DNA of 64,000 nt from the NCBI RefSeq assembly GCF_014698305.1, contig NZ_JACJST010000024.1:1-64000 (forward strand), given 5' to 3'. Origin of the DNA: Anabaena lutea FACHB-196. GTDB lineage: Bacteria; Cyanobacteriota; Cyanobacteriia; Cyanobacteriales; Nostocaceae. Positions within the stretch are counted from its first letter, which is position 1; every line of letters starts with the position of its first letter. Shown piece by piece: positions 1 to 64,000 of this stretch. Below the pieces are notes generated by a model. It was not told the origin of the DNA. It made no database searches and was given only the letters and a program-made list of their open reading frames with translations. The translations under genes were made by a program, and so were the position numbers.

Positions 1-65
1 CATCTCCCCATCTCCCCATCTCCCCATCTCCCCATCTCCCCATCCCCGCGTCCCCGCGTCCCCTG
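1..65. repeat. Octamer tandem array at left edge
   Basis: An 8-bp unit (ATCTCCCC) is repeated about five times from the window edge, followed by CCCCGCGT-type units. The same unit in reverse complement forms the array near 26604-26662. It is non-coding and lies just beyond the dhaL stop codon. Confidence 0.8.
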
Positions 66-67
66 CC

Positions 68-706
68 TCATCCCCTCGAACCTTCTACCACCTCCAATAA
101 ACTCCGCAACATCCAATAAGCAGAAGTACCACCGGGATCTTGATGTCCCAAACTGCGATCGCCTAAATAACTCGCCCTGCCTTTTTTGGCTAACATGGGT
201 ATAGTTGCCTTTAACCCTTGTTCTGCCGCAGCAACAGCCCTCTGCAAGGCTTCTACAGTCCCTAAACCCTCGCTGACAGCTTGCTCAAAAGCACTTACAG
301 CCGGAGACATCACATCTATCATAGTCTTATCTCCCAACTGCGCTTTACCACGCTCTAGTAAACCATCTAAGCCAGCCTGAAGGACTTTGAGGGTATCTTC
401 TGTTGTTAATTCCTGCTTGCCATCTGTTGCGGAACTAGCCCTTAAAAACCAAGTTCCATAGAGGGGTCCACTGGCACCACCAATACTGGAAATTAAGGTC
501 ATGCTAACAGCTTTGAAAATGCTGCTGATGTCTTTACCTGTAAAACTCCCTAACTGACTGCTGACTTTTTTAAAACCGCGATCCATATTGATACCATGAT
601 CACCATCACCTATGGCCGCATCTAATTCTGTCAAATCTTCTTTATGATGCTCAATGACAGAAGCGAAAACCTGTAACCATTCGACAATTTGCACCTGAGT
701 AATCAT
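68..706 (-). CDS. dhaL: Dihydroxyacetone kinase subunit DhaL
   Basis: This is the nucleotide-binding subunit of dihydroxyacetone kinase, a soluble cytoplasmic protein. The 212-aa length is normal for DhaL. The Mg-ADP site is visible near the N-terminus as AIGDGDHGINMDRGF, with Asp29, Asp34 and Asp36 as expected metal ligands; a glycine-rich SSIGGASGPLYG segment and a C-terminal SYLGDRSLGHQDPG segment match the family. It starts one base after the dhaK stop codon, so the two are almost certainly co-transcribed and translationally coupled. In PTS-type systems DhaL keeps its nucleotide and is rephosphorylated by DhaM. No DhaM lies between this gene and the window edge, so the phosphoryl donor cannot be settled here. 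Confidence 0.93.
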   Translation of the reverse strand: MITQVQIVEWLQVFASVIEHHKEDLTELDAAIGDGDHGINMDRGFKKVSSQLGSFTGKDISSIFKAVSMTLISSIGGASGPLYGTWFLRASSATDGKQELTTEDTLKVLQAGLDGLLERGKAQLGDKTMIDVMSPAVSAFEQAVSEGLGTVEALQRAVAAAEQGLKATIPMLAKKGRASYLGDRSLGHQDPGGTSAYWMLRSLLEVVEGSRG

Positions 707-707
707 C

Positions 708-1781
708 TCACATTCCCCAGCGTAAACTTGGCGTTTTTACTGGTGCATCCCATAACCGCAGCATCTCATCATCCAACTTTAGCAGGGTAATTGAGCAGCC
801 TTGCATTTCCAAAGATGTGATGTAGGGGCCAATTAAGTTTCGGACAATTTGTAGTCCTTGCTGCTCACAGATTTCTGCTAGTTTGCGATAGACAAGATAA
901 AGTTCAGAAATGGGAGTCCCACCCATACTGTTAACAAATGCTAGAATGCGATCGCCTTTTTGCAGGGGTTTATTTAACAGTTCCACATCTACCCATCTGT
1001 CTGTGGCTTCGTTCCACTCCCGCACTGTGCGACTGTAGGCGGTATCATCAGTGAGCGAGTTCACTAAAATCTCTGTAATCTCATCGACTGATTTCATGGC
1101 AACTCTCTCTCTACCAGGTTCTCCATGAATCCCAATCCCTAATTCTATTTCATCATCTCCCAAAGCAAAAGTCGGCGTACCTTTCATTGGCACTGTACAA
1201 GAACTGAGGGCAACTCCCACACTCCGTCCATGCAAATTTACCTTTCTACACAAGGAAGCTAATTGCTGCAAATCATAACCTTGTTTTGCGGCTGCACCAC
1301 AAATTTTTTCCGCCAGCACTGTTGTTCCTACACCTCTTCTGCCTTGGGTATACAAACTATCTTTCACAGCTACATCGTCATCAATGATAATATTTAGCGT
1401 GCGGATGCCTTCACTTCTGGCTAATTCCGTCGCCATTTCAAAATTCATCAAATCGCCACTATAATTTTTGACGATATAAAGAATACCAGCACCACCATCT
1501 ACCTGCTGCGCTGCGGCTAACATTTGGTCAGGTGTGGGTGAAGTAAAAACTTCTCCAGGACAAGCAGCATCAAGCATTCCTTCACCAACAAAGCCAGCGT
1601 GCATTGGTTCGTGACCACTTCCACCCCCAGAAATAATTGCTACCTTTCCCTGCATAGGTGCATCGGCACGATAGACAAAAGTTGGCTCATAATTTACCTT
1701 AATTAAATCACCATGAGCCACAGCCATTCCTTCTAGACTTTCCCTAACAAAGTCTTCCGGTTGATTAATCAGCTTTTTCAT
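708..1781 (-). CDS. dhaK: Dihydroxyacetone kinase subunit DhaK
   Basis: This is the substrate-binding subunit, which holds dihydroxyacetone covalently for phosphorylation to DHAP. The family signature [16 protein letters not shown] lies at residues 51-66, and the substrate-binding His is probably His219 in [11 protein letters not shown]. The 357-aa length is typical for a stand-alone DhaK, unlike the fused ATP-dependent enzymes of about 550 aa or more. It is first in a two-gene minus-strand operon with dhaL. It ends in LRWGM followed by a stop that abuts the dhaL start. Confidence 0.95.
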
Positions 1782-1936
1782 AATTCATATTCAAAGGGGC
1801 TAAAAATCAGAATAACCGTTCATAGCACCACTATTCAGTATTTTTGCTGATGATTACCCTTGAGATTAGTAAACTATAGGAATCCTAAATGATTTCTGAT
1901 AGCTTGCGTGGCGTAGCCATAAAATATCCAAGTATT

Positions 1937-1992
1937 GTAGGTAGGGCTATGCCTTACAAAACCCGCATATTGTGGGCAATGCCCACCCTACG
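1937..1992. repeat. Nested palindromic intergenic element
   Basis: An outer GTAGG...CCTAC inverted repeat encloses an inner hairpin GTGGGCAATGCCCAC. The element sits in the 243-bp gap between def and dhaK. It resembles the nested element at 14533-14624 and looks like a short interspersed repeat. The rest of the gap shows nothing recognisable. Confidence 0.6.
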
Positions 1993-2024
1993 TATATGTT
2001 CAAAAATCAAATATTAGTCCTGTT

Positions 2025-2567
2025 TCACCTGTCACCTGCTATACCAATTATCTGCTTTTGATATTCTGCTTCAGTCATCAATTCATCAGTAGATTCTACC
2101 CTATCTAAAAACACTTTTCCTTCCAGATGATCATATTCATGTTGAAAAATTCGGGCTACAAAATCAGTTAATTCTTGCTTTTGCAAATTACCATTTCTAT
2201 CTGTATATTCAATTTCAATTTTTTGATATCTAGGAACTAAACCCCTAATTCCCGGAACACTTAAACAACCTTCCCAACCTTTGACGACTTCAGTTGAGTG
2301 AGAAATGATTTGGGGATTAATCATTGCTGTTGGTTCCATTTCTGGCGCATGGGGATACCGAGCATTAGGACGGGAAGCAACAATAAATAAACGATAAGAT
2401 TCTGCTACTTGGGGAGATGCAATTCCTACGCCGTTAGCTTGGGCAACAGTGGCGATTAAATTATCGATTAGTTGTTGGATACGCTGATCTTGAATATTTT
2501 CAATCTCAACTGCTTTTTGGCGTAATATCGGATTACCTAATTGAATAATTGGCGCTAATTCAGTCAT
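2025..2567 (-). CDS. def: Peptide deformylase
   Basis: The enzyme removes the N-formyl group from nascent proteins. All three family motifs are present: GVGIASPQ at 46-53 (motif 1, usually GVGLAAPQ), EGCLSV around Cys101 (motif 2), and QHEYDH at 142-147 (motif 3). Predicted metal ligands are Cys101, His143 and His147, with Glu144 as catalytic base. The 180-aa length is normal. Cyanobacteria often carry more than one deformylase; the Ser in motif 1 is a mild deviation that does not touch the metal site. The next gene on the same strand, an HtrA protease, lies 48 bp upstream, so the two may be co-transcribed. Confidence 0.94.
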   Translation of the reverse strand: MTELAPIIQLGNPILRQKAVEIENIQDQRIQQLIDNLIATVAQANGVGIASPQVAESYRLFIVASRPNARYPHAPEMEPTAMINPQIISHSTEVVKGWEGCLSVPGIRGLVPRYQKIEIEYTDRNGNLQKQELTDFVARIFQHEYDHLEGKVFLDRVESTDELMTEAEYQKQIIGIAGDR

Positions 2568-2615
2568 GAAATCAACTCCTGTAAATTGGGATTTAATCTT
2601 GATAAATATCTGAAA

Positions 2616-3860
2616 TCAACTTTCATTCCTGATGGGTAAAGGTGCAGGTTTAACTGTAACTTGAGTTAGTTGCCCATTTCGCTCTACTTGGATTGGTAAT
2701 GGACTGCCAATTTTGCTATTTTCCACTAGCTTTTGTACTTCCTCTACTTTATTAACAGGTTGGTTATTAATGCTTTTGATGACATCACCAAAGCGGAGTC
2801 CACCAATTGCTGCTGGTGAGTTAGGAACAATTTTCAATAATAAAACTCCTTGATCTGCGACTAAATTCACGCGATCGCCAAATGTACTAATAACTTTTTC
2901 CTTAACTTCAGGTGTCAGCGTCACCATTTGAATACCCAAATATGGATGATCCGCCCTACCTTTAGTAATTAATTCCTGAGATATTTTCTGCACTGTATTA
3001 ATAGGAATTGCAAATCCTAAACCTTGAGCGCCTTGGATAATTGCTGTATTCATTCCTATCACTTCACCACGAGCATTTAGTAGTGGTCCACCAGAATTGC
3101 CGGGGTTAATTGCTGCATCTGTTTGTAAATAGTCTACACGTTTATCAGTAGCGCCAATCTCACTACCAGAGCGACCCATAGCACTGATAATTCCAGAGGT
3201 GACAGTGTTATTTAAACCCAAAGGATTACCAATGGCAATCACCGGTTCTCCGGGTTGTAAAATATCGGAGTTACCGAGAGCTAAGGTGGGTAGGTTATTA
3301 GCGTCAATTTGAATCATCGCTACATCCGTTACTGGATCTTCACCCAAGACTTTACCGTTAAAAGTGCGTCCATCTTTGAGTGTAACTGTTACTCTATCAG
3401 CGCCGTCTACTACGTGGGAATTAGTCAAAATTTGCCCAGAGGAATTAATTATAAATCCAGATCCGCTACCTCTTTCAACTCTTTGTCTTGGTTGTGGGAC
3501 TCTATCACTGAAAAACCGCTGGAAAAATGGATCGCCAAATTCTTCCGCTGGTTGAGATGTGATTGTTCGGGTAGAATCAATGCGAACCACAGCACCACCG
3601 ACATTTTGTACTACTTTAACTATAAAGTTAGGATCTCCAGAGGAGGAAATCATGGCAGGAGGAGCCACTACTGGGATATTCTGACCTTGAGGAATATTTT
3701 GTTCGGCTTCTAAAGTCTTGCTATTCATACGGGAACAGCCACCAACAAGCACAACTGTTAAACCAGTTAACATCCACCCTCTTGCTTTGGTTCCCAATGT
3801 GTGGAACAAAAACTTAGTATCCATATTTCTGGGTGTTAAGTGATGATTATTCGTCTTCAT
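2616..3860 (-). CDS. HtrA/Deg-family serine protease with PDZ domain
   Basis: This is an envelope quality-control protease. The N-terminus has a hydrophobic stretch ending in LVGGC (Cys42), which looks like a lipobox and suggests a lipoprotein or membrane anchor. The trypsin-like domain carries the triad His149 (TNSHVV), Asp179 (VTDVAM) and Ser256 (NPGNSGGPL). A PDZ domain spans about 305-400 and ends with PVNKVEEVQ and TVKPAPL. The 414-aa length fits the cyanobacterial HhoA/HhoB/HtrA group, which sequence reading cannot separate. The first ATG is kept because GGAG lies upstream; an internal Met13 start would leave the lipobox intact. Confidence 0.92.
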   Translation of the reverse strand: MKTNNHHLTPRNMDTKFLFHTLGTKARGWMLTGLTVVLVGGCSRMNSKTLEAEQNIPQGQNIPVVAPPAMISSSGDPNFIVKVVQNVGGAVVRIDSTRTITSQPAEEFGDPFFQRFFSDRVPQPRQRVERGSGSGFIINSSGQILTNSHVVDGADRVTVTLKDGRTFNGKVLGEDPVTDVAMIQIDANNLPTLALGNSDILQPGEPVIAIGNPLGLNNTVTSGIISAMGRSGSEIGATDKRVDYLQTDAAINPGNSGGPLLNARGEVIGMNTAIIQGAQGLGFAIPINTVQKISQELITKGRADHPYLGIQMVTLTPEVKEKVISTFGDRVNLVADQGVLLLKIVPNSPAAIGGLRFGDVIKSINNQPVNKVEEVQKLVENSKIGSPLPIQVERNGQLTQVTVKPAPLPIRNES

Positions 3861-4312
3861 GTGTACTTTATTCTCCGTGTTAGACCCTGAGTGGTAGGAT
3901 ATTGGCTACTTGGTGTAGACCAGATTAATTACAGTTTAAAGTTAAATGATTGCTTGCTCTTTCTTCTATTGTGGCAATTAGCAGCTATCTCGTCCCACCT
4001 GTGAAACTTGGATTAAAATAATTCGTAATTCGTAATACTAAAAGCCTTGTTAAATAAAGGTTTCAGATTTTGCTCTGCTGAGTGTGATGAATTTCTGATT
4101 AAGTCTAGTCTCACGCAAAGGCACAAAGGAATTTTTTAGCATCTTTACGTTTTTTACAGATTTTTGCCAGTTCAGTTAAGAAAATGGTAGGTTGGTTGAG
4201 TTAAGCAACAGCACAACCGAAAAGCTCTGATAATGTGCATTTTTGGGCTTAAATGGACTGTATTACCCCATATTTGAGGAAAACTGATGACGATAAGCCA
4301 GGAGAAAAGAGT
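3861..4312. other. 452-bp intergenic region
   Basis: This gap separates the divergent HtrA protease and the nucleotide-system block and must hold both promoters. It includes a short TAATTCG-type repeat near 4019-4037. No RNA gene or clear operator is visible. An in-frame ATG at 4253 could extend the next gene, but the start at 4313 has the better ribosome binding site. Confidence 0.5.
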
Positions 4313-5497
4313 ATGAAAGTAAGACAAGAAATTTTTGATACTTATTGGCGATTTTCTGCTATGCGCCAAGAAGTATTTTTCAACAAACTTAAAAATGCAC
4401 CACCACCCTGGACAAGTGATCCTATTCTTAATACTTATAAGTTTTGTAATGCTTATCGAGTAAGTGATCGGGTTTCTCAATATCTGATCAAAAATGTAAT
4501 TTACGATGATAATAGAAGCAAAAATGAAGAAGAAGTGTTATTTAGGATTTTGCTATTTAAAATTTTCAATAAAATAGAAACATGGGAATATTTAGAAAGC
4601 AAAATAGGAGATTATATTACTCTGTCTAATTTTGATTTAGACATATACTCTAACATATTACAAGAAGCTATGAATCTTGGATATGTGATTTATACAAGTG
4701 CATATATGTCTTGTGCTAGTAAAGAGTTTGGTTATGATAAAAAACACCAAAATCATTTGGCATTAATTGATAAAATGGTTGTCAAAGATAAGGTAATTAA
4801 TCCCATAGTCAAAGCTAAAAGTTTTGAAGAGATTTTTCATATTATTGAATCATATCCATTGTTAGGTAAGTTTATGGCTTACCAATTAGCAACAGATATT
4901 AACTATAGTGAAGTTATCAACTTTGATGAAAACAGTTTTACTATAGCAGGGCCAGGAGCAGAACGTGGTATTAACAAGTGTTTTCTTGATACCGAAGGAA
5001 AAAGTTATGCTGATGTCATTCATTGGATGACAGAAAATCAAGAAAGTGAATTTCAGCGTTTAGGTTTAAATTTTCAATCACTCTGGGGTCGTCCGTTACA
5101 AGCTATAGACTGTCAAAATCTTTTTTGTGAAACTGATAAATACTGTCGAGCCGCATTTCCTGATTTAAAAAGTAATCGCAAAAAGATAAAAGCTAAATTT
5201 ACTCCAACGCCTCAACCAATTGATTATTTTTATCCGCCTAAATGGTGTATTAATGATAAAGTTCAAGAAACTTTAGCACAGAGATTACCAACATTAGAAA
5301 TTCCTACTTTGCAACATAATTGTCAGCAATTATCTTTAGAGTTAGATTCTTTGCTGGAAACTACATCTGATCAATCTGATAAATTATCTAAATCTCATAA
5401 ACAATACAAGCAGGAGACTCAGAAGAAAAAATCAAAATTTTTGCAAAATCCAGATACAGAAAAATCTCAACAGTTGTGCCTGTTTAATGTCTTATAG
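4313..5497 (+). CDS. 5-hmdU DNA kinase-like protein (aGPT-pyrophosphorylase-type)
   Basis: This 394-aa protein carries the motif set of the family first predicted as alpha-glutamyl/putrescinyl thymine pyrophosphorylases and later linked in phages to 5-hydroxymethyl-deoxyuridine DNA kinases. Motifs in order are NAYRVSDRVSQ (46-56), RILLFKIFNKIETW (78-91), AYQLATDINYS (189-199) and GPGAERGINKCF (213-224). A charged low-complexity C-tail follows from about 330. In phages the kinase phosphorylates the hydroxymethyl group of 5-hmdU in DNA as the first hypermodification step; here only the family membership is seen. Start 4313 is chosen because AGGAGA precedes it at good spacing. It leads the four-gene plus-strand block ending at 7805 and is AT-rich compared with its flanks. 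No phage structural genes are nearby. Confidence 0.72.
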   Translation: MKVRQEIFDTYWRFSAMRQEVFFNKLKNAPPPWTSDPILNTYKFCNAYRVSDRVSQYLIKNVIYDDNRSKNEEEVLFRILLFKIFNKIETWEYLESKIGDYITLSNFDLDIYSNILQEAMNLGYVIYTSAYMSCASKEFGYDKKHQNHLALIDKMVVKDKVINPIVKAKSFEEIFHIIESYPLLGKFMAYQLATDINYSEVINFDENSFTIAGPGAERGINKCFLDTEGKSYADVIHWMTENQESEFQRLGLNFQSLWGRPLQAIDCQNLFCETDKYCRAAFPDLKSNRKKIKAKFTPTPQPIDYFYPPKWCINDKVQETLAQRLPTLEIPTLQHNCQQLSLELDSLLETTSDQSDKLSKSHKQYKQETQKKKSKFLQNPDTEKSQQLCLFNVL

Positions 5498-5538
5498 GAT
5501 TTACAAATCAAGAGTAATTCAAAGGAAAGTATACTGGC

Positions 5539-6024
5539 ATGGAAAAATATGCCAAGATTAATGGAAATTATCGCTACTTACTGGGGCGTAAATGGGATGC
5601 AAATTTGCAGCAAGTTACTTTTGTCATGCTTAACCCAAGTACGGCCGATCATGAACAAGATGATAGGACACTCACGAGATGTATTAAGTTTGCTCAATGT
5701 TGGGGTTATGGTTCTCTTGAAGTGGTTAATCTATTCGCTTATCGTGCTACAAAACGCCCTCATCTTCTCCTAGCAGACGATCCGGTAGGACCAAAAAATA
5801 ACTACTATATTCAATTAGCAACAAACCGCGCTGAGGCAATTATTGTGGCATGGGGAGGGAGTAAGTATCCCAGAATTATGAACCGGAATGAAGAAGTGCT
5901 AAGTCTAATTTGTGGCAAAAATATCGATTCTCTAGGTCTTTTAACAAAAGATGGACATCCACGCCATCCGCTATATCTTCCACTGAGTACAGAAAGAAAG
6001 CCTTTTCTTAGTGCTTTACCATAG
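5539..6024 (+). CDS. DUF1643-family protein
   Basis: This 161-aa protein matches the DUF1643 pattern: YRYLLGRKW (11-19), LNPSTADHEQDD (31-42), a GYGSLEVVNLFAYRAT core (57-71), VAWG (103-106) and a C-terminal HPRHPLYLP segment. No biochemical role is established that I can cite. The family is frequent in mobile or phage-linked contexts and beside nucleotide-related genes. It begins 41 bp after the kinase-like gene on the same strand, preceded by AAGGAAAG, so it probably belongs to the same transcript. Confidence 0.8.
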   Translation: MEKYAKINGNYRYLLGRKWDANLQQVTFVMLNPSTADHEQDDRTLTRCIKFAQCWGYGSLEVVNLFAYRATKRPHLLLADDPVGPKNNYYIQLATNRAEAIIVAWGGSKYPRIMNRNEEVLSLICGKNIDSLGLLTKDGHPRHPLYLPLSTERKPFLSALP

Positions 6025-6138
6025 TAATAGTTAAAACAGAAACTCTAACAATGAGACTGTTTATTTCTCATCATATTTGTATGTTATTTCGGTGAGAATA
6101 CTAGTAATCAACAAGTTTAAAATTTAAGGAATTGTATT

Positions 6139-7035
6139 ATGAATTTTGCTGAATATCAAATACAAGCATTAAATACAGATCAGATTCCTGCTGTTGAAGG
6201 TACTGAATTAATCATACCGCTACTAGGTTTAGTTGGTGAAGTTGGTTCACTGATGACAGAATATAAAAAACATTTACGCGATGGTGAAGCACACAAATTA
6301 TTTAAAGAAGGAATTGCAGAAGAATTGGGAGATATGCTTTGGTATATTTCCAATATAGCCAGTAAATTTAACCTTAATTTGGAAGAAATCGCAGAAAATA
6401 ATCTGACAAAGTGTAATGATCGGTGGGGATGGAGAGATTCAACAGAAACAGATAATAAAAATACAAGTTACAGCTTTGATAATGATTTTCCCGAACATGA
6501 AAGTTTACCAAGACAATTTGAAGTAGAAATTACAGAGGTAAGCAAAGATAACTCAATCAAAATGAAGGCATTTGTCAACAAAGAACAGATAGGAAATGAC
6601 CTAACTGATAATTCCTATAAAAGTGATGGCTACCGCTTTCATGATATTTTTCATTTTTCCTACGCCGCAGTTTTAGGTTGGTCTGTAGTTACTCGTAGTA
6701 TTCTTAAACGTAAGCGCAAAAGTAATCCCCTTATTGACGAAGTTGAAGATGGAGGTCGTGCAGTAGCTATTGAAGAAGGTATATCAGCACTTGTATTTAG
6801 CTATGCTAAAGATCACGGTTTCTTAAAAGGCGTTTCAACATTAGATTACCAACTATTGAAGACTATCAAAAATATGACATCTCATTTAGAAGTTTCTTGT
6901 TGTTCGCTAGGAGATTGGGAGAAGGCTATTTTGATGGGTTATGATGTCTGGCGACAAGTAGAAAAAAATCGGGGAGGAACGGTAGTTGTTGACCTTGATG
7001 CAGGCTTTATAACTTATCAAATAGGTGTAAGTTAA
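6139..7035 (+). CDS. MazG-like nucleotide pyrophosphohydrolase, two-domain
   Basis: The N-terminal 100 residues match the all-alpha MazG/NTP-PPase superfamily: GLVGEVGSLMTEYKK (30-44) followed by EELGDMLWYI (61-70), giving the acidic E..E/EExxD Mg-binding set. Such enzymes hydrolyse (d)NTPs to NMP and pyrophosphate. The second half (about 165-298) is a separate helical domain with HDIFHFSYAAVLGWS (168-182) and a charged RAVAIEEGISALVF stretch (207-220) that could be a second helical NTPase-like or sensor domain. AAGGA precedes the start. It is third in the block with the hmdU-kinase-like and DCD-like genes, which fits a role in controlling a (modified) nucleotide pool. Substrate unknown. Confidence 0.82.
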   Translation: MNFAEYQIQALNTDQIPAVEGTELIIPLLGLVGEVGSLMTEYKKHLRDGEAHKLFKEGIAEELGDMLWYISNIASKFNLNLEEIAENNLTKCNDRWGWRDSTETDNKNTSYSFDNDFPEHESLPRQFEVEITEVSKDNSIKMKAFVNKEQIGNDLTDNSYKSDGYRFHDIFHFSYAAVLGWSVVTRSILKRKRKSNPLIDEVEDGGRAVAIEEGISALVFSYAKDHGFLKGVSTLDYQLLKTIKNMTSHLEVSCCSLGDWEKAILMGYDVWRQVEKNRGGTVVVDLDAGFITYQIGVS

Positions 7036-7109
7036 AGTAACAAGTCTAGTTGGCATTTTGTCTCTGTTAATATAAAACTTTCATTTAACCATATCTTGAG
7101 GAAATAAAA

Positions 7110-7805
7110 ATGAGTTTTTGGTCATCACAAACTTTGCGTTCTCGTCTTCCTAGTTTAATTGAACCATTTAATGATGATCAAATTGAGTCTGCATCATACC
7201 AATTGTGTTTAGGGGAAGAAGTTTATATTTCACCCCTTCCTGATACACCTCTGAAAGAACGAAAAAAAATTCCTCTTAGCGAGAAAGAAACTGTTCCTAT
7301 CCCTCCAGGACAGTTTGCATTTCTAATAACTTCTGAAAAAATCAAAATTCCTAACAATGCACTTGCATTTATTTCAATTAGATTTAAATTTAAATCAAAG
7401 GGCTTGATTAATGTTTCAGGTCTTCATGTAGATCCTGGTCATTGTGGCAAATTAATTTTTGCTGTTTATAATGCTGGACCTCTTCACCTTCATATAGAAA
7501 GAGGTGAAAGGGTTTTTTCTATATGGTATGCAGACTTAGATAAAGAAGATGATAATCCACGAAATAAGATCGGTTATAGTTCAATTCCGTCAGACTTAAT
7601 GAATAGTGCTGATTTAGTTTCTTCTCTTCCTGCTTTGGTAAAACGTTTGGATGATCTAGAGAAGAAAGTAGAGAATTATTCTATTAAACAGGCTTTTGTC
7701 ATTACGATTGCTGTTGGGGTTCTACTTACTTTAGCAAAGCCAATAGCGGAAATATTTATACAGCCATTACTAAATATGATTAAATCTTCTCTTACCATCT
7801 ATTAA
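7110..7805 (+). CDS. Membrane-anchored dCTP deaminase/dUTPase-fold protein
   Basis: Residues 1-145 read as the dCTP deaminase/dUTPase trimer fold: SYQLCLGEE (29-37), FKSKGLINVSG (94-104), VDPGHCGKL (107-115) and FAVYNAGPL (117-125). Aligned by eye with bacterial dCTP deaminase, the catalytic Glu of the VLEFYN motif is Ala119 here, so deaminase activity is doubtful; nucleotide binding or dUTPase-like hydrolysis remains possible. A predicted coiled coil (about 172-190) leads into one transmembrane helix (about 194-212), which is unusual for the family and suggests a membrane-tethered sensor or effector. GAGGAAAT precedes the start. It is the last gene of the block. Confidence 0.75.
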   Translation: MSFWSSQTLRSRLPSLIEPFNDDQIESASYQLCLGEEVYISPLPDTPLKERKKIPLSEKETVPIPPGQFAFLITSEKIKIPNNALAFISIRFKFKSKGLINVSGLHVDPGHCGKLIFAVYNAGPLHLHIERGERVFSIWYADLDKEDDNPRNKIGYSSIPSDLMNSADLVSSLPALVKRLDDLEKKVENYSIKQAFVITIAVGVLLTLAKPIAEIFIQPLLNMIKSSLTIY

Positions 7806-7876
7806 TTTTCAATTAGCGAAATGAATCTAAGCTATCGCTAAGATGATATAAGTCACGAAATAAACGAGGTGAAGTC

Positions 7877-8128
7877 ATGACAGTAAAAGAAGAAATAATC
7901 AAAGAAATTTCTCAAACCCCTGACTTTTTAATCCAAGAAGTATTAAATTTCTTACTGTTCATTAAAAACAGGTTTAAGCAAAGAGTTTCCGAAAATCAAA
8001 CTGGAGATTTTACCGATACCTTAGCATCCCAATCTTTTTTTAATTTCATTGATGAGGTGAGTAGCCAAATTCCTCAATCAGAATGGGAAAAGCTACCATC
8101 GGATATGTCAAAAAATTTAGACCACTAA
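7877..8128 (+). CDS. DUF2281-like small protein, possible antitoxin
   Basis: This 83-aa protein has the N-terminal pattern of small cyanobacterial DUF2281-type proteins (PDFLIQEVLNFLLFIKNRF), often annotated as antitoxin-like or found as solo genes. It is acidic and soluble. A GAGGTG ribosome binding site precedes the start. No toxin follows: the next 400 bp hold repeats. The protein stops abruptly after KNLDH just before the repeat tract, so it may have lost a few C-terminal residues. It lies 71 bp after the DCD-like gene and could be co-transcribed, but it need not be part of that system. Confidence 0.6.
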   Translation: MTVKEEIIKEISQTPDFLIQEVLNFLLFIKNRFKQRVSENQTGDFTDTLASQSFFNFIDEVSSQIPQSEWEKLPSDMSKNLDH

Positions 8129-8531
8129 GTAGCTTGGCACAATTAAATATAAAACCTCTCTCCAAACCTCTCCCCTACCTCTCCCTAACCCTCTCCTACA
8201 AGGAGAGGGAAAAGGAATAACTTTTAATACTGGAGAGGCTTTGACTCCCCCTTCCCTGGTAGGGAAGGGGGTTGGGGGGATAGGTTTATATTATATTTTT
8301 TAACGCCCACTTACTTATCTATAGGATATCGAATTGCATTAGCACTTAAAGATATTTCGGCTTTAAAGAATCGCATTCTTTTGGATAAGTTGCAAAAAGG
8401 TGTTTAATTTAAAGTAGTTTCCGCAAAGATGCAAAAAATACCCAGATTCTAGACTTCTCAGAGAAGCCGGGAGTCTATCTGTTGTTACAAAATTTGTTAC
8501 CATTATCCTTCACCAGCTGTATCTCAGATTT
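8129..8531. repeat. C/T-rich hairpin repeats upstream of dnaN
   Basis: Two strong hairpins lie here: CCCTCTCCT-ACA-AGGAGAGGG at 8189-8209, and an 11-bp stem CCCCCTTCCCT with loop GGT at 8247-8271. They belong to the interspersed family also seen at 38102-38210, 43252-43391 and 47523-47605. A third stem-loop (AGACT...AGTCT with flanking CAGAT/ATCTG, 8443-8480) lies just before dnaN and may be in its leader. An open frame at about 8325-8407 without a start codon is probably decay debris. Confidence 0.7.
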
Positions 8532-9680
8532 ATGAAATTAGTTTGCGCTCAAAGCGATCTCAGTACCAACCTCTCACTCGTCAGTCGTGCAGTACCATCA
8601 AGACCAACTCATCCCGTACTTGCTAACGTACTGCTGCAAGCGGACGCTCAAACTAACCAAGTCAGCTTAACAGCCTTTGATCTCAGCTTGGGTATCCGCA
8701 CCAGTTTTAGTGCTGAAGTCTTAGAAGGGGGAGCGATCGCACTTCCTGCTAAACTACTTGTAGACATCACCTCTCGTCTACCAGAAGGCGAAATCACCTT
8801 AGACGATGAATCAGGGGACAACACCGGAGAAGGTATCATTGTCACTCTCAAACCCAAAAGCGGCAAGTATCAAGTCCGCGCTATGGGAGCAGAAGAATTT
8901 CCCGAATTACCCATAATTGAAAATTCAGAAGCAATTCACCTCACCACGGCTGCTTTAATTGAAGGACTAAGAGGTTCATTATTTGCTACTAGTGCTGATG
9001 AAACCAAACAAGTTCTCACGGGTGTGCATTTAACAGTTAAACAAGACACCTTAGAATTTGCAGCGACTGACGGACACCGTCTAGCTGTGCTAGAAACAAC
9101 TAATGAGCGTCCGCTGGAGGGTAGCAGTCAACTTGAGGTAACAGTACCAGCGAGAGCATTACGGGAACTACAACGGATGTTAGCTCATAGTTCCTCAGAG
9201 GAAACTGTAGCCTTATATTTTGATCAAGGTCAAATAGTGTTTGCTTGGCAAAATCAACGCCTAACCAGCCGAACTTTAGAAGGACAATATCCCGCCTATC
9301 GGCAATTAATTCCTCGCCAATTTGAGCGACAAGTTACTATTGAAAGGCGGCAATTTATTAGCACTTTAGAGCGAATTGCTGTGTTAGCAGATCAGAAAAA
9401 TAATATTGTCAAAGTTAGCATTGATAACGCCAATCAAGAAATTACCTTATCTTGTGAAGCCCAAGATGTGGGTAGTGGTACAGAATCTATGCCGGCACAA
9501 ATATCTGGAGAAGATATAGACATTGCTTTTAATGTCAAATATTTAATGGAAGGTTTGAAAGAGTTACCATCTTCAGAAATCCAAATGCACTTAAATCAAA
9601 GTCTCACTCCAGTAATTTTTACACCTTTGGGCGGTTTAAAGATGACTTATTTAGCTATGCCTGTGCAATTGAGAAATTAG
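8532..9680 (+). CDS. dnaN: DNA polymerase III beta sliding clamp
   Basis: This is the ring-shaped processivity clamp of the replicative polymerase and the docking platform for polymerases, MutS and others. The 382-aa protein has three clamp domains in order. It begins MKLVCAQSDLS, has the domain 2 segment FATSADETKQVLTGVHL, and ends with the conserved YLAMPVQLRN. It stands alone, away from dnaA or recF, which is common in cyanobacteria. Its upstream region carries repeats and a stem-loop rather than a neighbouring gene, so it probably has its own promoter. No DnaA-box cluster marking an origin was noticed. Confidence 0.97.
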   Translation: MKLVCAQSDLSTNLSLVSRAVPSRPTHPVLANVLLQADAQTNQVSLTAFDLSLGIRTSFSAEVLEGGAIALPAKLLVDITSRLPEGEITLDDESGDNTGEGIIVTLKPKSGKYQVRAMGAEEFPELPIIENSEAIHLTTAALIEGLRGSLFATSADETKQVLTGVHLTVKQDTLEFAATDGHRLAVLETTNERPLEGSSQLEVTVPARALRELQRMLAHSSSEETVALYFDQGQIVFAWQNQRLTSRTLEGQYPAYRQLIPRQFERQVTIERRQFISTLERIAVLADQKNNIVKVSIDNANQEITLSCEAQDVGSGTESMPAQISGEDIDIAFNVKYLMEGLKELPSSEIQMHLNQSLTPVIFTPLGGLKMTYLAMPVQLRN

Positions 9681-9713
9681 GAATAATTCAATTTTGGATT
9701 AATTTTGGATTAA

Positions 9714-9820
9714 CTCGTTTCCAGTTTCCAACTGGGAATACTATCACAGAGGCTCTGCCTCTGCTATGATTAAAGGCAGAGCCTTCTAAAATTCATTCCC
9801 ATACAGAGCATGGGAACGAG
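9714..9820. repeat. Interspersed palindromic element after dnaN
   Basis: Imperfect terminal inverted repeats (CTCGTTTCC at the left, GGGAACGAG at the right) enclose inner repeats around AGGCTCTGCCT and AGGCAGAGCCT. The element is about 107 bp, lies between the convergent dnaN and the histidine kinase, and could also terminate transcription. Confidence 0.6.
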
Positions 9821-9877
9821 AATAAAGAGAATACAGTTTTTTTAAATATAAAATCCCAAATCTAAAATCTAAAATTG

Positions 9878-12649
9878 TTAGGTGATGTGGAAAATGGGAA
9901 TTTCAATCCAGAATTCTGTACCTACATTTGGTTGTGAATCACATTTAAATATACCACCGTGTTTTTCCACCACAATTTGATAACTAATTGATAACCCCAA
10001 GCCAGTACCTTTACCCACTGGCTTAGTAGTGAAAAAGGGGTCAAATATTCTTGCCTTTTGAGCGTCCGGCATTCCTGGCCCATTGTCACTAATACGAATT
10101 ACTGCACTTTGCACATTTTCATTCATTTCCCCTATGGAAGTACAAATAGTAATTTTCCCTGACAGAAGATTTTCTGATTTAAATGTTCTGTAACTTTCTA
10201 GGGCATCAATTGCATTACTTAAAACATTCATAAATACTTGATTTAGTTGTCCAGCATAACACTCTACCAAAGGTAAATTGCCGTATTGTTTGATTATTTG
10301 AATGCCCGGACTTTCGGGTTTGGCTTTTAAGCGATGCTGCAAAATCAGCAAAGTACTATCAATGCCATCATGAATATTCACCTCTTTCATTTCTGACTCA
10401 TCAAGGCGTGAAAAGTTTCGCAAAGATAAGACAATTTGCCGAATTCTGTCAACTCCAATTTGCATAGAAGATAAACTTTTTGGTAAATCTTCAATCAGAA
10501 ATTCTAAATCCAATTCTTCTGCCCGTTCCACAATCTCTGCACTGGGTTCTGGGCATTCCTGCTGATAGAGATGGAGCATACTGAGTAAATCTTCAGCATA
10601 TTCATTGATATGAACAAGGTTGCCAGAAATAAAATTAACTGGATTATTAATTTCATGGGCAACACCGGCTACAAGTTGCCCTAAAGAAGACATTTTTTCC
10701 GTTTGAATAAGTTGGGTTTGAGTTGATTGTAATTCATGCAGAGTTTGTGTTAGTTGTTCCGCTTGTTGCTGAGTTTTTACCAGTAATTCAGCTTGTTGAA
10801 TTGCTACCCCAAGTTGCGCTGCAATTTGACTCATGAAGTTAACTTCAGAGGTTTTCCATTGACGGGGTCCGGTGTGTTGATAAGTACAAAGCAAACCCCA
10901 AAGTTGTTTTCTGATAAAAATAGGAGCTAACACAAAGGCATGAATTTGAAACTGCTCTAAATTATCGACATGACAAGGAGTAAATCCCATTTGGTAGATA
11001 TCATCTACGGCAAAGGTTTCATTATTTCGGTATCTTCCTCCTTCTGTATCTTGTAAATATGTATCATTCCAAATTGTATTGATCCCAAGTTTAGATTCAT
11101 TGAACCAGTTGGGACTAGCAGCTTCAAAATCACCAACAAATTCCCCACCCCAATCAGCAGCGAATTTATAGACAGAAACGCGATCAGCTTTGATTAATTG
11201 ACAAACTTCTTTAGTAGTTATTTTAAAAATAGTATCTATATCAAGAGACTTACGGATCTTGTTAATGACTCCAAACACAGCTTGTTGCTGCTCAGAAGTC
11301 TTTTGCATTTCTAATGTTCGCTTGTGGACTTGTTTTTCTAAATTCTCATTAAAACCTTGCACCTGTTGATAAAGTTCATACTGCTGAATTGCGGAAGCAA
11401 AATGTTTACCAATTTCTCCAGCTAGTTCGATTTCTTCATCTGTCCATTTTTCAGCTTGTTCTTGTTTAGATTCGCGCCACAAGTCAAAAGATAACCGGGG
11501 GTAAAGTTGTCTGTTATCTGGGTCAAATTGACCAGCCCAAAGAGTTTCTATTTCTATTTCCTTGCGAAAAATAGTTAAATAGCCTACTAATTCTTGCCGA
11601 TAGTGGAGGGGAATCATTAAGAGGCTGCGGATTTTTGTGGGTTTAAAGGCAAGTTGCACAATTCGCAAATTGGAATTTTGGTAAATATCAGGAATTGCCC
11701 AAATGTCGTATTCACCAGATTTGTAATGTTCCTGCCAGACACTATACTGCTCTAGAAGTGGATATATATTTGGGTTGGGAATAACTGGTTGCTGTCCGCA
11801 TACATAAAGCTGGAGGCAGTTGCTACCAGGAATTAAACATTCTGTGAGAGTTTTAAAGTTGTTATGTTGAAAATCAAAGGCATTATATCTGATACATAAC
11901 CTGCCACCAACACCATGAAAGGCAGCAACTGTGGCTTCTAAAGCTGGTTGTAAGACAATTGTCGGTAATGAATGTAGAAGGGTGGCAATGCGGTTAATTA
12001 TAGCTTCTCGTTCGGATTGGGCGCGGGCTTGGGTGAGGAGATTACTTTGTGCGATCGCTACAGACAACTGCTCTACTACCATCTGCATCGCCTCTAGTTC
12101 ATATTCTGCCACATCACGAGCTTGAGAATGATGAGATACTAACAATCCCCAAAGTGCATCTTGATGGATAATCGGTGCAACTACAGAAGACTTAACCCCC
12201 ATAGCCGTTAAATATTCTACATGACATGGATCTACTGAACGATAAAGAATATCTTCAGAGATAATTTCCCCCGTTTCTAAGTTATGCTGCGGACTTTGAG
12301 CAATCTGTCTAGAATCAACATTTACTACAGAACGCACCCGCGACTTAATAAACATTTCACGGGCATGAAGGGGAATGTCATCAGCGGGGAAATTCAACCC
12401 CAATAAGGACGGTAAACGATTTTCATAAATTGATTCAGCAATAACCTGACCACTACCATTTCCATGGAATTTGTAAATCATTACTCGGTCAGTTCCCAGT
12501 AAAGACCGAACCTCCGCTGTTGTAGCTGTGATAATATCTTCTAATTCTAAAGACTGCCGAATGCGATTTGTAATCCGACGGAATAAGTTTTCTTTTTCCA
12601 TACCTGTCCTCAGGTCTAATGGAGGGATGGAGGCCATTGCTTTAATCAA
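9878..12649 (-). CDS. Triple-GAF histidine kinase, phytochrome/cyanobacteriochrome-like
   Basis: This 923-aa sensor kinase has no membrane segment. GAF1 (about 40-205) resembles knotless phytochrome GAFs, with FPADDIPLHAR and a Cys-His pair in DPCHVEYL (Cys142-His143). GAF2 (about 225-425) lacks the Cys-His. GAF3 (about 465-625) resembles red/green cyanobacteriochromes, with TYLQDTEGGRYR and TPCHVDNLEQFQ (Cys559-His560). A coiled coil follows, then HisKA with phosphoacceptor His665 (GVAHEINNP) and a HATPase domain with NVLSNAIDAL, DNGPGMP and GTGLGLS. The two Cys-His pairs are where bilin would attach, so two chromophores are plausible but unproven. No receiver domain is present; a partner may lie in the 19-27 kb cluster. 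Confidence 0.88.
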   Translation of the reverse strand: MIKAMASIPPLDLRTGMEKENLFRRITNRIRQSLELEDIITATTAEVRSLLGTDRVMIYKFHGNGSGQVIAESIYENRLPSLLGLNFPADDIPLHAREMFIKSRVRSVVNVDSRQIAQSPQHNLETGEIISEDILYRSVDPCHVEYLTAMGVKSSVVAPIIHQDALWGLLVSHHSQARDVAEYELEAMQMVVEQLSVAIAQSNLLTQARAQSEREAIINRIATLLHSLPTIVLQPALEATVAAFHGVGGRLCIRYNAFDFQHNNFKTLTECLIPGSNCLQLYVCGQQPVIPNPNIYPLLEQYSVWQEHYKSGEYDIWAIPDIYQNSNLRIVQLAFKPTKIRSLLMIPLHYRQELVGYLTIFRKEIEIETLWAGQFDPDNRQLYPRLSFDLWRESKQEQAEKWTDEEIELAGEIGKHFASAIQQYELYQQVQGFNENLEKQVHKRTLEMQKTSEQQQAVFGVINKIRKSLDIDTIFKITTKEVCQLIKADRVSVYKFAADWGGEFVGDFEAASPNWFNESKLGINTIWNDTYLQDTEGGRYRNNETFAVDDIYQMGFTPCHVDNLEQFQIHAFVLAPIFIRKQLWGLLCTYQHTGPRQWKTSEVNFMSQIAAQLGVAIQQAELLVKTQQQAEQLTQTLHELQSTQTQLIQTEKMSSLGQLVAGVAHEINNPVNFISGNLVHINEYAEDLLSMLHLYQQECPEPSAEIVERAEELDLEFLIEDLPKSLSSMQIGVDRIRQIVLSLRNFSRLDESEMKEVNIHDGIDSTLLILQHRLKAKPESPGIQIIKQYGNLPLVECYAGQLNQVFMNVLSNAIDALESYRTFKSENLLSGKITICTSIGEMNENVQSAVIRISDNGPGMPDAQKARIFDPFFTTKPVGKGTGLGLSISYQIVVEKHGGIFKCDSQPNVGTEFWIEIPIFHIT

Positions 12650-12887
12650 ATAATTTAGTATCTTACTATAGTAAGCGATTCACCTTAATCGTATTTTTAG
12701 ATTTTACCCATGTCTTTGTCTTCAGTAAGATTACGGTCAAACGATTTTGGACTTTGGACTTTGAATGGATGAGGTTAAAATCACCCTGCTAATCTTTTAA
12801 TCTTGATCTTAACAGGCAACAGAATTCTCTCACATATCATGTAGTTGGATTGCTATAAGAATTTTCAGTCACCTGTTAAGTAGTCAT

Positions 12888-14075
12888 CTAAACCTTCACA
12901 ATGTCAGCAAAGCGAATTTTTAGATAATCATCTTCCATTTTTGCTCCTGATGGTTGAAGTGCTGCTAAAGCCTGCGGTAAAACCAAATTACGGCGATGAT
13001 TACCAATAGTAATATTTAATTCATCGCCACTTTTACTGAGTTGAACTTGATTTTTGGGAATGCCCGGTAAATAAAGTTCCAAGCTGTATTGGTTATTTTC
13101 TTGCACAACTCTGATAGTTGTTTCTTTGTAATAAATCTGAGTTGGATCTTCATCTGGGTAAAGTGTTTCTTTGAGTCTTTCTAATGCTGCTAAACCGCAC
13201 ATTTCCTCCGAATAAAGAGGTACTTCCTTCACAGGTAAGGGGTGGAAGTTTTCATGAATTTCTTGGCGATATTGTTCTTGATTTTCTTTCCAACGTTGGA
13301 AGAAGGGATCTTCAACTTGTTTAGGAATAATGCGATTAGCAATAATTAAATCGGTAGCCACATTATACAAACTCAAATAAGCATGAGCGCGGAGAGATTC
13401 TTTAATCACCATCTTTTCGGGGTTGGTGACAAGACGGACTGAGGTTTGAGTATTGTCAGTCAATACTTTTTCTAAAGCTTCTATTTGTTCATAAAACTCA
13501 TAAGGAGCATCCATTACTTCTCTATCTGGTAACGAAAAACCAGCAATTGGTCTAAAAATAGGCTCAACTAAAGGTCTAAGTGCTACCGAGATGTTTTGAA
13601 AAGGTTTATAGAAGCGCCGCATATACCAGCCGCCGACTTCTGGTAAACTCAACAAACGTAGAGCCGTACCAGTCGGAGCCGAGTCAATAATTAAAACGTC
13701 AAATTCCCCTTCGTCATAGTGACGTTTCATTCTTACCAAGCCGAATATCTCATCCATTCCCGGTAAAATGGCTAATTCTTCGGCTTGTATCCCCTCTAAA
13801 CCCCGTGCTTGTAACACTTGAGTAATGTAACGCTTCACCGCACCCCAGTTACCTTCTAATTCTTGGAGCGCGTCGAGTTCTGCTCCCCACAAATTGGGGC
13901 GGACTTGTCGGGCATCATGTCCCAATTCTAGATCAAAGCTGTCGGCTAGTGAGTGAGCAGGGTCTGTACTTAAAACTAATGTGCGGTAGCCGAGTTCTGC
14001 ACAACGCAATCCCGTTGCAGCCGCGACTGAGGTTTTACCTACCCCACCCTTGCCGGTCATTAAAATTACTCGCAT
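12888..14075 (-). CDS. ArsA/GET3-type ATPase with C-terminal HSP20-like domain
   Basis: This P-loop ATPase belongs to the ArsA/Get3 family. The deviant Walker A is GKGGVGKTS (9-17), followed by the [13 protein letters not shown] switch, [15 protein letters not shown] and the adenine-loop [11 protein letters not shown]. Residues from about 315 to the end form an alpha-crystallin-like beta domain ([27 protein letters not shown]), as in plant and cyanobacterial Get3 relatives. No ars operon genes surround it, so arsenite extrusion is unlikely; roles in tail-anchored or membrane protein handling are proposed for the family. It is followed by 238 bp free of genes, then the triple-GAF kinase. Confidence 0.9.
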
Positions 14076-14118
14076 GGATGATTCTGTCCTGCCTGAATTT
14101 TGTTTACATTTATTTACA

Positions 14119-14508
14119 TTATCCGTTGTTTAAGGAAAAGAAGTGCTGCTTTAGTACATCTAAACGTGAACAATGCCAATAATCGATGTGGGAAACTATC
14201 AAATCATCAGCATTGAGACGTAATTCACTCCAACCTGAGATAGATATGCGTGGTTTCCAGGGAAGAGGAGAATTCCAATTCAATGTCCACTCGCTTTTAA
14301 TGATGTCTTCTTGGCGTTGGATGTTATGCAAATCCATTTTTAGATTTAAGAAAAAAGTCTGAATGAATTTAATCATCCATTTATAAAGTTCTAAACCACG
14401 AAATTTAAAAACCGGATCTTGAAAATAAACATCAGGAGCATAAATGCTGTAAGTTTGATCAACTGGAAATCTTTGATAGTCGGCTTTGAGAATTTCAATA
14501 ATGTCCAT
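14119..14508 (-). CDS. DUF2358-family protein (NTF2-like)
   Basis: This protein of about 129 aa has the DUF2358 pattern: [29 protein letters not shown], a central [12 protein letters not shown] strand and [19 protein letters not shown]. The family has an NTF2-like fold and is found in cyanobacteria and plastids; function is unknown. An upstream ATG at 14550 would add 14 residues encoded by the repeat at 14533-14624, so the start is placed at 14508. It ends 43 bp before arsA on the same strand. Confidence 0.8.
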
Positions 14509-14929
14509 AATAGGGAATAGGGAATAGTATTTGTAGGGTGCGTTAGGCAAAGCTGTAACGCACCATTAATCAAGTTTACAGTGCGCGTTACGCGATCGCT
14601 CTAAGCGTAGCCATCGCACCCTACGTATCTTTAAATTAATAATTTTGTTGATGTCATGTTGTAGGTTTAGCAGTGCTAAACCCCTATGGACAGTGTGGTT
14701 TTTTGATAATACATATTTGGTGTTATCTGTCAATGCGTAAATTCTATTATAGAATAAGGCAATTCATGAATTGCCCCTACAGCCGTGTAGTAGGTTAGTT
14801 TGTACGTAATCATTACCCAACACAGTTTTAAGAATGTGGGATTTTGTTCCTCAGCCCAACCTTGTAAAGAACATTTCCCAGATGCTACCGTCTACAAGTT
14901 GACGCAATAGTACACGGAGTGCATGAACC
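14509..14929. repeat. Gap with nested palindromic repeat (14533-14624)
   Basis: The outer inverted repeat GTAGGGTGCG...CGCACCCTAC spans 14533-14624. A nested hairpin GGTGCGTTA/TAACGCACC lies within, together with a HIP1 octamer. A second palindromic stretch (GGCAATTCATGAATTGCC) lies near 14758-14776. The remainder is the upstream region of the exported FAD enzyme; no other gene is visible. Confidence 0.65.
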
Positions 14930-16957
14930 ATGAAGCGCAGATACAAAAAAAGCTTCCAGAAATCAATCATCAGTCTCAGTTTACTTCCCACCTTTCTCAC
15001 CCCCTATTTCGTCAGCGCTACCCCACCCCGAAACCCAGATAAAACCGTCAATTGTGAAATTCTCGTTGTTGGTGGTGGACTATCCGGTGCAGCGACAGCT
15101 TATGAGGGGTTACTTGCAGGACGGACAGTTTGCTTAACGGAAATTACTGACTGGTTGGGTGGACAAATCTCCTCTCAAGGTACATCTGCATTAGATGAAA
15201 GACCAACTCAACGGGCTAAACAATTCTATTCTCGCGGATATTTGGAATTACGAAACCGCATTCAACGCAAATATGGCCAACTTAACCCCGGTGACTGCTG
15301 GGTAAGTGACTCCTGCTTTCTTCCTCGTGATGCTCACAATATTCTTACCCAAATGCTCAAAGATGCAGAAAAGCAGGGTAAAGGAAAGTTGCAATGGTTT
15401 CCCAACACCGTAATTAAAGAATTAGGAATTAGTGCTGATGGTAAAATTATTAACAACGCCACAGCTATTCAACATCAACCCACAAAAGGCGCACCACCTC
15501 TCAACACTTTTCCTTTATCTCAAACCATTGAAGATGCTTATCGCTACGAAAACTCATCTCGGTTGAGTAAAGCGATTATTCGCTTTGTCCCCAAACAATC
15601 TCAAAAAAATGCCTCAAAATGGTACGTTATCGATACCAGTGAAACTGGGGAAATTATCGCTTTAGCAGATGTTCCTTATCGTCTGGGTATTGATGCACGC
15701 TCTTACCTGGAACCTTCCTCTTCTAGCACCACTAATGATCCTTATTGTACTCAAGGTTTTACCTACACCTTTGCAATGGAGGCGACTAAGGAACCGCAAC
15801 AGCAAGCAATGCCCCCATTTTACTCACAATATGCACCATATTTCAGTTATGAATTAGCGCGACTGGCGAATTTTGATTTAGTGTTTACCTATCGTCGCAT
15901 TTGGAGTCCTCAACAAGGAAAACAAATGAAATTTGGTGGTATTAATTTTACTGTTCCTACTCCAGGGGATATCTCTATGCAAAACTGGACTTGGGGTAAT
16001 GACTACCGTCCAGGAACTGAAGATGATAATCTCATTTATACTCGTCAACAGTTGCAAGCCAGTGGCCAGTTACAACCCGGTGGTTGGATGGGGGGATTAA
16101 GAACTGAAACTTTCCGCAAAGGTGAAGAAAATGCTCTTTCCTATTTTTATTGGTTATATGCGGGAACTACGGATTCTCAATTAGGTGATGGGGTAAAAAA
16201 ACCGTACCCAAATAATCGGTTGTTAACGGGTTTAAATTCCCCAATGGGAACAGTACATGGTTTATCGAAATATCCCTATATGCGGGAAGGAAGACGCATT
16301 ATTGGCCGTCCGAGTTGGGGACAACCAGAAGGTTTTGGGATTTGGGAAGTTGATATTTCTCGCCGCAATTATAATGACGAATATTACCGTCAAACTTTGC
16401 CAGCAGATATGTATCGCCAGTTAAAAGCGACACTGGCTGGTTTAGAGGCTACTTCTGTAATTAGGGGTGAAGTTTCTCCTGATAAAGCTATGCGGCGAAG
16501 TCGTTCGACAATTTTCCCTGATGCTGTAGGTATCGGTCACTACGCTATTGATTTTCATCCTTGCATGACAAAAAGTCCAGCAGAAGCACCTGGTAATACG
16601 GAACGTGCAGGAGAAAGACGTGGTGCGGGACAAGCTTATCCTTTCCAAATTGCTCTGCGGGCGATGATTCCCCAAAAGATTGATAATTTATTAGTAGGTG
16701 GTAAAAGTATTGCTACTAGTCACATAGCTGCTGCGGCTTATCGGGTACATTCTTTCGAGTGGTCTTCTGGTGCGGCTGCGGGAACTGTGGCTGCTTTTGC
16801 TCTCAAACAGGGAATTGCACCTTACCAATTAGTTGATGAGTTACCTAAACAGGAACCGCAACTACAAGTTCTCAAACGTCTGTTGGAGCAAAATGGTAAT
16901 CCCACGGCTTTTCCTGATACTTCCATTTTTAACCAAAATTGGGATGATTGGCGGTAA
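14930..16957 (+). CDS. Exported FAD-dependent oxidoreductase
   Basis: This 675-aa protein has a basic N-terminus and hydrophobic core ending in FVSATPP, typical of a signal peptide. The mature part starts with an FAD-binding Rossmann motif VVGGGLSGAATAYEG and the TDWLGGQISSQGTSALDE segment of the FAD_oxidored (PF12831-like) family. A C-terminal second FAD-binding stretch (LLVGGKSIATSHIAAAAYR) and an aromatic-rich GAAAGTVAAFAL end complete the fold. Substrate is unknown; such proteins are common in cyanobacteria, usually as solo genes. It has a monocistronic setting with repeats on both sides. Confidence 0.85.
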   Translation: MKRRYKKSFQKSIISLSLLPTFLTPYFVSATPPRNPDKTVNCEILVVGGGLSGAATAYEGLLAGRTVCLTEITDWLGGQISSQGTSALDERPTQRAKQFYSRGYLELRNRIQRKYGQLNPGDCWVSDSCFLPRDAHNILTQMLKDAEKQGKGKLQWFPNTVIKELGISADGKIINNATAIQHQPTKGAPPLNTFPLSQTIEDAYRYENSSRLSKAIIRFVPKQSQKNASKWYVIDTSETGEIIALADVPYRLGIDARSYLEPSSSSTTNDPYCTQGFTYTFAMEATKEPQQQAMPPFYSQYAPYFSYELARLANFDLVFTYRRIWSPQQGKQMKFGGINFTVPTPGDISMQNWTWGNDYRPGTEDDNLIYTRQQLQASGQLQPGGWMGGLRTETFRKGEENALSYFYWLYAGTTDSQLGDGVKKPYPNNRLLTGLNSPMGTVHGLSKYPYMREGRRIIGRPSWGQPEGFGIWEVDISRRNYNDEYYRQTLPADMYRQLKATLAGLEATSVIRGEVSPDKAMRRSRSTIFPDAVGIGHYAIDFHPCMTKSPAEAPGNTERAGERRGAGQAYPFQIALRAMIPQKIDNLLVGGKSIATSHIAAAAYRVHSFEWSSGAAAGTVAAFALKQGIAPYQLVDELPKQEPQLQVLKRLLEQNGNPTAFPDTSIFNQNWDDWR

Positions 16958-17378
16958 TATCGTGTCTGGTTGAATACTTATTATTGGGGTGATGGGGAGT
17001 TGGGGTGATGGGGAGACGCGGAGATGGGGAGACGCGGGGACGCGGAGAAAATGAAGAATAACTTAATTACCTATTCCCAATCCCCAATCCCCAATCCCCA
17101 ATCACCGCTGACAATGGATTAAACTAGTTTTTGTAGTCTGGGTTTGTCAAACCTCTTTTTTGACTAAAAAGAAGCAAAGACGCAAAGAGCAATCCTGCTG
17201 AAGATAGAAGCACTTGCTTACAAGCCCCCGACTTCAGTCGTGGAGACAAAAGAATCTGTTCCTGGTTTGAATCTTCTAGCTGTCTTCTATGGGATTTTCC
17301 CCTGTCTTCGCGTCCCTGTGTCCCCCTGTCCTTTTCAATTATTGTTCTATGCTTACAAGACTAACAGCTGTTTATGGC
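16958..17378. repeat. Intergenic repeats before clpS
   Basis: G-rich GATGGGGAG/ACGCGG-type units occupy about 16984-17047, and a CCCAATC tandem array spans about 17077-17104. The rest is the upstream region of clpS. In-frame starts at 17289 and 17349 would add residues unlike ClpS and are not used. Confidence 0.6.
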
Positions 17379-17672
17379 ATGGCAACAGCGCCAACAGTAA
17401 CACCTGATCGAGTTAATCAAGTTACTCGCAAAACTTATCCAAATTACAAAGTGATTGTATTGAATGACGATTTCAATACCTTTCCCCATGTGGCTGAGTG
17501 TTTGCTCAAGTATATTCCGGGAATGTCGAGCGATCGCGCTTGGGATCTCACAAATCAGATACATTACGAAGGACAAGCGATCGTTTGGGTAGGCCCCCAG
17601 GAACAAGCGGAACTATACCACCAACAGCTGCGACGGGCTGGTTTGACTATGGCTCCTCTGGAAGCAGCATAA
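17379..17672 (+). CDS. clpS: ATP-dependent Clp protease adaptor ClpS
   Basis: ClpS binds N-degron substrates and delivers them to ClpC/ClpP. The 97-aa protein has the ClpS core: YKVIVLNDDFNTFPHV with the conserved Asn-Asp-Asp, AWDLTNQIHYEGQAIVWVG, and AELYHQQLRRAGL. The ATG at 17379 (MATAPTVTP) is preferred because the upstream extension does not resemble the family. DUF2103 begins 2 bp after the stop and is probably co-transcribed. Cyanobacteria often have two ClpS paralogues; which this one is cannot be told. Confidence 0.93.
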   Translation: MATAPTVTPDRVNQVTRKTYPNYKVIVLNDDFNTFPHVAECLLKYIPGMSSDRAWDLTNQIHYEGQAIVWVGPQEQAELYHQQLRRAGLTMAPLEAA

Positions 17673-17674
17673 TT

Positions 17675-17971
17675 ATGGGCAAACCCACGGATGGTAGACT
17701 AGTCTGGAATCACTCCACCCACATTTCTGGTCTAATCCCAATTTTAGAACGTCTATGTCAACAAGACGGCATTCACACTGTAACACCGGCAGTCATTGGG
17801 CGAGCCAGAGGTCATTGTCCAAAAATGCAGTTGCGTGTGTCTGTACCCATTCGCGGGGGTTATAAAGTCATCGCACGGCAGGGTAAGACGGTACAAGAGG
17901 TATTTGTTCTCACGACTTTGGAACTGGATCAACTGGAAATAGCGATCGCGATCGCTATGAAAATTACATGA
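17675..17971 (+). CDS. DUF2103 family protein
   Basis: This 98-aa protein matches DUF2103, a small cyanobacterial family predicted to bind metal. It has LVWNHSTHISGLIPIL near the start, VTPAVIGRARGHCPKM in the middle and VSVPIRGGYKVIARQGKTVQEVF near the end; conserved His and Cys residues are visible. The ATG at 17675 follows the clpS stop by two bases, indicating translational coupling. A longer frame reaching upstream overlaps clpS and is rejected. A HIP1-like GCGATCGCGATCGC is embedded in its 3' end. Confidence 0.85.
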   Translation: MGKPTDGRLVWNHSTHISGLIPILERLCQQDGIHTVTPAVIGRARGHCPKMQLRVSVPIRGGYKVIARQGKTVQEVFVLTTLELDQLEIAIAIAMKIT

Positions 17972-17985
17972 ATACGACCATTAAC

Positions 17986-18017
17986 AAAGGGAAGAGCCAC
18001 ATATTCTCCTCCCTTTA
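17986..18017. terminator. Stem-loop between convergent genes
   Basis: AAAGGGAAGAG pairs with CTCCTCCCTTT (one mismatch) around a loop of about 10 bases and is followed by ATTTTTG. It sits between DUF2103 and the convergent membrane gene, so it probably acts as a terminator for the plus-strand pair. Confidence 0.65.
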
Positions 18018-18024
18018 TTTTTGA

Positions 18025-18348
18025 TTATTCCTCAACTTCATGCACCGCAAATTTATGTAATGGTAAACTTAGGATACAAGAAAAAGTTAAAAAATATGAT
18101 AACGCTGTAGTAATTTTCACTGCCATTGCTAAACTTTCCCAGTTTGGTAAAACTGTTTTTTCAATCCCAAAAGCCACGCAGTAAACCAGCCAGTAAGCAA
18201 AGCTCATTCTCAAAAGAATTTCTTCTGTTTCTTGGGCATCGTCTTTTTGTTGCTTCTTGTCATCCCACAGTAAAAACAGCCCCATAATACAAGCTACGGA
18301 GGAAACAGCAACTACAAATTCATGACAAAATAAATTTACAGAGTCCAT
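18025..18348 (-). CDS. Small hypothetical membrane protein
   Basis: I do not recognise this 107-aa protein. It shows three hydrophobic segments (about 10-28, 50-65 and 78-97), separated by a charged loop DDKKQQKDDAQETEE and a short WESLAM linker. It ends HKFAVHEVEE. It is convergent with clpS-DUF2103 and preceded by 316 bp without a gene. Hydropathy and codon pattern support a real gene. Confidence 0.6.
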   Translation of the reverse strand: MDSVNLFCHEFVVAVSSVACIMGLFLLWDDKKQQKDDAQETEEILLRMSFAYWLVYCVAFGIEKTVLPNWESLAMAVKITTALSYFLTFSCILSLPLHKFAVHEVEE

Positions 18349-18664
18349 TGCCTTGATCCAACTATTTTGGTTTTTCCATCGTCAATTAGTCTAAAGGACT
18401 ATTCCGAATGAATATGCAAAATAGTTACAAACTGCAATAGTTAACTGACATTTATGTAAACAATTGCAAATAAAATCATCTATCAATTTACAATTGTTTA
18501 GTTAAATTTAATTACAAAATCAAACAGACCTCACTCAACTAAATGCTTAAGAAAGCATTTTTAACAGTTGCCGCAATAGGGTTAATTGCCATAGGCCATT
18601 CATAAAACTCAGACACAGAAAGACTTTCAACCTTGTTACGGATGAAAATTTACCTATTTTTCTT
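18349..18664. other. 316-bp intergenic region
   Basis: An AT-rich gap between two minus-strand genes. It must hold the promoter of the small membrane gene. I see no hairpin, repeat or RNA gene in it. Confidence 0.4.
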
Positions 18665-19150
18665 CTAACAATTAGCGTCCGTCACTTCGCAAGCACCAAT
18701 ACTCACCCAACTACTAGAACCATCTTGCCAATGTTCTTTCTTCCAAATAGGTGCTTGGTGTTTAATGGTGTCAATTGCATATTGACAAGCAGCAAACGCT
18801 TCACCTCGATGGGGACATCCCACAGCCACTAAAACACTGATTTCTCCAACTTGTAACCGCCCGATGCGATGATATATGACCACCCGCTTCACATCAGGCC
18901 ATTGGTAGCGAATATCAGCTGCAATTTGATAAAATACTTGTAATGCCATAGGATCGTAAGCTTGATACTCTAAAGCAACCACAGGTTGACCATCGGTTTG
19001 ATTACGAACCATGCCACTCATCACCACCACAGCACCATTAGCTGGGTCATCAGCCTTAGTATAGATTTCCTCAAGAGACAATGGAGCAAAGGTAATACCA
19101 AAGCTATCTTCGTTTCTAGTTTTAATGGGAAAAGCAAGTGGGGTTTTCAT
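18665..19150 (-). CDS. moaE: Molybdopterin synthase catalytic subunit MoaE
   Basis: This subunit transfers sulfur from MoaD to precursor Z to form molybdopterin. It has GAVVVMSGMVRNQTDG, ALEYQAYDPMA, VYHRIGRL-type (VVIYHRIGRLQVGE), GCPHRGEAFAACQYAID and the catalytic PIWKKEHWQDGSSSWV. The 161-aa length is normal. The ATG at 19150 (MKTPLAF) is used; an upstream in-frame ATG adds a hydrophobic stretch foreign to the family. No other Mo-cofactor gene is adjacent. Confidence 0.94.
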   Translation of the reverse strand: MKTPLAFPIKTRNEDSFGITFAPLSLEEIYTKADDPANGAVVVMSGMVRNQTDGQPVVALEYQAYDPMALQVFYQIAADIRYQWPDVKRVVIYHRIGRLQVGEISVLVAVGCPHRGEAFAACQYAIDTIKHQAPIWKKEHWQDGSSSWVSIGACEVTDANC

Positions 19151-19465
19151 AATTAACTTTTGATAATTGTCTAGTGTAATTAATAAAAAATAAGTATAAA
19201 TCAAGGGCTACTATAGGAATTATCAGGAATCATATTTGATTTTGCTGTATCCCTTATGGGAGAGTATGGTTAACGCCACACCAGCTAGAGCCAAAGCGGC
19301 CTGCACTTAAAAAACGACCTACAGATCTATCTCCATTCTTTCGCTGTGCCTATTAACAGTTAAAAGTTCCCTACTGCAAGCCTTAACCTTCCCCGCTTGA
19401 TTAACTTAGAACACCGAGAGTAACGCGATCGCACGTTGTCATTCAGTAATACTAGGAAAATTTTC
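19151..19465. other. 315-bp divergent intergenic region
   Basis: The gap lies between divergent moaE and the signalling cluster. It holds a HIP1 octamer near 19425. A ribosome binding site (AGGAAAA) precedes the ATG at 19466. No other feature is evident. Confidence 0.4.
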
Positions 19466-21970
19466 ATGAGATTACCAGTGTCTAATAATGAAGCAGCTCG
19501 GGTTGAGGCTCTACGACAGTACGACATTCTTGACACAGAACCCGAACAAACTTTTGACGATTTAGCATTTTTAGCCGCCCAGATTTGTGACGCACCAATT
19601 GCTCTGATTAATTTCATTGATACCAACCGTCAGTGGTTCAAAGCCAAGGTAGGATTAAATGTTCAGGAAATGCCAAGAGATGCTGGCTTTTGTCCGATTT
19701 GCCTCCAGCAAGGCGATGTTTTGATTATTCCTGACACCTTGCTAGATGAACACTTTGCCACAGCAGATATAGTTACTTCAGAACCCCATGTGAGATTTTA
19801 TGTTGGTGTGCCTTTAATTGTATCAGGAGGAGAGGTAATAGGCACTTTGTGTGTGGTGGATCAAGTACCACGTCAAATCAGTGCTAAACAATTGCAAGCA
19901 CTGCAATCTATTAGTCGTCTGATAGTTAGACAATTAGAAATCAGGCGGAATTTAGTCGAACTAGCCAGCATCAATATAGAGTATAAACAAGCACAAAAAG
20001 CATTATATCAAAGTGAATCTACCTTACACAGTTTCTTCGAGAGTGCGCCAATGATGATGGGAATTGTGGAATTGGTAGATAATGACATTCTACATATTGC
20101 TGATAATCCTATCACTGCCAAATTTTTGGGACTCACACCAGAGGCAATGCAAAACCGTCTAGCGCGGGAGATGGGTGCAGAAAATAGCAATTTAAAGCAT
20201 TGGATAAATTACTATCGTCAAGCAGAACTTACTCAGACACCTGTGAGATTTGAACATTCTCAGAAAACTTCCCAAGGAATAACTTGGTTATCGGCCACAG
20301 TTTCTGCGATCGCTAACAATCATGGCAATCGTCAGCAATTCGCCTACATAGTGGAAGATATTACCGAACGCAAGCTGGCAGAAGATGAATTGCGTTGGCA
20401 AGAAGCACTTTTGCGCTCCATGAATAGTGTTTCACCACTGGGTTTTTATGTAGTTGATAATCGTACTGACGACATTCTTTATTTTAATGATCGCTTCTGT
20501 GAAATTTGGCAAATCGAACATCTTAAAGATGGCATGGAAATCCGGGAATTAAAAAATCAAGATATTATTCCCGATTGTTGCAAATTGATCCTGGATATTC
20601 CGTCCTTTACCGCATCATGCCAACCTCTACAAGATGAAAATAACCTCTGTGTTATTGAAGATGAAATTGGCTTTAACGATGGGCGGATTATTCGCAGATT
20701 TTCTACTCAAATTCGTAATAAATCTGATCAATATTTTGGGCGTTTGTATATTTTTGAAGATATCACAGCCCGCAAACAAGTAGAGCAAAAACTGCGCGAA
20801 CAGGCGGCATTACTTAATATTACGACAAATGCCATTATTGTCATAGATTTAAACAACAAAATTTTACTATGGAACAAAAGTGCAGAAAAATTGTATGGAT
20901 GGAAAGCTGAAGAAGTTATAGATCAAAATGCTAGGGAACTCTGGGTTGAGGAAACCGTGGCACAACAACTGGAAATTTATCAAACAGTATTGATGTCTGG
21001 TTCTTGGCAAGGTGAATTAAATAAAATCACAAAATTTGACACAGAAATCATCGTGGAAAGTCGCTGGACTTTAGTACATGATGAGCATAATCAAGCTAAA
21101 TCCATTCTGATTGTTGACACTGATATTACCCAGAAAAAACAACTAGAACAGCAATTTTTACGCGCCCAACGTATGGATAGTATTGGTACTCTAGCTAGTG
21201 GTATTGCTCATGATTTAAATAATGTATTGTCGCCTATTTTAATGTCTGCATATTTACTTAAAAATAAATACCATGAGCCGCAATCTCAACAGATAATATC
21301 GATCATAGAAACTAATGCTAAACGAGGTGCTAACTTGGTTAAGCAAGTTTTATCCTTTGCTAGAGGAATTAAAGGTGAACACACAGTAATTCAAGTGAAA
21401 TATTTGATTTCAGAAATGCAACAAATTATTGAACAAACATTTCCCAAATCGATTACAGTTCATACGGAAATTCAGCCAAACCTATTTCCAGTTTGTGGTG
21501 ACATTACCCAATTAGATCAAGTACTGATTAATTTATGTTTAAACGCTCGTGATGCTATGCCCAATGGCGGTAATTTAACAATATCTGCTGAGAATATTTG
21601 GATTGATGAAACTTCTGCTAAAATGCATCTAGACGCACAAGTTGGTTCTTACATCGTCATCAAGGTGATTGACACAGGACTTGGCATTCCCAGTAAAATA
21701 TTAAATAGAATATTTGAACCTTTTTTTACAACCAAAGAATTTGGCAAAGGTACAGGACTAGGATTATCCACAGTCATAGGTATTATTAAAGGTCACGATG
21801 GTTTTATCACAGTATCAAGTAGTCTAAATAAAGGTACAGAATTTCAGGTATATTTACCAGCAATATATACCCCTGAAAACCAGTCTTTGAAACAAGTTGA
21901 AATGCTAACTGGCAATGGAGAATGGGTTCTCCTAGTAGATGATGAAGCTTCTATTCAAGAGATTACCTAA
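19466..21970 (+). CDS. GAF-PAS histidine kinase with truncated receiver domain
   Basis: This 834-aa kinase begins at the ATG preceded by AGGAAAA. Its domains are a short-type GAF (about 15-170: YDILDTEPEQTFDDL, DAGFCPICL, VCDQ-like VVDQVP), then three PAS domains (the last with [15 protein letters not shown]), then HisKA with [12 protein letters not shown] and HATPase with [31 protein letters not shown] receiver domain starts at VLLVDDEASIQEIT and stops at once, where its paralogue at 24658-26568 continues for about 110 residues to a full REC. The stop is followed directly by an interspersed repeat. It is therefore probably a hybrid kinase that lost its receiver; the kinase core looks intact. 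Confidence 0.88.
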   Translation: MRLPVSNNEAARVEALRQYDILDTEPEQTFDDLAFLAAQICDAPIALINFIDTNRQWFKAKVGLNVQEMPRDAGFCPICLQQGDVLIIPDTLLDEHFATADIVTSEPHVRFYVGVPLIVSGGEVIGTLCVVDQVPRQISAKQLQALQSISRLIVRQLEIRRNLVELASINIEYKQAQKALYQSESTLHSFFESAPMMMGIVELVDNDILHIADNPITAKFLGLTPEAMQNRLAREMGAENSNLKHWINYYRQAELTQTPVRFEHSQKTSQGITWLSATVSAIANNHGNRQQFAYIVEDITERKLAEDELRWQEALLRSMNSVSPLGFYVVDNRTDDILYFNDRFCEIWQIEHLKDGMEIRELKNQDIIPDCCKLILDIPSFTASCQPLQDENNLCVIEDEIGFNDGRIIRRFSTQIRNKSDQYFGRLYIFEDITARKQVEQKLREQAALLNITTNAIIVIDLNNKILLWNKSAEKLYGWKAEEVIDQNARELWVEETVAQQLEIYQTVLMSGSWQGELNKITKFDTEIIVESRWTLVHDEHNQAKSILIVDTDITQKKQLEQQFLRAQRMDSIGTLASGIAHDLNNVLSPILMSAYLLKNKYHEPQSQQIISIIETNAKRGANLVKQVLSFARGIKGEHTVIQVKYLISEMQQIIEQTFPKSITVHTEIQPNLFPVCGDITQLDQVLINLCLNARDAMPNGGNLTISAENIWIDETSAKMHLDAQVGSYIVIKVIDTGLGIPSKILNRIFEPFFTTKEFGKGTGLGLSTVIGIIKGHDGFITVSSSLNKGTEFQVYLPAIYTPENQSLKQVEMLTGNGEWVLLVDDEASIQEIT

Positions 21971-22035
21971 ACTCATTCATAATTCGTAATAGTGCTTACA
22001 GTCCCGCTAGGGATACATAATTCGTAATTTTACTA
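21971..22035. repeat. TAATTCG/TCCCGCTAGGGATAC repeat at receiver truncation
   Basis: This 65-bp spacer carries TAATTCGTAAT on both sides of a CTTACAGTCCCGCTAGGGATAC core. Related cores occur at 23945-23972 and, inverted, at 26720-26745. It begins right after the premature stop of the upstream receiver domain. Confidence 0.7.
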
Positions 22036-23742
22036 ATGACTAAGGAATTACCAGCACAAACTGAGCAAGTACATCAGTGGGAAGCAAAACTCAGGATGGC
22101 ATTAGATGCTGCTCACATGAGCATCTGGACTCTCGATATCCGAAACCATCAAATTACTAGTGGGATTAATCTGGAAGCTCTTTTTGGTTTAGAGAAAGAC
22201 AGTTTTAACAACACCTATGAAGCTATTCTCAACTGTATTCATACAGAAGATCGTGAGTTTTTTAAGCGCGTCCATCAACAGGCTATTGAAAACAAGGGAG
22301 AATTTGAAATTGAATATCGAGTTGTTTTAGCTGATGATAGTATTCGCTGGCTAGTCAGCAAAGGTGTAGTTTGGCCAGACTCATCTGGGGTAGCAGTGCA
22401 AATGTGTGCGGTAGAGATGGATATCACCAAGCGCAAGCAAGATGAAGCAGAATTACAACAGCAAAACTTGCAATGGCAGCGGCAAACTACGCTAACGCAA
22501 TTATTCGCTAATATTACTCTAAAAATTCGTCAGTCTTTACAAATTGATGAAATTCTTGACACCAGTGTTACAGAAGTGCAAAAGCTGCTGCAAGCAGATC
22601 GAGTATTAATTTTGCAGCTTCATAGTAATCGTTCCTTCCTCGCTGTGAAAGAAGCCGTAGTTCCTGGTTTACCAGTTGTTCTGGGGCAGAGAATGACTGA
22701 CTCTTGTTTTGCAGATGATTACATCTACCAAAAATATTGCCAAGGGCGAATTAGTGCCATTAGCGACATCGAAACAGCACAGATTCAACTTTGCCACGTT
22801 GAATTTCTCCAACAATTTGCTGTTAAAGCTAACCTTGTGGTGCCAATTTTCCAAACAAATCAACTTTGGGGGTTGCTAATTGCCCATCAGTGTCTGCATA
22901 CCCGTGAATGGACTGACTGGGAAATTGAACTTTTAAGACAACTTGCCGATCAAATTGGCATTGCTTTAGCGCAGAGTCTGATTTTAGAAAAAGAAACTAA
23001 TCACCGCCAAGAACTTATTCGTTCCAATGAAGAACTACAACAATTTGCTTTTATTGCCTCCCATGATTTACAAGAACCACTACGTAAAATTAGAACATTT
23101 GGTGATCTCCTCAAAGTTAGCTGTAGAGACTCATTAAGCACACAGGGATATGATTATCTGGAACGGATGCAAAAAGCAGCCCTGAGAATGCAAACGTTGA
23201 TTGATGACTTATTAACACTTTCACGAGTAACCACAAAGGCACAGCCTTTTGTATCGGTGAATTTAGCAGAAATTGCCCAAGAAGTATTATCTGATTTAGA
23301 AGTGCGTATTCAGCAAACTGGGGGACGAGTGGAGATAGGAGACTTACCCATCATACCCGCTGATCCTTTACAGATGCGGCAATTATTGCAAAACCTGATC
23401 GGTAATGCTCTTAAATTTCATCGTCAAAATGAACCGCCTGTTGTGAGAATATATAGTCAATTTTTAAACAATAACTTGGATAATTTAGAACACAATATTC
23501 AACATTTTCAAATCATTGTTGAAGATAATGGTATTGGTTTGCCCGAAAAATATCTTGACCGCATTTTTCAGATTTTTCAACGTCTGCATAGTCGCACTGA
23601 ATATGAAGGTACTGGCATCGGTTTAGCTATCTGCCGGAAAATTACTGAACGACATCATGGTAGTATTAAAGCCCAAAGTACTCCAGGACAAGGAGCCAAA
23701 TTTATTGTGACGTTGCCAATTAAAATAATTTGTAATTCGTAA
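22036..23742 (+). CDS. PAS-GAF histidine kinase with DXCF-type cyanobacteriochrome GAF
   Basis: This 568-aa kinase has a PAS fold (about 18-135), then a GAF (about 155-315) with both cysteines of DXCF cyanobacteriochromes: DSCF at 222-225 (Cys224) and the canonical Cys-His in QLCHVEFL (Cys253-His254), 29 residues apart. In known DXCF photoreceptors the first Cys forms a second, reversible bilin linkage that shifts absorption to violet/blue. HisKA follows with His343 (FIASHDLQEPLRK, the phytochrome-like H-box), then HATPase with NLIGNALKFH and GTGIGLAICRK. It has no membrane segment or receiver. The single-domain regulator at 24195 is the natural candidate partner. Confidence 0.88.
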   Translation: MTKELPAQTEQVHQWEAKLRMALDAAHMSIWTLDIRNHQITSGINLEALFGLEKDSFNNTYEAILNCIHTEDREFFKRVHQQAIENKGEFEIEYRVVLADDSIRWLVSKGVVWPDSSGVAVQMCAVEMDITKRKQDEAELQQQNLQWQRQTTLTQLFANITLKIRQSLQIDEILDTSVTEVQKLLQADRVLILQLHSNRSFLAVKEAVVPGLPVVLGQRMTDSCFADDYIYQKYCQGRISAISDIETAQIQLCHVEFLQQFAVKANLVVPIFQTNQLWGLLIAHQCLHTREWTDWEIELLRQLADQIGIALAQSLILEKETNHRQELIRSNEELQQFAFIASHDLQEPLRKIRTFGDLLKVSCRDSLSTQGYDYLERMQKAALRMQTLIDDLLTLSRVTTKAQPFVSVNLAEIAQEVLSDLEVRIQQTGGRVEIGDLPIIPADPLQMRQLLQNLIGNALKFHRQNEPPVVRIYSQFLNNNLDNLEHNIQHFQIIVEDNGIGLPEKYLDRIFQIFQRLHSRTEYEGTGIGLAICRKITERHHGSIKAQSTPGQGAKFIVTLPIKIICNS

Positions 23743-24194
23743 TTCGTAATTCATAATTCGTAATTCGTAATTAGAAGAGTTACCTCTCACCTGTCATATC
23801 AAGACCGGCTAATTGCTGATCAAAAAAAATTCTCCGCGTCCCCGTGTCTCCGCGTCTCCTCTTCCCCGCGTCCCCCCCTCTCCGTGTCCCCGCGTCACCG
23901 CGTCACCCTTGCCCCAACGACAATTTTTAACGCCAACCTACTTAGTGCCTACAGTCTCGCTAGGGATACGTAATTAAGTTTCGTAACGGAGATTGAGACA
24001 CCGCCTAACATATTTGTCACTTTATAGAAGTGGGGGATTTAAACCCCCTGAACTGGTTAATTAGCATTTCTAGTTTTTCTTCCTAGAGAGGGATTACTAA
24101 TAGACCATATTTTAGGGTTAATTGTACAAATGTAAATGGCTATTTATAGGAAGTGAATTACTAATTATAACTAGTATAAAGGAGACAATACAAA
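23743..24194. repeat. 452-bp gap with mixed repeats
   Basis: TAATTCG/TAATTCA units run from about 23731 to 23773 and overlap the kinase 3' end. A C-rich array of CCGCGTC-type units spans about 23834-23908. A CTACAGTCTCGCTAGGGATACG core lies at 23948-23970. The last 80 bp are AT-rich and probably hold the promoter of the response regulator. Confidence 0.6.
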
Positions 24195-24641
24195 GTGAAG
24201 CTTCGGCAAACAACCGTCACCATCTTAATGGCTGATGATGATGAAGACGACAGCTTATTGGTAAGTGAGGCTTTAGCAGAAAGTCAATTGCCCATTGAGC
24301 TACTGATCGTCAGGAATGGTGAGGAGTTGATGGATTATTTATATCATCGTGGGTTATATGCTGATGCTGAAGGGGCAACACGTCCAGGGTTAATTATGCT
24401 AGATTTAAATATGCCTAAAAAACATGGCTTTGATGTAATCAAAGAAATTAAAACTCATCCAGAACTGCGGATCATCCCCGTTATAGTAATGACTAATTCC
24501 AGTAATAAAGAAGATATATATAATACCTATGACTTGGGTGCAAATTCTTATATTATTAAACCTAGAACTTTTACATCCTTAGTGGAAGCGATCAAAACTT
24601 TAGGAAAATACTGGTTTGAAATTGTAGAACTGCCCTTATAA
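24195..24641 (+). CDS. Single-domain response regulator (Rcp1-like)
   Basis: This 148-aa protein is a lone receiver domain of the Rcp1 type that pairs with cyanobacterial phytochromes. Acidic residues lie in ADDDEDD (13-19), the phosphoacceptor is Asp70 in LIMLDLNMPKKHG, a Thr lies in VIVMTNSS, and the conserved Lys is in IIKPRTF. The long helix-2 loop HRGLYADAEGATRPG is typical for Rcp1 relatives. The start is GTG, supported by AAGGAG seven bases or so upstream. It is followed 16 bp later by the hybrid kinase and is likely co-transcribed with it. Confidence 0.9.
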   Translation: MKLRQTTVTILMADDDEDDSLLVSEALAESQLPIELLIVRNGEELMDYLYHRGLYADAEGATRPGLIMLDLNMPKKHGFDVIKEIKTHPELRIIPVIVMTNSSNKEDIYNTYDLGANSYIIKPRTFTSLVEAIKTLGKYWFEIVELPL

Positions 24642-24657
24642 GCAGTGCGAGGGAATC

Positions 24658-26568
24658 ATGAATAAAAGCCCCATCAAAGTTTTGTTAATTGATGATGATG
24701 AAGATGATTATATTTTAATTCGTGCGTGGTTGAGGGAATTTCAGGCGGCTGGCTGTGAGTTGGAATGGGTGGAGAATTATGAAACAGCCAAGGACGCGAT
24801 CGCTCGACACCAACATGATATCTATCTAGTAGACTACCTTTTAGGGGCGCATAATGGACTAGAACTGTTGCAAGAATCCATTACCAATGGTTGCACTTGT
24901 CCTTTTATATTACTTACTGGTCAGGGCGATCGGCAAATCGACCTAGAAGCGATGAATGCCGGAGCAGTTGATTATCTAGAAAAAAGTCAACTGACTGCAC
25001 CTTTATTGGAACGTTCGATTCGTTACGCCATTGAGCGCAAACAAACAGAAGCAAAAATCCGTCAACAAGCAGCTTTACTTGATGTCGCTACTGATGCCAT
25101 CTTTGTCCATGATTTAGATAATCAAATTTTATATTGGAACAAAGCCGCTGAATATCTATACGGTTGGAAAGCAGAAGAAGCTCTGACAAAAAAGACACAA
25201 AACCTCTGGCAGGAAAAAGACTTGTCTAAATTGTCAGAAGCACTCAAAATTGTCATGAACAATGGCTGCTGGGAGGGAAAACTGTATCAAATTACAAAAC
25301 ATGATCAAGAAATCATCGTCGAAAGTCGTTGGACATTAGTACCTGAATGGGGTCATCAATTACCATCTATTTTAGTTGTAAATACTAATATTACTCAAAA
25401 GAAACTACTAGAATCTCAATTTTTACGTACTCAGCGCTTAGAAAGTATTGGCACATTAGCTAGTGGTATTGCCCACGACTTAAATAATGTCCTCACCCCG
25501 ATTCTGATGACTGCTCAACTTTTGGAAACTCAAGTCCAAGAAGAGCGTTCTCGACAACTAATCCCGATATTAATTGCCAATGCTAAACGGGGGGCAAATT
25601 TAGTTAAGCAAGTATTATCTTTTACTCGTGGACTAGATAGCGATGCCTGCGGCTCTCTAGAACAAAGCACCCTGTTACAAATAAAACATTTGCTGAGGGA
25701 AATTCAGCAAATTATTAAAGAAACCTTTCCTAAATCAATTGAAGTTATAACTCAAATTCCCCAAAATCTTTGGACTGTATCCGGTGATGCCACTCAACTA
25801 CATCAAGTGTTAATGAATTTATGTGTCAATGCTCGTGATGCTATGCCCAATGGTGGCACTTTAAAAATCACTGCCGAAAATCTCTTAGTTGATGAGAATT
25901 ACGCCCGGATGCATATTGATGCTCAAGCAAAACCTTATATTATCATTACTATAACTGATAATGGAATTGGCATTCCACCAACAATAATAGACCGTATATT
26001 TGAACCATTTTTTACTACTAAAGAACTTGGTAAAGGAACAGGTCTAGGTCTATCTACAGTATTGGGAATTGTCAAAAATCATGGTGGTTTTATCAATGTA
26101 TATAGTGAAGAAAGAAAAGGCAGCCAATTTAAGGTTTATTTACCAGCAAAAGATACACCAGAAACTAGAGAAGAAACAGAAATATCTTTGTCTCAAGGAA
26201 ATGGAGAACTGATATTGTTTGTAGATGATGAAGCGGCCATTTGTGACATTACAAAAATATCACTAGAAGAATCTAATTATAGAGTCATTACAGCCCATGA
26301 TGGCATTGAAGCAATAGCCTTATACGTAGAACATCGTGATGAAATATCTTTAGTTTTAACTGATATGGGAATGCCACGTATGGATGGACTAACCACCATT
26401 CGTACCATGCAAAAAATTAATCCAAACGTCAGAATTATTGCTATCAGCGGACTAGCAACCAGTGAGAATGTGAATCCAGCTTATGATTTAGGTGTTAAAG
26501 CCTTTTTATCCAAACCTTACACCGCCAACCAATTATTAAAAACCATTAGCACAGTTATTGGTCATTAA
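24658..26568 (+). CDS. Hybrid kinase REC-PAS-HisKA-HATPase-REC
   Basis: This 636-aa protein starts with a receiver ([29 protein letters not shown]), followed by PAS ([15 protein letters not shown]), HisKA ([12 protein letters not shown]), HATPase ([30 protein letters not shown]) and a second, complete receiver ([32 protein letters not shown]). Its PAS-kinase core is closely similar to that of the kinase at 19466-21970, so the two are tandem paralogues. Two receivers and no membrane segment point to a phosphorelay hub that collects phosphate from the nearby sensors. Confidence 0.9.
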
Positions 26569-26603
26569 TTAGGGCTTTCATTAAAGAAGAGACGCGGGGA
26601 CGC

Positions 26604-26767
26604 GGAGATGGGGAGATGGGGAGATGGGGAGATGGGGAGATGGGGAGATGGGGAGATGGGGGGACGCGGGGAAAAATAAGAATTCCCTGTTCCCTGTTCC
26701 CTGTTCCCTGTTTACGAATTACGTATCCCTAGCGGGACCGAAGGAAATATTACGAATTACGAATTAT
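26604..26767. repeat. GGGGAGAT octamer array and TAATTCG repeat
   Basis: GATGGGGA units with an 8-bp period run for about 58 bp (26604-26662), then a CCCTGTT tandem (26684-26710), then an inverted GTATCCCTAGCGGGAC core and TACGAAT units up to the pyrR stop. The octamer breaks any reading frame, so the open frame over it is not a gene. Confidence 0.75.
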
Positions 26768-26768
26768 T

Positions 26769-27305
26769 TTAATTACCAATCAACTCCACCGCATCACGTC
26801 CATCGTCATCTTGTAAGTAAACTTTAACAATCTCTTCTTTAGCGGTAGGCAATTTCTTGCCCACAAAATCTGGGTGAATTGGTAACTCTCGATGACCCCT
26901 GTCTACTAACACAGCTAAACGAATCACCTCTGGTCTACCATACTCATTAACTGCATTTAAAGCAGCACGAATTGTCCGTCCTTTGAAAATAACATCATCT
27001 ACAAGTACAACTGTTTTCCCGGTCAGATCGAAAGGAATATCGGTTTTGGCTGGAGTCCTTAATCCAATTTGGTCGAGGTCATCACGATAGAACGTGATAT
27101 CTAATGCTCCCACAGATACGCTGACATCTTCCAGAGTCTCTATCTGACGTGCCAATAAGTTGGCTAACGGCACACCTCTAGTGTAAATACCCAAAAGTAC
27201 TAATTGCGACAAATCACGTGTCCTTTCCACAATCTGAGAAGCAAGCCGTGTCAAGGTTCGTCGCAGTTCTTCCGATGAGAGAATTTCAACTACTTTAGTA
27301 GACAT
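26769..27305 (-). CDS. pyrR: PyrR bifunctional regulator / uracil phosphoribosyltransferase
   Basis: This 178-aa protein belongs to the PRTase fold. The PRPP loop [18 protein letters not shown] and the upstream [26 protein letters not shown] stretch match PyrR. In Gram-positive bacteria PyrR binds pyr mRNA leaders; in cyanobacteria the regulatory target is not established and UPRT activity may dominate. No pyr genes or attenuator are adjacent. It ends [16 protein letters not shown]-like ([17 protein letters not shown]), as in the family. Confidence 0.93.
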
Positions 27306-27312
27306 AAATACT

Positions 27313-27434
27313 GGGGATTAGGGAGCAGGGAGCAGGGAGCAGGGAGCAGGGAGCAGGGAGAAGGGGGCAAGGGTAAATTTTACGAATTACGAATTACGTT
27401 GGCGGTAGCCTGCCGGAGGCATTATTACGAATTA
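27313..27434. repeat. GGGAGCA tandem and 53-bp repeat overlapping cobD end
   Basis: A GGGAGCA tandem covers about 27318-27362. From 27382 to 27434 lies a 53-bp sequence with TACGAAT flanks and a CGTTGGCGGTAGCCTGCCGG core. An exact inverted copy lies at 36147-36199. The repeat supplies the cobD stop codon and last residues. Confidence 0.85.
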
Positions 27435-28389
27435 AAAATATTGCTACCCCCAACCACAACAAAAAACAAAATCGAGTCAATTGCAAAGCTTTGTGAATGG
27501 TCTCTGGGGCAATAGTATAAATAGCATCTCCTAACAGTGGTTTATGTTTTGCTACTCCACGATACCAATTTGTACCTCCCATTTGCACACCTAAAACAGC
27601 AGCATAGGCACACTCACTCCAACCTGAATTGGGGCTGGGATCTTTAATAGCATCCCGGCGACAGATTCGCCAGATATCTAAGGGTTTAGCTGATAACAGC
27701 GCCAGAGTTATAACTGTTAACCTACAAGGAAGCCAAGTCAAACAATCTTCTAACCGCGCACTGAACCAGCCAATATCAGTATAAGGTGCTTCCCGATAAC
27801 CCACCATTGAATCTAGAGTACTACTAGCTTTATATGCGAGAGCCAAAGGAACTATCCCAACAAATGGTATAACCGCACCAATAATTGCATAAAAGAGGGG
27901 AGCCATAACTCCATCAGTAGTATTTTCTGTCACCGTTTCCAGAACTGCTCGCAAAATTTCTGTTTCTGAAAGATTTTCTGTATCCCTACCCACATAATTA
28001 CTTAAAATCTTTCGCGCTTCTTCTAAATTTCCTGTTATTAAAGGTTGAAGTACATCCATAGCAGCTGCACGCAGACTATGAAGAGCAAAACAACTGGCTA
28101 AAAGAATGCTTTCTAAAGCAATTCCTAACCACGGATGTAGCCATTTAGCAATCAGAATTATTAACCAGCCCATTAAACCGCTGCCGATGATCACGATCAT
28201 GCCGAGTGCAATTCCGGCTAGGCGTAGTGTTAGAGAACTCTGACACTGTTGCAGAGAAAATTTACTCAAGTGAGAAATCACCCACCCCATTACTCGTACT
28301 GGATGAGGCCAACCCCAGGGATCACCAATTAAGTAATCTAACAAGGCAGCAATAATTAATATATATATATATTGTTCGTCATTAGTCAT
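27394..28389 (-). CDS. cobD: Adenosylcobinamide-phosphate synthase CobD/CbiB
   Basis: This integral membrane enzyme attaches the aminopropanol linker to adenosylcobyric acid in cobalamin synthesis. It shows the signatures LLDYLIGDPWGWPHPV, GRDTENLSETEI, ETVTENTTDGVMAPLFYAIIG and YKASSTLDSMVGYR, with several hydrophobic helices. The 331-aa length is normal. The final residues (about NASGRLPPT and stop) are encoded by an interspersed 53-bp repeat, so the native C-terminus has been replaced or extended; this end lies after the last helix and is unlikely to matter. cobO lies 19 kb away, so the pathway genes are not clustered. Confidence 0.93.
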   Translation of the reverse strand: MTNDEQYIYILIIAALLDYLIGDPWGWPHPVRVMGWVISHLSKFSLQQCQSSLTLRLAGIALGMIVIIGSGLMGWLIILIAKWLHPWLGIALESILLASCFALHSLRAAAMDVLQPLITGNLEEARKILSNYVGRDTENLSETEILRAVLETVTENTTDGVMAPLFYAIIGAVIPFVGIVPLALAYKASSTLDSMVGYREAPYTDIGWFSARLEDCLTWLPCRLTVITLALLSAKPLDIWRICRRDAIKDPSPNSGWSECAYAAVLGVQMGGTNWYRGVAKHKPLLGDAIYTIAPETIHKALQLTRFCFLLWLGVAIFLIRNNASGRLPPT

Positions 28390-28443
28390 TGATTAATTTC
28401 TGCCCTATTTCCTATCCCTTATTCTCTGATAACTGACCAATGA

Positions 28444-28887
28444 CTAAACAACAAAACTAGCTTCTTCCCCAAGAGATGCCTGCCAACTACGAGCATCATA
28501 ATAAAGGTCTGCCAGGGTAATACTGTACAAAGCTTCTTTCAGTTTTTGGTTAAGCCTCTGCCACAAAGTAAATGTTACCCAATCTTCAGCTTGTGCAGGT
28601 GCTGGACTATTAAGGGGTAAGTGAGTCATATTTTCACCAACTGCCTCTAAAATTTGCCCTATAGAGATTTGTACAGGCTCTCTTGCTAATTGATAGCCAC
28701 CGATGCTGCCGCGAATTGATTTCACTAACCCTCCACGACGCATTTCTATCAGCAGCTTTTCTAAATAAGGAGCCGGAATATCTTGGCGCTTGGCAATTGC
28801 TCTTACAGATACAGGACCATATCCTGGCTGTAAACTCAAATCTAGCAATGCCTTAACACTGTAGTGTCCTCTAGTCGTTAGTTTCAT
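28444..28887 (-). CDS. Rrf2-family transcriptional regulator
   Basis: This 147-aa winged-helix regulator begins MKLTTRGHYSVKALLDL, with a recognition region SVRAIAKRQDIPAPYLEKLL and wing GSIGGYQLAR. Those are hallmarks of Rrf2/IscR proteins. There is no cysteine anywhere in it, so it cannot bind an Fe-S cluster in the IscR manner; another signal must act. It lies upstream of cobD on the same strand with a 54-bp gap. No target site can be named. Confidence 0.9.
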   Translation of the reverse strand: MKLTTRGHYSVKALLDLSLQPGYGPVSVRAIAKRQDIPAPYLEKLLIEMRRGGLVKSIRGSIGGYQLAREPVQISIGQILEAVGENMTHLPLNSPAPAQAEDWVTFTLWQRLNQKLKEALYSITLADLYYDARSWQASLGEEASFVV

Positions 28888-29332
28888 CTATCAGGGAATA
28901 GGGAACAGGGTAAGAAATTACTAATGACTTTAGGATCATCTTCGGTGAGCAGACGACTTTTTTGGGGTGACTTTAAAAAACTTAAACAAATATAGTCTAG
29001 CAGGAATTCACAAACTATATATCGCATTGCTCAATGATCTGTGAGAAAATCAGTTCCTTGTTCCCTATTGCCTGTCTTGACGAACGCGAACTGCATCTTG
29101 TAGAGAATAAGTTCACGAATCAAATAGGATTTCTATAGATATCAGCATTGTCAGCATTATTTTTCGATAAAATGTCTTGACAAGATTGGGAATTGTGCAA
29201 CAATTTTGCCTGTGAGTGTAATATACTTGGCTATGCTGAGATAAAAATAAAGGATTGTGTTCCTATTAGCTCAGTATCAGTTAAAATAAAATCGATTCAA
29301 TCACTTCAAACATTCATTTTCGACCTAAGTTG
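28888..29332. other. 445-bp divergent intergenic region
   Basis: This gap separates the divergent Rrf2 gene and cyAbrB and should contain promoters and operators for both. It is AT-rich. I see no convincing hairpin, promoter pair or RNA gene. Confidence 0.4.
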
Positions 29333-29743
29333 ATGCCTAAACAGAAAAAAATTGACCCCCTAGTCGGTGAAGAACTGCTCAAAAAAGTTAAGGAGCTAGA
29401 GAACGAAAGCAAGGAAGACAAAGCTAAACAGTGTGGCTACTATACTGTTACCAAAAATGGTATAGAGCGCGTCAATATGATGAAATTCTTGAATGCCCTG
29501 ATTGATGCTGAGGGCATTCAGTTGGATAGTACACCTAGCGCCAATGGTCGTGGTGGACGCAGTGCCAGCTATAGAATTAGCGTGCAATCCAACAACAACT
29601 TACTGATAGGTTCAGCTTATACAAAACAGATGAATCTTAAACCTGGAGATGAATTTATCATCACTTTAGGTAAGAAGCACATTCGACTGCGGCAAGTAGA
29701 CCCTGAAGATAGGGAAGATGCTGAAGTAGAAGCTACAGATTAA
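29333..29743 (+). CDS. cyAbrB-family transcriptional regulator
   Basis: This cyanobacterial AbrB regulator of 136 aa has an N-terminal KIDPLVGEELLKKVKELE helix, the GYYTVTKNGIERVNMMKFLNAL segment and a C-terminal SpoVT/AbrB-like part with MNLKPGDEFIITLGKKHIRL. cyAbrB proteins bind DNA with low specificity and influence carbon-nitrogen balance and other processes. A TTG one codon upstream is also in frame; the ATG at 29333 is chosen. A long spacer lies upstream. Confidence 0.93.
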   Translation: MPKQKKIDPLVGEELLKKVKELENESKEDKAKQCGYYTVTKNGIERVNMMKFLNALIDAEGIQLDSTPSANGRGGRSASYRISVQSNNNLLIGSAYTKQMNLKPGDEFIITLGKKHIRLRQVDPEDREDAEVEATD

Positions 29744-29808
29744 TAAATAGTCATGAGTCATGAGTCAGTTGTCCGTTATTTACTAATAGACATCTGGCGA
29801 AAAAAAAT

Positions 29809-29836
29809 GTAGAGACGTTCCATGGAACGTCTCTAC
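29809..29836. repeat. Perfect palindrome between convergent genes
   Basis: A 28-bp perfect palindrome with arms GTAGAGACGTTCCA lies between the convergent cyAbrB and ClC genes. A close relative lies at 59518-59543, also between convergent genes. It may serve as a bidirectional terminator, but lacks a long T-tract. Confidence 0.75.
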
Positions 29837-29897
29837 AAGGGTTCTGGAAAACGCATATTTAAAGAAAGGTCGATGTCTAATGACTAATGACCAGTGA

Positions 29898-31802
29898 CTA
29901 ATGACCAATAACTATATCTGTTGTGGGCAGTACTGGCAAATAATGCTGTAGTGCCTTACGTGTTGCTGCTAAATTACAAGTTAAAGCAATTTGCTCTTTT
30001 TCTAGTAATCCTAAAATGCAATCGGGGTTGTCTCGTGCTACAACAGGTAACTGATGCAAACCCCGCAATGCCATCCGATCTAAAGCTTCAGATAAAGGTT
30101 CATCCTGCCAAGCATAGAGAATGTCAGTCGTACAAATATCTATAAGTGTTTGAGAAGAAAAATTAGCCTGGATTTCAGTAGGGGAATTCTGGTAATTTTC
30201 CCAAAGGGAAAGAGTACGGTTAATATCTTCCAGAGACAGGATACCAACTAATTGTTCTGCGGCATCAATTACTAAAGCACTACGTGTGCGATCGCGGATC
30301 ATTTCCATAGCAGCTTCTAAAACCCCAAGAGTTGCAGGCAACTTTTTTGGGCTGGAGTGCATAGCATCTGCCACCAAAATGTGTTGCACAATTTCCACCT
30401 GTTGATCCTTCAATTCTGAAAGACCAATCTGTTGAAGATTGGAATTAGAGTTAAAAGTTGGCTTGATGCGCTCCACTAACCATACACTTAAACCCACTGC
30501 TGCCATCAAAGGTAAAACAATGCGGTAGTCACGGGTTAACTCAAACAACATTAAAATAGCCGTTAACGGCGCTCTCACACTACCCGCTAAAACAGCAGCC
30601 ATACCCACCATTGCATAAGCTGGGGGAGCAGCCATATATTCACCAATGCTTGGAACTACCAAAGCCAGAAATTTAGCATAAGCTGATCCAAAGGACGCAC
30701 CTAAAAACATTGCTGGTGCAAACAACCCACCCACAAAACCGCTACCAGAACTAACTGCCGTCATCAGCAATTTTAATAGCATTAGCACGAGTAACAGGTT
30801 GAGGGAAAACTCCTGATCTTGCAGCATTGCTTGCACAGTTCCATAACCAATACCCAAAATTTGCGGGTACTGCAAAGCCACTACCCCTACTATGGCACCG
30901 CCAATAATGGGCTGAATAGGTTGAGGAAGCTGGGACAGCAGCTTAAACCCCGGAACTCTTCCAGCAAAGCCAGCTTTACCCAAACGAATTAATTCTGTAT
31001 AAGCAAGAGAAACTAGACTTGCGCCTAAACCTAAGCCTAGATAAAGCGGCAATTCTAAGAGACTACGGACTTGGTAAGCAGGTAAGGCAAAAGCAGGTTG
31101 GGCCCCCAAACCAATTTGAGCAATTAATGCTGCCACTACCGCAGCCAGTAATACCACACTTACCGCAGAAGTGGCAAAAGATGTAGCCCCCATCACTACC
31201 TCAAGGGCAAAAAATACTCCGGCTATGGGAGCATTAAATCCCGCAGCTAATCCAGCCGCAGCACCAGCGCCCAAAAGCAAGCGCTGCCTTTCTTGAGAGA
31301 CTTGTAGTACATCAGATAACAAAACTCCAAAATTAGTCCCAATTTCCACACTGGGACCCTCTGGCCCCAAAGATGCACCACTACCTAAAGACACAGCAGC
31401 TGCGATCATTTTGGTGACTGGTCGTAGTTGTCGCTTAACTTCTCTACCTTGAGAAACGGCGATTAGAGATGAAAGTCCGGGGCCAAAGTCTTGAGTGCGC
31501 CAGCGCATTAAGCCCACAATAAGTCCGCCTAGGGTGGGAACACAGGCTAAAGTCCAAGCACCCCAGACTCCAATTTGTCCCATGAGATTTTCCAGCATTA
31601 GTTTCTGAATCAGCTGGATTAAATAGTGAAATGTGACTACACCCATACCAGTACCACCACCAATTAGTATGGCTAAAAACAGCACAACTGTTTCTGGGGA
31701 TGGTTGAAAACGGTTAATTAGGTGAGTTAAATGGACGGAAGGTTTGGGAAAGGCAGGTAGTTCAGTTACCTTCCTCAGTTGAGTGGGAGGCAAGAGAGTC
31801 AT
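29898..31802 (-). CDS. ClC-family chloride channel/transporter with CBS domains
   Basis: This 634-aa inner-membrane protein has the ClC core (about 30-450) with the selectivity segments GSGASLGPEGPS, GFNAPIAGVFFALE and GSGFVGGLFAPAMFLG. The gating Glu of the GxEGP motif is present in LGPEGPS, which is usual for H+/Cl- antiporters. The C-terminal 170 residues contain a pair of CBS domains (VADAMHSSPKKLP, LVGILSLEDINR, GLHQLPVV), which typically bind adenosine nucleotides. It is transcribed toward cyAbrB, with no operon partner. Confidence 0.93.
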   Translation of the reverse strand: MTLLPPTQLRKVTELPAFPKPSVHLTHLINRFQPSPETVVLFLAILIGGGTGMGVVTFHYLIQLIQKLMLENLMGQIGVWGAWTLACVPTLGGLIVGLMRWRTQDFGPGLSSLIAVSQGREVKRQLRPVTKMIAAAVSLGSGASLGPEGPSVEIGTNFGVLLSDVLQVSQERQRLLLGAGAAAGLAAGFNAPIAGVFFALEVVMGATSFATSAVSVVLLAAVVAALIAQIGLGAQPAFALPAYQVRSLLELPLYLGLGLGASLVSLAYTELIRLGKAGFAGRVPGFKLLSQLPQPIQPIIGGAIVGVVALQYPQILGIGYGTVQAMLQDQEFSLNLLLVLMLLKLLMTAVSSGSGFVGGLFAPAMFLGASFGSAYAKFLALVVPSIGEYMAAPPAYAMVGMAAVLAGSVRAPLTAILMLFELTRDYRIVLPLMAAVGLSVWLVERIKPTFNSNSNLQQIGLSELKDQQVEIVQHILVADAMHSSPKKLPATLGVLEAAMEMIRDRTRSALVIDAAEQLVGILSLEDINRTLSLWENYQNSPTEIQANFSSQTLIDICTTDILYAWQDEPLSEALDRMALRGLHQLPVVARDNPDCILGLLEKEQIALTCNLAATRKALQHYLPVLPTTDIVIGH

Positions 31803-32281
31803 TGAGAGACGGGGTAAATGTAAGAAAAAATTTAAATTTTTACTAGCTACTACTTATTGTGAGCCATGATTTACCTACCAGACAAGTATGGTGGCTTTGC
31901 CTAATTTACAAAGCTTTGGTAAAACCAGACAAGTAATCACAATTTTTGTGAGGAGAATGGTTAAATGGGAGAGAATTAATAGTTAGTGGTCAACAATTGC
32001 CCTTTAAAGGCGGGTAGGTTCTAACTGTATTTTCTATCAGAACAGTTAATTAACACTGGTTTTAGTGAAGATAGCTTCAATCAGCTGTAACTAAGAGTCA
32101 CCCTTACCCAAATCTGGCTATACTCGTGTTACGACCATGTAGCTCTCCTTAGTACCAAGAGAAATGTATGTGTGATGCATGACGAATGTTCAGACGATAT
32201 TGGCGAGGCTACTAAGTGGTGAGCAAATTTCAATATAGCTATTGTTATAGAGCGAGTAAATGGACTAGGCGGACGAGCTAG
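31803..32281. other. 479-bp divergent intergenic region
   Basis: This lies between the ClC gene and the zinc-ribbon gene, both transcribed away from it. Apart from AT-rich stretches I see no repeat, RNA gene or hairpin worth naming. Confidence 0.4.
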
Positions 32282-32662
32282 ATGAATATACACACCTTTG
32301 ATAATCATTATGTTACTTGCCCGATTTGCCAAAGAAATAACAGGACACAGCCTATCAAGACTTACATGGGTTTATTTACCTGTCCGTATTGTCAGGAAAA
32401 GCTGGTAGTTTGTAAAAGTGGTCACTACGTCCGTGATCCGTTTACTTGGAAACAAATGGTGATTGCTTCGGCCTTACGTCGTCAAAGCCGACCTTTATCG
32501 AGGATGATTAGAGATTTAGTTCTTCTCAAGCGTCCTTTATTAGCTTTAGCTGTAGGAGGTGCAATTTTATTTACGACAATTGCTGTCACCCAGGAAAACA
32601 CCAGCTACAACCACCCAGGGATTCCAGGAAATGAGAAAGTTAATGATAACAGTGTAACATAG
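32282..32662 (+). CDS. Zinc-ribbon membrane protein, function unknown
   Basis: This 126-aa protein has a zinc ribbon formed by CPIC (about 14-17) and CPYC (about 38-41). A basic middle segment (ALRRQSRPLSRMIRDLVLLKR) precedes one transmembrane helix (PLLALAVGGAILFTTIAV), and the short tail ends GIPGNEKVNDNSVT. It is probably anchored with the ribbon in the cytoplasm. I do not recognise a named family. It is convergent with the glycosyltransferase gene. Confidence 0.7.
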   Translation: MNIHTFDNHYVTCPICQRNNRTQPIKTYMGLFTCPYCQEKLVVCKSGHYVRDPFTWKQMVIASALRRQSRPLSRMIRDLVLLKRPLLALAVGGAILFTTIAVTQENTSYNHPGIPGNEKVNDNSVT

Positions 32663-32673
32663 TGTTGTATTGT

Positions 32674-32729
32674 AGTGATGAGAGTTGAGTCATCAAAATT
32701 GTGGATTGCTAGACTCAAAACTCATCACT
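32674..32729. terminator. Long stem-loop between convergent genes
   Basis: AGTGATGAGAGTTGAGTC pairs with GACTCAAAACTCATCACT (two mismatches) around a loop of about 20 bases. It fills the 73-bp space between the zinc-ribbon gene and the convergent GT39 gene and is a likely bidirectional terminator. Confidence 0.65.
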
Positions 32730-32735
32730 CTTTAA

Positions 32736-34355
32736 CTACAATCGATTGGTATCTTTTGTAATTAACTGCCAACCTTCAGCTTGATCAATTAACTTGATAG
32801 ATTTGAGGTTGAGGTTACTTAAAGCGGATGCATTCAAGAGAAAATAGGGTTGGGCGTTAAACTGCCAATAATATTGCAGTTCACCATGAGAAGCAGGAGT
32901 AATGGTGCGATCGCTATAAAAATCCAAGGACGGACGAGAATAGGCAAATGATGTGTAGATTTGCCGAACTGTTGGATTCGCACGCGCTATCATTGTGGCG
33001 ACTGGTTTAACTGGATAGGCTTCTCCTAATTCCCACACCCAGTAGTTAGATTTCATTAACAACAGAAGTGAAATATAACTTCCCCAAATTAAAATTTTCA
33101 GAAATTGCCCATCGCCTCTCTCTACCAAAATCGCGGCTAAAGTCATAGTCAAAGCTACTGCTGCAAAAATCATCTGTAAGTCGGTTTTGTCTGCACTCCC
33201 CCAACTACAATAGACACTCCCAGCAAAAGCAGCCACAGCCAGCATGGCAAAACTAGTCACCCAAGCACGAGGATAGGACGAGAAGAGGCGCAAATTTTCA
33301 GTCTCTGCTAACTGAAAACCAAAACCCAAAGCCAAGCTAGGATAAATTGGAATTATATACCAAGGCAGTTTGATGCTAATCAGGGAAATGAGCAGTAGGT
33401 AAACACCAGTCCAGACTATGATCAGTTTTGCCCAACTAAGGCTGCGATTTTCCCAGGTTAAACGCGCGGTTTGTGGTAAAAATACCAGCCAAGGCCACGT
33501 CCACTTGAGCAGTTCTATGACGTAATACCAAGGCGCTTCAGACTGGCCGTTAGCAATTTTACCAATCTGATTGAAAGGTTGATCTACTGAGTTAATTTGG
33601 GCAAAATAATAACCATAGTGCAGTAGCTGGGCAGAGTGCCAAGCTACCACAGGTAGACTGCCAATGAAGATTCCTATCCACAGATAGTAACTAGTGAGCA
33701 ATCTTGGTGTATCCCAAAAGAGAAAAACGGCAGCAATAGCACCTAATAATATGCCCACCATGCCCTTTGTCAGACAAATTAACCCAAAACTGATACCGAT
33801 ACCAAGACAATAACGTAAGTCTCGACGCGATCGCAGCACACACAACATCATCACCATCAACAAGCTGACAACCGCGCCATCTAACATTGCTAATCTGCCG
33901 TGACGCACTATCGGTAGCATTGTTAGATAAATCAAGGCGCTATAAACAGCAGCCCAACGTTGATGAAATATCTCTCTGCCGATACAATACAGTAAAGGTA
34001 CTGAATTTGCAGTGATAATTGCACTAGGCAAACGCGTAGTCAATTCGTTCACACCACCCAGGGAGTAAGCCCAAGCAATTAGCCAATGCATTAGAGGTGG
34101 CTTGTTATAGTATGGTTCACCTCCCAAAGTCGGGTAAAGCCAGCGCATTGAACCTGCTGGGGCCCGCCAGATTTCTCTGGCTACTTGTGCTACGGTACCT
34201 TCATCCCAATCTCGTAGCGGTAATCCCCCAAGATTGATGCTAAACAGTACTACTGCGGCAAACAGCAATACTATCAGCCATAACCAATCAATCCATTTCT
34301 CAACTGCGCGATGCTGTTTTTCTAGATGAATCCAAATAAAGCTTCCTTCTTGCAT
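32736..34355 (-). CDS. GT39/ArnT-like membrane glycosyltransferase
   Basis: This 539-aa polytopic protein has about eleven hydrophobic segments. The first periplasmic loop carries the acidic motif LPLRDWDEGTVAQVAREI, where Asp and Glu are the expected catalytic residues of GT-C (PMT/ArnT) enzymes, followed by GEPYYNKPPLMHWLIA. Such enzymes transfer sugars from polyprenyl-phosphate donors to lipids or proteins outside the membrane. Acceptor unknown. It stands alone between convergent and divergent neighbours. Confidence 0.88.
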   Translation of the reverse strand: MQEGSFIWIHLEKQHRAVEKWIDWLWLIVLLFAAVVLFSINLGGLPLRDWDEGTVAQVAREIWRAPAGSMRWLYPTLGGEPYYNKPPLMHWLIAWAYSLGGVNELTTRLPSAIITANSVPLLYCIGREIFHQRWAAVYSALIYLTMLPIVRHGRLAMLDGAVVSLLMVMMLCVLRSRRDLRYCLGIGISFGLICLTKGMVGILLGAIAAVFLFWDTPRLLTSYYLWIGIFIGSLPVVAWHSAQLLHYGYYFAQINSVDQPFNQIGKIANGQSEAPWYYVIELLKWTWPWLVFLPQTARLTWENRSLSWAKLIIVWTGVYLLLISLISIKLPWYIIPIYPSLALGFGFQLAETENLRLFSSYPRAWVTSFAMLAVAAFAGSVYCSWGSADKTDLQMIFAAVALTMTLAAILVERGDGQFLKILIWGSYISLLLLMKSNYWVWELGEAYPVKPVATMIARANPTVRQIYTSFAYSRPSLDFYSDRTITPASHGELQYYWQFNAQPYFLLNASALSNLNLKSIKLIDQAEGWQLITKDTNRL

Positions 34356-34610
34356 ATTCTATGCTAATCATTTTACTCGCACTTTTGATTACAAAGAGAC
34401 ATCTAGCGAATCTCCAATTTTGCCACACAGTCACAAACTATTTTTGAGCAATGGCTAGATCCCAAATTAACTCAGTTTTCTCTGAACAGTGAAATTTTTT
34501 GGATAATTTTTTTCTCTGAGTTATTTTAAACTTAATTTAACAAGCTTCCTCTTCTAATTAATGATACAAATATTACCAAACTAGTTAATTACCCTGTGAG
34601 GAGCTTCGCC

Positions 34611-36137
34611 ATGAATTTACCTTTGGTAGTAGATATTGCTTTAGGACTAATTTTTATTTACTTAATTTTGAGTTTATTAGCTTCGGAAATTCAAGAATTG
34701 ATCGCCACAGTGTTACAATGGCGTGCTATACACTTAAAGAAATCAATTGAAATTCTTTTGGCTGGAGATGTTAAAAGCTCAGAATCTCAGGATATAATTG
34801 CACTAGTAAATAGAATTTATAGCAATCCTTTTATTAAAAGTATCAATCAAGAAGCAAAAGGATTTTTCTCTATTTTACCAAGAAAAATAACTTGGTTTAT
34901 AGCTGATACAACTCGTCCACTGCGAAAATTGATAGCTAAATCTCCAAAAGGAGAGAGAACTTTTGATAAGGAACATAGTGCGCCTTCCTATATTTCTGCG
35001 GATACTTTTGCTGCGACGCTTATAGAAGAATTACAACTACCAAAAATCATTCACAGCTTAACAGCAGTAAGGCTAGACAAATTCAAGAACCAACGATTGC
35101 AGGAAGTTGAAACAATTTTAACCCGATCCCTAAGACAAATAGAGCTAACCGAATTATCAAATTATATTACCCAAGACCTAAACGATGATTTTAAAAATCT
35201 CAAGACAGAATATACAAATATTGTTGCTGATTTCAAAAACAACAAACTTGATATAGATACTAGCGTGAATCGAATGAAGCATAGTTTAGAGAAATATATA
35301 GATAATTTTCAAGCAAATATAGATGATGAAAATCAAGTATTAGCAGAAACATTACGGCGACTGCAAACTTTCTGTAACCATATTTTTTCAAGTGTTGAGG
35401 AGGCAATAATTATAGGGGGATTAAAGCCTAATATTAACGAAATTGTGCAATTAATGAATACAAGTAATACCGTGTATAAAGAAATGAAAACAGCTATACA
35501 AGATGAAGATAGTCAAACATATCAAACGATTAACCAATTGATGGAAAGTTTACCTTCTGTGATCAGAGAGAATATTGAAACTATAGCCAAGCGAGCGCAA
35601 TATAGAGCTAAAAGCACGGAGGAAGGTATTACTGTATTACGTCGAGAAATTGAAGACAGTTTTGACAGTTCGATGCAACGAGCAGGTGGTGTTTACAAAC
35701 GAAATGCTAAAGGAGTAGCAATTTTAATTGGTATTCTCCTTGCTTTCGGTGCTAATGCTGATACATTTCATATCATTAATCGCTTATCAAAAGATAGAGT
35801 ACTACGAGAAGCTATTGTTTATAAAGTGGGACAAACAATAGAAGAACAGTCTAATTCTCCCAATCTCAATAATATAGATACTAAGAAGCTTTTAGAAGAT
35901 GTTAATTTACCAATTGGTTGGACAGATGATAATAGACTAGAGCAAATGAACTGGAATCCAATCAAGATTAAGGGTGTACCTATTTTTAGCTTATTAACTA
36001 TGTTTCTTGGTTGGATAATAAGTGGTTTTGCTATTGCAATGGGAGCGCCTTTTTGGTTCGATTTACTTGGTAAAGTGATGAATGTGCGAAATGCAGGTAA
36101 ATCACCAAAATCAGGTAGAAGTCGAGAGGAAGATTAA
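34611..36137 (+). CDS. Coiled-coil membrane protein, function unknown
   Basis: This 508-aa protein has a hydrophobic N-terminal segment (LPLVVDIALGLIFIYLIL), a long helical, probably coiled-coil middle (about 40-355, rich in Lys, Glu, Gln), a hydrophobic segment GVAILIGILLAFGA, and a C-terminal hydrophobic hairpin ending AMGAPFWFDLLGKVMNVRNAG. That last motif recurs in uncharacterised bacterial membrane proteins. The ATG at 34611 is preferred because GAGGAG lies 8 bases upstream; a GTG at 34596 would overlap it. No operon partner. Function is unknown. Confidence 0.75.
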   Translation: MNLPLVVDIALGLIFIYLILSLLASEIQELIATVLQWRAIHLKKSIEILLAGDVKSSESQDIIALVNRIYSNPFIKSINQEAKGFFSILPRKITWFIADTTRPLRKLIAKSPKGERTFDKEHSAPSYISADTFAATLIEELQLPKIIHSLTAVRLDKFKNQRLQEVETILTRSLRQIELTELSNYITQDLNDDFKNLKTEYTNIVADFKNNKLDIDTSVNRMKHSLEKYIDNFQANIDDENQVLAETLRRLQTFCNHIFSSVEEAIIIGGLKPNINEIVQLMNTSNTVYKEMKTAIQDEDSQTYQTINQLMESLPSVIRENIETIAKRAQYRAKSTEEGITVLRREIEDSFDSSMQRAGGVYKRNAKGVAILIGILLAFGANADTFHIINRLSKDRVLREAIVYKVGQTIEEQSNSPNLNNIDTKKLLEDVNLPIGWTDDNRLEQMNWNPIKIKGVPIFSLLTMFLGWIISGFAIAMGAPFWFDLLGKVMNVRNAGKSPKSGRSREED

Positions 36138-36286
36138 AATAATTCGTAATTCGTAATAATGCCTCCGGCAGGCTACCGCCAACGTAATTCGTAATTCGTA
36201 ATTCGTAAATAGGGAATAGGGAATAGGGAATAGGGAAGAGTTAGAAGATGATTCTACCCATCTCCCCATCCCCTATTACTGACGAA
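36138..36286. repeat. 53-bp repeat copy and TAATTCG array
   Basis: TAATTCG units flank GCCTCCGGCAGGCTACCGCC. Positions 36147-36199 are an exact inverted copy of 27382-27434. A GGGAATA tandem follows (36210-36235). Confidence 0.85.
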
Positions 36287-37579
36287 TCAAAAAATGAAAA
36301 TTACCTGTAAATCCCATTCATTAGTTTGGCGAATGATGTCTATTTGACGGATAAATTCTCGTAAATAAAATCGTCGTTCTACTTCTGATAAGTCTAACCA
36401 AAATTGAGGAATAGAAACAGCTTCAGCAACGGAACGTAAGTTTACTGGTGGGAGAGTTGCTAACTTGGCTTGGAGTTGAGAAATTTCTGTGCGGAGTTTG
36501 TAAGCCCTGATTTTGGCGGTTTCTGTATCCAAAACTCCAGTTTCTATGAAAGTGGGTAACTGTTCGAGAATTTCCTGCTGACGTGCAATATTATCTCCTA
36601 AACTATTTTTAATGGCATCCAATTGGGGAAAGTTCATCCCCGCAACAGCCTGAGGTAAGTCACGACAAACGGTTTCAATCGTCTTCTCCAAAATTTCTTG
36701 GTAAGGAATAGCTCGACATTTAGGACTTTGGGGACAAGTTGTATTGCGTAAATACAAATATTCCTTATCTTGATATCGCTGAGTAACACGAGTAACTATC
36801 ATCTGAGACTGACAGTGGTTACAAACAACTAACCCAGCTAGAGAAAGGGGCGCACTAGCGGTACGAGATGGTAAACGGCTATTCCGGCGTAAAAGTCGGT
36901 CAACTTGAGCGGCTTCTTCCCTAGAAATAATACCTGCATGAGTATCAGAAATAATTTCATTATTTTGATAAGCGGTGTCACCACGATAAACTGGATTAGT
37001 CAACCAGCGCCTTCCTGTAGTGACAGAGATTTTTTTATTGTATTTTTTCCCTAAGTAACGAACTGAACCACGTAGAGAACCATAGAGTAAAAAGTTGTCA
37101 AAAAAATCTTTGACTACAGGTGAAGTACTGCGATCAATAGTATATTTTCCTTTACCTCTGCGATAGCCGTAGGGCGCTTTACCGGGTGGGGGAGCGACTT
37201 CAAGACGATTGCGGGCGTGTCCTTGACGGATACGGCGACTGCGTTGCTCTAGTTGGATTTCCTGTAGCAAATTTAGCAATTCGATGCGGGGTTTGGCAGC
37301 TTCTGAGGTGTATGCTTGTTCTGTAGCAATTACCATTATCCCCATTGCTTCGAGTTGGTTCAAGCGATCGCTCACTTCTGCCATTTTATCCCCCAATTCT
37401 TCTAAGCGGCGAATCAAGAGATAATTTGCAGGTTCTGTTTCACAGTCAATGATTAGTTGTTGTAATTGGCTTCTCTTTCCTAAATCTTGATAAACTCGAT
37501 CTACCTCCCAACCCCAAGTAGCTTCGTCGGGAGCAGTTTCTAATAGGGGATCTGTGTAAATGTAAGCAATAATTTTCAC
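36287..37579 (-). CDS. Serine-recombinase homologue with degenerate catalytic domain
   Basis: This 430-aa protein has the layout of a large serine recombinase: N-terminal resolvase domain (1-110), recombinase domain (PPPGKAPYGYRRG, RRWLTNPVYRGDTAY), a zinc ribbon (VCNHC ... CPQSPKC) and a coiled-coil tail. The resolvase domain lacks the usual YxRVSxxxQ serine motif (here AYIYTDPLLETA) and the LDRLxR arginine motif (here RRLEELGDK). It is therefore probably unable to cut DNA and may work as a DNA-binding protein. No att site or mobile cargo is seen. It overlaps the VOC gene by 4 bp, so the pair is co-transcribed. Confidence 0.82.
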   Translation of the reverse strand: MKIIAYIYTDPLLETAPDEATWGWEVDRVYQDLGKRSQLQQLIIDCETEPANYLLIRRLEELGDKMAEVSDRLNQLEAMGIMVIATEQAYTSEAAKPRIELLNLLQEIQLEQRSRRIRQGHARNRLEVAPPPGKAPYGYRRGKGKYTIDRSTSPVVKDFFDNFLLYGSLRGSVRYLGKKYNKKISVTTGRRWLTNPVYRGDTAYQNNEIISDTHAGIISREEAAQVDRLLRRNSRLPSRTASAPLSLAGLVVCNHCQSQMIVTRVTQRYQDKEYLYLRNTTCPQSPKCRAIPYQEILEKTIETVCRDLPQAVAGMNFPQLDAIKNSLGDNIARQQEILEQLPTFIETGVLDTETAKIRAYKLRTEISQLQAKLATLPPVNLRSVAEAVSIPQFWLDLSEVERRFYLREFIRQIDIIRQTNEWDLQVIFIF

Positions 37580-37935
37580 AATGAAGTCAATTCAATCACA
37601 TTCCCATCTGGATCTTTAGTAAAAATAGCAGCACGGCCGGAAGCACTAGCTTGAATGGAATAATTTTGATTGAGTAATTCTGTTTTAGCTGCTTCTAAGT
37701 CAGCAACACAGAAAGCAATATGAGGGTTACGTCCCCATTTTTCGTTTTGATTATCGGTGGGGACAGATGACGAAACTATCAGATGAATTTGATAATTGCC
37801 GATTTGATACCATGCACCAGGATATTTAAGGGTGCGGTCTATTTTTGCTAATCCTAATACTTTACCATAAAAGTTTTCTGAGCGTTCTAAGTCGGTTACG
37901 AGTATGGCTGTGTGGAGACTTTGGCTAATTTGCAT
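37576..37935 (-). CDS. VOC-family (glyoxalase/bleomycin-resistance fold) protein
   Basis: This 119-aa protein has the paired beta-alpha-beta-beta-beta modules of the vicinal oxygen chelate fold: LHTAILVTDLERSENFYGKVLGL at the start, then HIAFCVADLEAAK and a FTKDPDGNVIELTSL end. Metal ligands would be His8, a His in the middle and the Glu of VIEL. Substrate is unknown. It precedes and overlaps the recombinase homologue by 4 bp (ATGA-type), an unusual but tight pairing. Confidence 0.88.
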   Translation of the reverse strand: MQISQSLHTAILVTDLERSENFYGKVLGLAKIDRTLKYPGAWYQIGNYQIHLIVSSSVPTDNQNEKWGRNPHIAFCVADLEAAKTELLNQNYSIQASASGRAAIFTKDPDGNVIELTSL

Positions 37936-38308
37936 TGTGAGTCAGATGGGTGTAATTTCTATGCAGGATGTTAGAAAAAAATTGGACGACTTATCTGAAA
38001 GTTTATGGGATAAATGATGATGGAATAATTGGTAATAGTGCCTCCAGAAACTACCTGTGATGTGTCAGTCCTTAGAGGATGTTTGAAAAGTATTGCATGA
38101 AACCAATCAACCCCAAAAACCTAACCCCCCTTCCCCCCTTCCCTACAAGGGAATGGGGGTTTCAAAGCCTCTATCCTCGTAGGAGAGAGGTTTGGAGAGA
38201 GGTTTTTCAGTAAATTTTTAGACTTCTCAAACAACCTCTTAGGTGAGATGTCAGATTCCCCCTATGACGCTATCGTAAATCATGAGTGCTTTCAGGAGTG
38301 CATCTTTA
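37936..38308. repeat. Gap with C/T-rich hairpin repeat
   Basis: The C/T-rich interspersed family occurs at about 38102-38210, with a CCTTCCCT-ACA-AGGGAATGG hairpin and a GGAGAGAGGTTTGGAGAG tail. The rest is the divergent promoter space of the VOC and SDR genes. An ATG at 38282 is in frame with the SDR gene, but the ATG at 38309 has AGGAG upstream. Confidence 0.65.
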
Positions 38309-39004
38309 ATGAAAGGCAAAAAAGTTTTACTTACAGGCGGTACTGGTGGACTGGGTTTAGGCGTAACGCCAGCGGTTCTCGCTCAAGGTGCAGAGGTGAC
38401 AATTCCTTATCGTCACTCTAAAGATGTAGAACGTCTAAAGGATATTATTCCACCTGAAGATTTTACCAGAATTCACTTTATCCCTGCTAATTTGGAGGAT
38501 GAAGCTTCGGTAGAATATGTAATCAGCCGCATAGGAAGGGTTGATGTGTTAATTCATCTCGTGGGTGGATTTTCGATGGGGAAAACCCACGAATACAGTT
38601 ATTACAGTTGGAAGAAGGAATTTGAGTTAAACCTAAATACAACTTTTTTAGCTTGTAAATATAGCCTGAAAAGTATGCTAGAACACGGCTATGGGCGTAT
38701 TGTTACGGTCAGTTCTCGTGCTGGTGCTGAACCTGCGGGAAAATTAGCCGCTTACTCTGCTGCTAAAGCTGGTGTGATTGCTTTAACTAAAGCTATAGCC
38801 GATGAAACCAAAGGAACTAACATCACCGCCAATACTATTCTCCCTAGTGTCATTGATACCCCCAGCAACCAAAAAGCTATGGGTGCAGAAAATGCTGATA
38901 AGTGGGTAAAACCAGAATCTATCGCCCAAGTGATCTGCTTTTTAGTTTCAGAAGCTGCTAAAGATATCCGAGGTGCAGCTATTCCTGTTTATGGGAATGT
39001 TTGA
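38309..39004 (+). CDS. Short-chain dehydrogenase/reductase
   Basis: This NAD(P)-dependent oxidoreductase of 231 aa starts MKGKKVLLTGGTGGLGLG, giving the TGxxxGxG cofactor motif. The catalytic Ser lies in TVSSRAG and Tyr/Lys in YSAAKAG, with a C-terminal VYGNV. The chain is close to FabG-like reductases, but the substrate cannot be told. It has a rho-independent terminator just downstream (39035-39068), so it is probably monocistronic. Start alternatives at 38282 and 38309 differ by nine residues. Confidence 0.9.
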   Translation: MKGKKVLLTGGTGGLGLGVTPAVLAQGAEVTIPYRHSKDVERLKDIIPPEDFTRIHFIPANLEDEASVEYVISRIGRVDVLIHLVGGFSMGKTHEYSYYSWKKEFELNLNTTFLACKYSLKSMLEHGYGRIVTVSSRAGAEPAGKLAAYSAAKAGVIALTKAIADETKGTNITANTILPSVIDTPSNQKAMGAENADKWVKPESIAQVICFLVSEAAKDIRGAAIPVYGNV

Positions 39005-39034
39005 TAATTGAATTGCATATTTTATTTGATAAAT

Positions 39035-39068
39035 ACCCATTCAGATCAACAACTGGATGGGTGTTTTT
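39035..39068 (+). terminator. Rho-independent terminator after SDR gene
   Basis: ACCCATTCAG pairs with CTGGATGGGT (one G-T wobble) around an 8-base loop and is followed by GTTTTTTG. It lies 30 bp past the SDR stop codon. Confidence 0.85.
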
Positions 39069-39466
39069 TGATCGTGGTGAATTATTGCTAGATAGTTCTT
39101 CCTCATCAAATTCATGATAACAAATTTTAAAGCCAATGTCAACTTCCTAAATCTCCTTTATTGGCTTTTTTTGCAAGTGTCATAATTAATGTCTGCTGTT
39201 GTAGTGATAAAACGATAAGATGATGTTTTAAACTAATTTCAATATTCATATTGATGAAGAAATAGATTTATTTGCCAAAATTGAACCTATCTAAATAAGT
39301 GAATAACTAAAAAATAGTTTATTCTAAACTACTGACTTGGCATTAGCAACTAACAATGATTATTACGCCTATTTTGCTTGTAATATTCTTGATGCTTGTT
39401 TATTTTCTCTAAGATTTTCACTCATCAATATGCTAAAATAGCTAATACACTTCAATCAGGTGATCA
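39069..39466. other. 398-bp intergenic region
   Basis: An AT-rich gap before the small-protein/protease pair. I see no repeat or RNA gene; AGGTG at 39460 is a plausible ribosome binding site for the following gene. Confidence 0.4.
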
Positions 39467-39787
39467 ATGATGACACAATCTACACCCCAAAGAGTTGTAC
39501 GGCGTGGTCGAGTATTTCCCGAAATTCAGTGGACAGAAGAAAGAAAAGCTCAGGAAAAAGCTAGAAGACAGGCATTTTCTGAGCGTTGTTGGGCAATCTT
39601 TGAACGGTTAAAACCAGAAATACTAGATAAATACTATGGTTGGTACATTGCCATTGAACCTGATAGCGGTGATTATTTCATTGATCAGGATCAAGAGGTA
39701 GCTAGTAAAATGGCTAGAGAAAAGTATCCTCATGTCATTCATCATATTTATGGCATTAATGAAACGGGAATTAGTGGCAGAATATGA
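39467..39787 (+). CDS. Small basic protein paired with aspartic protease
   Basis: This 106-aa protein is not recognised beyond its context. The N-terminal half is highly basic (RRGRVFP, ERKAQEKARRQAFSER); the second half (YYGWYIAIEPDSGDYFIDQDQEVASKMARE) looks like a small globular domain. It overlaps the retropepsin-like gene by 4 bp (ATGA). The pair layout resembles a toxin-antitoxin module, but I know of no tested function. Two adjacent ATGs (39467 and 39470) are possible starts. Confidence 0.75.
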   Translation: MMTQSTPQRVVRRGRVFPEIQWTEERKAQEKARRQAFSERCWAIFERLKPEILDKYYGWYIAIEPDSGDYFIDQDQEVASKMAREKYPHVIHHIYGINETGISGRI

Positions 39788-40161
39788 TTGAGGGCAGATT
39801 TGGAGATAAAGGTCAAATTTATTTGGAAATTGATTTAATTGGTGGGGATGATTTCAGTTTTCCTGTAGAAACAATGTTAGATACAGGATTTACTGAATTT
39901 TTAGCCATGAATAAACAAGATGTACAAAGTCTTGATTGGCCTTTTTTACGTCAGAATAAATTAAGAACTGCTCAAGGAGAAACTGAATTTGATGTTTATA
40001 GCGGTAGGGTAATTATAGATGAGCAAGAGTTTGAAGTTCCTGTATTTGCTGGAGATGAAATACAGGAAATTTTATTAGGTTCTCGATGGTTGAAGTTGTT
40101 TGTTTTAGTCGCTAATTATGGTGAAAATAGGGTAAGTTTAGAATTGATTAAATCAAACTAA
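39784..40161 (+). CDS. Retropepsin-like aspartic protease
   Basis: This 125-aa protein has the single-lobe retroviral-type aspartic protease pattern: EIDLIGG...FPVETMLDTGFTEFLAM with the catalytic DTG (DTGFT), then a flap-like middle (RTAQGETEFDVYSGRVII) and a second hydrophobic-Gly motif EILLGSRWL. Such proteins act as dimers. Its start overlaps the stop of the small basic protein, so that protein is the first candidate partner or substrate. Confidence 0.85.
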   Translation: MIEGRFGDKGQIYLEIDLIGGDDFSFPVETMLDTGFTEFLAMNKQDVQSLDWPFLRQNKLRTAQGETEFDVYSGRVIIDEQEFEVPVFAGDEIQEILLGSRWLKLFVLVANYGENRVSLELIKSN

Positions 40162-40630
40162 AAAATCACCTTCCCATTTTCCAGCAGTTTTATCAAAAAA
40201 ATCAGCAGGATATTCTAATTCTTCAGGTGTTGGTATTTTTTATTAATGGGGGAAAAATATTTTTTTATTTTTTCAATTGTCTTCTGTACATAAATATACA
40301 GATTTTATTGCTAGTTAACCCAAGTATATATAAAAAATATCACGCGACATTTTTATTAGGTTGCCCCTTCGTAAGCCCAAAGGAAAGGAAAAATCCCTAT
40401 AGCGCGTAGCGTCCATAAAAACTCATAATAGTTTACACCGACGTAAACAGTAAGCTTTGATCATGGTAAAGCACATACTTGCTCACCGAACGGCGATAGC
40501 CAGGTGAACAAGAATTAGCTTAAACACAAAGGGCGGCGCTCCACCGCCCAAATGCAAGGCTGTTTTACCTGTTGATAATGGCGCGTGATGATTAAAGTAT
40601 AAAACATTGAAGGTATAAAAAGCAAGTGTT
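40162..40630. ncRNA. Structured intergenic segment next to retron-type RT
   Basis: Between 40391 and 40600 several stems can be drawn: GTTTAC/GTAAAC (40431-40448), GCTTT/AAAGC (40454-40472), CTTGCTCACC/GGTGAACAAG with one mismatch and an inner GGC-GATA-GCC (40478-40512), and GGGCGG/CCGCCC (40531-40549). Longer-range pairs exist, TAAGCT/AGCTTA and GGTAAA/TTTACC (40465-40470 with 40563-40568). Strand is unclear. It could be the msr-msd of the adjacent reverse transcriptase, although retron RNAs usually lie upstream, or an unrelated RNA such as a stand-alone HEARO-type RNA. No protein-coding signal. Confidence 0.4.
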
Positions 40631-42337
40631 TTAGAAAGGAACAGGATCATCTGTGTTACTAAAACAAAATTTTTCTGGTTGCCAGTTTGTTAAGTAATGT
40701 AAAAATTCTAATAGTTCTTCTTCTGTTAATTGTTGCAAAGAAAGTTTATGATAATTTTCCTGTAAATGTTGGCGTTTTTTAGTTTTATTAAATTTCAATT
40801 CTTTGAGTTTATAATTAATCTGTTTGACAATATGAGATTGAGTCATAAACTCTTGATGAACCAATACATATTTTTCACGTTTACGTAAATATTTTTCTTT
40901 AATTCGTTTGATCTGCTCTATAAATTTATCACCTTTTTCTGGATTTACCATTACCACAAAATTAGCAAACCCTTCAATAGCTGCTATAATATCCTGGGAC
41001 TTTCCCCAAGTATAATTTTGCAGTCCATCTTTTTCAATTTTATAAAGAACAGCACGAAAAGTTTTAATTTTATCTCTGGAAATATTCAGTTTTTCATTAA
41101 CGATGATACCTGTTACTTCCTGTCTGCGATAATTACGAACTACCCTAGTTTTATTTTCATTAATTTCAAAGTCTTCTTTTTTAACAATCAAATTGGTAAG
41201 TTTCAGAATATTATTGATATTGACAAGACTTTCACCAGCAGCAGAAAAAGTTAAATCATCAGCATAACGAGTATAATCAAAACCATATTCTTTAGCCATA
41301 AAAGTTAATCTTCTATCCAACCTGCGACACAGAATATTGGTAATTGCTGGACTACTTGGTGCGCCTTGGGGTAAATAACGATCTGTCCATGATAATAATA
41401 TATTATTAGTTTTTCCGTTTATTTCAACTTCTTTAATTTTTGGTTCGGTGCAAATCAAAGCAAAAATTGTTGAGGCTGTTTCTGAATATCCAAAGGATTT
41501 TAAAAGTCCCTTAACTCGTTTATAAGAAATTGAAGGAAAAAAATCTTTGAGATCAATATTAATAATTACTTTTTTACCTACATGAATCTGTGCATTTGTC
41601 ACTATTGAACGTTGTAAACAAAACCCGTGAGCAGCATCATGTAATTCTATTTGTTCCAGAATATTATGCAAGATCCAATTTTGAGCTTTTTTTAATAATT
41701 TTTTTGGGGCGGAAATTTGCCGATATCCACTAGGTTTTTTAGGTATTTGAAATCGGTTATAATGATAATGTGTGCGAGAAAAAGCGAGAAAGCGTAAACC
41801 TTTAACACTAATTCCCATAGCTTGAGCAATTTCTTCATGGGTATTATATATGGGTAAGTTTTTACTTTCTAATTTCTGCTGATTAAACTGGGAATTTTCA
41901 CTGTGCTTTTTTCGCAATAAATCAATTTTTTCTAATCTTTTAGAAATGAAACTCTCCAATTTATTTAAGTCTGCGGATATCCATTCATATGTTTCTTGTT
42001 CTATGTACCAAGTACCCTCATATTCAATATAAAAAAAGTCAGAATTATCATTACTTTCATTATTTGAATAATGGGGATAATCTTTGCCAATTAAATCCTG
42101 CATTTTTTGAAAAATATTTGTATATTCTCCATCAGCTATGAGTGTATTAGCTTTTTGTAAATCAGCAATTGCACCTTGCTCCTCTCTTTGTTTCCTGCGA
42201 ATTAAACCCCGGTAGTGATAAGCTTGATAACTATTTGGATCTTGAGAAATGATTTGATTAAAACAATCAATAGCCTCAATATATTTTTGTGATTTGTAGA
42301 GGTCAATACCTCTATTGAGAATTTGATTAAAGTCCAT
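40631..42337 (-). CDS. Retron-type reverse transcriptase with N-terminal TPR domain
   Basis: This 568-aa protein fuses a TPR unit (about 1-70: KYIEAIDCFNQIISQDPNSYQAYHYRG) and a charged linker to a reverse transcriptase. RT motifs are RFQIPKKPSGYRQISAP (195-211), INIDLKDFFPSIS (259-271), LPQGAPSSPAITN (322-334), catalytic YADD (358-361) and VTG (408-410). The NAxxH signature NAQIH (248-252) and the VTG triplet mark it as retron-type rather than group II intron or DGR type. Retron RTs make msDNA from a linked RNA and usually act with an effector in phage defence. The usual upstream RNA position is only about 20 bp here; the candidate RNA lies downstream (40391-40600). Confidence 0.88.
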   Translation of the reverse strand: MDFNQILNRGIDLYKSQKYIEAIDCFNQIISQDPNSYQAYHYRGLIRRKQREEQGAIADLQKANTLIADGEYTNIFQKMQDLIGKDYPHYSNNESNDNSDFFYIEYEGTWYIEQETYEWISADLNKLESFISKRLEKIDLLRKKHSENSQFNQQKLESKNLPIYNTHEEIAQAMGISVKGLRFLAFSRTHYHYNRFQIPKKPSGYRQISAPKKLLKKAQNWILHNILEQIELHDAAHGFCLQRSIVTNAQIHVGKKVIINIDLKDFFPSISYKRVKGLLKSFGYSETASTIFALICTEPKIKEVEINGKTNNILLSWTDRYLPQGAPSSPAITNILCRRLDRRLTFMAKEYGFDYTRYADDLTFSAAGESLVNINNILKLTNLIVKKEDFEINENKTRVVRNYRRQEVTGIIVNEKLNISRDKIKTFRAVLYKIEKDGLQNYTWGKSQDIIAAIEGFANFVVMVNPEKGDKFIEQIKRIKEKYLRKREKYVLVHQEFMTQSHIVKQINYKLKELKFNKTKKRQHLQENYHKLSLQQLTEEELLEFLHYLTNWQPEKFCFSNTDDPVPF

Positions 42338-42358
42338 ATTGTTGGTAAATGCAATTAG

Positions 42359-42625
42359 TTGAATATTTTTGTAAATGATATTTTAGAATTAGTAGAAAGA
42401 ATTTTGGTTTACAAATTTTCATCCTATAGCCGTCAGGAGTTAGAAGCAATGTTTGGATTAACAGAATGGCAGCAAACTCGATTTTATCAAGAAGTAAAAA
42501 AAGAAACGGAGTTAGAAACTAAGTTAAAAACGATTTCTAAACTGTTAAATGAGGGGCTAACTGTAGAACAAATCGCTCGCATACTTGAGTTAGATATCGA
42601 AGTGGTGAAACAAGCAATCCAATAG
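42359..42625 (+). pseudogene. Rpn/PD-(D/E)XK nuclease remnant (C-terminal part)
   Basis: The 88 residues match only the C-terminal region of Rpn-family (recombination-promoting nuclease / putative transposase) proteins: DILELVERILVYKF, RQELEAMFGLTEWQQTRFYQE and a tail repeat GLTVEQIARILELDIEVV. The nuclease core is missing; in-frame TAG lies just before the TTG that opens the frame. It begins 21 bp from the divergent RT start, so a deletion or insertion may have removed its 5' part. Confidence 0.7.
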
Positions 42626-42715
42626 CAAAGTAGTAAATAGACATTTGATGAACAAATACAGGGGCGATACACCTTGAAAAGCCATCGCCCCCTAATTAGC
42701 GACCATATCAGCGAT

Positions 42716-43162
42716 TTATGGCAACCAATTTTGATCTAATAATTGTTCAATAGTATAAGGACAATCTTCAGGAAAATCAACACTCATTCCTGTTTTCTTC
42801 CTCACATATCTTAACGCCTTCTCATAAATTTTTGCTTGATTTTCTTGTAAATGATTTCTGAGATTTTGACTTAAATAATCATTAAGTTGGGATCTAAAAC
42901 TCATAATTTCCGCTTGCCAATGATTGGCATTATAATCATATTGTTCCTGCCAATATTGCAAAAGTAATAAATGTCTAATAATCTGTTCTAAAAAACTCTC
43001 AACTGTTAACTTATCTCGACGACTCACATCTTCTAATTCCTCAATTAAATGCTCTAAGTCGATATCTTCTAGCCGTTTTTCTTTGAGGAGTTGCAGCGTT
43101 TCTACTAACCATTTTTCATTATCAGTATCATACAAAGAATATAGATCACTTGTTTGAGTCAT
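42716..43162 (-). CDS. DUF29 family protein
   Basis: This 148-aa protein matches DUF29: DLYSLYDTDNEKWLVETLQLL, DIDLEHLIEELEDVSRRDK, IIRHLLLLQYW and the C-terminal PEDCPYTIEQLLDQNWLP. The family is widespread in cyanobacteria, often in many copies and in accessory regions; function is unknown. It is helical and soluble. Confidence 0.92.
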   Translation of the reverse strand: MTQTSDLYSLYDTDNEKWLVETLQLLKEKRLEDIDLEHLIEELEDVSRRDKLTVESFLEQIIRHLLLLQYWQEQYDYNANHWQAEIMSFRSQLNDYLSQNLRNHLQENQAKIYEKALRYVRKKTGMSVDFPEDCPYTIEQLLDQNWLP

Positions 43163-43392
43163 TGCTGTACTCTACTGGTTATATAGCTAATAACTAATCT
43201 ATCTCTATTCTTAGTTTGCCACATCATTGTCAAATCCATAAACTTTAACCACCTAACCCCCAACCCCTTCCCTATCAGGAAAGGGGAGCAAATTACTTCT
43301 TTTCCCTCTCCACCCCCCAAGTTCCCCCCTTTCTGGGGGGAGTCCGTCCATATGTTCCCTCTCCTGAAAGGAGAGGGTTAGGGAGAGGTAGT
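43163..43392. repeat. C/T-rich interspersed repeat cluster
   Basis: Two hairpin units of the family noted before dnaN lie at about 43252-43290 (CCCCTTCC...GGAAAGGGG) and 43352-43391 (CCCTCTCC...GGAGAGGG). A CCCCCC...GGGGGG pair lies between them. No gene is present. Confidence 0.7.
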
Positions 43393-44541
43393 CTAACGTT
43401 TAACCGGCGTACCGCAAGGATAAGTTGCTACTTCCTCTGCACCTTCTTTAACAACTGGTTTATCCTTCGCTGCTAAATAATCTTTTTGTAATGTATCTAA
43501 CAATGCTTCTCGTCTATCATACAACCGCTTCAGGGAACGAGGTTGACATTGATTCAGGACATAAGCTGTTACCAATGGGAGAGCGATCGTACTATCGGTA
43601 TAACAAACGATCGCACTGGGTAACTCATCTGGGTCAATCTTACCCCAACTCACAGCTTCTGCGGGAGTCGCCCCCGATAACCCACCAGTATCAGGACGTG
43701 CATCGGTAAACTGCACAAAGAAATCATGTCCCCGTTCTTCTAATCCTAAAACCTCGTGAAGTTGCGGTTGTGTTTGTAATAAAAAGTTCTTAGGACTACC
43801 ACCACCAATAATTACCGCTGCACTTGTACCGTCGTTTTCTCGCGCCCCATAGACGATCGCAGCTGTTTCATTTACGTCAATAGAGGGATCTATTACCAAC
43901 TTTGAACCTTCTAAAGCTAAAGCTGCCACATTCATCCCAATGGAACTATCTCCAGGAGAAGAAGTGTAAATAGGTACACCACATTCATAAGCCGTTGCTA
44001 ATAAGCAAGAATTTTTGACACCCAATTGCTTTTCTATTTCCCACACGCACTTACCTAGCAAATGGTGAAACTCAGCTGTTCCCATGCGTTTTTGGAAAGG
44101 TTCTGCTTGGAGAACTTTGCGAATAAAAGCATCTGTTTCTAGCAGTACATCATAACCAAAAATAATGTCATAAATTCTGATAGTTCCTTCTTCCCGTAAT
44201 TTGACATCATCTAAAAACGGACTACCTGCAAACAGTTCAAAACCCAAACCATAGTGCATATCATGGTAAAGATTTGCACCAGTGCATATCATCCAGTCAA
44301 TAAAACCATTGCGAATTAATGGTGCAAGGGCGGAAACACCAAAACCTGCGGGTGTCATCGCCCCGGAAAGGCTAACTCCTACAGTTACACCCTCTTGAAA
44401 CACTTCCTTAGTCAGCAGTTGACAGGCTTCCCGCAACCGGGCTGAGTTGTAAGCCGTAAAATAGGTATTAATCAAGTCAACCACGCTAACATTGTTAGAC
44501 ATGGGGATAGGTGCAATTTTCTTACCTTGCTGTTTTGACAT
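43393..44541 (-). CDS. Deoxyhypusine synthase-like protein
   Basis: This 382-aa protein has the DHS fold pattern: [72 protein letters not shown]. The Lys of VSWGK aligns with the eukaryotic catalytic Lys that forms the enamine intermediate, and His of NLYHD fits the active site. Bacteria lack eIF5A hypusine; bacterial DHS-like enzymes are thought to make polyamines such as homospermidine. No polyamine gene is adjacent. The intergenic region downstream is repeat-rich. Confidence 0.9.
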
Positions 44542-44684
44542 TTTTGCTAACTCTCAAATAATAGATACGCCGAATCTAACCGAATATAATGTTATCTAGC
44601 TTTTAAGGAATTCTGCCAATATTGCTCGATACAAATCATAGACTGTTCAGTAATATCATGTTTGGTTTAATACTTTAATTACTT

Positions 44685-45362
44685 ATGGAACCCATTCGTA
44701 TTTTTTACTTTTCTGATGTTCTCTGCATTTGGGCTTATATTGCTCAAATCCGTCTGGATGAGTTGAAAACAACCTTTGAAGACAAGATTGCTATTGCACA
44801 TCACTTTGTCCCTGTCTTTGGTGTAGCTAGTGAAAAGCTGGAGAACCGATGGAGAGAAAGAGGTGGATTGCAAGGATACAGCGATCATGTTCAGGAGGTT
44901 GGGAAAAAGTTTGATCACATCACTGTTCATCCTGATATTTGGACTAAGGTGACACCACCTTCATCCACATCTTGTCATTTGTTTCTCCATGCCATTAAAT
45001 TAGTAGAAGCGAATGGTTTGGTAGAGCCAGATCAACAGGTATTTGAAAAAGCCACCTGGGCATTTCGGAAGGCGTTTTTTACCCAACTGGCAAACGTTTC
45101 TGACCGCAAGGTGCAATTTGAAATTGCGGAGGAGTTAAGACTCCCAATCGCCGCTATCCAAGCGCAAATCGATAGTGGTGAGGCTTATGCCCAGCTATCC
45201 AAGGATTTTGAATTAGTCAAAGAGCATACGGTTACAGTCAGCCCCACTCTGATTTTTAATGAAGGACGGCAGAGACTTAATGGTAATGTGGGCTACAGGG
45301 TGATCGAAGCCAATATTCGGGAGTTACTACACAATCCTCCCGGAGAACAATCCTGGTGTTAG
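44685..45362 (+). CDS. DsbA/FrnE-fold protein lacking the CxxC resolving cysteine
   Basis: This 225-aa thioredoxin-fold protein with helical insertion belongs to the DsbA/2-hydroxychromene-2-carboxylate isomerase group. The active site motif reads FSDVLCIWAY, so only the first Cys of the usual CPWC is left. The cis-Pro region is VSPTLIFNEG and a C-terminal helix holds GNVGYRVIEANIREL. There is no signal peptide. Loss of the second Cys suggests an isomerase or glutathione-linked role rather than a dithiol oxidase. A lone gene between divergent and convergent neighbours. Confidence 0.85.
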   Translation: MEPIRIFYFSDVLCIWAYIAQIRLDELKTTFEDKIAIAHHFVPVFGVASEKLENRWRERGGLQGYSDHVQEVGKKFDHITVHPDIWTKVTPPSSTSCHLFLHAIKLVEANGLVEPDQQVFEKATWAFRKAFFTQLANVSDRKVQFEIAEELRLPIAAIQAQIDSGEAYAQLSKDFELVKEHTVTVSPTLIFNEGRQRLNGNVGYRVIEANIRELLHNPPGEQSWC

Positions 45363-45596
45363 GAATCTGGCGTTAATGGAAAGATGCGATGCCTTCTCTA
45401 CGAGACGCTTCGCGTAGCTTGCTTCTCCGGAGGGGTACGGCGAGCGCAGCTATCGCAATCCAACCGACCTGAACATGAACATTAATCTTCAAGCAACAAA
45501 TTCACCCTGATCTCAAACATCAGGTTTTCATACTAGTAACGCTGCAAAAATCAATTTGCCGCTAGGTAAGTGTAGTTTGATCTAAAGTCACCTCGG
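45363..45596. repeat. Gap with STRR-like repeat (GAGACGC...GCGTAGC)
   Basis: A CTACGAGACGCTTCGCGTAGC palindrome-like segment at 45398-45418 and a following GGAGGGGTACGGCGAGCGC stretch resemble known interspersed cyanobacterial repeats; a shorter relative lies near 53557-53572. No gene is seen. Confidence 0.55.
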
Positions 45597-45938
45597 TCAC
45601 TTGTCAGTATGTACGCCTAGTAGCAACTCCTTTGGATCGCCATTGGCTTTGTAGGTTGCCAACAGCAAATAGGGACATACGAACATGGCACCAACGGAAG
45701 GACACAGAAAGCCGAAGAGAAACCCTTTGGGGGTAAATCCCTCTCGCCACGTAACCCAGATTGCTGTTAGGCAGAGAAAAATCAAAAGATCCGTGTTGAA
45801 CTGAGCTCGCCAGTCAAGCTTCAGCAGGTCGCCAAAATAGACGGCTGGAAAATTTATACCCCTCGTGACTATGGCATAAATTGATACCGTAAAAATGAGC
45901 AGTGTAGAAACTACTAAAAAAGCGCGTAGTAATGTCAT
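45597..45938 (-). CDS. Small membrane protein, possibly DUF2834-like
   Basis: This 113-aa protein has three hydrophobic segments (about 4-24, 48-64, 72-92) and a GDLLKLDWRAQFNTDLLIFL middle that recalls DUF2834-type proteins. Function unknown. The ATG at 45938 is chosen because AGGAG lies upstream at good spacing; a longer frame runs into the MITE-like element at 46013-46280. Confidence 0.65.
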   Translation of the reverse strand: MTLLRAFLVVSTLLIFTVSIYAIVTRGINFPAVYFGDLLKLDWRAQFNTDLLIFLCLTAIWVTWREGFTPKGFLFGFLCPSVGAMFVCPYLLLATYKANGDPKELLLGVHTDK

Positions 45939-46012
45939 ATTGTAGTTACTCCTGTTACTCGAATAGAAGACCGATTTCGGAATGTCATTTAGGGCTTGTA
46001 ACTTTAATTTAG

Positions 46013-46280
46013 ATACAGCACTTTGTGTAGCGATTTGGTACAAAATGGAATCCTATAACCCTTGTCCCATCAACCTTTTACATAATATTGTAGGTGTGGT
46101 ACTTTAAAACTGGAGTTTAGACTAAATTCCATTTTTAAGACTACAACCCATACCCAGCAAGGATTTTAGATTTTATCATCCTCAAAAGCCCATAAATGAT
46201 GAAAGCCTTTTAGAATAAGGGTTTTGCGGGTTTATTTTTGAAAATAGTCTAAAGTCCAGTTAAAAACAAAAGTGCTGTAT
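46013..46280. mobile_element. MITE-like element with 12-bp terminal inverted repeats
   Basis: Perfect terminal inverted repeats ATACAGCACTTT / AAAGTGCTGTAT bound a 268-bp segment. An inner pair AACTGGAGTTTAGACTA / TAGTCTAAAGTCCAGTT (one mismatch) lies at about 46110 and 46246. It has no ORF, as expected of a non-autonomous element. The rest of the gap up to cobO holds HIP1 octamers near 46319 and 46361 and an AT-rich leader; no cobalamin riboswitch was recognised. Confidence 0.7.
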
Positions 46281-46676
46281 TAAGGACAAATTACCGCAGA
46301 TCCTACTCTAAGTCAAACGCGATCGCATTAATGATCTCTCACCTAAAAGATTTGCCCAAGGCGATCGCGGTTCCAAATGTGGTGACATGGAAATCATCTA
46401 CCTTTTCATTGATGTGGTTGACAATTGAAGTTTCATTTAGAGTTGATTAAATCTAGATTAACGACTGCTCTCGTCATTGCAAGTGATGGGATATTTTTTA
46501 TTTGGAAGTCTCTTCCTGAATTACTTGAAAATAATGTTATAAAAACTAACATATTTTTGAGATTTTTTATTGTAATCTTAATAGATATATAAAAAATACA
46601 ATTTTAGCCAAATTGTATAAACCCAGAACTTATACTTTATTTCCCTAGTTGTAACACCTATTTTTTGACAAAGGTA

Positions 46677-47354
46677 ATGAAAAACGACACACCCCAAGAA
46701 TTAAATTCCGATCCAGAGATTTCGCGGTTGATTGATGAGGTAATGTCATCATCCCTGAGTGATGAACAGTACCGCAAAAAGATGCAGCGACGTAAGGAAG
46801 TACAAGATCAACGAATAGCTAAAGCCATACCAGAAAAAGGATTAATTATTGTCAACACAGGTAATGGTAAAGGTAAAACCACTGCGGCTTTGGGAATGGT
46901 GATGCGATCGCTTGGCCATGGGTACAAAGTAGCAATAGTTCAATTCATCAAAGGAGCCTGGGAACCTTCCGAAAAGCGAGCTTTCAGTCATTGGTCTGAC
47001 CAATTAGAATTCCACGCTATGGGTGAAGGCTTCACCTGGGAAACTCAAGACCGTGATCGCGATCTCGACAAAGCCAGCACCGCTTGGAATAAATCCCTAG
47101 AATTCATCCGTAACCCAGACTTTAAATTGGTACTATTGGATGAAATTAATATTGCTCTCAAACTCGGTTATTTACAAATTGAGCAAGTTTTAGCCGGTTT
47201 AGAGCAAAAACCACCTGATAAACACGTAATTCTTACAGGTAGAGGCGCACCACCCGCCTTAATGGAAAAGGCAGATTTAGTCACTGAAATGACGCTTGTT
47301 AAACATCCTTTCCGCGATCAAGGTGTTAAAGCTCAAGCCGGAATTGAATATTAA
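46677..47354 (+). CDS. cobO: Cob(I)yrinic acid a,c-diamide adenosyltransferase
   Basis: This ATP-dependent enzyme attaches the adenosyl group to corrinoids. The 225-aa protein has the CobO/BtuR P-loop NTGNGKGKTTAALG, then VAIVQFIKGAWEPSE, FVLLDEINIAL-type (LVLLDEINIALKLGYL) and VILTGRGAPPALMEKADLVTEM. The C-terminal HPFRDQGVKAQAGIEY is typical. The ATG at 46677 is used; a TTG four codons upstream is also in frame. Stand-alone in the window; cobD lies at 27.4 kb. Confidence 0.94.
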   Translation: MKNDTPQELNSDPEISRLIDEVMSSSLSDEQYRKKMQRRKEVQDQRIAKAIPEKGLIIVNTGNGKGKTTAALGMVMRSLGHGYKVAIVQFIKGAWEPSEKRAFSHWSDQLEFHAMGEGFTWETQDRDRDLDKASTAWNKSLEFIRNPDFKLVLLDEINIALKLGYLQIEQVLAGLEQKPPDKHVILTGRGAPPALMEKADLVTEMTLVKHPFRDQGVKAQAGIEY

Positions 47355-47654
47355 TCACGTTAATCAATTTTGGATTTTAGATTTTGGATTTTGGATTTTA
47401 GATTAATCCCAAAGCTAAACGGGGGCTAGTGCAAGGATGCAAGAGATAAATTTTTTTCATAGTTATTTCTGCCAAGCTGCACTAGAAACCTTACTTTTTA
47501 TCTAATACAAATACTAAGTTCTAAGCCTCTCCCGTATTAAAAGTTTCTCCTCTTTCCTCCCTTATAGGGGAAGGTTAGGGAGGGGTGCAGGGAGAGGTTT
47601 AACAGAGGGGTTCCCTGTTTGGTTACACTGTGAAATGTTTGCAGTATATTAACA
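47355..47654. repeat. Gap with ATTTTGG and C/T-rich repeats
   Basis: A (GGATTTTA)-type short tandem lies at 47373-47403, and the C/T-rich interspersed family returns at about 47523-47605. Both adjacent genes converge here. Confidence 0.55.
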
Positions 47655-48377
47655 TTACTGTTGATTACACATCTGTAAAATCTTTCTGTCATTAGCACTG
47701 ATAGTTTTGAGCGGACGATAATCTTGCAGTGCAACTGAGTAAGCGTAAGTGATTGAATCATCATTCGTAAGTTGAGGTATCCTACTGGTTGTGGACACCT
47801 GAATTGCACCAACTTCACCTAGAGAACTCCTTACAGTCATTGCCAATTCTCCTGAGTTAGCGATCGTACCCTGAAAACAACTAAACTCAGAATTCGGCAT
47901 ATACAATGCACCTATTACCTGACCTTGCTGTTTTTGAAATACAATATAGCCTTGTCCCATCTGGTTTGGTGCTGATGACTGACCATAGAGGTAAATTCCA
48001 TCTCTTTGGGGTAAATTTGCTGGTACTGATAGTCCCAAGTTGTTTCTAGTTGTGGGAACTATGTTGACATTTTTATTCTCTGCTTCTGAAGAAACTTGCT
48101 CACTTTTTTCTAAGTTATTACTGTCAAACTCATCTGTCTGTAGTTGACTTTTTTGATCTCTGATTTCTCTGAGTTTAGACAAAAGAGAGGTTTTCTCACT
48201 ACTCTGAATTTGATTCGTAGATAGTTGTAAATTTGCAGCTACTGCTGTAGATGTCAGCAACATTTTATTCTGTCCACTGAAAGCACCCAAACCTACAAGA
48301 CTAAAAGTAGCAAGTAAGCCAACACCTGCAAATTTTAACTGACCTGGAGTAATAAACTTAGAAATGTTGTTAAGCAC
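47655..48377 (-). CDS. Hypothetical exported or anchored protein
   Basis: I do not recognise the family. The 240-aa protein has an N-terminal hydrophobic segment (LKFAGVGLLATFSLVGLGAFSG), a charged linker (about 60-105) and a C-terminal domain with YLYGQSSAPNQMGQGYIVFQKQQG and GALYMPNSEFSCFQG, ending KILQMCNQQ. Two C-terminal cysteines could pair outside the cytoplasm. The start is GTG, supported by AGGAG seven bases upstream. Similar proteins appear in cyanobacteria only as far as I can judge. Confidence 0.72.
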   Translation of the reverse strand: MLNNISKFITPGQLKFAGVGLLATFSLVGLGAFSGQNKMLLTSTAVAANLQLSTNQIQSSEKTSLLSKLREIRDQKSQLQTDEFDSNNLEKSEQVSSEAENKNVNIVPTTRNNLGLSVPANLPQRDGIYLYGQSSAPNQMGQGYIVFQKQQGQVIGALYMPNSEFSCFQGTIANSGELAMTVRSSLGEVGAIQVSTTSRIPQLTNDDSITYAYSVALQDYRPLKTISANDRKILQMCNQQ

Positions 48378-48672
48378 GTGATTTCTCCTGTAACAAAATT
48401 AATGATTGTCCTGTTACTAGCGTAAATAATAACTAAACACTGATATTTTGTGATTCCCTCAAAGGTTCTATATATTATCTAGAGTAAAAACCATCTAAAA
48501 AGACCGTTTTTATAGATTTTTAGTTGATATTTTGAAATATATCATTGTTTGATAAATTTATGCTTCAGCCAAGATATTCACCCATTTGGGGGATACAAAA
48601 TATATTTTTTAACTTAGCAATCAAATCGATATTGATATAACTTGATTTTGACATTTTTAAATATCATTTCCA
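48378..48672. other. 295-bp divergent intergenic region
   Basis: A very AT-rich stretch upstream of the divergent GTG-started gene and the small plus-strand ORFs. Nothing else is visible. Confidence 0.4.
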
Positions 48673-48870
48673 GTGGAAAACAATACGAATGATTTGAGTA
48701 AAGCCAATTTTATTACATTTTGTGATTTGTATAAGCAAATTGTGATCAGCGAGATTGCGCCCACAGTCCCATTTGCTTGGCTATTGTTAACTACAACAGC
48801 AAGTCTGGGGATTTCGGACGAGATGAGGGAAAATTATGGGATAAGTGAAATGCTAATCTCTGAGATGTAG
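48673..48870 (+). CDS. Doubtful small ORF
   Basis: A 65-aa frame opening with GTG and without a clear ribosome binding site. It has a weakly hydrophobic middle (PFAWLLLTTTASLGI) and ends ISEMLISEM. It lies 39 bp before the next gene on the same strand. It may be a small leader gene or chance. Confidence 0.3.
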   Translation: MENNTNDLSKANFITFCDLYKQIVISEIAPTVPFAWLLLTTTASLGISDEMRENYGISEMLISEM

Positions 48871-48909
48871 TTAATTTCCACACCACTCAGTAAAAAGACT
48901 GAACCATTT

Positions 48910-49359
48910 ATGCAAATCACTAGCGGCGAAATCCAAGCTATGCGGGAATTAATGCCCGATTATACCCCCGGACTGGAAGCAATGGATCATTTAGAAAAGC
49001 ACAATGGCAACATGGAAACGGCTTTTCAAGATTTATGGCAAGACAAAAATGGTCAAATGATCATGGGGGAAGGTAGGTCACTATTGCAAATCACCCTGAA
49101 AAACCTGCGAAATGAACTTTGCGGCGATGATGGGTTTCGTGGTCAAATCAAAGAATATACGAAAAATCCCGGTAGTTCACCTTTACTCACAGGTGCGATA
49201 GTTTCTTTAGTGAGTTTAGCTTCAGCTAACGGCTTACCTCTTGATCCGGCCATTGCGACTGTTATAGTTTTGTATATCCTGAAAATAGGGGTAAATATCT
49301 TTTGCGATTATACCGAACCCCCGGCTAATACTGGTGGAACTTTACCCCCAGCACAATAA
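48910..49359 (+). CDS. Hypothetical protein with UBA-like N-terminus and membrane segment
   Basis: This 149-aa protein is not recognised. Its N-terminus (SGEIQAMRELMPDYTPGLEAMDHLEKHNGNMETAFQDLW) has the look of a three-helix UBA-like fold, judging only by pattern. A hydrophobic region (about 98-133) could be one or two membrane helices, followed by a Pro/Gly-rich tail PPANTGGTLPPAQ. Function unknown. Confidence 0.65.
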   Translation: MQITSGEIQAMRELMPDYTPGLEAMDHLEKHNGNMETAFQDLWQDKNGQMIMGEGRSLLQITLKNLRNELCGDDGFRGQIKEYTKNPGSSPLLTGAIVSLVSLASANGLPLDPAIATVIVLYILKIGVNIFCDYTEPPANTGGTLPPAQ

Positions 49360-49472
49360 TTTATTATTTAGGGGCGGGGTTTCCCCGTCCTGATAGAGTG
49401 CGTTACACAAATATATGGGATTTTAATTTTCAGCTTACAATGTAATCAAAGAGCTAGACTTGAGCTAAAAAT

Positions 49473-49661
49473 ATGGAAAAATCAAACATTAAAACTGAAG
49501 CCAGAAAATTAATTGACAGATTACCTGATAATTTTACTTGGGATGACTTGATGTATGAGATTTATGTTAGGCAAGTAGTTGAGGCTGGACTTGCTGACAG
49601 CCAAGCTGGTAGATTAATTTCTGTACAGGAAGTTAGAGCTAAGTTTGGATTACCAGAGTGA
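49473..49661 (+). CDS. Small antitoxin-like protein
   Basis: This 62-aa protein resembles the short cyanobacterial addiction-module proteins: KTEARKLIDRLPDNFTWDDLMYEIYVRQVVEAGLADSQ and a VQEVRAKFGLPE end. These usually precede a RelE/ParE-type toxin. Here the next frame overlaps by 4 bp but is a VapB-like antitoxin, so its own toxin is missing or the module has been rearranged. Confidence 0.75.
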   Translation: MEKSNIKTEARKLIDRLPDNFTWDDLMYEIYVRQVVEAGLADSQAGRLISVQEVRAKFGLPE

Positions 49662-49684
49662 AATATTCACAAATAACTCAAGTT

Positions 49685-49981
49685 ATGAATACAGAAGTTT
49701 TGCATTTTTTCCAAGAATCACATAAACAGGATTTGGAAACAATCACTCAAATTTTGGCTAATATCACTAACCGTAATCCTGAAGAAATTAAACCCTACTT
49801 AGATAGAATATTGACACAATTAGTAGAACCGCAACAAGAAACTCAGGTAGATGAAACTGCTACTCCAGAACAAAAGATAGCTGCATTTCAAGGATGGGTA
49901 GAAAGTCACAGAAATCTGAATTTACCAAACCTTTCTGATGAAGCAATCAGCCGAGAAAGTATTTATGGTGACAGAGGTTAA
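49685..49981 (+). CDS. VapB-like antitoxin
   Basis: This 98-aa protein ends with LPNLSDEAISRESIYGDRG, the toxin-wrapping tail typical of antitoxins paired with PIN toxins; the N-terminal half is helical and acidic. The vapC start follows its stop with no spacer. The frame is open from a GTG at 49658 that overlaps the previous stop, giving nine extra residues; either start is possible. Confidence 0.75.
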   Translation: MNTEVLHFFQESHKQDLETITQILANITNRNPEEIKPYLDRILTQLVEPQQETQVDETATPEQKIAAFQGWVESHRNLNLPNLSDEAISRESIYGDRG

Positions 49982-50425
49982 ATGCCTTATCTTCTAGACA
50001 CAAATATATTATTACGTAGCGTTGATTTATCTCATCCCATGAATAGTGATGCTGTCAATGCTATCAATACATTACTAGGTCAGCGGAAAACATTACATAT
50101 CGTCCCGCAAAACTTAATTGAGTTTTGGAATGTTTACACTCGTCCCATTGAGAGAAATGGATTAGGACGCACAGCACTAGAAACAGAAGTAGAGATAAAA
50201 CGATTAAAAATTATTTTTCATCTTTGTTTAGATACCGAAGCAGTTTATTCAGAATGGGAACGGCTTGTTATTACTCATTCGGTTATTGGTATTAATGTGC
50301 ATGATGCTAGACTTGTAGCTGCAATGCTTGTTCATGGGATAACTCATATTTTGACATTTAACACTAAGGATTTTGCTCGTTACTCGGAAATTATAGCTGT
50401 TCATCCTACGGCTATATTGTCATGA
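49982..50425 (+). CDS. vapC: PIN-domain toxin VapC
   Basis: This 147-aa PIN-domain ribonuclease shows the acidic active-site set Asp6 (LLDTNILL), Glu47 (NLIEFWN) and Asp108 (VHDARLVA), with a fourth acidic or polar position around NTKD (127-130). PIN toxins cut tRNA or rRNA; the target is not readable here. Its ATG abuts the vapB stop, so the module is one transcript. The acid set is intact, so it should be active. Confidence 0.9.
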   Translation: MPYLLDTNILLRSVDLSHPMNSDAVNAINTLLGQRKTLHIVPQNLIEFWNVYTRPIERNGLGRTALETEVEIKRLKIIFHLCLDTEAVYSEWERLVITHSVIGINVHDARLVAAMLVHGITHILTFNTKDFARYSEIIAVHPTAILS

Positions 50426-50474
50426 ATAAATAAACATTAATGATAAGCACTTTGAAAAAATGATCTCTTTTCCA

Positions 50475-52169
50475 TCAATCTGGTAATTTCTCTAAAATTT
50501 CCCTCGCAATATTCGCCCGATATTCGTCGTTATATTCAACATATATATCTAACGCTTTCTGCCAGTTTTCTATTGCTGCTTTGCAATCTTTCTGTGCTTG
50601 TGCCAACAGTGCTAAAGCATGGTAAGTTAAACCTTGATGATACCTATCATCATACTGATTTTTGATATCTAAAGCTTGTTGATAATATTGTCTTGCCTCT
50701 TCATATTCACCCATCTTTTGGGCTACCATTCCTAACTGATGGTATGATTTAGCCAGTGCATAATTAGCTCCGTATTCTTTGTAAATATTTAAAGACATTT
50801 GATAATAGTGTTTTGCTTCTTCATGTTCCCCTAATTGTTGGGCAAATATTCCTAACTCATGATATGTTGTGGCTTGTTCATAGGAACTTCCATCTTCACT
50901 ATAGATATCCAAAGCCTGTTGATAATGGTGTCTTGCATTTTCATACTCTCTTAATTCTCTAGCTATCATTCCCAACTGGTGGTAAGTTCCAGCTTGAGAA
51001 TGTCTATCCCCATATTCGATATAGATATCTAAAGCTTGTTGATAAAAGCCCCGTGCTTGTTCATATTCACGTAAATTTTGGGCTACTATTCCCAAATTGT
51101 GGTATATTTTAGCTTGGTTATCAATATGATCTAATTCTTTCTCAATTTCTAAACACTGTTGATAATATTTTCTAGCTTCTAAAAAATTCCTTAAATCTAA
51201 ATAAGCATTACCTAACTTAAATAAAGCATAACCTTCACCATTACGGTTTTTTAATTCTTTAGCAATATCTAAACCCTGTTCATAATAATTAATTGCTGTT
51301 TCAAACTTCCTTTCCTCTCTATAAGCATCACCAATTTTATTTAAGACATTATATTTTAAATTTACATCTGCTAATTTTCCCACAATTTGTAAAGCTTCTG
51401 CTAAATATTCCCTAGCCGTTTCCGGTTGATGCTGACTAATATAAGCTGTACTCAACTCCAATAAAATATTACTATACCTGCGTAAATTGCCATTAGTTAC
51501 TCCTTCACAGGTAGGCTTATATTCCATTAATAAACGTTGTAAAATCTCAATCCTTTCTTGTTTTTCCTGTGGTTTTACTCTGTCAATTTCTCTTTCAGCT
51601 TGCAAAGTTTGAGCAATGGCATTTTCTCTGGTTGTTTCTAAAGTTTTAAATCTAAATACACCAGAACGCCAAGCCCAAAAGTCAGGGGCAAATTTAGCTA
51701 ATCTGTTAATAGCGTAATCTGGTAAAATAAATAATATAGGATGAGGTACTGTTCTTTTATAAGCATCCCGTACAAAATTCAAATCTTGTAAAACTGGTGG
51801 ATATTCACCAGAAATACCAATAGATTTTTCTAAACCTTGAATTATTAATACTAATTTTTTATTTGCCTCTCTTTGAATTTTTGGCAATTCTTTTACGATT
51901 TCATCGCGTAAAAAGCGTAAATTTGGGTCAGCAAAATTGAGAATTACAAATTGAATTTCTTCACATTGGGAATTTGTTTTTAATGCTGCAATTAATAACT
52001 CTCCATCGGGAGGAAAATTAATTTCAATAAATCCCAAAGTGAATTTTTCAGAAAAGTCGATAAAAGTCAACAATTCCGCAAAAATATCTTCATTCAGAGC
52101 GATAAATTGCCCCAATTCACCCTTAAAATCAGGTTGTAATTTCTGCCAGTGCTTGTTTGAAGAATTCAT
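50475..52169 (-). CDS. TPR-repeat protein partnered with ATPase
   Basis: This 564-aa protein has an N-terminal domain (about 1-190: LGFIEINFPPDGELLIAAL, KLVLIIQGLEKS) that looks like an alpha/beta region without a Walker A. From about 230 onward there are eight or more TPRs with the pattern YEQARGFYQQALDIYIEYGD, several almost identical, giving strong internal DNA repetition. Its start lies inside the end of the upstream ATPase gene (41-bp overlap), so the pair is translationally coupled. The layout recalls split STAND/NLR-like sensors, with the TPRs as the sensing part. Function unproven. Confidence 0.8.
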   Translation of the reverse strand: MNSSNKHWQKLQPDFKGELGQFIALNEDIFAELLTFIDFSEKFTLGFIEINFPPDGELLIAALKTNSQCEEIQFVILNFADPNLRFLRDEIVKELPKIQREANKKLVLIIQGLEKSIGISGEYPPVLQDLNFVRDAYKRTVPHPILFILPDYAINRLAKFAPDFWAWRSGVFRFKTLETTRENAIAQTLQAEREIDRVKPQEKQERIEILQRLLMEYKPTCEGVTNGNLRRYSNILLELSTAYISQHQPETAREYLAEALQIVGKLADVNLKYNVLNKIGDAYREERKFETAINYYEQGLDIAKELKNRNGEGYALFKLGNAYLDLRNFLEARKYYQQCLEIEKELDHIDNQAKIYHNLGIVAQNLREYEQARGFYQQALDIYIEYGDRHSQAGTYHQLGMIARELREYENARHHYQQALDIYSEDGSSYEQATTYHELGIFAQQLGEHEEAKHYYQMSLNIYKEYGANYALAKSYHQLGMVAQKMGEYEEARQYYQQALDIKNQYDDRYHQGLTYHALALLAQAQKDCKAAIENWQKALDIYVEYNDEYRANIAREILEKLPD

Positions 52170-53472
52170 TTTGCATTACCACTGGGTTAGGATAATTCCA
52201 TCGGTTATCACCGTTGTATTCTAAAACGGAAGTATTAAACAGCATTAACTGTCCAATCTCATCTTTACTCACATCTTTATTAAGACAAACTTGCGCCAAC
52301 AATGGATAATGCTCATTGGGAATAAATCTTTCAAAACTAAATTGTTGTTGTTTTACAGCATAAATAATATCTTCTGCCAAAATTTTAGGATGCTTTTTAG
52401 TGCTGGCTGTTTGACAAGCTGATCTCATCATTTGCATGAGTTGACGCACATGGCCACCACTGGCTTTAGCTAATTCTAGCAATTCTGCACGAGAATTAAA
52501 CACAGCATCAATATCTACCCGTTTTTCTACTAAACTTGCTATTGCATGTAGTCCCGGTTGGTTATAGTCTAAATTGTAAATATTTCGGTCTAATTGGTAT
52601 ATATTCACCATTGGGACAATGTGAGGATTACCATTAAACAAAGATAGGGGATTTTTGGGCGAACACAAAACAGAGATAGGAACTGTATAAATAATTGTAC
52701 AATGCAGTTCTTGTAATTGGGCTGCGTAATCAAAAAATAAATGATCTGCAACTCCTGGCGGAATGCGATCTAAATTATCAAAAATAATCAACAATCCCTT
52801 ATAGTCTGGGTAATTTTTCCGCAATTTAACATAAGCGTCATCTAGTAATAAATTAATATCTGCTTTGAGGCGGGAGATATCTTTTTCTAAAGTTTGGCGA
52901 ATTGTAGTTTTTTGTTTATCAGAACCTTTAATTTGTGCCAATAACTTCACCATTAATTTAGCAATAAATGGCGCACCACCTTCTAAACTAGCTTCTGATT
53001 CTACACTAATAGATTTTTCTACGCTTTCTTCATTCTCTTTAGTAATTTCTTTAAACCATTTTTCAAAACTATTTAATAACTTTTTATCAAAATTCAAGCC
53101 TAATTTACGTAAAGCAAACTCAACTTGTTTGATCACTATTAAATATAAATCTGTGTAATTAGCATCATTAATATCTGTTTCTTCATTCACTTCTAAATAA
53201 ATCACATGATAATTTTCTTCCCATAGTTTTTGAATCCGTTTTAATTCTGTACTTTTACCAGAACCACGATGACCAGTAAATAAAATAGTGCTGAAATTGG
53301 CTGGTTCTTGAAAGTCTAAAATTGTACTTACACCATCAACTGCTGACGTTTTACGTACTGCTGATAAATCAACATAGTATTTTTCTATATCTTCCCCTTC
53401 TAGCGGTTCTAAAGTACAAGCATTAAAAGCAGCTTTGAGAGTATTAGCACGTTGAAAATTAGGTTGATTCAT
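52129..53472 (-). CDS. P-loop ATPase partnered with TPR protein
   Basis: This 447-aa ATPase has Walker A GHRGSGKST (67-75) and Walker B in LLIIFDNLDRI (about 226-236), followed by a sensor-like IIYTVPISVLCSP and a helical GGHVRQLMQMMRSAC segment. That order fits AAA_16/STAND-type NTPases. It ends in NEFFKQALAEITT, overlapping the TPR gene by 41 bp. It is divergent from nothing; the sigma factor upstream has its own promoter. Either a housekeeping chaperone-like pair or a defence sensor. Confidence 0.8.
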   Translation of the reverse strand: MNQPNFQRANTLKAAFNACTLEPLEGEDIEKYYVDLSAVRKTSAVDGVSTILDFQEPANFSTILFTGHRGSGKSTELKRIQKLWEENYHVIYLEVNEETDINDANYTDLYLIVIKQVEFALRKLGLNFDKKLLNSFEKWFKEITKENEESVEKSISVESEASLEGGAPFIAKLMVKLLAQIKGSDKQKTTIRQTLEKDISRLKADINLLLDDAYVKLRKNYPDYKGLLIIFDNLDRIPPGVADHLFFDYAAQLQELHCTIIYTVPISVLCSPKNPLSLFNGNPHIVPMVNIYQLDRNIYNLDYNQPGLHAIASLVEKRVDIDAVFNSRAELLELAKASGGHVRQLMQMMRSACQTASTKKHPKILAEDIIYAVKQQQFSFERFIPNEHYPLLAQVCLNKDVSKDEIGQLMLFNTSVLEYNGDNRWNYPNPVVMQNEFFKQALAEITT

Positions 53473-53671
53473 AAAAAAATTATATTTTCACTTATAACAA
53501 TAGATTACTTTAAAAATACAACTTTTCTGATAACTAACTATATCTCTAACGAGACGCTACGCGAACAAACGGACATGATATAACAACTGACAACTAACAA
53601 AAAAATTGCCCCCTGGATTCAGGAGGCTCATTGTTCGGATATGAAAGAACACGCTGCTGCGCGGTTGCATT

Positions 53672-54655
53672 TTAGCTCGCAACGTATTCTTTAACATTGG
53701 CTCGACGGCGACGTAAATGAGCAAGAGCTTGATGCTCTAATTGACGGACGCGCTCACGGCTGAGGTTCAACCGCTCACCGACTTTCGCCAAAGACATTTC
53801 ATTACCATCTTCTAAACCAAAGCGCAGAGCCACAACTTCTCGCTGTTGGGGGGTGAGTTCTGCTAATAGGTTATTTAGGTCTTGGCGCAAGAATTCCTGA
53901 GTGGTGTAATATTCTGGCGATGGACCGTCATCTTCCAGCATTTCTTGCAGTTCGGTATCCTGGTTATCACCAACTCGCACATCTAAAGAAACTGGTTGAC
54001 GCGCCATGTTCAGATACTCACGAATCTGAGCAGGTTCTAATTCCAGTTCTTTGGCGATTTCTGTAGGTGTAGGAGATCTTCCTAACTTTTGCGCCAATTC
54101 CCGCTGCACTTTTTTGATTTTGTTCAGTTTCTCGGTAATATGGATGGGTAGACGGATGGTGCGACCTTGTTGTGCGATCGCTCTCGTAATCGCTTGACGA
54201 ATCCACCAGTAAGCATAGGTTGAGAACTTATAACCCCGCATGGGATCAAATTTCTCCACCCCTCTTTCTAATCCCAATGTTCCTTCCTGGATTAAATCCA
54301 GAAATTCCATATTCCTTTTTTGATACTTTTTCGCAATAGCTACAACCAAACGTAAATTGGCTTCAATCATTTTTTGCTTGGCTCTTTTACCAAGCGCCAA
54401 AGTCTGCTTGATATCGGGTTCAGATTGATTAACATGGGCAGCCCACTCTGGTAAACTAGGTTCATGGTCTAGTTTCTTTGCCAAAGCTTCCTTAGCTTCC
54501 AGCAGTGTCATCATTTGTTGCACCTGCTTCCCATAAACAATCTCTTGCTCACGGGTTAGCAGAGGTACACGACCAATTTCCCGCAGATAGGTTCGCACCA
54601 TATCAGCTGTGAATTTGGTGTTCAGGTTTTCAGTTTGGGTGTTAACAGTAGGCAT
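53672..54655 (-). CDS. Group 2 RNA polymerase sigma factor
   Basis: This 327-aa sigma-70 protein has region 1.2 (DMVRTYLREIGRVPLLTREQE), region 2 (ANLRLVVAIAKKYQKR, FDLIQEGTLGLERGVEKFDP-type, FSTYAYWWIRQAI), region 3 and region 4 (LTPQQREVVALRFGL, SLAKVGERLNLSRERVRQLE). It lacks the long N-terminus of the primary SigA, so it belongs to the SigB-SigE group of non-essential cyanobacterial sigma factors; which one is unclear. The 582-bp upstream region has no gene and may hold complex regulation. Confidence 0.95.
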   Translation of the reverse strand: MPTVNTQTENLNTKFTADMVRTYLREIGRVPLLTREQEIVYGKQVQQMMTLLEAKEALAKKLDHEPSLPEWAAHVNQSEPDIKQTLALGKRAKQKMIEANLRLVVAIAKKYQKRNMEFLDLIQEGTLGLERGVEKFDPMRGYKFSTYAYWWIRQAITRAIAQQGRTIRLPIHITEKLNKIKKVQRELAQKLGRSPTPTEIAKELELEPAQIREYLNMARQPVSLDVRVGDNQDTELQEMLEDDGPSPEYYTTQEFLRQDLNNLLAELTPQQREVVALRFGLEDGNEMSLAKVGERLNLSRERVRQLEHQALAHLRRRRANVKEYVAS

Positions 54656-55237
54656 TGGTGCGTTGTCCTCTACTCCCTAAACAAAATGTATCTTTTCTCA
54701 ACTAGGGCGGATTGAAAAGGGTGGTATAAACATCAATAGATATAGGTGAGCTACCATAAGCAATTAATTTATATAGCCGTTTTCCAGACGGTAGTCCCCT
54801 GGAATGGGTTCCCCTCCCCTTCCTCAATTTTGGAATCTCTTAGAAGCACACTGCTTTGTTTTCAAGAATTCTTCTTTTCTTCGGCTGCTGGTAGCAGCGA
54901 TAAAACACGAAGTCAGTATGAGTTTTACTTCTTTTATAGTACGGCAGATCTGGCGGATAGTAAAGTAGCCCAGATAAATCTCACAATTATAAAGCAAAAT
55001 GGGCTGACTGCTTAATTTGGTTTTAAAGTTCCTTAAAAACGCTGACTATATCTATAGTGACTCCAAAAACCCCTCTTCTGTTGCCTGCAAGTAGCCGGAT
55101 AACCGAACTTATGAAGCTACCATGATGGAGGGATGTTACGAAATTTTATTAGGAGGCAGGAGGCAGGAGTCAGGAGGCAGGGGAAGCAGGGGAGGAAAGG
55201 GAAATTAATAACCCAATCACCAATCACCCTTGAATTA
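54656..55237. other. 582-bp intergenic region
   Basis: This long gap separates two minus-strand genes and must hold the sigma factor promoter. An AGGAGGCAGG-type tandem lies at about 55143-55196 just after the HerA stop. A short plus-strand frame at 54746-55015 shows no family pattern and is not called. No RNA gene recognised. Confidence 0.45.
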
Positions 55238-56968
55238 CTAAAAACCTAAGTCGGCTTTAGCTAGTTCTGCGGCTGCGAAAACTTCTGCATCTGATTTTTC
55301 TTCCCAGGCTTGGTCGCCCATTTCGGTGTAAAATACTGAGTCATAGGGACGGGTACGCACAACTACTGGCATGGGAACGGCGTGACCTAAAATTAATGCT
55401 TGTTGCTTGGAGTCTAACTTTGCTAATACTGAGCGCAAAGCCCCAGCACCAGATACACCTGTAAAAATTGCATCAATGTCTTTTTCGTCGTTCAGCAAAG
55501 CCGTGATGCGAGTCCCAATTTGGGACATAACTTCATTATCTATCCCCGACGGACGTTGATCAACTACTAAAAGTGTTACGAAATATTTCCGCAGTTCGCG
55601 GGCTATGGTTCCAAAAATTGTACTTTGTACCACGCCTGGGTCAAGAAAGCGGTGCGCTTCCTCAATTGTAATCATTAATGGCGTTGGTCTATCCAAAGGA
55701 TTCTTGCTTTGGAGAAACCGATCTGCTCTTTTGACATAATGCTCGTGAATGCGTCTGGTGATCATATTTGTCACCAACATATAGGATAGCATATTTGACT
55801 GGGAACCAAACTCAATCACTACATTTTTCCCAGCTTCTAAAGATTGTAAGATCTTATTGATATAGTTTTGGGGACAAACTGCCCGCATATATTTTAGACT
55901 ATCTAAGCGTAACAATTTACGTTGTAAAGAAGTAATAGAGCCTGGGTGTCCTGGCTTGTCATCACAAAAAATCTTAATATCCTCACTAGTCATATTGAAT
56001 AACTGCGGAATCCAAGATTTACCTAACTCGTTGCACAAGATATTGGCATTATCTAAAGCTGCTTCTGAAAGTCCTAAATCTCTTCCACATAATTTAATAT
56101 CTTCTACTTCTATTTGCTCATAGCTGAGATAAAGTTCTTGAGCATCTCGTACACCCCGGCGTTTAGTTGATTCGGGGTCAAGAGTGTAAACTTCGACTTT
56201 ACCAGGAAATAATTGTTTTAAACCTTTGACGGTGTTAACTTCTTTACCTTCTGCGACTGCTTCCCAGCCATATTCTGAGTGCATATCAAAAATCAAGTTA
56301 ACAGCCGCATTTTTGCGAATTATACCCGCTAAAAGTAAACGAGTCAGGAAAGATTTCCCCGTCCCTGATTTCCCAAAAACGCCGTTACTTCGTTCTACAA
56401 ACCGATTTAAATCAATACAAATCGGCACATCCATATCTAATGGTTTACCGATAGAGAAGTTATTCCGGTGGGGATCATCTTCCCAACCAAATACCCGCCG
56501 AAAATCATCTTCATTCGCGTCGTAGACTTGGCTAAAGTGACTGGGAATGGTTTTGACGGGGAGCAATTCCATCGTCGTGCTGGTTTGTGGTTGAAATGAG
56601 GCTAAACCATTGAAAGACGGAACAAATGAATTTACAGATTTACCATTAGGGGAAGAGAAAGATTCCTGAGATTCAGGGGTAAACATCAACATTGGTGCGA
56701 GGTTGACCATTCCATAGGTTCCGCTTCCAGCTAACACCTCGCGCAAAAATGTATCTTCCCAACTAGGGGGACTAGCAACAATACGTGCATTCGCAGCACC
56801 TAAAGCTACATCTGTCAGCATACAGAAAAAGCGCGATCGCATCCCCTGTACCACCAAAAATTTACCCACCCGCATATCTTCTACAGAAATATCCGGGTGT
56901 AGTCTGACTTCTAAACCTCCAGTTAGTGAACCTTCGATAACCGAACCTAGTGGTTGTCCTGAATTCAT
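55238..56968 (-). CDS. HerA-like hexameric ATPase (DUF87)
   Basis: This 576-aa protein has a beta-barrel N-terminus (GSVIEGSLTGGLEVRL, KFLVVQGMRSRFFCML), the Walker A GKSGTGKSFLTRLL, Walker B LMITIEEAHRFL, and the arginine region IARELRKYFVTLLVVDQRPSGID. This is the HerA/FtsK superfamily, DNA-pumping hexamers that work with the NurA nuclease in repair or with other nucleases in defence. No NurA-like gene is next to it; cyanobacterial copies usually stand alone. Cytoplasmic. Confidence 0.92.
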   Translation of the reverse strand: MNSGQPLGSVIEGSLTGGLEVRLHPDISVEDMRVGKFLVVQGMRSRFFCMLTDVALGAANARIVASPPSWEDTFLREVLAGSGTYGMVNLAPMLMFTPESQESFSSPNGKSVNSFVPSFNGLASFQPQTSTTMELLPVKTIPSHFSQVYDANEDDFRRVFGWEDDPHRNNFSIGKPLDMDVPICIDLNRFVERSNGVFGKSGTGKSFLTRLLLAGIIRKNAAVNLIFDMHSEYGWEAVAEGKEVNTVKGLKQLFPGKVEVYTLDPESTKRRGVRDAQELYLSYEQIEVEDIKLCGRDLGLSEAALDNANILCNELGKSWIPQLFNMTSEDIKIFCDDKPGHPGSITSLQRKLLRLDSLKYMRAVCPQNYINKILQSLEAGKNVVIEFGSQSNMLSYMLVTNMITRRIHEHYVKRADRFLQSKNPLDRPTPLMITIEEAHRFLDPGVVQSTIFGTIARELRKYFVTLLVVDQRPSGIDNEVMSQIGTRITALLNDEKDIDAIFTGVSGAGALRSVLAKLDSKQQALILGHAVPMPVVVRTRPYDSVFYTEMGDQAWEEKSDAEVFAAAELAKADLGF

Positions 56969-57059
56969 TTTGTTAGTTATTAGTCATTAGTTATGGTGAT
57001 TGGTGATTGGTGATTGGTGATTGGCAAAAAGTCTTACCTGTCACCTATCACCTAATTAC

Positions 57060-57854
57060 TTAATCAATTTGAATTGAAGTTGGCGCACTTCCTGGCGTTG
57101 GAGTTATGGTTGATAGGGGTTTTCTGAATTGGGCGTAGATGCGATCGCGCCAAGTGAAGAATGGTTCATAATCAGGATTATCCGCTAAACCAGGGACTCC
57201 TTTACCTCTGAGAGATGCTGGTAAATCCAAGTAAGAGCCTTCTGGAAACTTCAACAATATCGACAATCCTGCAACTGTCAAATCAGCTATGGTTGGTTCA
57301 TCTCCCAACAAATAAGGACTATCTGCCAATAATTCTGTGAGAATGTCTAAATCTTGTTTTAGACTAGCGATCGCGGCACTAATCACATCTGGGGTCAAAC
57401 CCACCCCAAAACCCAAAACCGAGAGAAAATCACTGGGTACACCTTCTACAATACTTTTGAAAATATCTGGTGTCGAAACAGGTAATAAAGACTTACGATA
57501 ATCTTGATCTTGACTAATCGCCGCAAACAAAGCTTTTCTACCCTTAATCCCAATAGTCTCATCTGCCCAATCTTCTAGCAATAAAGCCTGAGCGCGTTTT
57601 TTCTTATCTGTTGGTATCAGTGGACGATCTGGATATTCGGAGTCTAAATACTTAGCTATTTCCGTGGAGTCTACAATATATTTATGACCATCCTTTAATA
57701 CGGGTACTTGATTCTGACCTGTTAAACGAAACAATTCTACTTGTCCAATTCCTGGTGTCACCTCAATTTTGCGATACTCCAACCCTTTATAATCAAGGCA
57801 TAGACGCACTTTTTCAGAATATTGAGATAATTCCCACTGATATAATTCCAGCAT
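57060..57854 (-). CDS. Glutathione S-transferase family protein
   Basis: This 264-aa protein starts MLELYQWELSQYSEKVRLCLDYKG, the thioredoxin-like GST N-domain, with Ser of QYSEK as the probable thiol-contact residue. QVPVLKDG and DSTEIAKYLDSEYP are the glutathione-binding motifs, and PYLLGDEPTIADLTVAGL marks the C-domain. A GTG seven codons upstream (57875) with AAGG close by is an alternative start. Substrate unknown. A GATTGGT tandem repeat follows the gene (56997-57023). Confidence 0.92.
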   Translation of the reverse strand: MLELYQWELSQYSEKVRLCLDYKGLEYRKIEVTPGIGQVELFRLTGQNQVPVLKDGHKYIVDSTEIAKYLDSEYPDRPLIPTDKKKRAQALLLEDWADETIGIKGRKALFAAISQDQDYRKSLLPVSTPDIFKSIVEGVPSDFLSVLGFGVGLTPDVISAAIASLKQDLDILTELLADSPYLLGDEPTIADLTVAGLSILLKFPEGSYLDLPASLRGKGVPGLADNPDYEPFFTWRDRIYAQFRKPLSTITPTPGSAPTSIQID

Positions 57855-58626
57855 ATTGTATACTTGGTCACTCACCTTATTTATTGACTTGACAATTCTA
57901 TCTTTAGGTACAGTAATTTTTCGAGTTATTAAATTATTATATTGGTAAATTCATGAAAAATAAAGTAAAAATTTGTCCAAATTTTTGTCTTTATTAATAG
58001 CTAACAAAAATATTTTTACCAGCACATTAAAAAATAAAATTCCGAAAACAATAATTTAGTTTCATATGGATTAACCTAGTGCAAGAAGGCAAAAGGGGGA
58101 GAAAACTGGAGGAAGGAGGAAATAATAGAGTTCGACATAAAATAATATCCCATTGCTTTTAGAGTACGGGAGCGATCTTGCTCTCTGTGAAATTGGATAA
58201 TTTATTTTTTGGAGTTTTCTAAAGCTGGTTTTTAGTTGTTTTCGCCATGCTACACTAGTAAGCTATCACGCTTTTAAGTTGCACATATTGATTTTTGGGA
58301 CAAATGTCGCAAAACCTCTCCCCCTCAACCCAAAAGTGCAATTTGTCAGCCTAACATCTGACACTGCGGCCTAAATACAGCGACCATACTCACATGAGGA
58401 AGCAAGCTACAAAATTTCTAAACAGCCCTCCTCATCAGCCTTTTAAATTTTAAAATTTAAATTCTGCCAACACGTAGCATCTCCTAGAGAAGCAGTACTA
58501 GCTTATCATCACGACCTAGTCTGAATTTGGACTAAAAATCTGATTTACAGTTCTGGTTAGATTTTGGTTTAACAAAATGTTATAAGTTTTTATGTAGCTC
58601 GTTAACAAAGAAGACAAACACAATTT
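57855..58626. other. 772-bp divergent intergenic region
   Basis: The longest gene-free stretch here. It lies between the divergent GST and fasciclin genes, is AT-rich overall, and has a G/A-rich patch near 58090-58130. I see no ORF with family resemblance, RNA gene or strong hairpin. Confidence 0.45.
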
Positions 58627-59454
58627 ATGAATGCAAATTACAGCAAATTATTGACCAAATTGGCGGGTATCGTCGGCATAACTGGCTTTAGTCTCCTGAT
58701 TACTTTACCATCTGAAGCCAAAGAAGTCCTAAATCCTCAGCCGAATATTTTCAACGAAGCTCCCTATAATCGGAGTCAAAGAATTCCAGAAAATTATCAA
58801 CCCCTATCCACCGAAAAGGGCAATACTAAGGGCAAAATCCAGGTGAAGCAGAAAGGTGGAAGTGGAGTACTCAATCCTAAACCAAGCATTTTCAATGAGC
58901 CGAGGTATAGAGGTCGTAATACATCTGGACAAACTCAACCCGTGAAACCGGAGACAGAAGTTCCCACCACTCCAGGAACTCAAACACCTGAAACTACTAC
59001 AACTCCAACAACCCAACCACCTGCCAGTACAACACAAACCAAAAACATTGTAGAAATAGCAGAATCAAATGGCTCTTTTACAACCTTAATCAAGGCTTTA
59101 AACGCTGCTGGACTGACAGAAGTATTGAAAGGAAATGGTCCTTTCACTGTTTTTGCTCCCACTGATGCAGCTTTTGCAGATTTACCACAAGACGCTGTGA
59201 AGGATTTGTTAAAGCCAGAAAACAAAGAAGTATTAGTGAAAGTTTTAACTTATCACGTGGTGCCAGGTAAAGTACTTTCTACCGATTTGAAAAGTGGTGA
59301 AGTCAAAAGCTTACAAGGTGATCCAATTAATGTGAAAGTTGATAAGGTTACAGGTGTAACAGTCAATGATGCTCAGGTAACTCAGGCAGATATTCAAGGA
59401 AGCAATGGTGTTATTCATGTAATTGATACTGTGATTTTGCCACCTAGTCTGTAG
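58627..59454 (+). CDS. Exported fasciclin (FAS1) domain protein
   Basis: This 275-aa protein has a signal peptide (MNANYSKLL... to about PSEAKE), then a 14-residue motif present twice: VLNPQPNIFNEAPY (34-47) and VLNPKPSIFNEPRY (81-94). A Thr/Pro-rich linker (100-138) follows, then one FAS1 domain (about 140-275) with FTTLIKALNAAGL, GPFTVFAPTDAAFADLP, LTYHVVPGKV and the C-terminal NGVIHVIDTVILP. It is likely extracytoplasmic, with adhesion or matrix roles by analogy. Monocistronic, with a palindrome just downstream. Confidence 0.92.
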   Translation: MNANYSKLLTKLAGIVGITGFSLLITLPSEAKEVLNPQPNIFNEAPYNRSQRIPENYQPLSTEKGNTKGKIQVKQKGGSGVLNPKPSIFNEPRYRGRNTSGQTQPVKPETEVPTTPGTQTPETTTTPTTQPPASTTQTKNIVEIAESNGSFTTLIKALNAAGLTEVLKGNGPFTVFAPTDAAFADLPQDAVKDLLKPENKEVLVKVLTYHVVPGKVLSTDLKSGEVKSLQGDPINVKVDKVTGVTVNDAQVTQADIQGSNGVIHVIDTVILPPSL

Positions 59455-59517
59455 GATTAATCCCTTGCAGATAAATTTTGCAAGGAGTTTGTAAAAGGTT
59501 TTTCTGTCAAACGAAGA

Positions 59518-59543
59518 TAGAGACGTTTCCTGAAACGTCTCTA
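59518..59543. repeat. Palindrome between convergent genes
   Basis: TAGAGACGTTTC and GAAACGTCTCTA form a 12-bp perfect stem with a 2-nt loop between the fasciclin gene and the convergent DUF892 gene. It is a sibling of the palindrome at 29809-29836 and may stop transcription from both sides. Confidence 0.75.
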
Positions 59544-59577
59544 CAATGTGAGTTATTTGAATGCAAATCGCTGTAAA

Positions 59578-60126
59578 TTAGCGAGATTTAGTAGTCTTGC
59601 CGTTACCAGATTGTGCTGCTTGAAGTAACTGCGGTATCAACTGGTCAATTTTTTGTGCTGTCTGCTCTTCTTGGTGCAAGTTTTGCTGTAGCAACTGCAC
59701 TACTTCTTGTTGTCCCATCCGTTCAGCAACTGTAATCAAGCCACGATAGCAAGCAATCTCGAAATGCTCAACTTTGGACTGAACTCCTGCTAGACCTAAG
59801 TCCAGAATTGTGGGATTATTAGCAGCTAGTAGCATGAATTTTTGACCATCACTAATCACACCAGCCGCAGCTTCACAAGTAACTCGTTGTGGTTGCTGTT
59901 TCAAAGTGCTGAAAACCTGCTCTAGATTTCGGATTTGCTGCTCGGTTTCACGAATATGGGTCTCAATTAGAGACTTACACTGGTTGTTTTGACAACATTG
60001 CCACATCATCTGCTGTGCTTCTAAGAAGCGATTTTCAGCATCGTACATCGCACCAACTTCGTAGATAAACTTATCTTGCAAGCTTGTGATTTGTTTGACA
60101 CCTGGACGTTCGCTAAGTTGAACCAT
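59578..60126 (-). CDS. DUF892 ferritin-like protein (YciE-type)
   Basis: This 182-aa all-helical protein matches DUF892: LQDKFIYEVGAMYDAENRFLEAQQMM, ETHIRETEQQIRNLEQVF, KVEHFEIACYRGLITVAERMG and LLQQNLHQEEQTAQKIDQLI. The Glu/His pairs (EVGAMYDAE, EQH-like IRETEQQ, KVEHFE) could form a di-metal site. Related proteins respond to stress. Convergent with the fasciclin gene. Confidence 0.9.
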   Translation of the reverse strand: MVQLSERPGVKQITSLQDKFIYEVGAMYDAENRFLEAQQMMWQCCQNNQCKSLIETHIRETEQQIRNLEQVFSTLKQQPQRVTCEAAAGVISDGQKFMLLAANNPTILDLGLAGVQSKVEHFEIACYRGLITVAERMGQQEVVQLLQQNLHQEEQTAQKIDQLIPQLLQAAQSGNGKTTKSR

Positions 60127-60327
60127 TGTGATTCTCCTGAAGGTTTGACGCTGTACTCTACAGTCGTACCTTTAACCCTACGTTTAGCCTTGATTCTTCT
60201 CTTCACACCTGAGGCACAGTTAGGGGTGGGATCTGAGAGATAACTGGAATACATTAGACTTACACCTGGGGCATAGGTAGTTAATTAAGTTAAAGTAAAG
60301 ATAAATTAAGAAAGTGCAGTAAATTAA

Positions 60328-61008
60328 ATGAATACTCCCAGCTTAGAGATAATTTCTACTCAGTTAGAAAGTCCAAATTTACGCGATCGCATGGTAGCTC
60401 TTGCCAGCTTACGCCATATCTCCCCAGAGGATGCTGTACCTTTAATTAAAAAGGTCTTAGATGATGAATCTCTGCAACTGCGCTCAATGGCAGTATTTGC
60501 TCTAGGTATCAAGCAAACCCCAGAATGTTATCCTATCTTGGTGAGAATTTTAGAAACTGACCCCGATTATGGTATCCGCGCAGATGCTGCTGGGGCTTTA
60601 GGCTATTTAGGTGATAACCGAGCCTTAGAAGCTTTATCACGGGCCTTTTATGAAGATACTGATTGGCTAGTTAGATTTAGTGCGGCTGTAGCTCTCGGTA
60701 ATATTAAAGACCCCCGCGCCCGTGAAATTTTGACTAAAGCACTCGATAGCGAAGAAGTAGTCATCCAACAAGCGGCTATTTCCGCTTTGGGAGAAATTAA
60801 ATCTATTGAGTCTGTGGCTGAGATTCTCCGTTTTGCTCAAGCAGAGGATTGGTTAGTGCGGCAGCGACTTGCAGAAGCTTTGGGTAATTTGCCCAGTCCC
60901 AAGAGTATCTCAGCTTTGAAATATTTAGAAAAAGACAGTCATCCCCACGTTGCGGAAGCTGCCACAATTTCTCTCAAAAGACTGGAAGAAATAGGCAACC
61001 AAGTTTAA
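60328..61008 (+). CDS. HEAT-repeat protein (CpcE/NblB-like)
   Basis: This 226-aa protein consists of about six HEAT/PBS-lyase repeats, with units such as VALASLRHISPEDAVPLI, IRADAAGALGYLGD, VRFSAAVALGNIKD and VIQQAAISALGEIKS. This repeat type is found in phycobilin lyases (CpcE/CpcF) and in the phycobilisome degradation protein NblB. It lies 58 bp upstream of a CpcS-type lyase on the same strand, which supports a link to phycobilisome assembly or turnover. The exact member cannot be fixed by eye. Confidence 0.85.
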   Translation: MNTPSLEIISTQLESPNLRDRMVALASLRHISPEDAVPLIKKVLDDESLQLRSMAVFALGIKQTPECYPILVRILETDPDYGIRADAAGALGYLGDNRALEALSRAFYEDTDWLVRFSAAVALGNIKDPRAREILTKALDSEEVVIQQAAISALGEIKSIESVAEILRFAQAEDWLVRQRLAEALGNLPSPKSISALKYLEKDSHPHVAEAATISLKRLEEIGNQV

Positions 61009-61066
61009 GTTAAAGGACTCCTGCTAGTTTTTAATAATAAAAGTAGGATTTAGAAAATTTTGATTC

Positions 61067-61642
61067 ATGAATATTGAAGAGTTTTTTGAATTAAGTGCTG
61101 GTAAATGGTTTTCTCATCGCACAAGTCACCATTTGGCTTTTAAGCAATCGGAAGACGGTAAATCAGATATCGTGATTGAGATGCTGGAAGCAGATCATCC
61201 AGAGGTAATTAAACTATGTCAACAGTATGAAATTGAACCTAGTGCGGCTTCCTGTGGTGCGCGAGTTACCTGGAACGGCACAATGGAATGGGACGAGGAA
61301 AAACACCAAGGTTCTACCGTTTTAGCCACAGTACCTAGTGCGGATAATCCAGATGAAGGTAAGTTACTGCGGGAAATGGGTTACGCAGAGAAAGCCCCCG
61401 TCGCTGGCAGCTATAAAATGGGCAATGATGGCGCTCTTACTCTCATTACTGAGTATGAAACCATGTGGTCTGAAGAACGGTTGTGGTTTGCTAGTCCCAA
61501 TTTGCGGATGCGGGTCAGTGTCTTGAAGCGTTTTGGCGGTTTTAGCATGGCTTCCTTCACTTCGGAAATTCGCGTGGGTAGCACTGCTGTATCCACAAAG
61601 GCTACTGAAGCGGCTAATGCAGTTACAGCCACCGCAAGCTAA
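61067..61642 (+). CDS. cpcS: CpcS/CpeS-type phycobiliprotein lyase
   Basis: This 191-aa beta-barrel lyase attaches bilin to a Cys of phycobiliproteins (Cys84-type site in known members). Motifs are [20 protein letters not shown] at the start, [34 protein letters not shown] and [16 protein letters not shown]. The C-tail after RVGS is Ala/Thr-rich. A rho-independent terminator follows. The upstream HEAT-repeat gene is probably co-transcribed. Confidence 0.93.
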
Positions 61643-61656
61643 AACTTTATACTACA

Positions 61657-61699
61657 ACAGCAAAGCCCGCACCGTCGGGCTTGCTTTTTATTTTTTATT
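61657..61699 (+). terminator. Rho-independent terminator after cpcS
   Basis: AAGCCCG and CGGGCTT form a 7-bp stem (extended by GCA/TGC across a bulge) around a short CACCGT loop, followed by GCTTTTTATTTTTTATTT. Confidence 0.85.
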
Positions 61700-61793
61700 T
61701 AGGACTTACGCAAGATGTGACTGAAAACCTTATTCCTGTGTAGCGGTAATTCATGAATTACCGCTACTTTGGTTCTGTTTTGCGTAAGTCCTA
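61700..61793. mobile_element. 94-bp MITE-like element
   Basis: Perfect 14-bp terminal inverted repeats TAGGACTTACGCAA / TTGCGTAAGTCCTA bound this element. Inside is a 26-bp perfect palindrome with arms TAGCGGTAATTCA (61741-61766). The GGACTTACGCA end is common to many cyanobacterial small elements. It lies between convergent cpcS and the site-2 protease. Confidence 0.8.
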
Positions 61794-61844
61794 TTATTTT
61801 TGAATTTTGAATTTTGGATTTTGGATTTCCCTCAAGCCCAGCTT

Positions 61845-63323
61845 CTAAATTTGCAATACACGAGCCAAGAATTCAGGTAATGGCAGCACAATCAACAATA
61901 ATAAAGCTATTGCCACTAATCCCAAAACATCACGTTTATTATCAAGTTCTGTGACATCATTCAGTGCAGGTTCATCAATCAACGGCACGAATAATAAAAT
62001 AATTGCCCACAATAAAAATTCTTCTCGGATAAACGAAAGTAGTAATAACAATAAACGAGCAATTTGACCAATAGCAACTGCGGTGCGTTGTCCAAACATT
62101 GCATGGACAATATGTCCACCATCAAGTTGTCCCACGGGCATCAAGTTTAATGCCGTCACAATCAGTCCTAAAAACCCAGCTACTGCAACTGGATGCAAAT
62201 CAATAGCTGATTTTACTGTTAACTCACTTCCTAATGCTAACTTTGCCAGCAATGCTAATAAAATTGAATATTTGGGATTAAGAGAATCAGGATTCAAAAG
62301 TCCGGGTTTTTCGCTGAGAGGAACTATTTCCGAATGAGCTAACCCCCATAGGAGTAGAGGCAAGGTCACAACAAAACCCGCAATCGGCCCAGCTATACTG
62401 ACATCAAATAAAGCTTTGCGGTTGGGAATCGGACTACGCATCTGAATAAATGCCCCAAAAGTTCCCAGGAAAAATGGTACAGGAATAAAGTAAGGCAGTG
62501 TCGAGCGAATTTTGTAGAATCGAGCCGTGAAATAGTGACCAAGTTCGTGAATACCTAAAATAGTCATTAACCCTAATGCATAGGGTAAGCCTTTGAGAAA
62601 GATAGTTGGGTCAGATTCTACTTGTGTTAATTCAACACCAGCAATTTTCGCACCCATCAAAGTAGTAGTTATTAAAGTAGCTGCTAAGAGTATGAGTGCT
62701 ACGACTGGTTGAGTTAAATTTTCTCGCTTGCTGTTGTTACTTTGTTTAGCAGCTTGACTATTGGGAACGAGTACAAAAAAAGGTTTATCGTTTATACCTT
62801 CTTGAAATATTACCAAGAAGCGATCGCCAAATACTGATTCAATATTTGTTTTAATCTGCTGATAAGCATTAATTGGTGTAGTTCGCAACTGACCCCGACA
62901 AATCACTGCTTGAGGTCGATACTCGATGTTTTGGATATAGTATACAGACCAAGAAAAACAATTTCGCAGTTGAGTTTCTTCTGCTGGCTCAATAGGACGT
63001 ACTGGTGTTGGCACTGGGTTAGAATGATTAGCTGATGGTAATACCGCGTCAGAAGGTTGAGTCTGTGTATCTCCTGGTACTCGCCGACCCCACTGAAATA
63101 ACAGCCAGTATAACAGCAGCGATACAACTGAAGGCCAGATAATCAGCGTTGCTGGAGGCGGTTGTTTAGCACCATAGATCAGCGTCCAAGCAGTCAACAC
63201 AAAAGATGGTGTCATTAACACCAGCCACAACAACCACACAGGGGTTCGGGTGATTTGAGCCACGCTGCGCTGAATTATTAGATAAGTAGCTAGTCCTAGT
63301 AACAGGAGAAACCAAAATGCCAT
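61845..63323 (-). CDS. Site-2 protease family (M50) intramembrane metalloprotease
   Basis: This protein of about 492 aa has many hydrophobic helices. The zinc motif is HELGHYF (HExxH) and the third ligand lies in LMPVGQLDGGHIVHAMFG. A soluble segment (about 100-205) with TRTTPINAYQQIKTNIESVFG-like content precedes the protease core, as in plant EGY-type homologues in chloroplasts. Role: regulated intramembrane proteolysis, substrate unknown. The ATG at 63323 (MAFWFLLLLG) is preferred; a 16-residue extension to 63371 is not supported by the fold. Confidence 0.9.
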   Translation of the reverse strand: MAFWFLLLLGLATYLIIQRSVAQITRTPVWLLWLVLMTPSFVLTAWTLIYGAKQPPPATLIIWPSVVSLLLYWLLFQWGRRVPGDTQTQPSDAVLPSANHSNPVPTPVRPIEPAEETQLRNCFSWSVYYIQNIEYRPQAVICRGQLRTTPINAYQQIKTNIESVFGDRFLVIFQEGINDKPFFVLVPNSQAAKQSNNSKRENLTQPVVALILLAATLITTTLMGAKIAGVELTQVESDPTIFLKGLPYALGLMTILGIHELGHYFTARFYKIRSTLPYFIPVPFFLGTFGAFIQMRSPIPNRKALFDVSIAGPIAGFVVTLPLLLWGLAHSEIVPLSEKPGLLNPDSLNPKYSILLALLAKLALGSELTVKSAIDLHPVAVAGFLGLIVTALNLMPVGQLDGGHIVHAMFGQRTAVAIGQIARLLLLLLSFIREEFLLWAIILLFVPLIDEPALNDVTELDNKRDVLGLVAIALLLLIVLPLPEFLARVLQI

Positions 63324-63487
63324 GTTATCTTCACCAGTTTTGACAGAATGCCTACCTGTAGTCTTTGTCAAAGATCATGACTACAAAAAAGACTGAAATT
63401 CCTAATTTTTCAACTACAGTTAACAGCGTTGGGTAAATACACTGTAACCTGATTGTTCATCACTCCTCAGTTTTGGTTTGTTTATTT

Positions 63488-64000
63488 ATGTCTTTCTTAC
63501 CTCAACAGCCAAGTCCTAGGACTAAGCCACCAATAACTGTACTTTCTGACGAAGTGCCTAGAGAAGAAAACTTACCGACAAACTTCGCACTCAAAACCAT
63601 TTTTGCATTTCCACCTAATAGGGATACATTAGGGGGAACTTCTTACTTGATTTTCAGGAATGAAGGTAATATCCTGATAGACTGCCCCGCTTTAGACAAG
63701 ACAAATCAGGATTTTATGAGCTTATGTGGGGGTGTGCGTTGGTTGTTTATCACTCATCGCGGTGCTATTGGCAAAGCGGCAGAAATTCAGCAAATCTTTA
63801 ACTGTGAAATTCTTATTCAAGAACAAGAAGCTTATTTATTACCTGGCTCAATTGTCACCACCTTTGGTCAAGAATTCACTCTTGATAACACAGCACAAGC
63901 AATTTGGACACCAGGCCATTCTCCCGGCTCATCATGTCTATACTATCGTGAATTTGGGGGCGTGCTATTTTCTGGACGGCATTTACTTCCTAACCAAAAA
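63488..64000 (+). CDS. Metallo-beta-lactamase-fold protein, partial at right edge
   Basis: The frame opens at ATG 63488 and runs 171 codons to the window end without a stop. It shows the MBL fold: DTLGGTSYLIFRNEGNILIDCPAL, then WLFITHRGAIGKAAEIQQIF, WTPGHSPGSSCLYY and LFSGRHLLPNQ. The usual HxHxDH is replaced by THRGAIGKA, and the Asp of FSGD is absent (FSGR), so the zinc site looks incomplete; His of TPGHSPG remains. Similar degenerate MBL proteins exist in cyanobacteria. Divergent from the site-2 protease. The C-terminus is outside the window. Confidence 0.85.
   Translation, partial: MSFLPQQPSPRTKPPITVLSDEVPREENLPTNFALKTIFAFPPNRDTLGGTSYLIFRNEGNILIDCPALDKTNQDFMSLCGGVRWLFITHRGAIGKAAEIQQIFNCEILIQEQEAYLLPGSIVTTFGQEFTLDNTAQAIWTPGHSPGSSCLYYREFGGVLFSGRHLLPNQK

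Follow-up and report, generated by a model that had tools for sequence, protein, structure and literature searches.

Predicted nucleotide-modifying defence systems were described in the DefensePredictor study (2026; PMC13092281), the available text of which lists aGPT-Pplase, MazG, MazG-C and dUTPase as predicted defence domains, states that none of them was validated and reports a positive E. coli phage test for a system that includes a 5-hydroxymethyluracil kinase domain. Phage thymidine hypermodification is known from M6, ViI and phi W-14 (PMC6449724), and Brig1, Brig2 and Brig3 are base-excising DNA glycosylases, of which Brig2 is reported in the parts of the papers available to be active on phages with modified thymine (PMC11078745, PMC13160076). 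The base-hypermodification defence of PMC12458937 was considered and set aside, being a deazaguanine/helicase system according to its available text.

The locus analysed here lies in a 64,000-nucleotide stretch of Anabaena lutea FACHB-196 (contig NZ_JACJST010000024.1, positions 1 to 64,000), referred to as the window. The four consecutive plus-strand genes proposed in an earlier sequence-only reading were confirmed, and a Shine–Dalgarno-like stretch was seen by eye 5' of each of them, in agreement with the ribosome-binding sites noted there. The features are as follows.

4313..5497, plus strand: HMUDK_hel protein, 394 aa (Pfam PF18723, E = 4e-110)
5471..5485, plus strand: QLCLF, putative sliding-clamp-binding motif of the HMUDK_hel protein (count of QL.LF in close homologues)
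5539..6024, plus strand: DUF1643 protein, 161 aa (Pfam PF07799, E = 6e-44)
6139..7035, plus strand: MazG + MazG_C protein, 298 aa (Pfam PF03819, E = 2e-4, and PF18722, E = 2.5e-82; homologue alignment)
7110..7805, plus strand: dCTP-deaminase-like (DCD) domain with a C-terminal membrane segment, 231 aa (Pfam PF22769, E = 1.2e-16; hydrophobic segment)
4102..7839, no strand: variable segment with just the four genes and no integrase (blastn, junction sequences)

The four domain types that the text of PMC13092281 names for its predicted nucleotide-modifying systems (Fig. 6F) are each present in the block; DUF1643 is a family unnamed in the main text of that paper (count 0). The statement of the sequence-only reading that no system with this set had been described was thus half right, since the domain kinds are already named as predicted defence in the available text. 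New here are the conserved C-terminal QLxLF on gene 1, the rate contrast of DUF1643 and the mutual replacement of MazG_C and a thymidylate synthase; the motif, the rate contrast and the swap at the variable site were not found in that text. The block resembles the phage hypermodification pathways, as far as described in the available text of PMC6449724, in that PhiW-14 and members of the Ackermannviridae, among them Det7, have HMUDK_hel homologues, but it has no P-loop kinase and no synthase-like gene and carries MazG_C. With the Brig systems, as presented in the available parts of PMC11078745 and PMC13160076, it shares the idea of attacking modified bases of phage DNA, whereas it is a multi-gene module whose DUF1643 has no firm place in the UDG superfamily. 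The profile match across the DCD domain relates it to the dCTP deaminase/dUTPase family, from which it departs by the lost deaminase catalytic positions and the added membrane segment. Among the papers searched, none contained the Pfam identifiers of the block and none joined DUF1643 with MazG or hydroxymethyluracil; an earlier description in Iyer 2013 or Burroughs 2015 is possible. None of the four proteins was matched by PADLOC.

The site was compared by blastn of window positions 1–14000 against four same-genus genomes (G001–G004), together with the junction sequences. The variable segment is present in the window genome and in G003 and is missing at the same site in G001 and G002; G004 shares the dnaN side only and is not informative for block presence or absence. 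Another gene occupies the site in one same-genus genome that lacks the block. No direct repeats of at least 10 bases were found at the insert ends in the junction sequences. The DUF2281-like gene at 7877–8128 was ruled out as a fifth member, being native in genomes without the block. The promoter and terminator scans gave no more sites than shuffled sequence, so the presumed transcription as an operon is read from gene spacing.

Across 386 cyanobacterial genomes, HMUDK_hel is patchy (17 genomes) and DUF1643 matches are found in 115. All 11 full-length MazG_C genes of this set lie within 2.5 kb of HMUDK_hel, and DUF1643 is found within 1 kb at ten of these 11 loci. Natural HMUDK_hel–DUF1643 and HMUDK_hel–MazG–MazG_C fusions were found, as were broken or split copies in relatives, some of which are perhaps assembly errors. 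The four genes behave as one unit, and the earlier proposal that they form a system is supported by their conserved linkage, the fusions and the joint gain and loss.

The domain encoded by gene 1 is the helical one of the family that comprises phage 5-hmdU DNA kinase and aGPT-Pplase (pyrophosphorylase) clade 1. The label 'hmdU-kinase-like' given to it earlier holds for this helical domain and fails for the kinase, as the Pfam search found no kinase family and the protein has no P-loop motif. The predicted HMUDK_hel model (pLDDT 86.6, with values below 50 in parts of the C-terminal tail, which is probably disordered) matched the model of the SP10 5-hmdU DNA kinase (E = 5e-13) and models of Pplase1 proteins. 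In the PDB search ranks 1–8 were taken by HhH-GPD DNA glycosylases at nonsignificant E values of 0.22–0.79, and profile comparison of HMUDK_hel with HhH-GPD gave 1%, though the hairpin lines up. Neither the HMUDK_hel model nor the DUF1643 model had a significant Foldseek match among solved structures, and sequence searches of solved structures with the same two proteins yielded nothing meaningful.

QLCLF ends three residues before the C-terminus of the HMUDK_hel protein. The pattern QL.LF was counted within the last 45 residues in 21 of 27 close homologues (QLCLF in 20, QLHLF in one), against an expectation of 0.03 from shuffled tails, and is kept there behind a divergent linker. It was found in the close clade only, in which six of the 27 lack it, and in 0/54 distant HMUDK_hel homologues. 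The sliding-clamp-binding consensus is given as QLxLF in the available parts of PMC4549789 and PMC12309361, and we regard the terminal QLCLF as a putative clamp-binding motif.

The two-domain MazG protein of the sequence-only reading was recovered in the Pfam search with both its MazG and MazG_C parts. The acidic metal-binding motif of MazG NTP pyrophosphohydrolases consists of EExxE and ExxD; of the putative counterparts here, E34, E62 and D65 are invariant among 27 homologues, and S, E and Q all occur at position 37. MazG enzymes are nucleotide sanitizers. In related systems, MazG_C and a thymidylate synthase take one another's place.

HMUDK_hel and MazG–MazG_C also occur in a long form with genes for an XRE regulator, an ImmA/IrrE metallopeptidase, thymidylate-synthase-like and thymidylate-kinase-like proteins and a carrier protein. 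This operon is found on conjugative plasmids as well, and in some relatives the thymidylate-kinase-like domain is fused to HMUDK_hel or lies beside it. By its sequence, the four-gene block is a short form of this wider bacterial operon family that has no kinase and is typical of Nostocales. Among phages, HMUDK_hel relatives were found in 485 of 50,697 records, including groups with thymine hypermodification, and phage Det7 has a MazG-like gene immediately upstream of its HMUDK_hel homologue. MazG_C was not found in the phage collection by tblastn, though a PHROG profile spans MazG and MazG_C; Det7 gp35, tried as a carrier of MazG_C, gave no match.

DUF1643 is the fastest-diverging gene of the block, with a median dN/dS of 0.47 (171 pairs). 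When only the 36 pairs that have all four genes were taken, its median dN/dS was 0.54, that of HMUDK_hel and MazG_C was 0.12, and the dN of DUF1643 was 0.271, compared with 0.114 for DCD and 0.063–0.065 for HMUDK_hel and MazG_C, so that amino-acid change in DUF1643 is about four times faster than in its partners. Relaxed constraint, not an arms race, may lie behind this fast evolution. DCD was no longer classed with DUF1643 as a fast-evolving gene, because its dN is only 0.114 and its dN/dS of 0.45 is owed largely to low dS. The DUF1643 motifs LNPS and HPxHP stand in a UDG-like order, and we assume a likeness to the UDG motif pair; against solved structures the DUF1643 model matched UdgX weakly (rank 13, E = 0.055), and profile comparison with the UDG superfamily gave 1–2%. 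DUF1643 has also been described as insertion-sequence cargo in the available text of PMC13231603.

The fourth protein had been read as a membrane-tethered deaminase/dUTPase fold. The DCD profile and a hydrophobic stretch (residues 195–213, the only clearly hydrophobic one in the block) bear this out; the deaminase catalytic positions are lost. When the domain was aligned to solved deaminases and to the separate Dcd of the host genome, the positions that we take to be those of the catalytic deaminase residues Ser, Arg and Glu held Phe92 or Lys93, Ser96 or Lys97, and Ala118 (the alignments differ by one position). The Asp of the DPG motif is kept. The solved chains 9ln0 and 8y1w, named dCTP deaminase, are also without the Glu but keep Ser and Arg. 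The DCD gene is present in nine of 26 close loci, one of the nine copies being broken, and missing from 17; it is therefore not an essential part.

Neighbours of the close loci were searched with PADLOC at a cut-off of 1e-20, using 100 proteins picked by eye, with near-duplicates dropped, from the first 150 of 163; the control was the first 100 of 120 proteins around dnaN, UDG and HhH genes, with duplicates kept. The neighbours matched 29 families per 100 proteins and the control 33, with no clear excess. The first 25 of the 29 and the first 25 of the 33 families were compared by name. Among those listed, the neighbours matched PtuA, PtuB, Orf5, PD-T4-6, HEC-06, dCTPase, SspE, AriA and others, and the control PD-T4-6, restriction-methyltransferase, TPR, mad6 and others.

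Judged from the sequences, the block would most likely act against phages at the level of bases or nucleotides derived from thymine. Tentatively, and at slightly less than even confidence, we hold it to be an antiphage module of the nucleotide/DNA-base type that varies horizontally, with the part roles proposed here. The HMUDK_hel protein would ride the replication clamp and act on bases derived from thymine in freshly synthesised (phage) DNA, MazG–MazG_C would handle the matching nucleotide pool, the fast-evolving DUF1643 would be the phage-facing or specificity part, and the optional membrane-anchored DCD pseudo-enzyme would bind a nucleotide and relay a signal. Counted for the antiphage reading were the linkage, fusions, gain and loss, patchiness, plasmid-borne long form, phage relatives, putative clamp motif and DUF1643 rate, together with the available text of PMC13092281; counted against it were the lack of a PADLOC match, of a clear defence-gene excess and of a significant Foldseek match, the perhaps relaxed constraint on DUF1643, the restriction of the motif to the close clade and the absence of DCD from most close loci. 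A more specific version, namely a replication-coupled immune module with a clamp-borne kinase-less HMUDK_hel, an interchangeable DUF1643 specificity subunit, an optional dead-deaminase sensor and a MazG_C doing the job of the thymidylate synthase of sister systems, is doubtful. If the antiphage reading is true, bacteria would have turned relatives of phage DNA-disguising enzymes into an immune module, which one cyanobacterial lineage would have tied to the replication clamp, and DUF1643 and MazG_C would gain a function. It would also provide points to test, namely a single peptide motif, a single fast-evolving subunit and genomes of the same genus from which just the block is missing.

The phage relatives in groups with thymine hypermodification and the thymidylate-synthase-like, thymidylate-kinase-like and carrier-protein genes of the long operon would also suit a modification of host DNA, in which the block and other host enzymes place modified thymine in the DNA of the cell itself, to mark it or to guard it from nucleases. 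We consider this quite unlikely and favour antiphage action because gene 1 has no kinase domain and because the long-operon thymidylate-synthase-like protein (one query, with matches in two of the eight genomes searched) had no match in the window genome or in five other short-form genomes. It is unlikely that, once a phage infects, the module produces an altered thymine nucleotide or base for phage DNA or transfers one into it, as opposed to removing one; the XRE regulator and ImmA/IrrE peptidase paired with the enzymes in long operons give a layout that suggests induction, and structure neighbours of the HMUDK_hel model include amino acid:DNA transferases (E about 0.01–0.03), but clusters of the regulator, peptidase and synthase-like proteins occur in 0/26 close loci and a second thymidylate synthase in 2/26, and the short form would therefore need host substrates. 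If the block were cargo at a variable site, decaying or selfish and with no function at present, this would account for the broken or split copies, with the same reserve about assembly errors; it is very unlikely in view of the purifying selection that acts on HMUDK_hel (median dN/dS 0.13) and MazG_C (0.14) and the terminal motif conserved behind a divergent linker. Least probable of all is that the block serves a photosynthetic cell by clearing away oxidised thymine, as 5-hydroxymethyluracil or its nucleotide, a reading that would agree with the general role of MazG enzymes as sanitizers and the weak HhH-glycosylase resemblance of the HMUDK_hel model; the rarity of HMUDK_hel among cyanobacterial genomes, the broken copies, the plasmid-borne long-form relatives and the fast evolution of DUF1643 speak against it.

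The AT-richness ascribed earlier to the block was confirmed, with a GC content of 31–36% at 4001–8000 compared with 37–47% in the 4 kb before and 38–42% in the 5 kb after. The region at 39–43 kb of the window is as AT-rich as the four-gene block.

The block examined is:

4313-7805, plus strand, four genes, with gaps between genes of 41, 114 and 74 bases

The four genes predicted by the sequence-only reading were confirmed, and the good ribosome-binding sites it described agree with a Shine–Dalgarno-like sequence, read by eye, before each start. Pfam assigned HMUDK_hel (helical domain family of phage 5-hmdU DNA kinase) to the first protein, DUF1643 to the second, MazG plus MazG_C to the third and a dCTP-deaminase-like domain (DCD) to the fourth. 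None of the four was named by PADLOC, or by NCBIfam above its cut-off. The third protein agrees with its earlier reading as a two-domain MazG; of four acidic positions which we take to be those of MazG, three do not vary across 27 homologues and the fourth can be S, E or Q. The window genome comprises 6.06 Mb in 62 contigs.

Four same-genus genomes (G001–G004) were compared at the site. G003 carries the block. G001 and G002 share the flanking genes on both sides and lack the block, their alignment to the window ending near 4101 and restarting at 7857 and 7840. G004 lacks HMUDK_hel and, over the 10 kb taken, matches on the dnaN side alone, so it is uninformative. The DUF2281 gene following the block was rejected as a member and considered native because it is present in the blockless G001 and G002. 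The site is filled in G001 by:

L124 (G001 locus) 6614-7804, 396-residue protein with a C-terminal HHH_3 motif

This protein had no PADLOC match. Only the last bases of its gene seem to remain in G002, from our reading of the junction, so that the site swaps its occupant. When up to 20 kb was taken around each of the other carriers, G003 alone showed the genes that flank the block in the window.

HMUDK_hel was found in 11 of 120 relatives and in 17 of 386 cyanobacterial genomes. MazG_C occurs in 12 of the 386 (11 full length), and all 11 full-length copies lie within 2.5 kb of HMUDK_hel. DUF1643 occurs in 115 of the 386, mostly without HMUDK_hel, and lies within 1 kb at ten of the 11 full-length MazG_C loci (on the opposite strand in two of the ten); in the window's own family, no DUF1643-bearing genome (nine in all) places it more than 1 kb from HMUDK_hel. 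This conserved linkage supports the idea of a system, which the sequence-only reading had staked on adjacency in other genomes. Six genomes have HMUDK_hel without a full MazG_C (G037, G038, G244, G249, G348 and G360); in G038 the contig breaks off close to where the MazG gene starts. A genome_contigs scan of 84,980 species gave 410 stretches encoding an HMUDK_hel relative, and the analysis used the best 80 of these. In the 26 close loci (L038–L063), DUF1643 was present in 24, MazG_C in 21 and DCD in nine, broken or cut copies included. HMUDK_hel is also naturally fused to DUF1643 (a single 571-residue frame) and to MazG-MazG_C (a single 679-residue frame). The block is real and conserved. Some relatives (G018, G051, G066; L043; L057; L018) have a MazG_C, DUF1643 or DCD gene that is broken, truncated or split, which suggests turnover or, for some of these copies, assembly errors.

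The first protein had been called hmdU-kinase-like; the HMUDK_hel domain holds, and neither a kinase domain (Pfam) nor a P-loop (motif scan) was found. Among viral models, its predicted structure (pLDDT 86.6) matched the 5-hmdU DNA kinase of Bacillus phage SP10 (E = 5e-13), the HMUDK_hel proteins of PhiW-14 and a Nodularia phage, and aGPT-Pplase clade 1 proteins, with amino acid:DNA transferases as weak matches. No significant match was obtained against solved structures, ranks 1 to 8 of the non-significant list all being DNA glycosylases of the AlkA/OGG/MutY kind.

The motif QLxLF, reported as a sliding-clamp motif when C-terminal (PMC4549789, PMC12309361), is present in the HMUDK_hel tail of 21 of 27 ORFs of the close loci versus 0.03 expected from shuffled tails, and is absent from 54 distant HMUDK_hel homologues (0/54) and 190 neighbouring non-core ORFs (0/190). 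The 60 preceding residues are 46% identical (median pair); 20 copies of the motif itself read QLCLF and one reads QLHLF. Of the six remaining ORFs, two end in a similar sequence (QLCLPF, QLCL), and nothing comparable ends the other four. The window copy has QLCLF followed by three residues. Each of G001–G004 encodes at least three DnaN-like proteins, one 96–100% identical to the window's and the others 38–45%, so that the tail would have several candidate clamps to bind.

HMUDK_hel relatives were found in 485 of 50,697 phage records, including Ackermannviridae such as Det7, PhiW-14 and Nodularia phages. In Det7 an annotated MazG-like gene, with no MazG_C match, lies directly upstream of the HMUDK_hel gene. 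MazG-MazG_C matched nine phage records, in the MazG part only; one PHROG profile spans both parts. The pathway reported for M6, ViI and phi W-14 (PMC6449724) uses a 5hmdU DNA kinase to phosphorylate 5hmdU in DNA, after which it is modified.

A longer form of the operon was defined by an ImmA/IrrE-type peptidase or a thymidylate-synthase-like protein in 26 of the best 80 of 410 stretches. With families assigned from single members of each cluster, these 26 loci have the peptidase (25), the synthase-like protein (24), MazG_C (19), an XRE regulator (18), AcpS (17), a carrier-protein-like gene (10), a second thymidylate synthase (8), DCD (8) and DUF1643 (4). No Pfam family matched the synthase-like protein, which two plasmid records annotate as thymidylate synthase; it matched two of eight genomes searched, both long-form, and not the window genome. 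A thymidylate-kinase-like domain is fused to or beside HMUDK_hel in some loci. MazG_C and the second thymidylate synthase stand in for each other in the long operon (MazG_C alone 18, synthase alone seven, both one, neither none; Fisher p = 1.2e-5, optimistic since the loci are related), the sets compared being:

L090, L093, L097, L105, L111, L113 and L114, second thymidylate synthase set, versus 18 other loci

Two close loci (L061 and L063), both without MazG_C, also have the second synthase. HMUDK_hel matched 22 of 72,556 plasmid records, seven typed conjugative; conjugative plasmids of Allocoleopsis and Sinorhizobium carry the long form. The remaining 28 of the best 80 loci are by title mostly Bacilli and Clostridia and lack the partners, except for MazG_C, an XRE-cluster gene and an AcpS-cluster gene in one each. 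Acyl-carrier-protein-like and holo-ACP synthase genes in the long operon (L089 7911-8333; L181 4517-4804; L182 8955-9329) are unusual company for nucleotide enzymes. Also in the long operon, a 733-residue protein (L111 7499-9697) combines a calcineurin-like phosphoesterase with a region that weakly matches thymidylate synthase.

The fourth protein, proposed as a membrane-tethered deaminase/dUTPase fold, retains the DCD match and one hydrophobic segment; alignment to solved deaminases and to the host's own Dcd, encoded elsewhere in the genome, showed the deaminase serine, arginine and glutamate to be lost. Two solved chains named dCTP deaminase likewise lack the glutamate and keep the serine and arginine.

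Over 171 non-independent pairs from 19 three-gene loci, median dN/dS was 0.13 for HMUDK_hel, 0.14 for MazG_C and 0.47 for DUF1643, whose identity was below that of both partners in 167. In 36 four-gene pairs, likewise not independent, median dN was 0.063, 0.065 and 0.271, respectively, at similar dS (0.48–0.49). DCD (L039 8724-9416 and others) gave dN 0.114 and dS 0.225 on the same pairs; its high ratio comes mostly from low dS, which weakens its candidacy as a fast-evolving gene. The low synonymous divergence, about half that of the partner genes, is as if DCD had spread more recently or were constrained at the DNA level.

Taken together, HMUDK_hel (common to thymine-modifying phages), a nucleotide-handling MazG and a dead membrane DCD suggest that the putative target is a base or nucleotide derived from thymine. 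Unit gain and loss, patchiness, plasmid carriage, the long-form regulator and peptidase and the fast-evolving DUF1643 point to a conflict with phages and a putative antiphage role. The DefensePredictor study (PMC13092281) reports that one of the systems protecting Escherichia coli contains a 5-hydroxymethyluracil kinase domain, and it counts aGPT-Pplase, MazG, MazG-C and dUTPase among predicted defence domains. Excision of modified phage bases by Brig1 and Brig3 is reported to protect cells, and Brig2 to act on modified thymine. Against an antiphage role, defence genes near the close loci were in no clear excess over a control set (PADLOC) when the suggested defence-island enrichment was checked; the DUF1643 model had no significant fold match, and DCD is missing from 17 of the 26 close loci. 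Relaxed constraint, rather than phage conflict, may also lie behind the DUF1643 rate. Among the new observations, most weight falls on the clamp motif, this rate, the site swap and the alternation of MazG_C with the synthase.

Tandem arrays of two to four DUF1643 genes also occur in G165, G396 and G354, small-genome members of the phylum.
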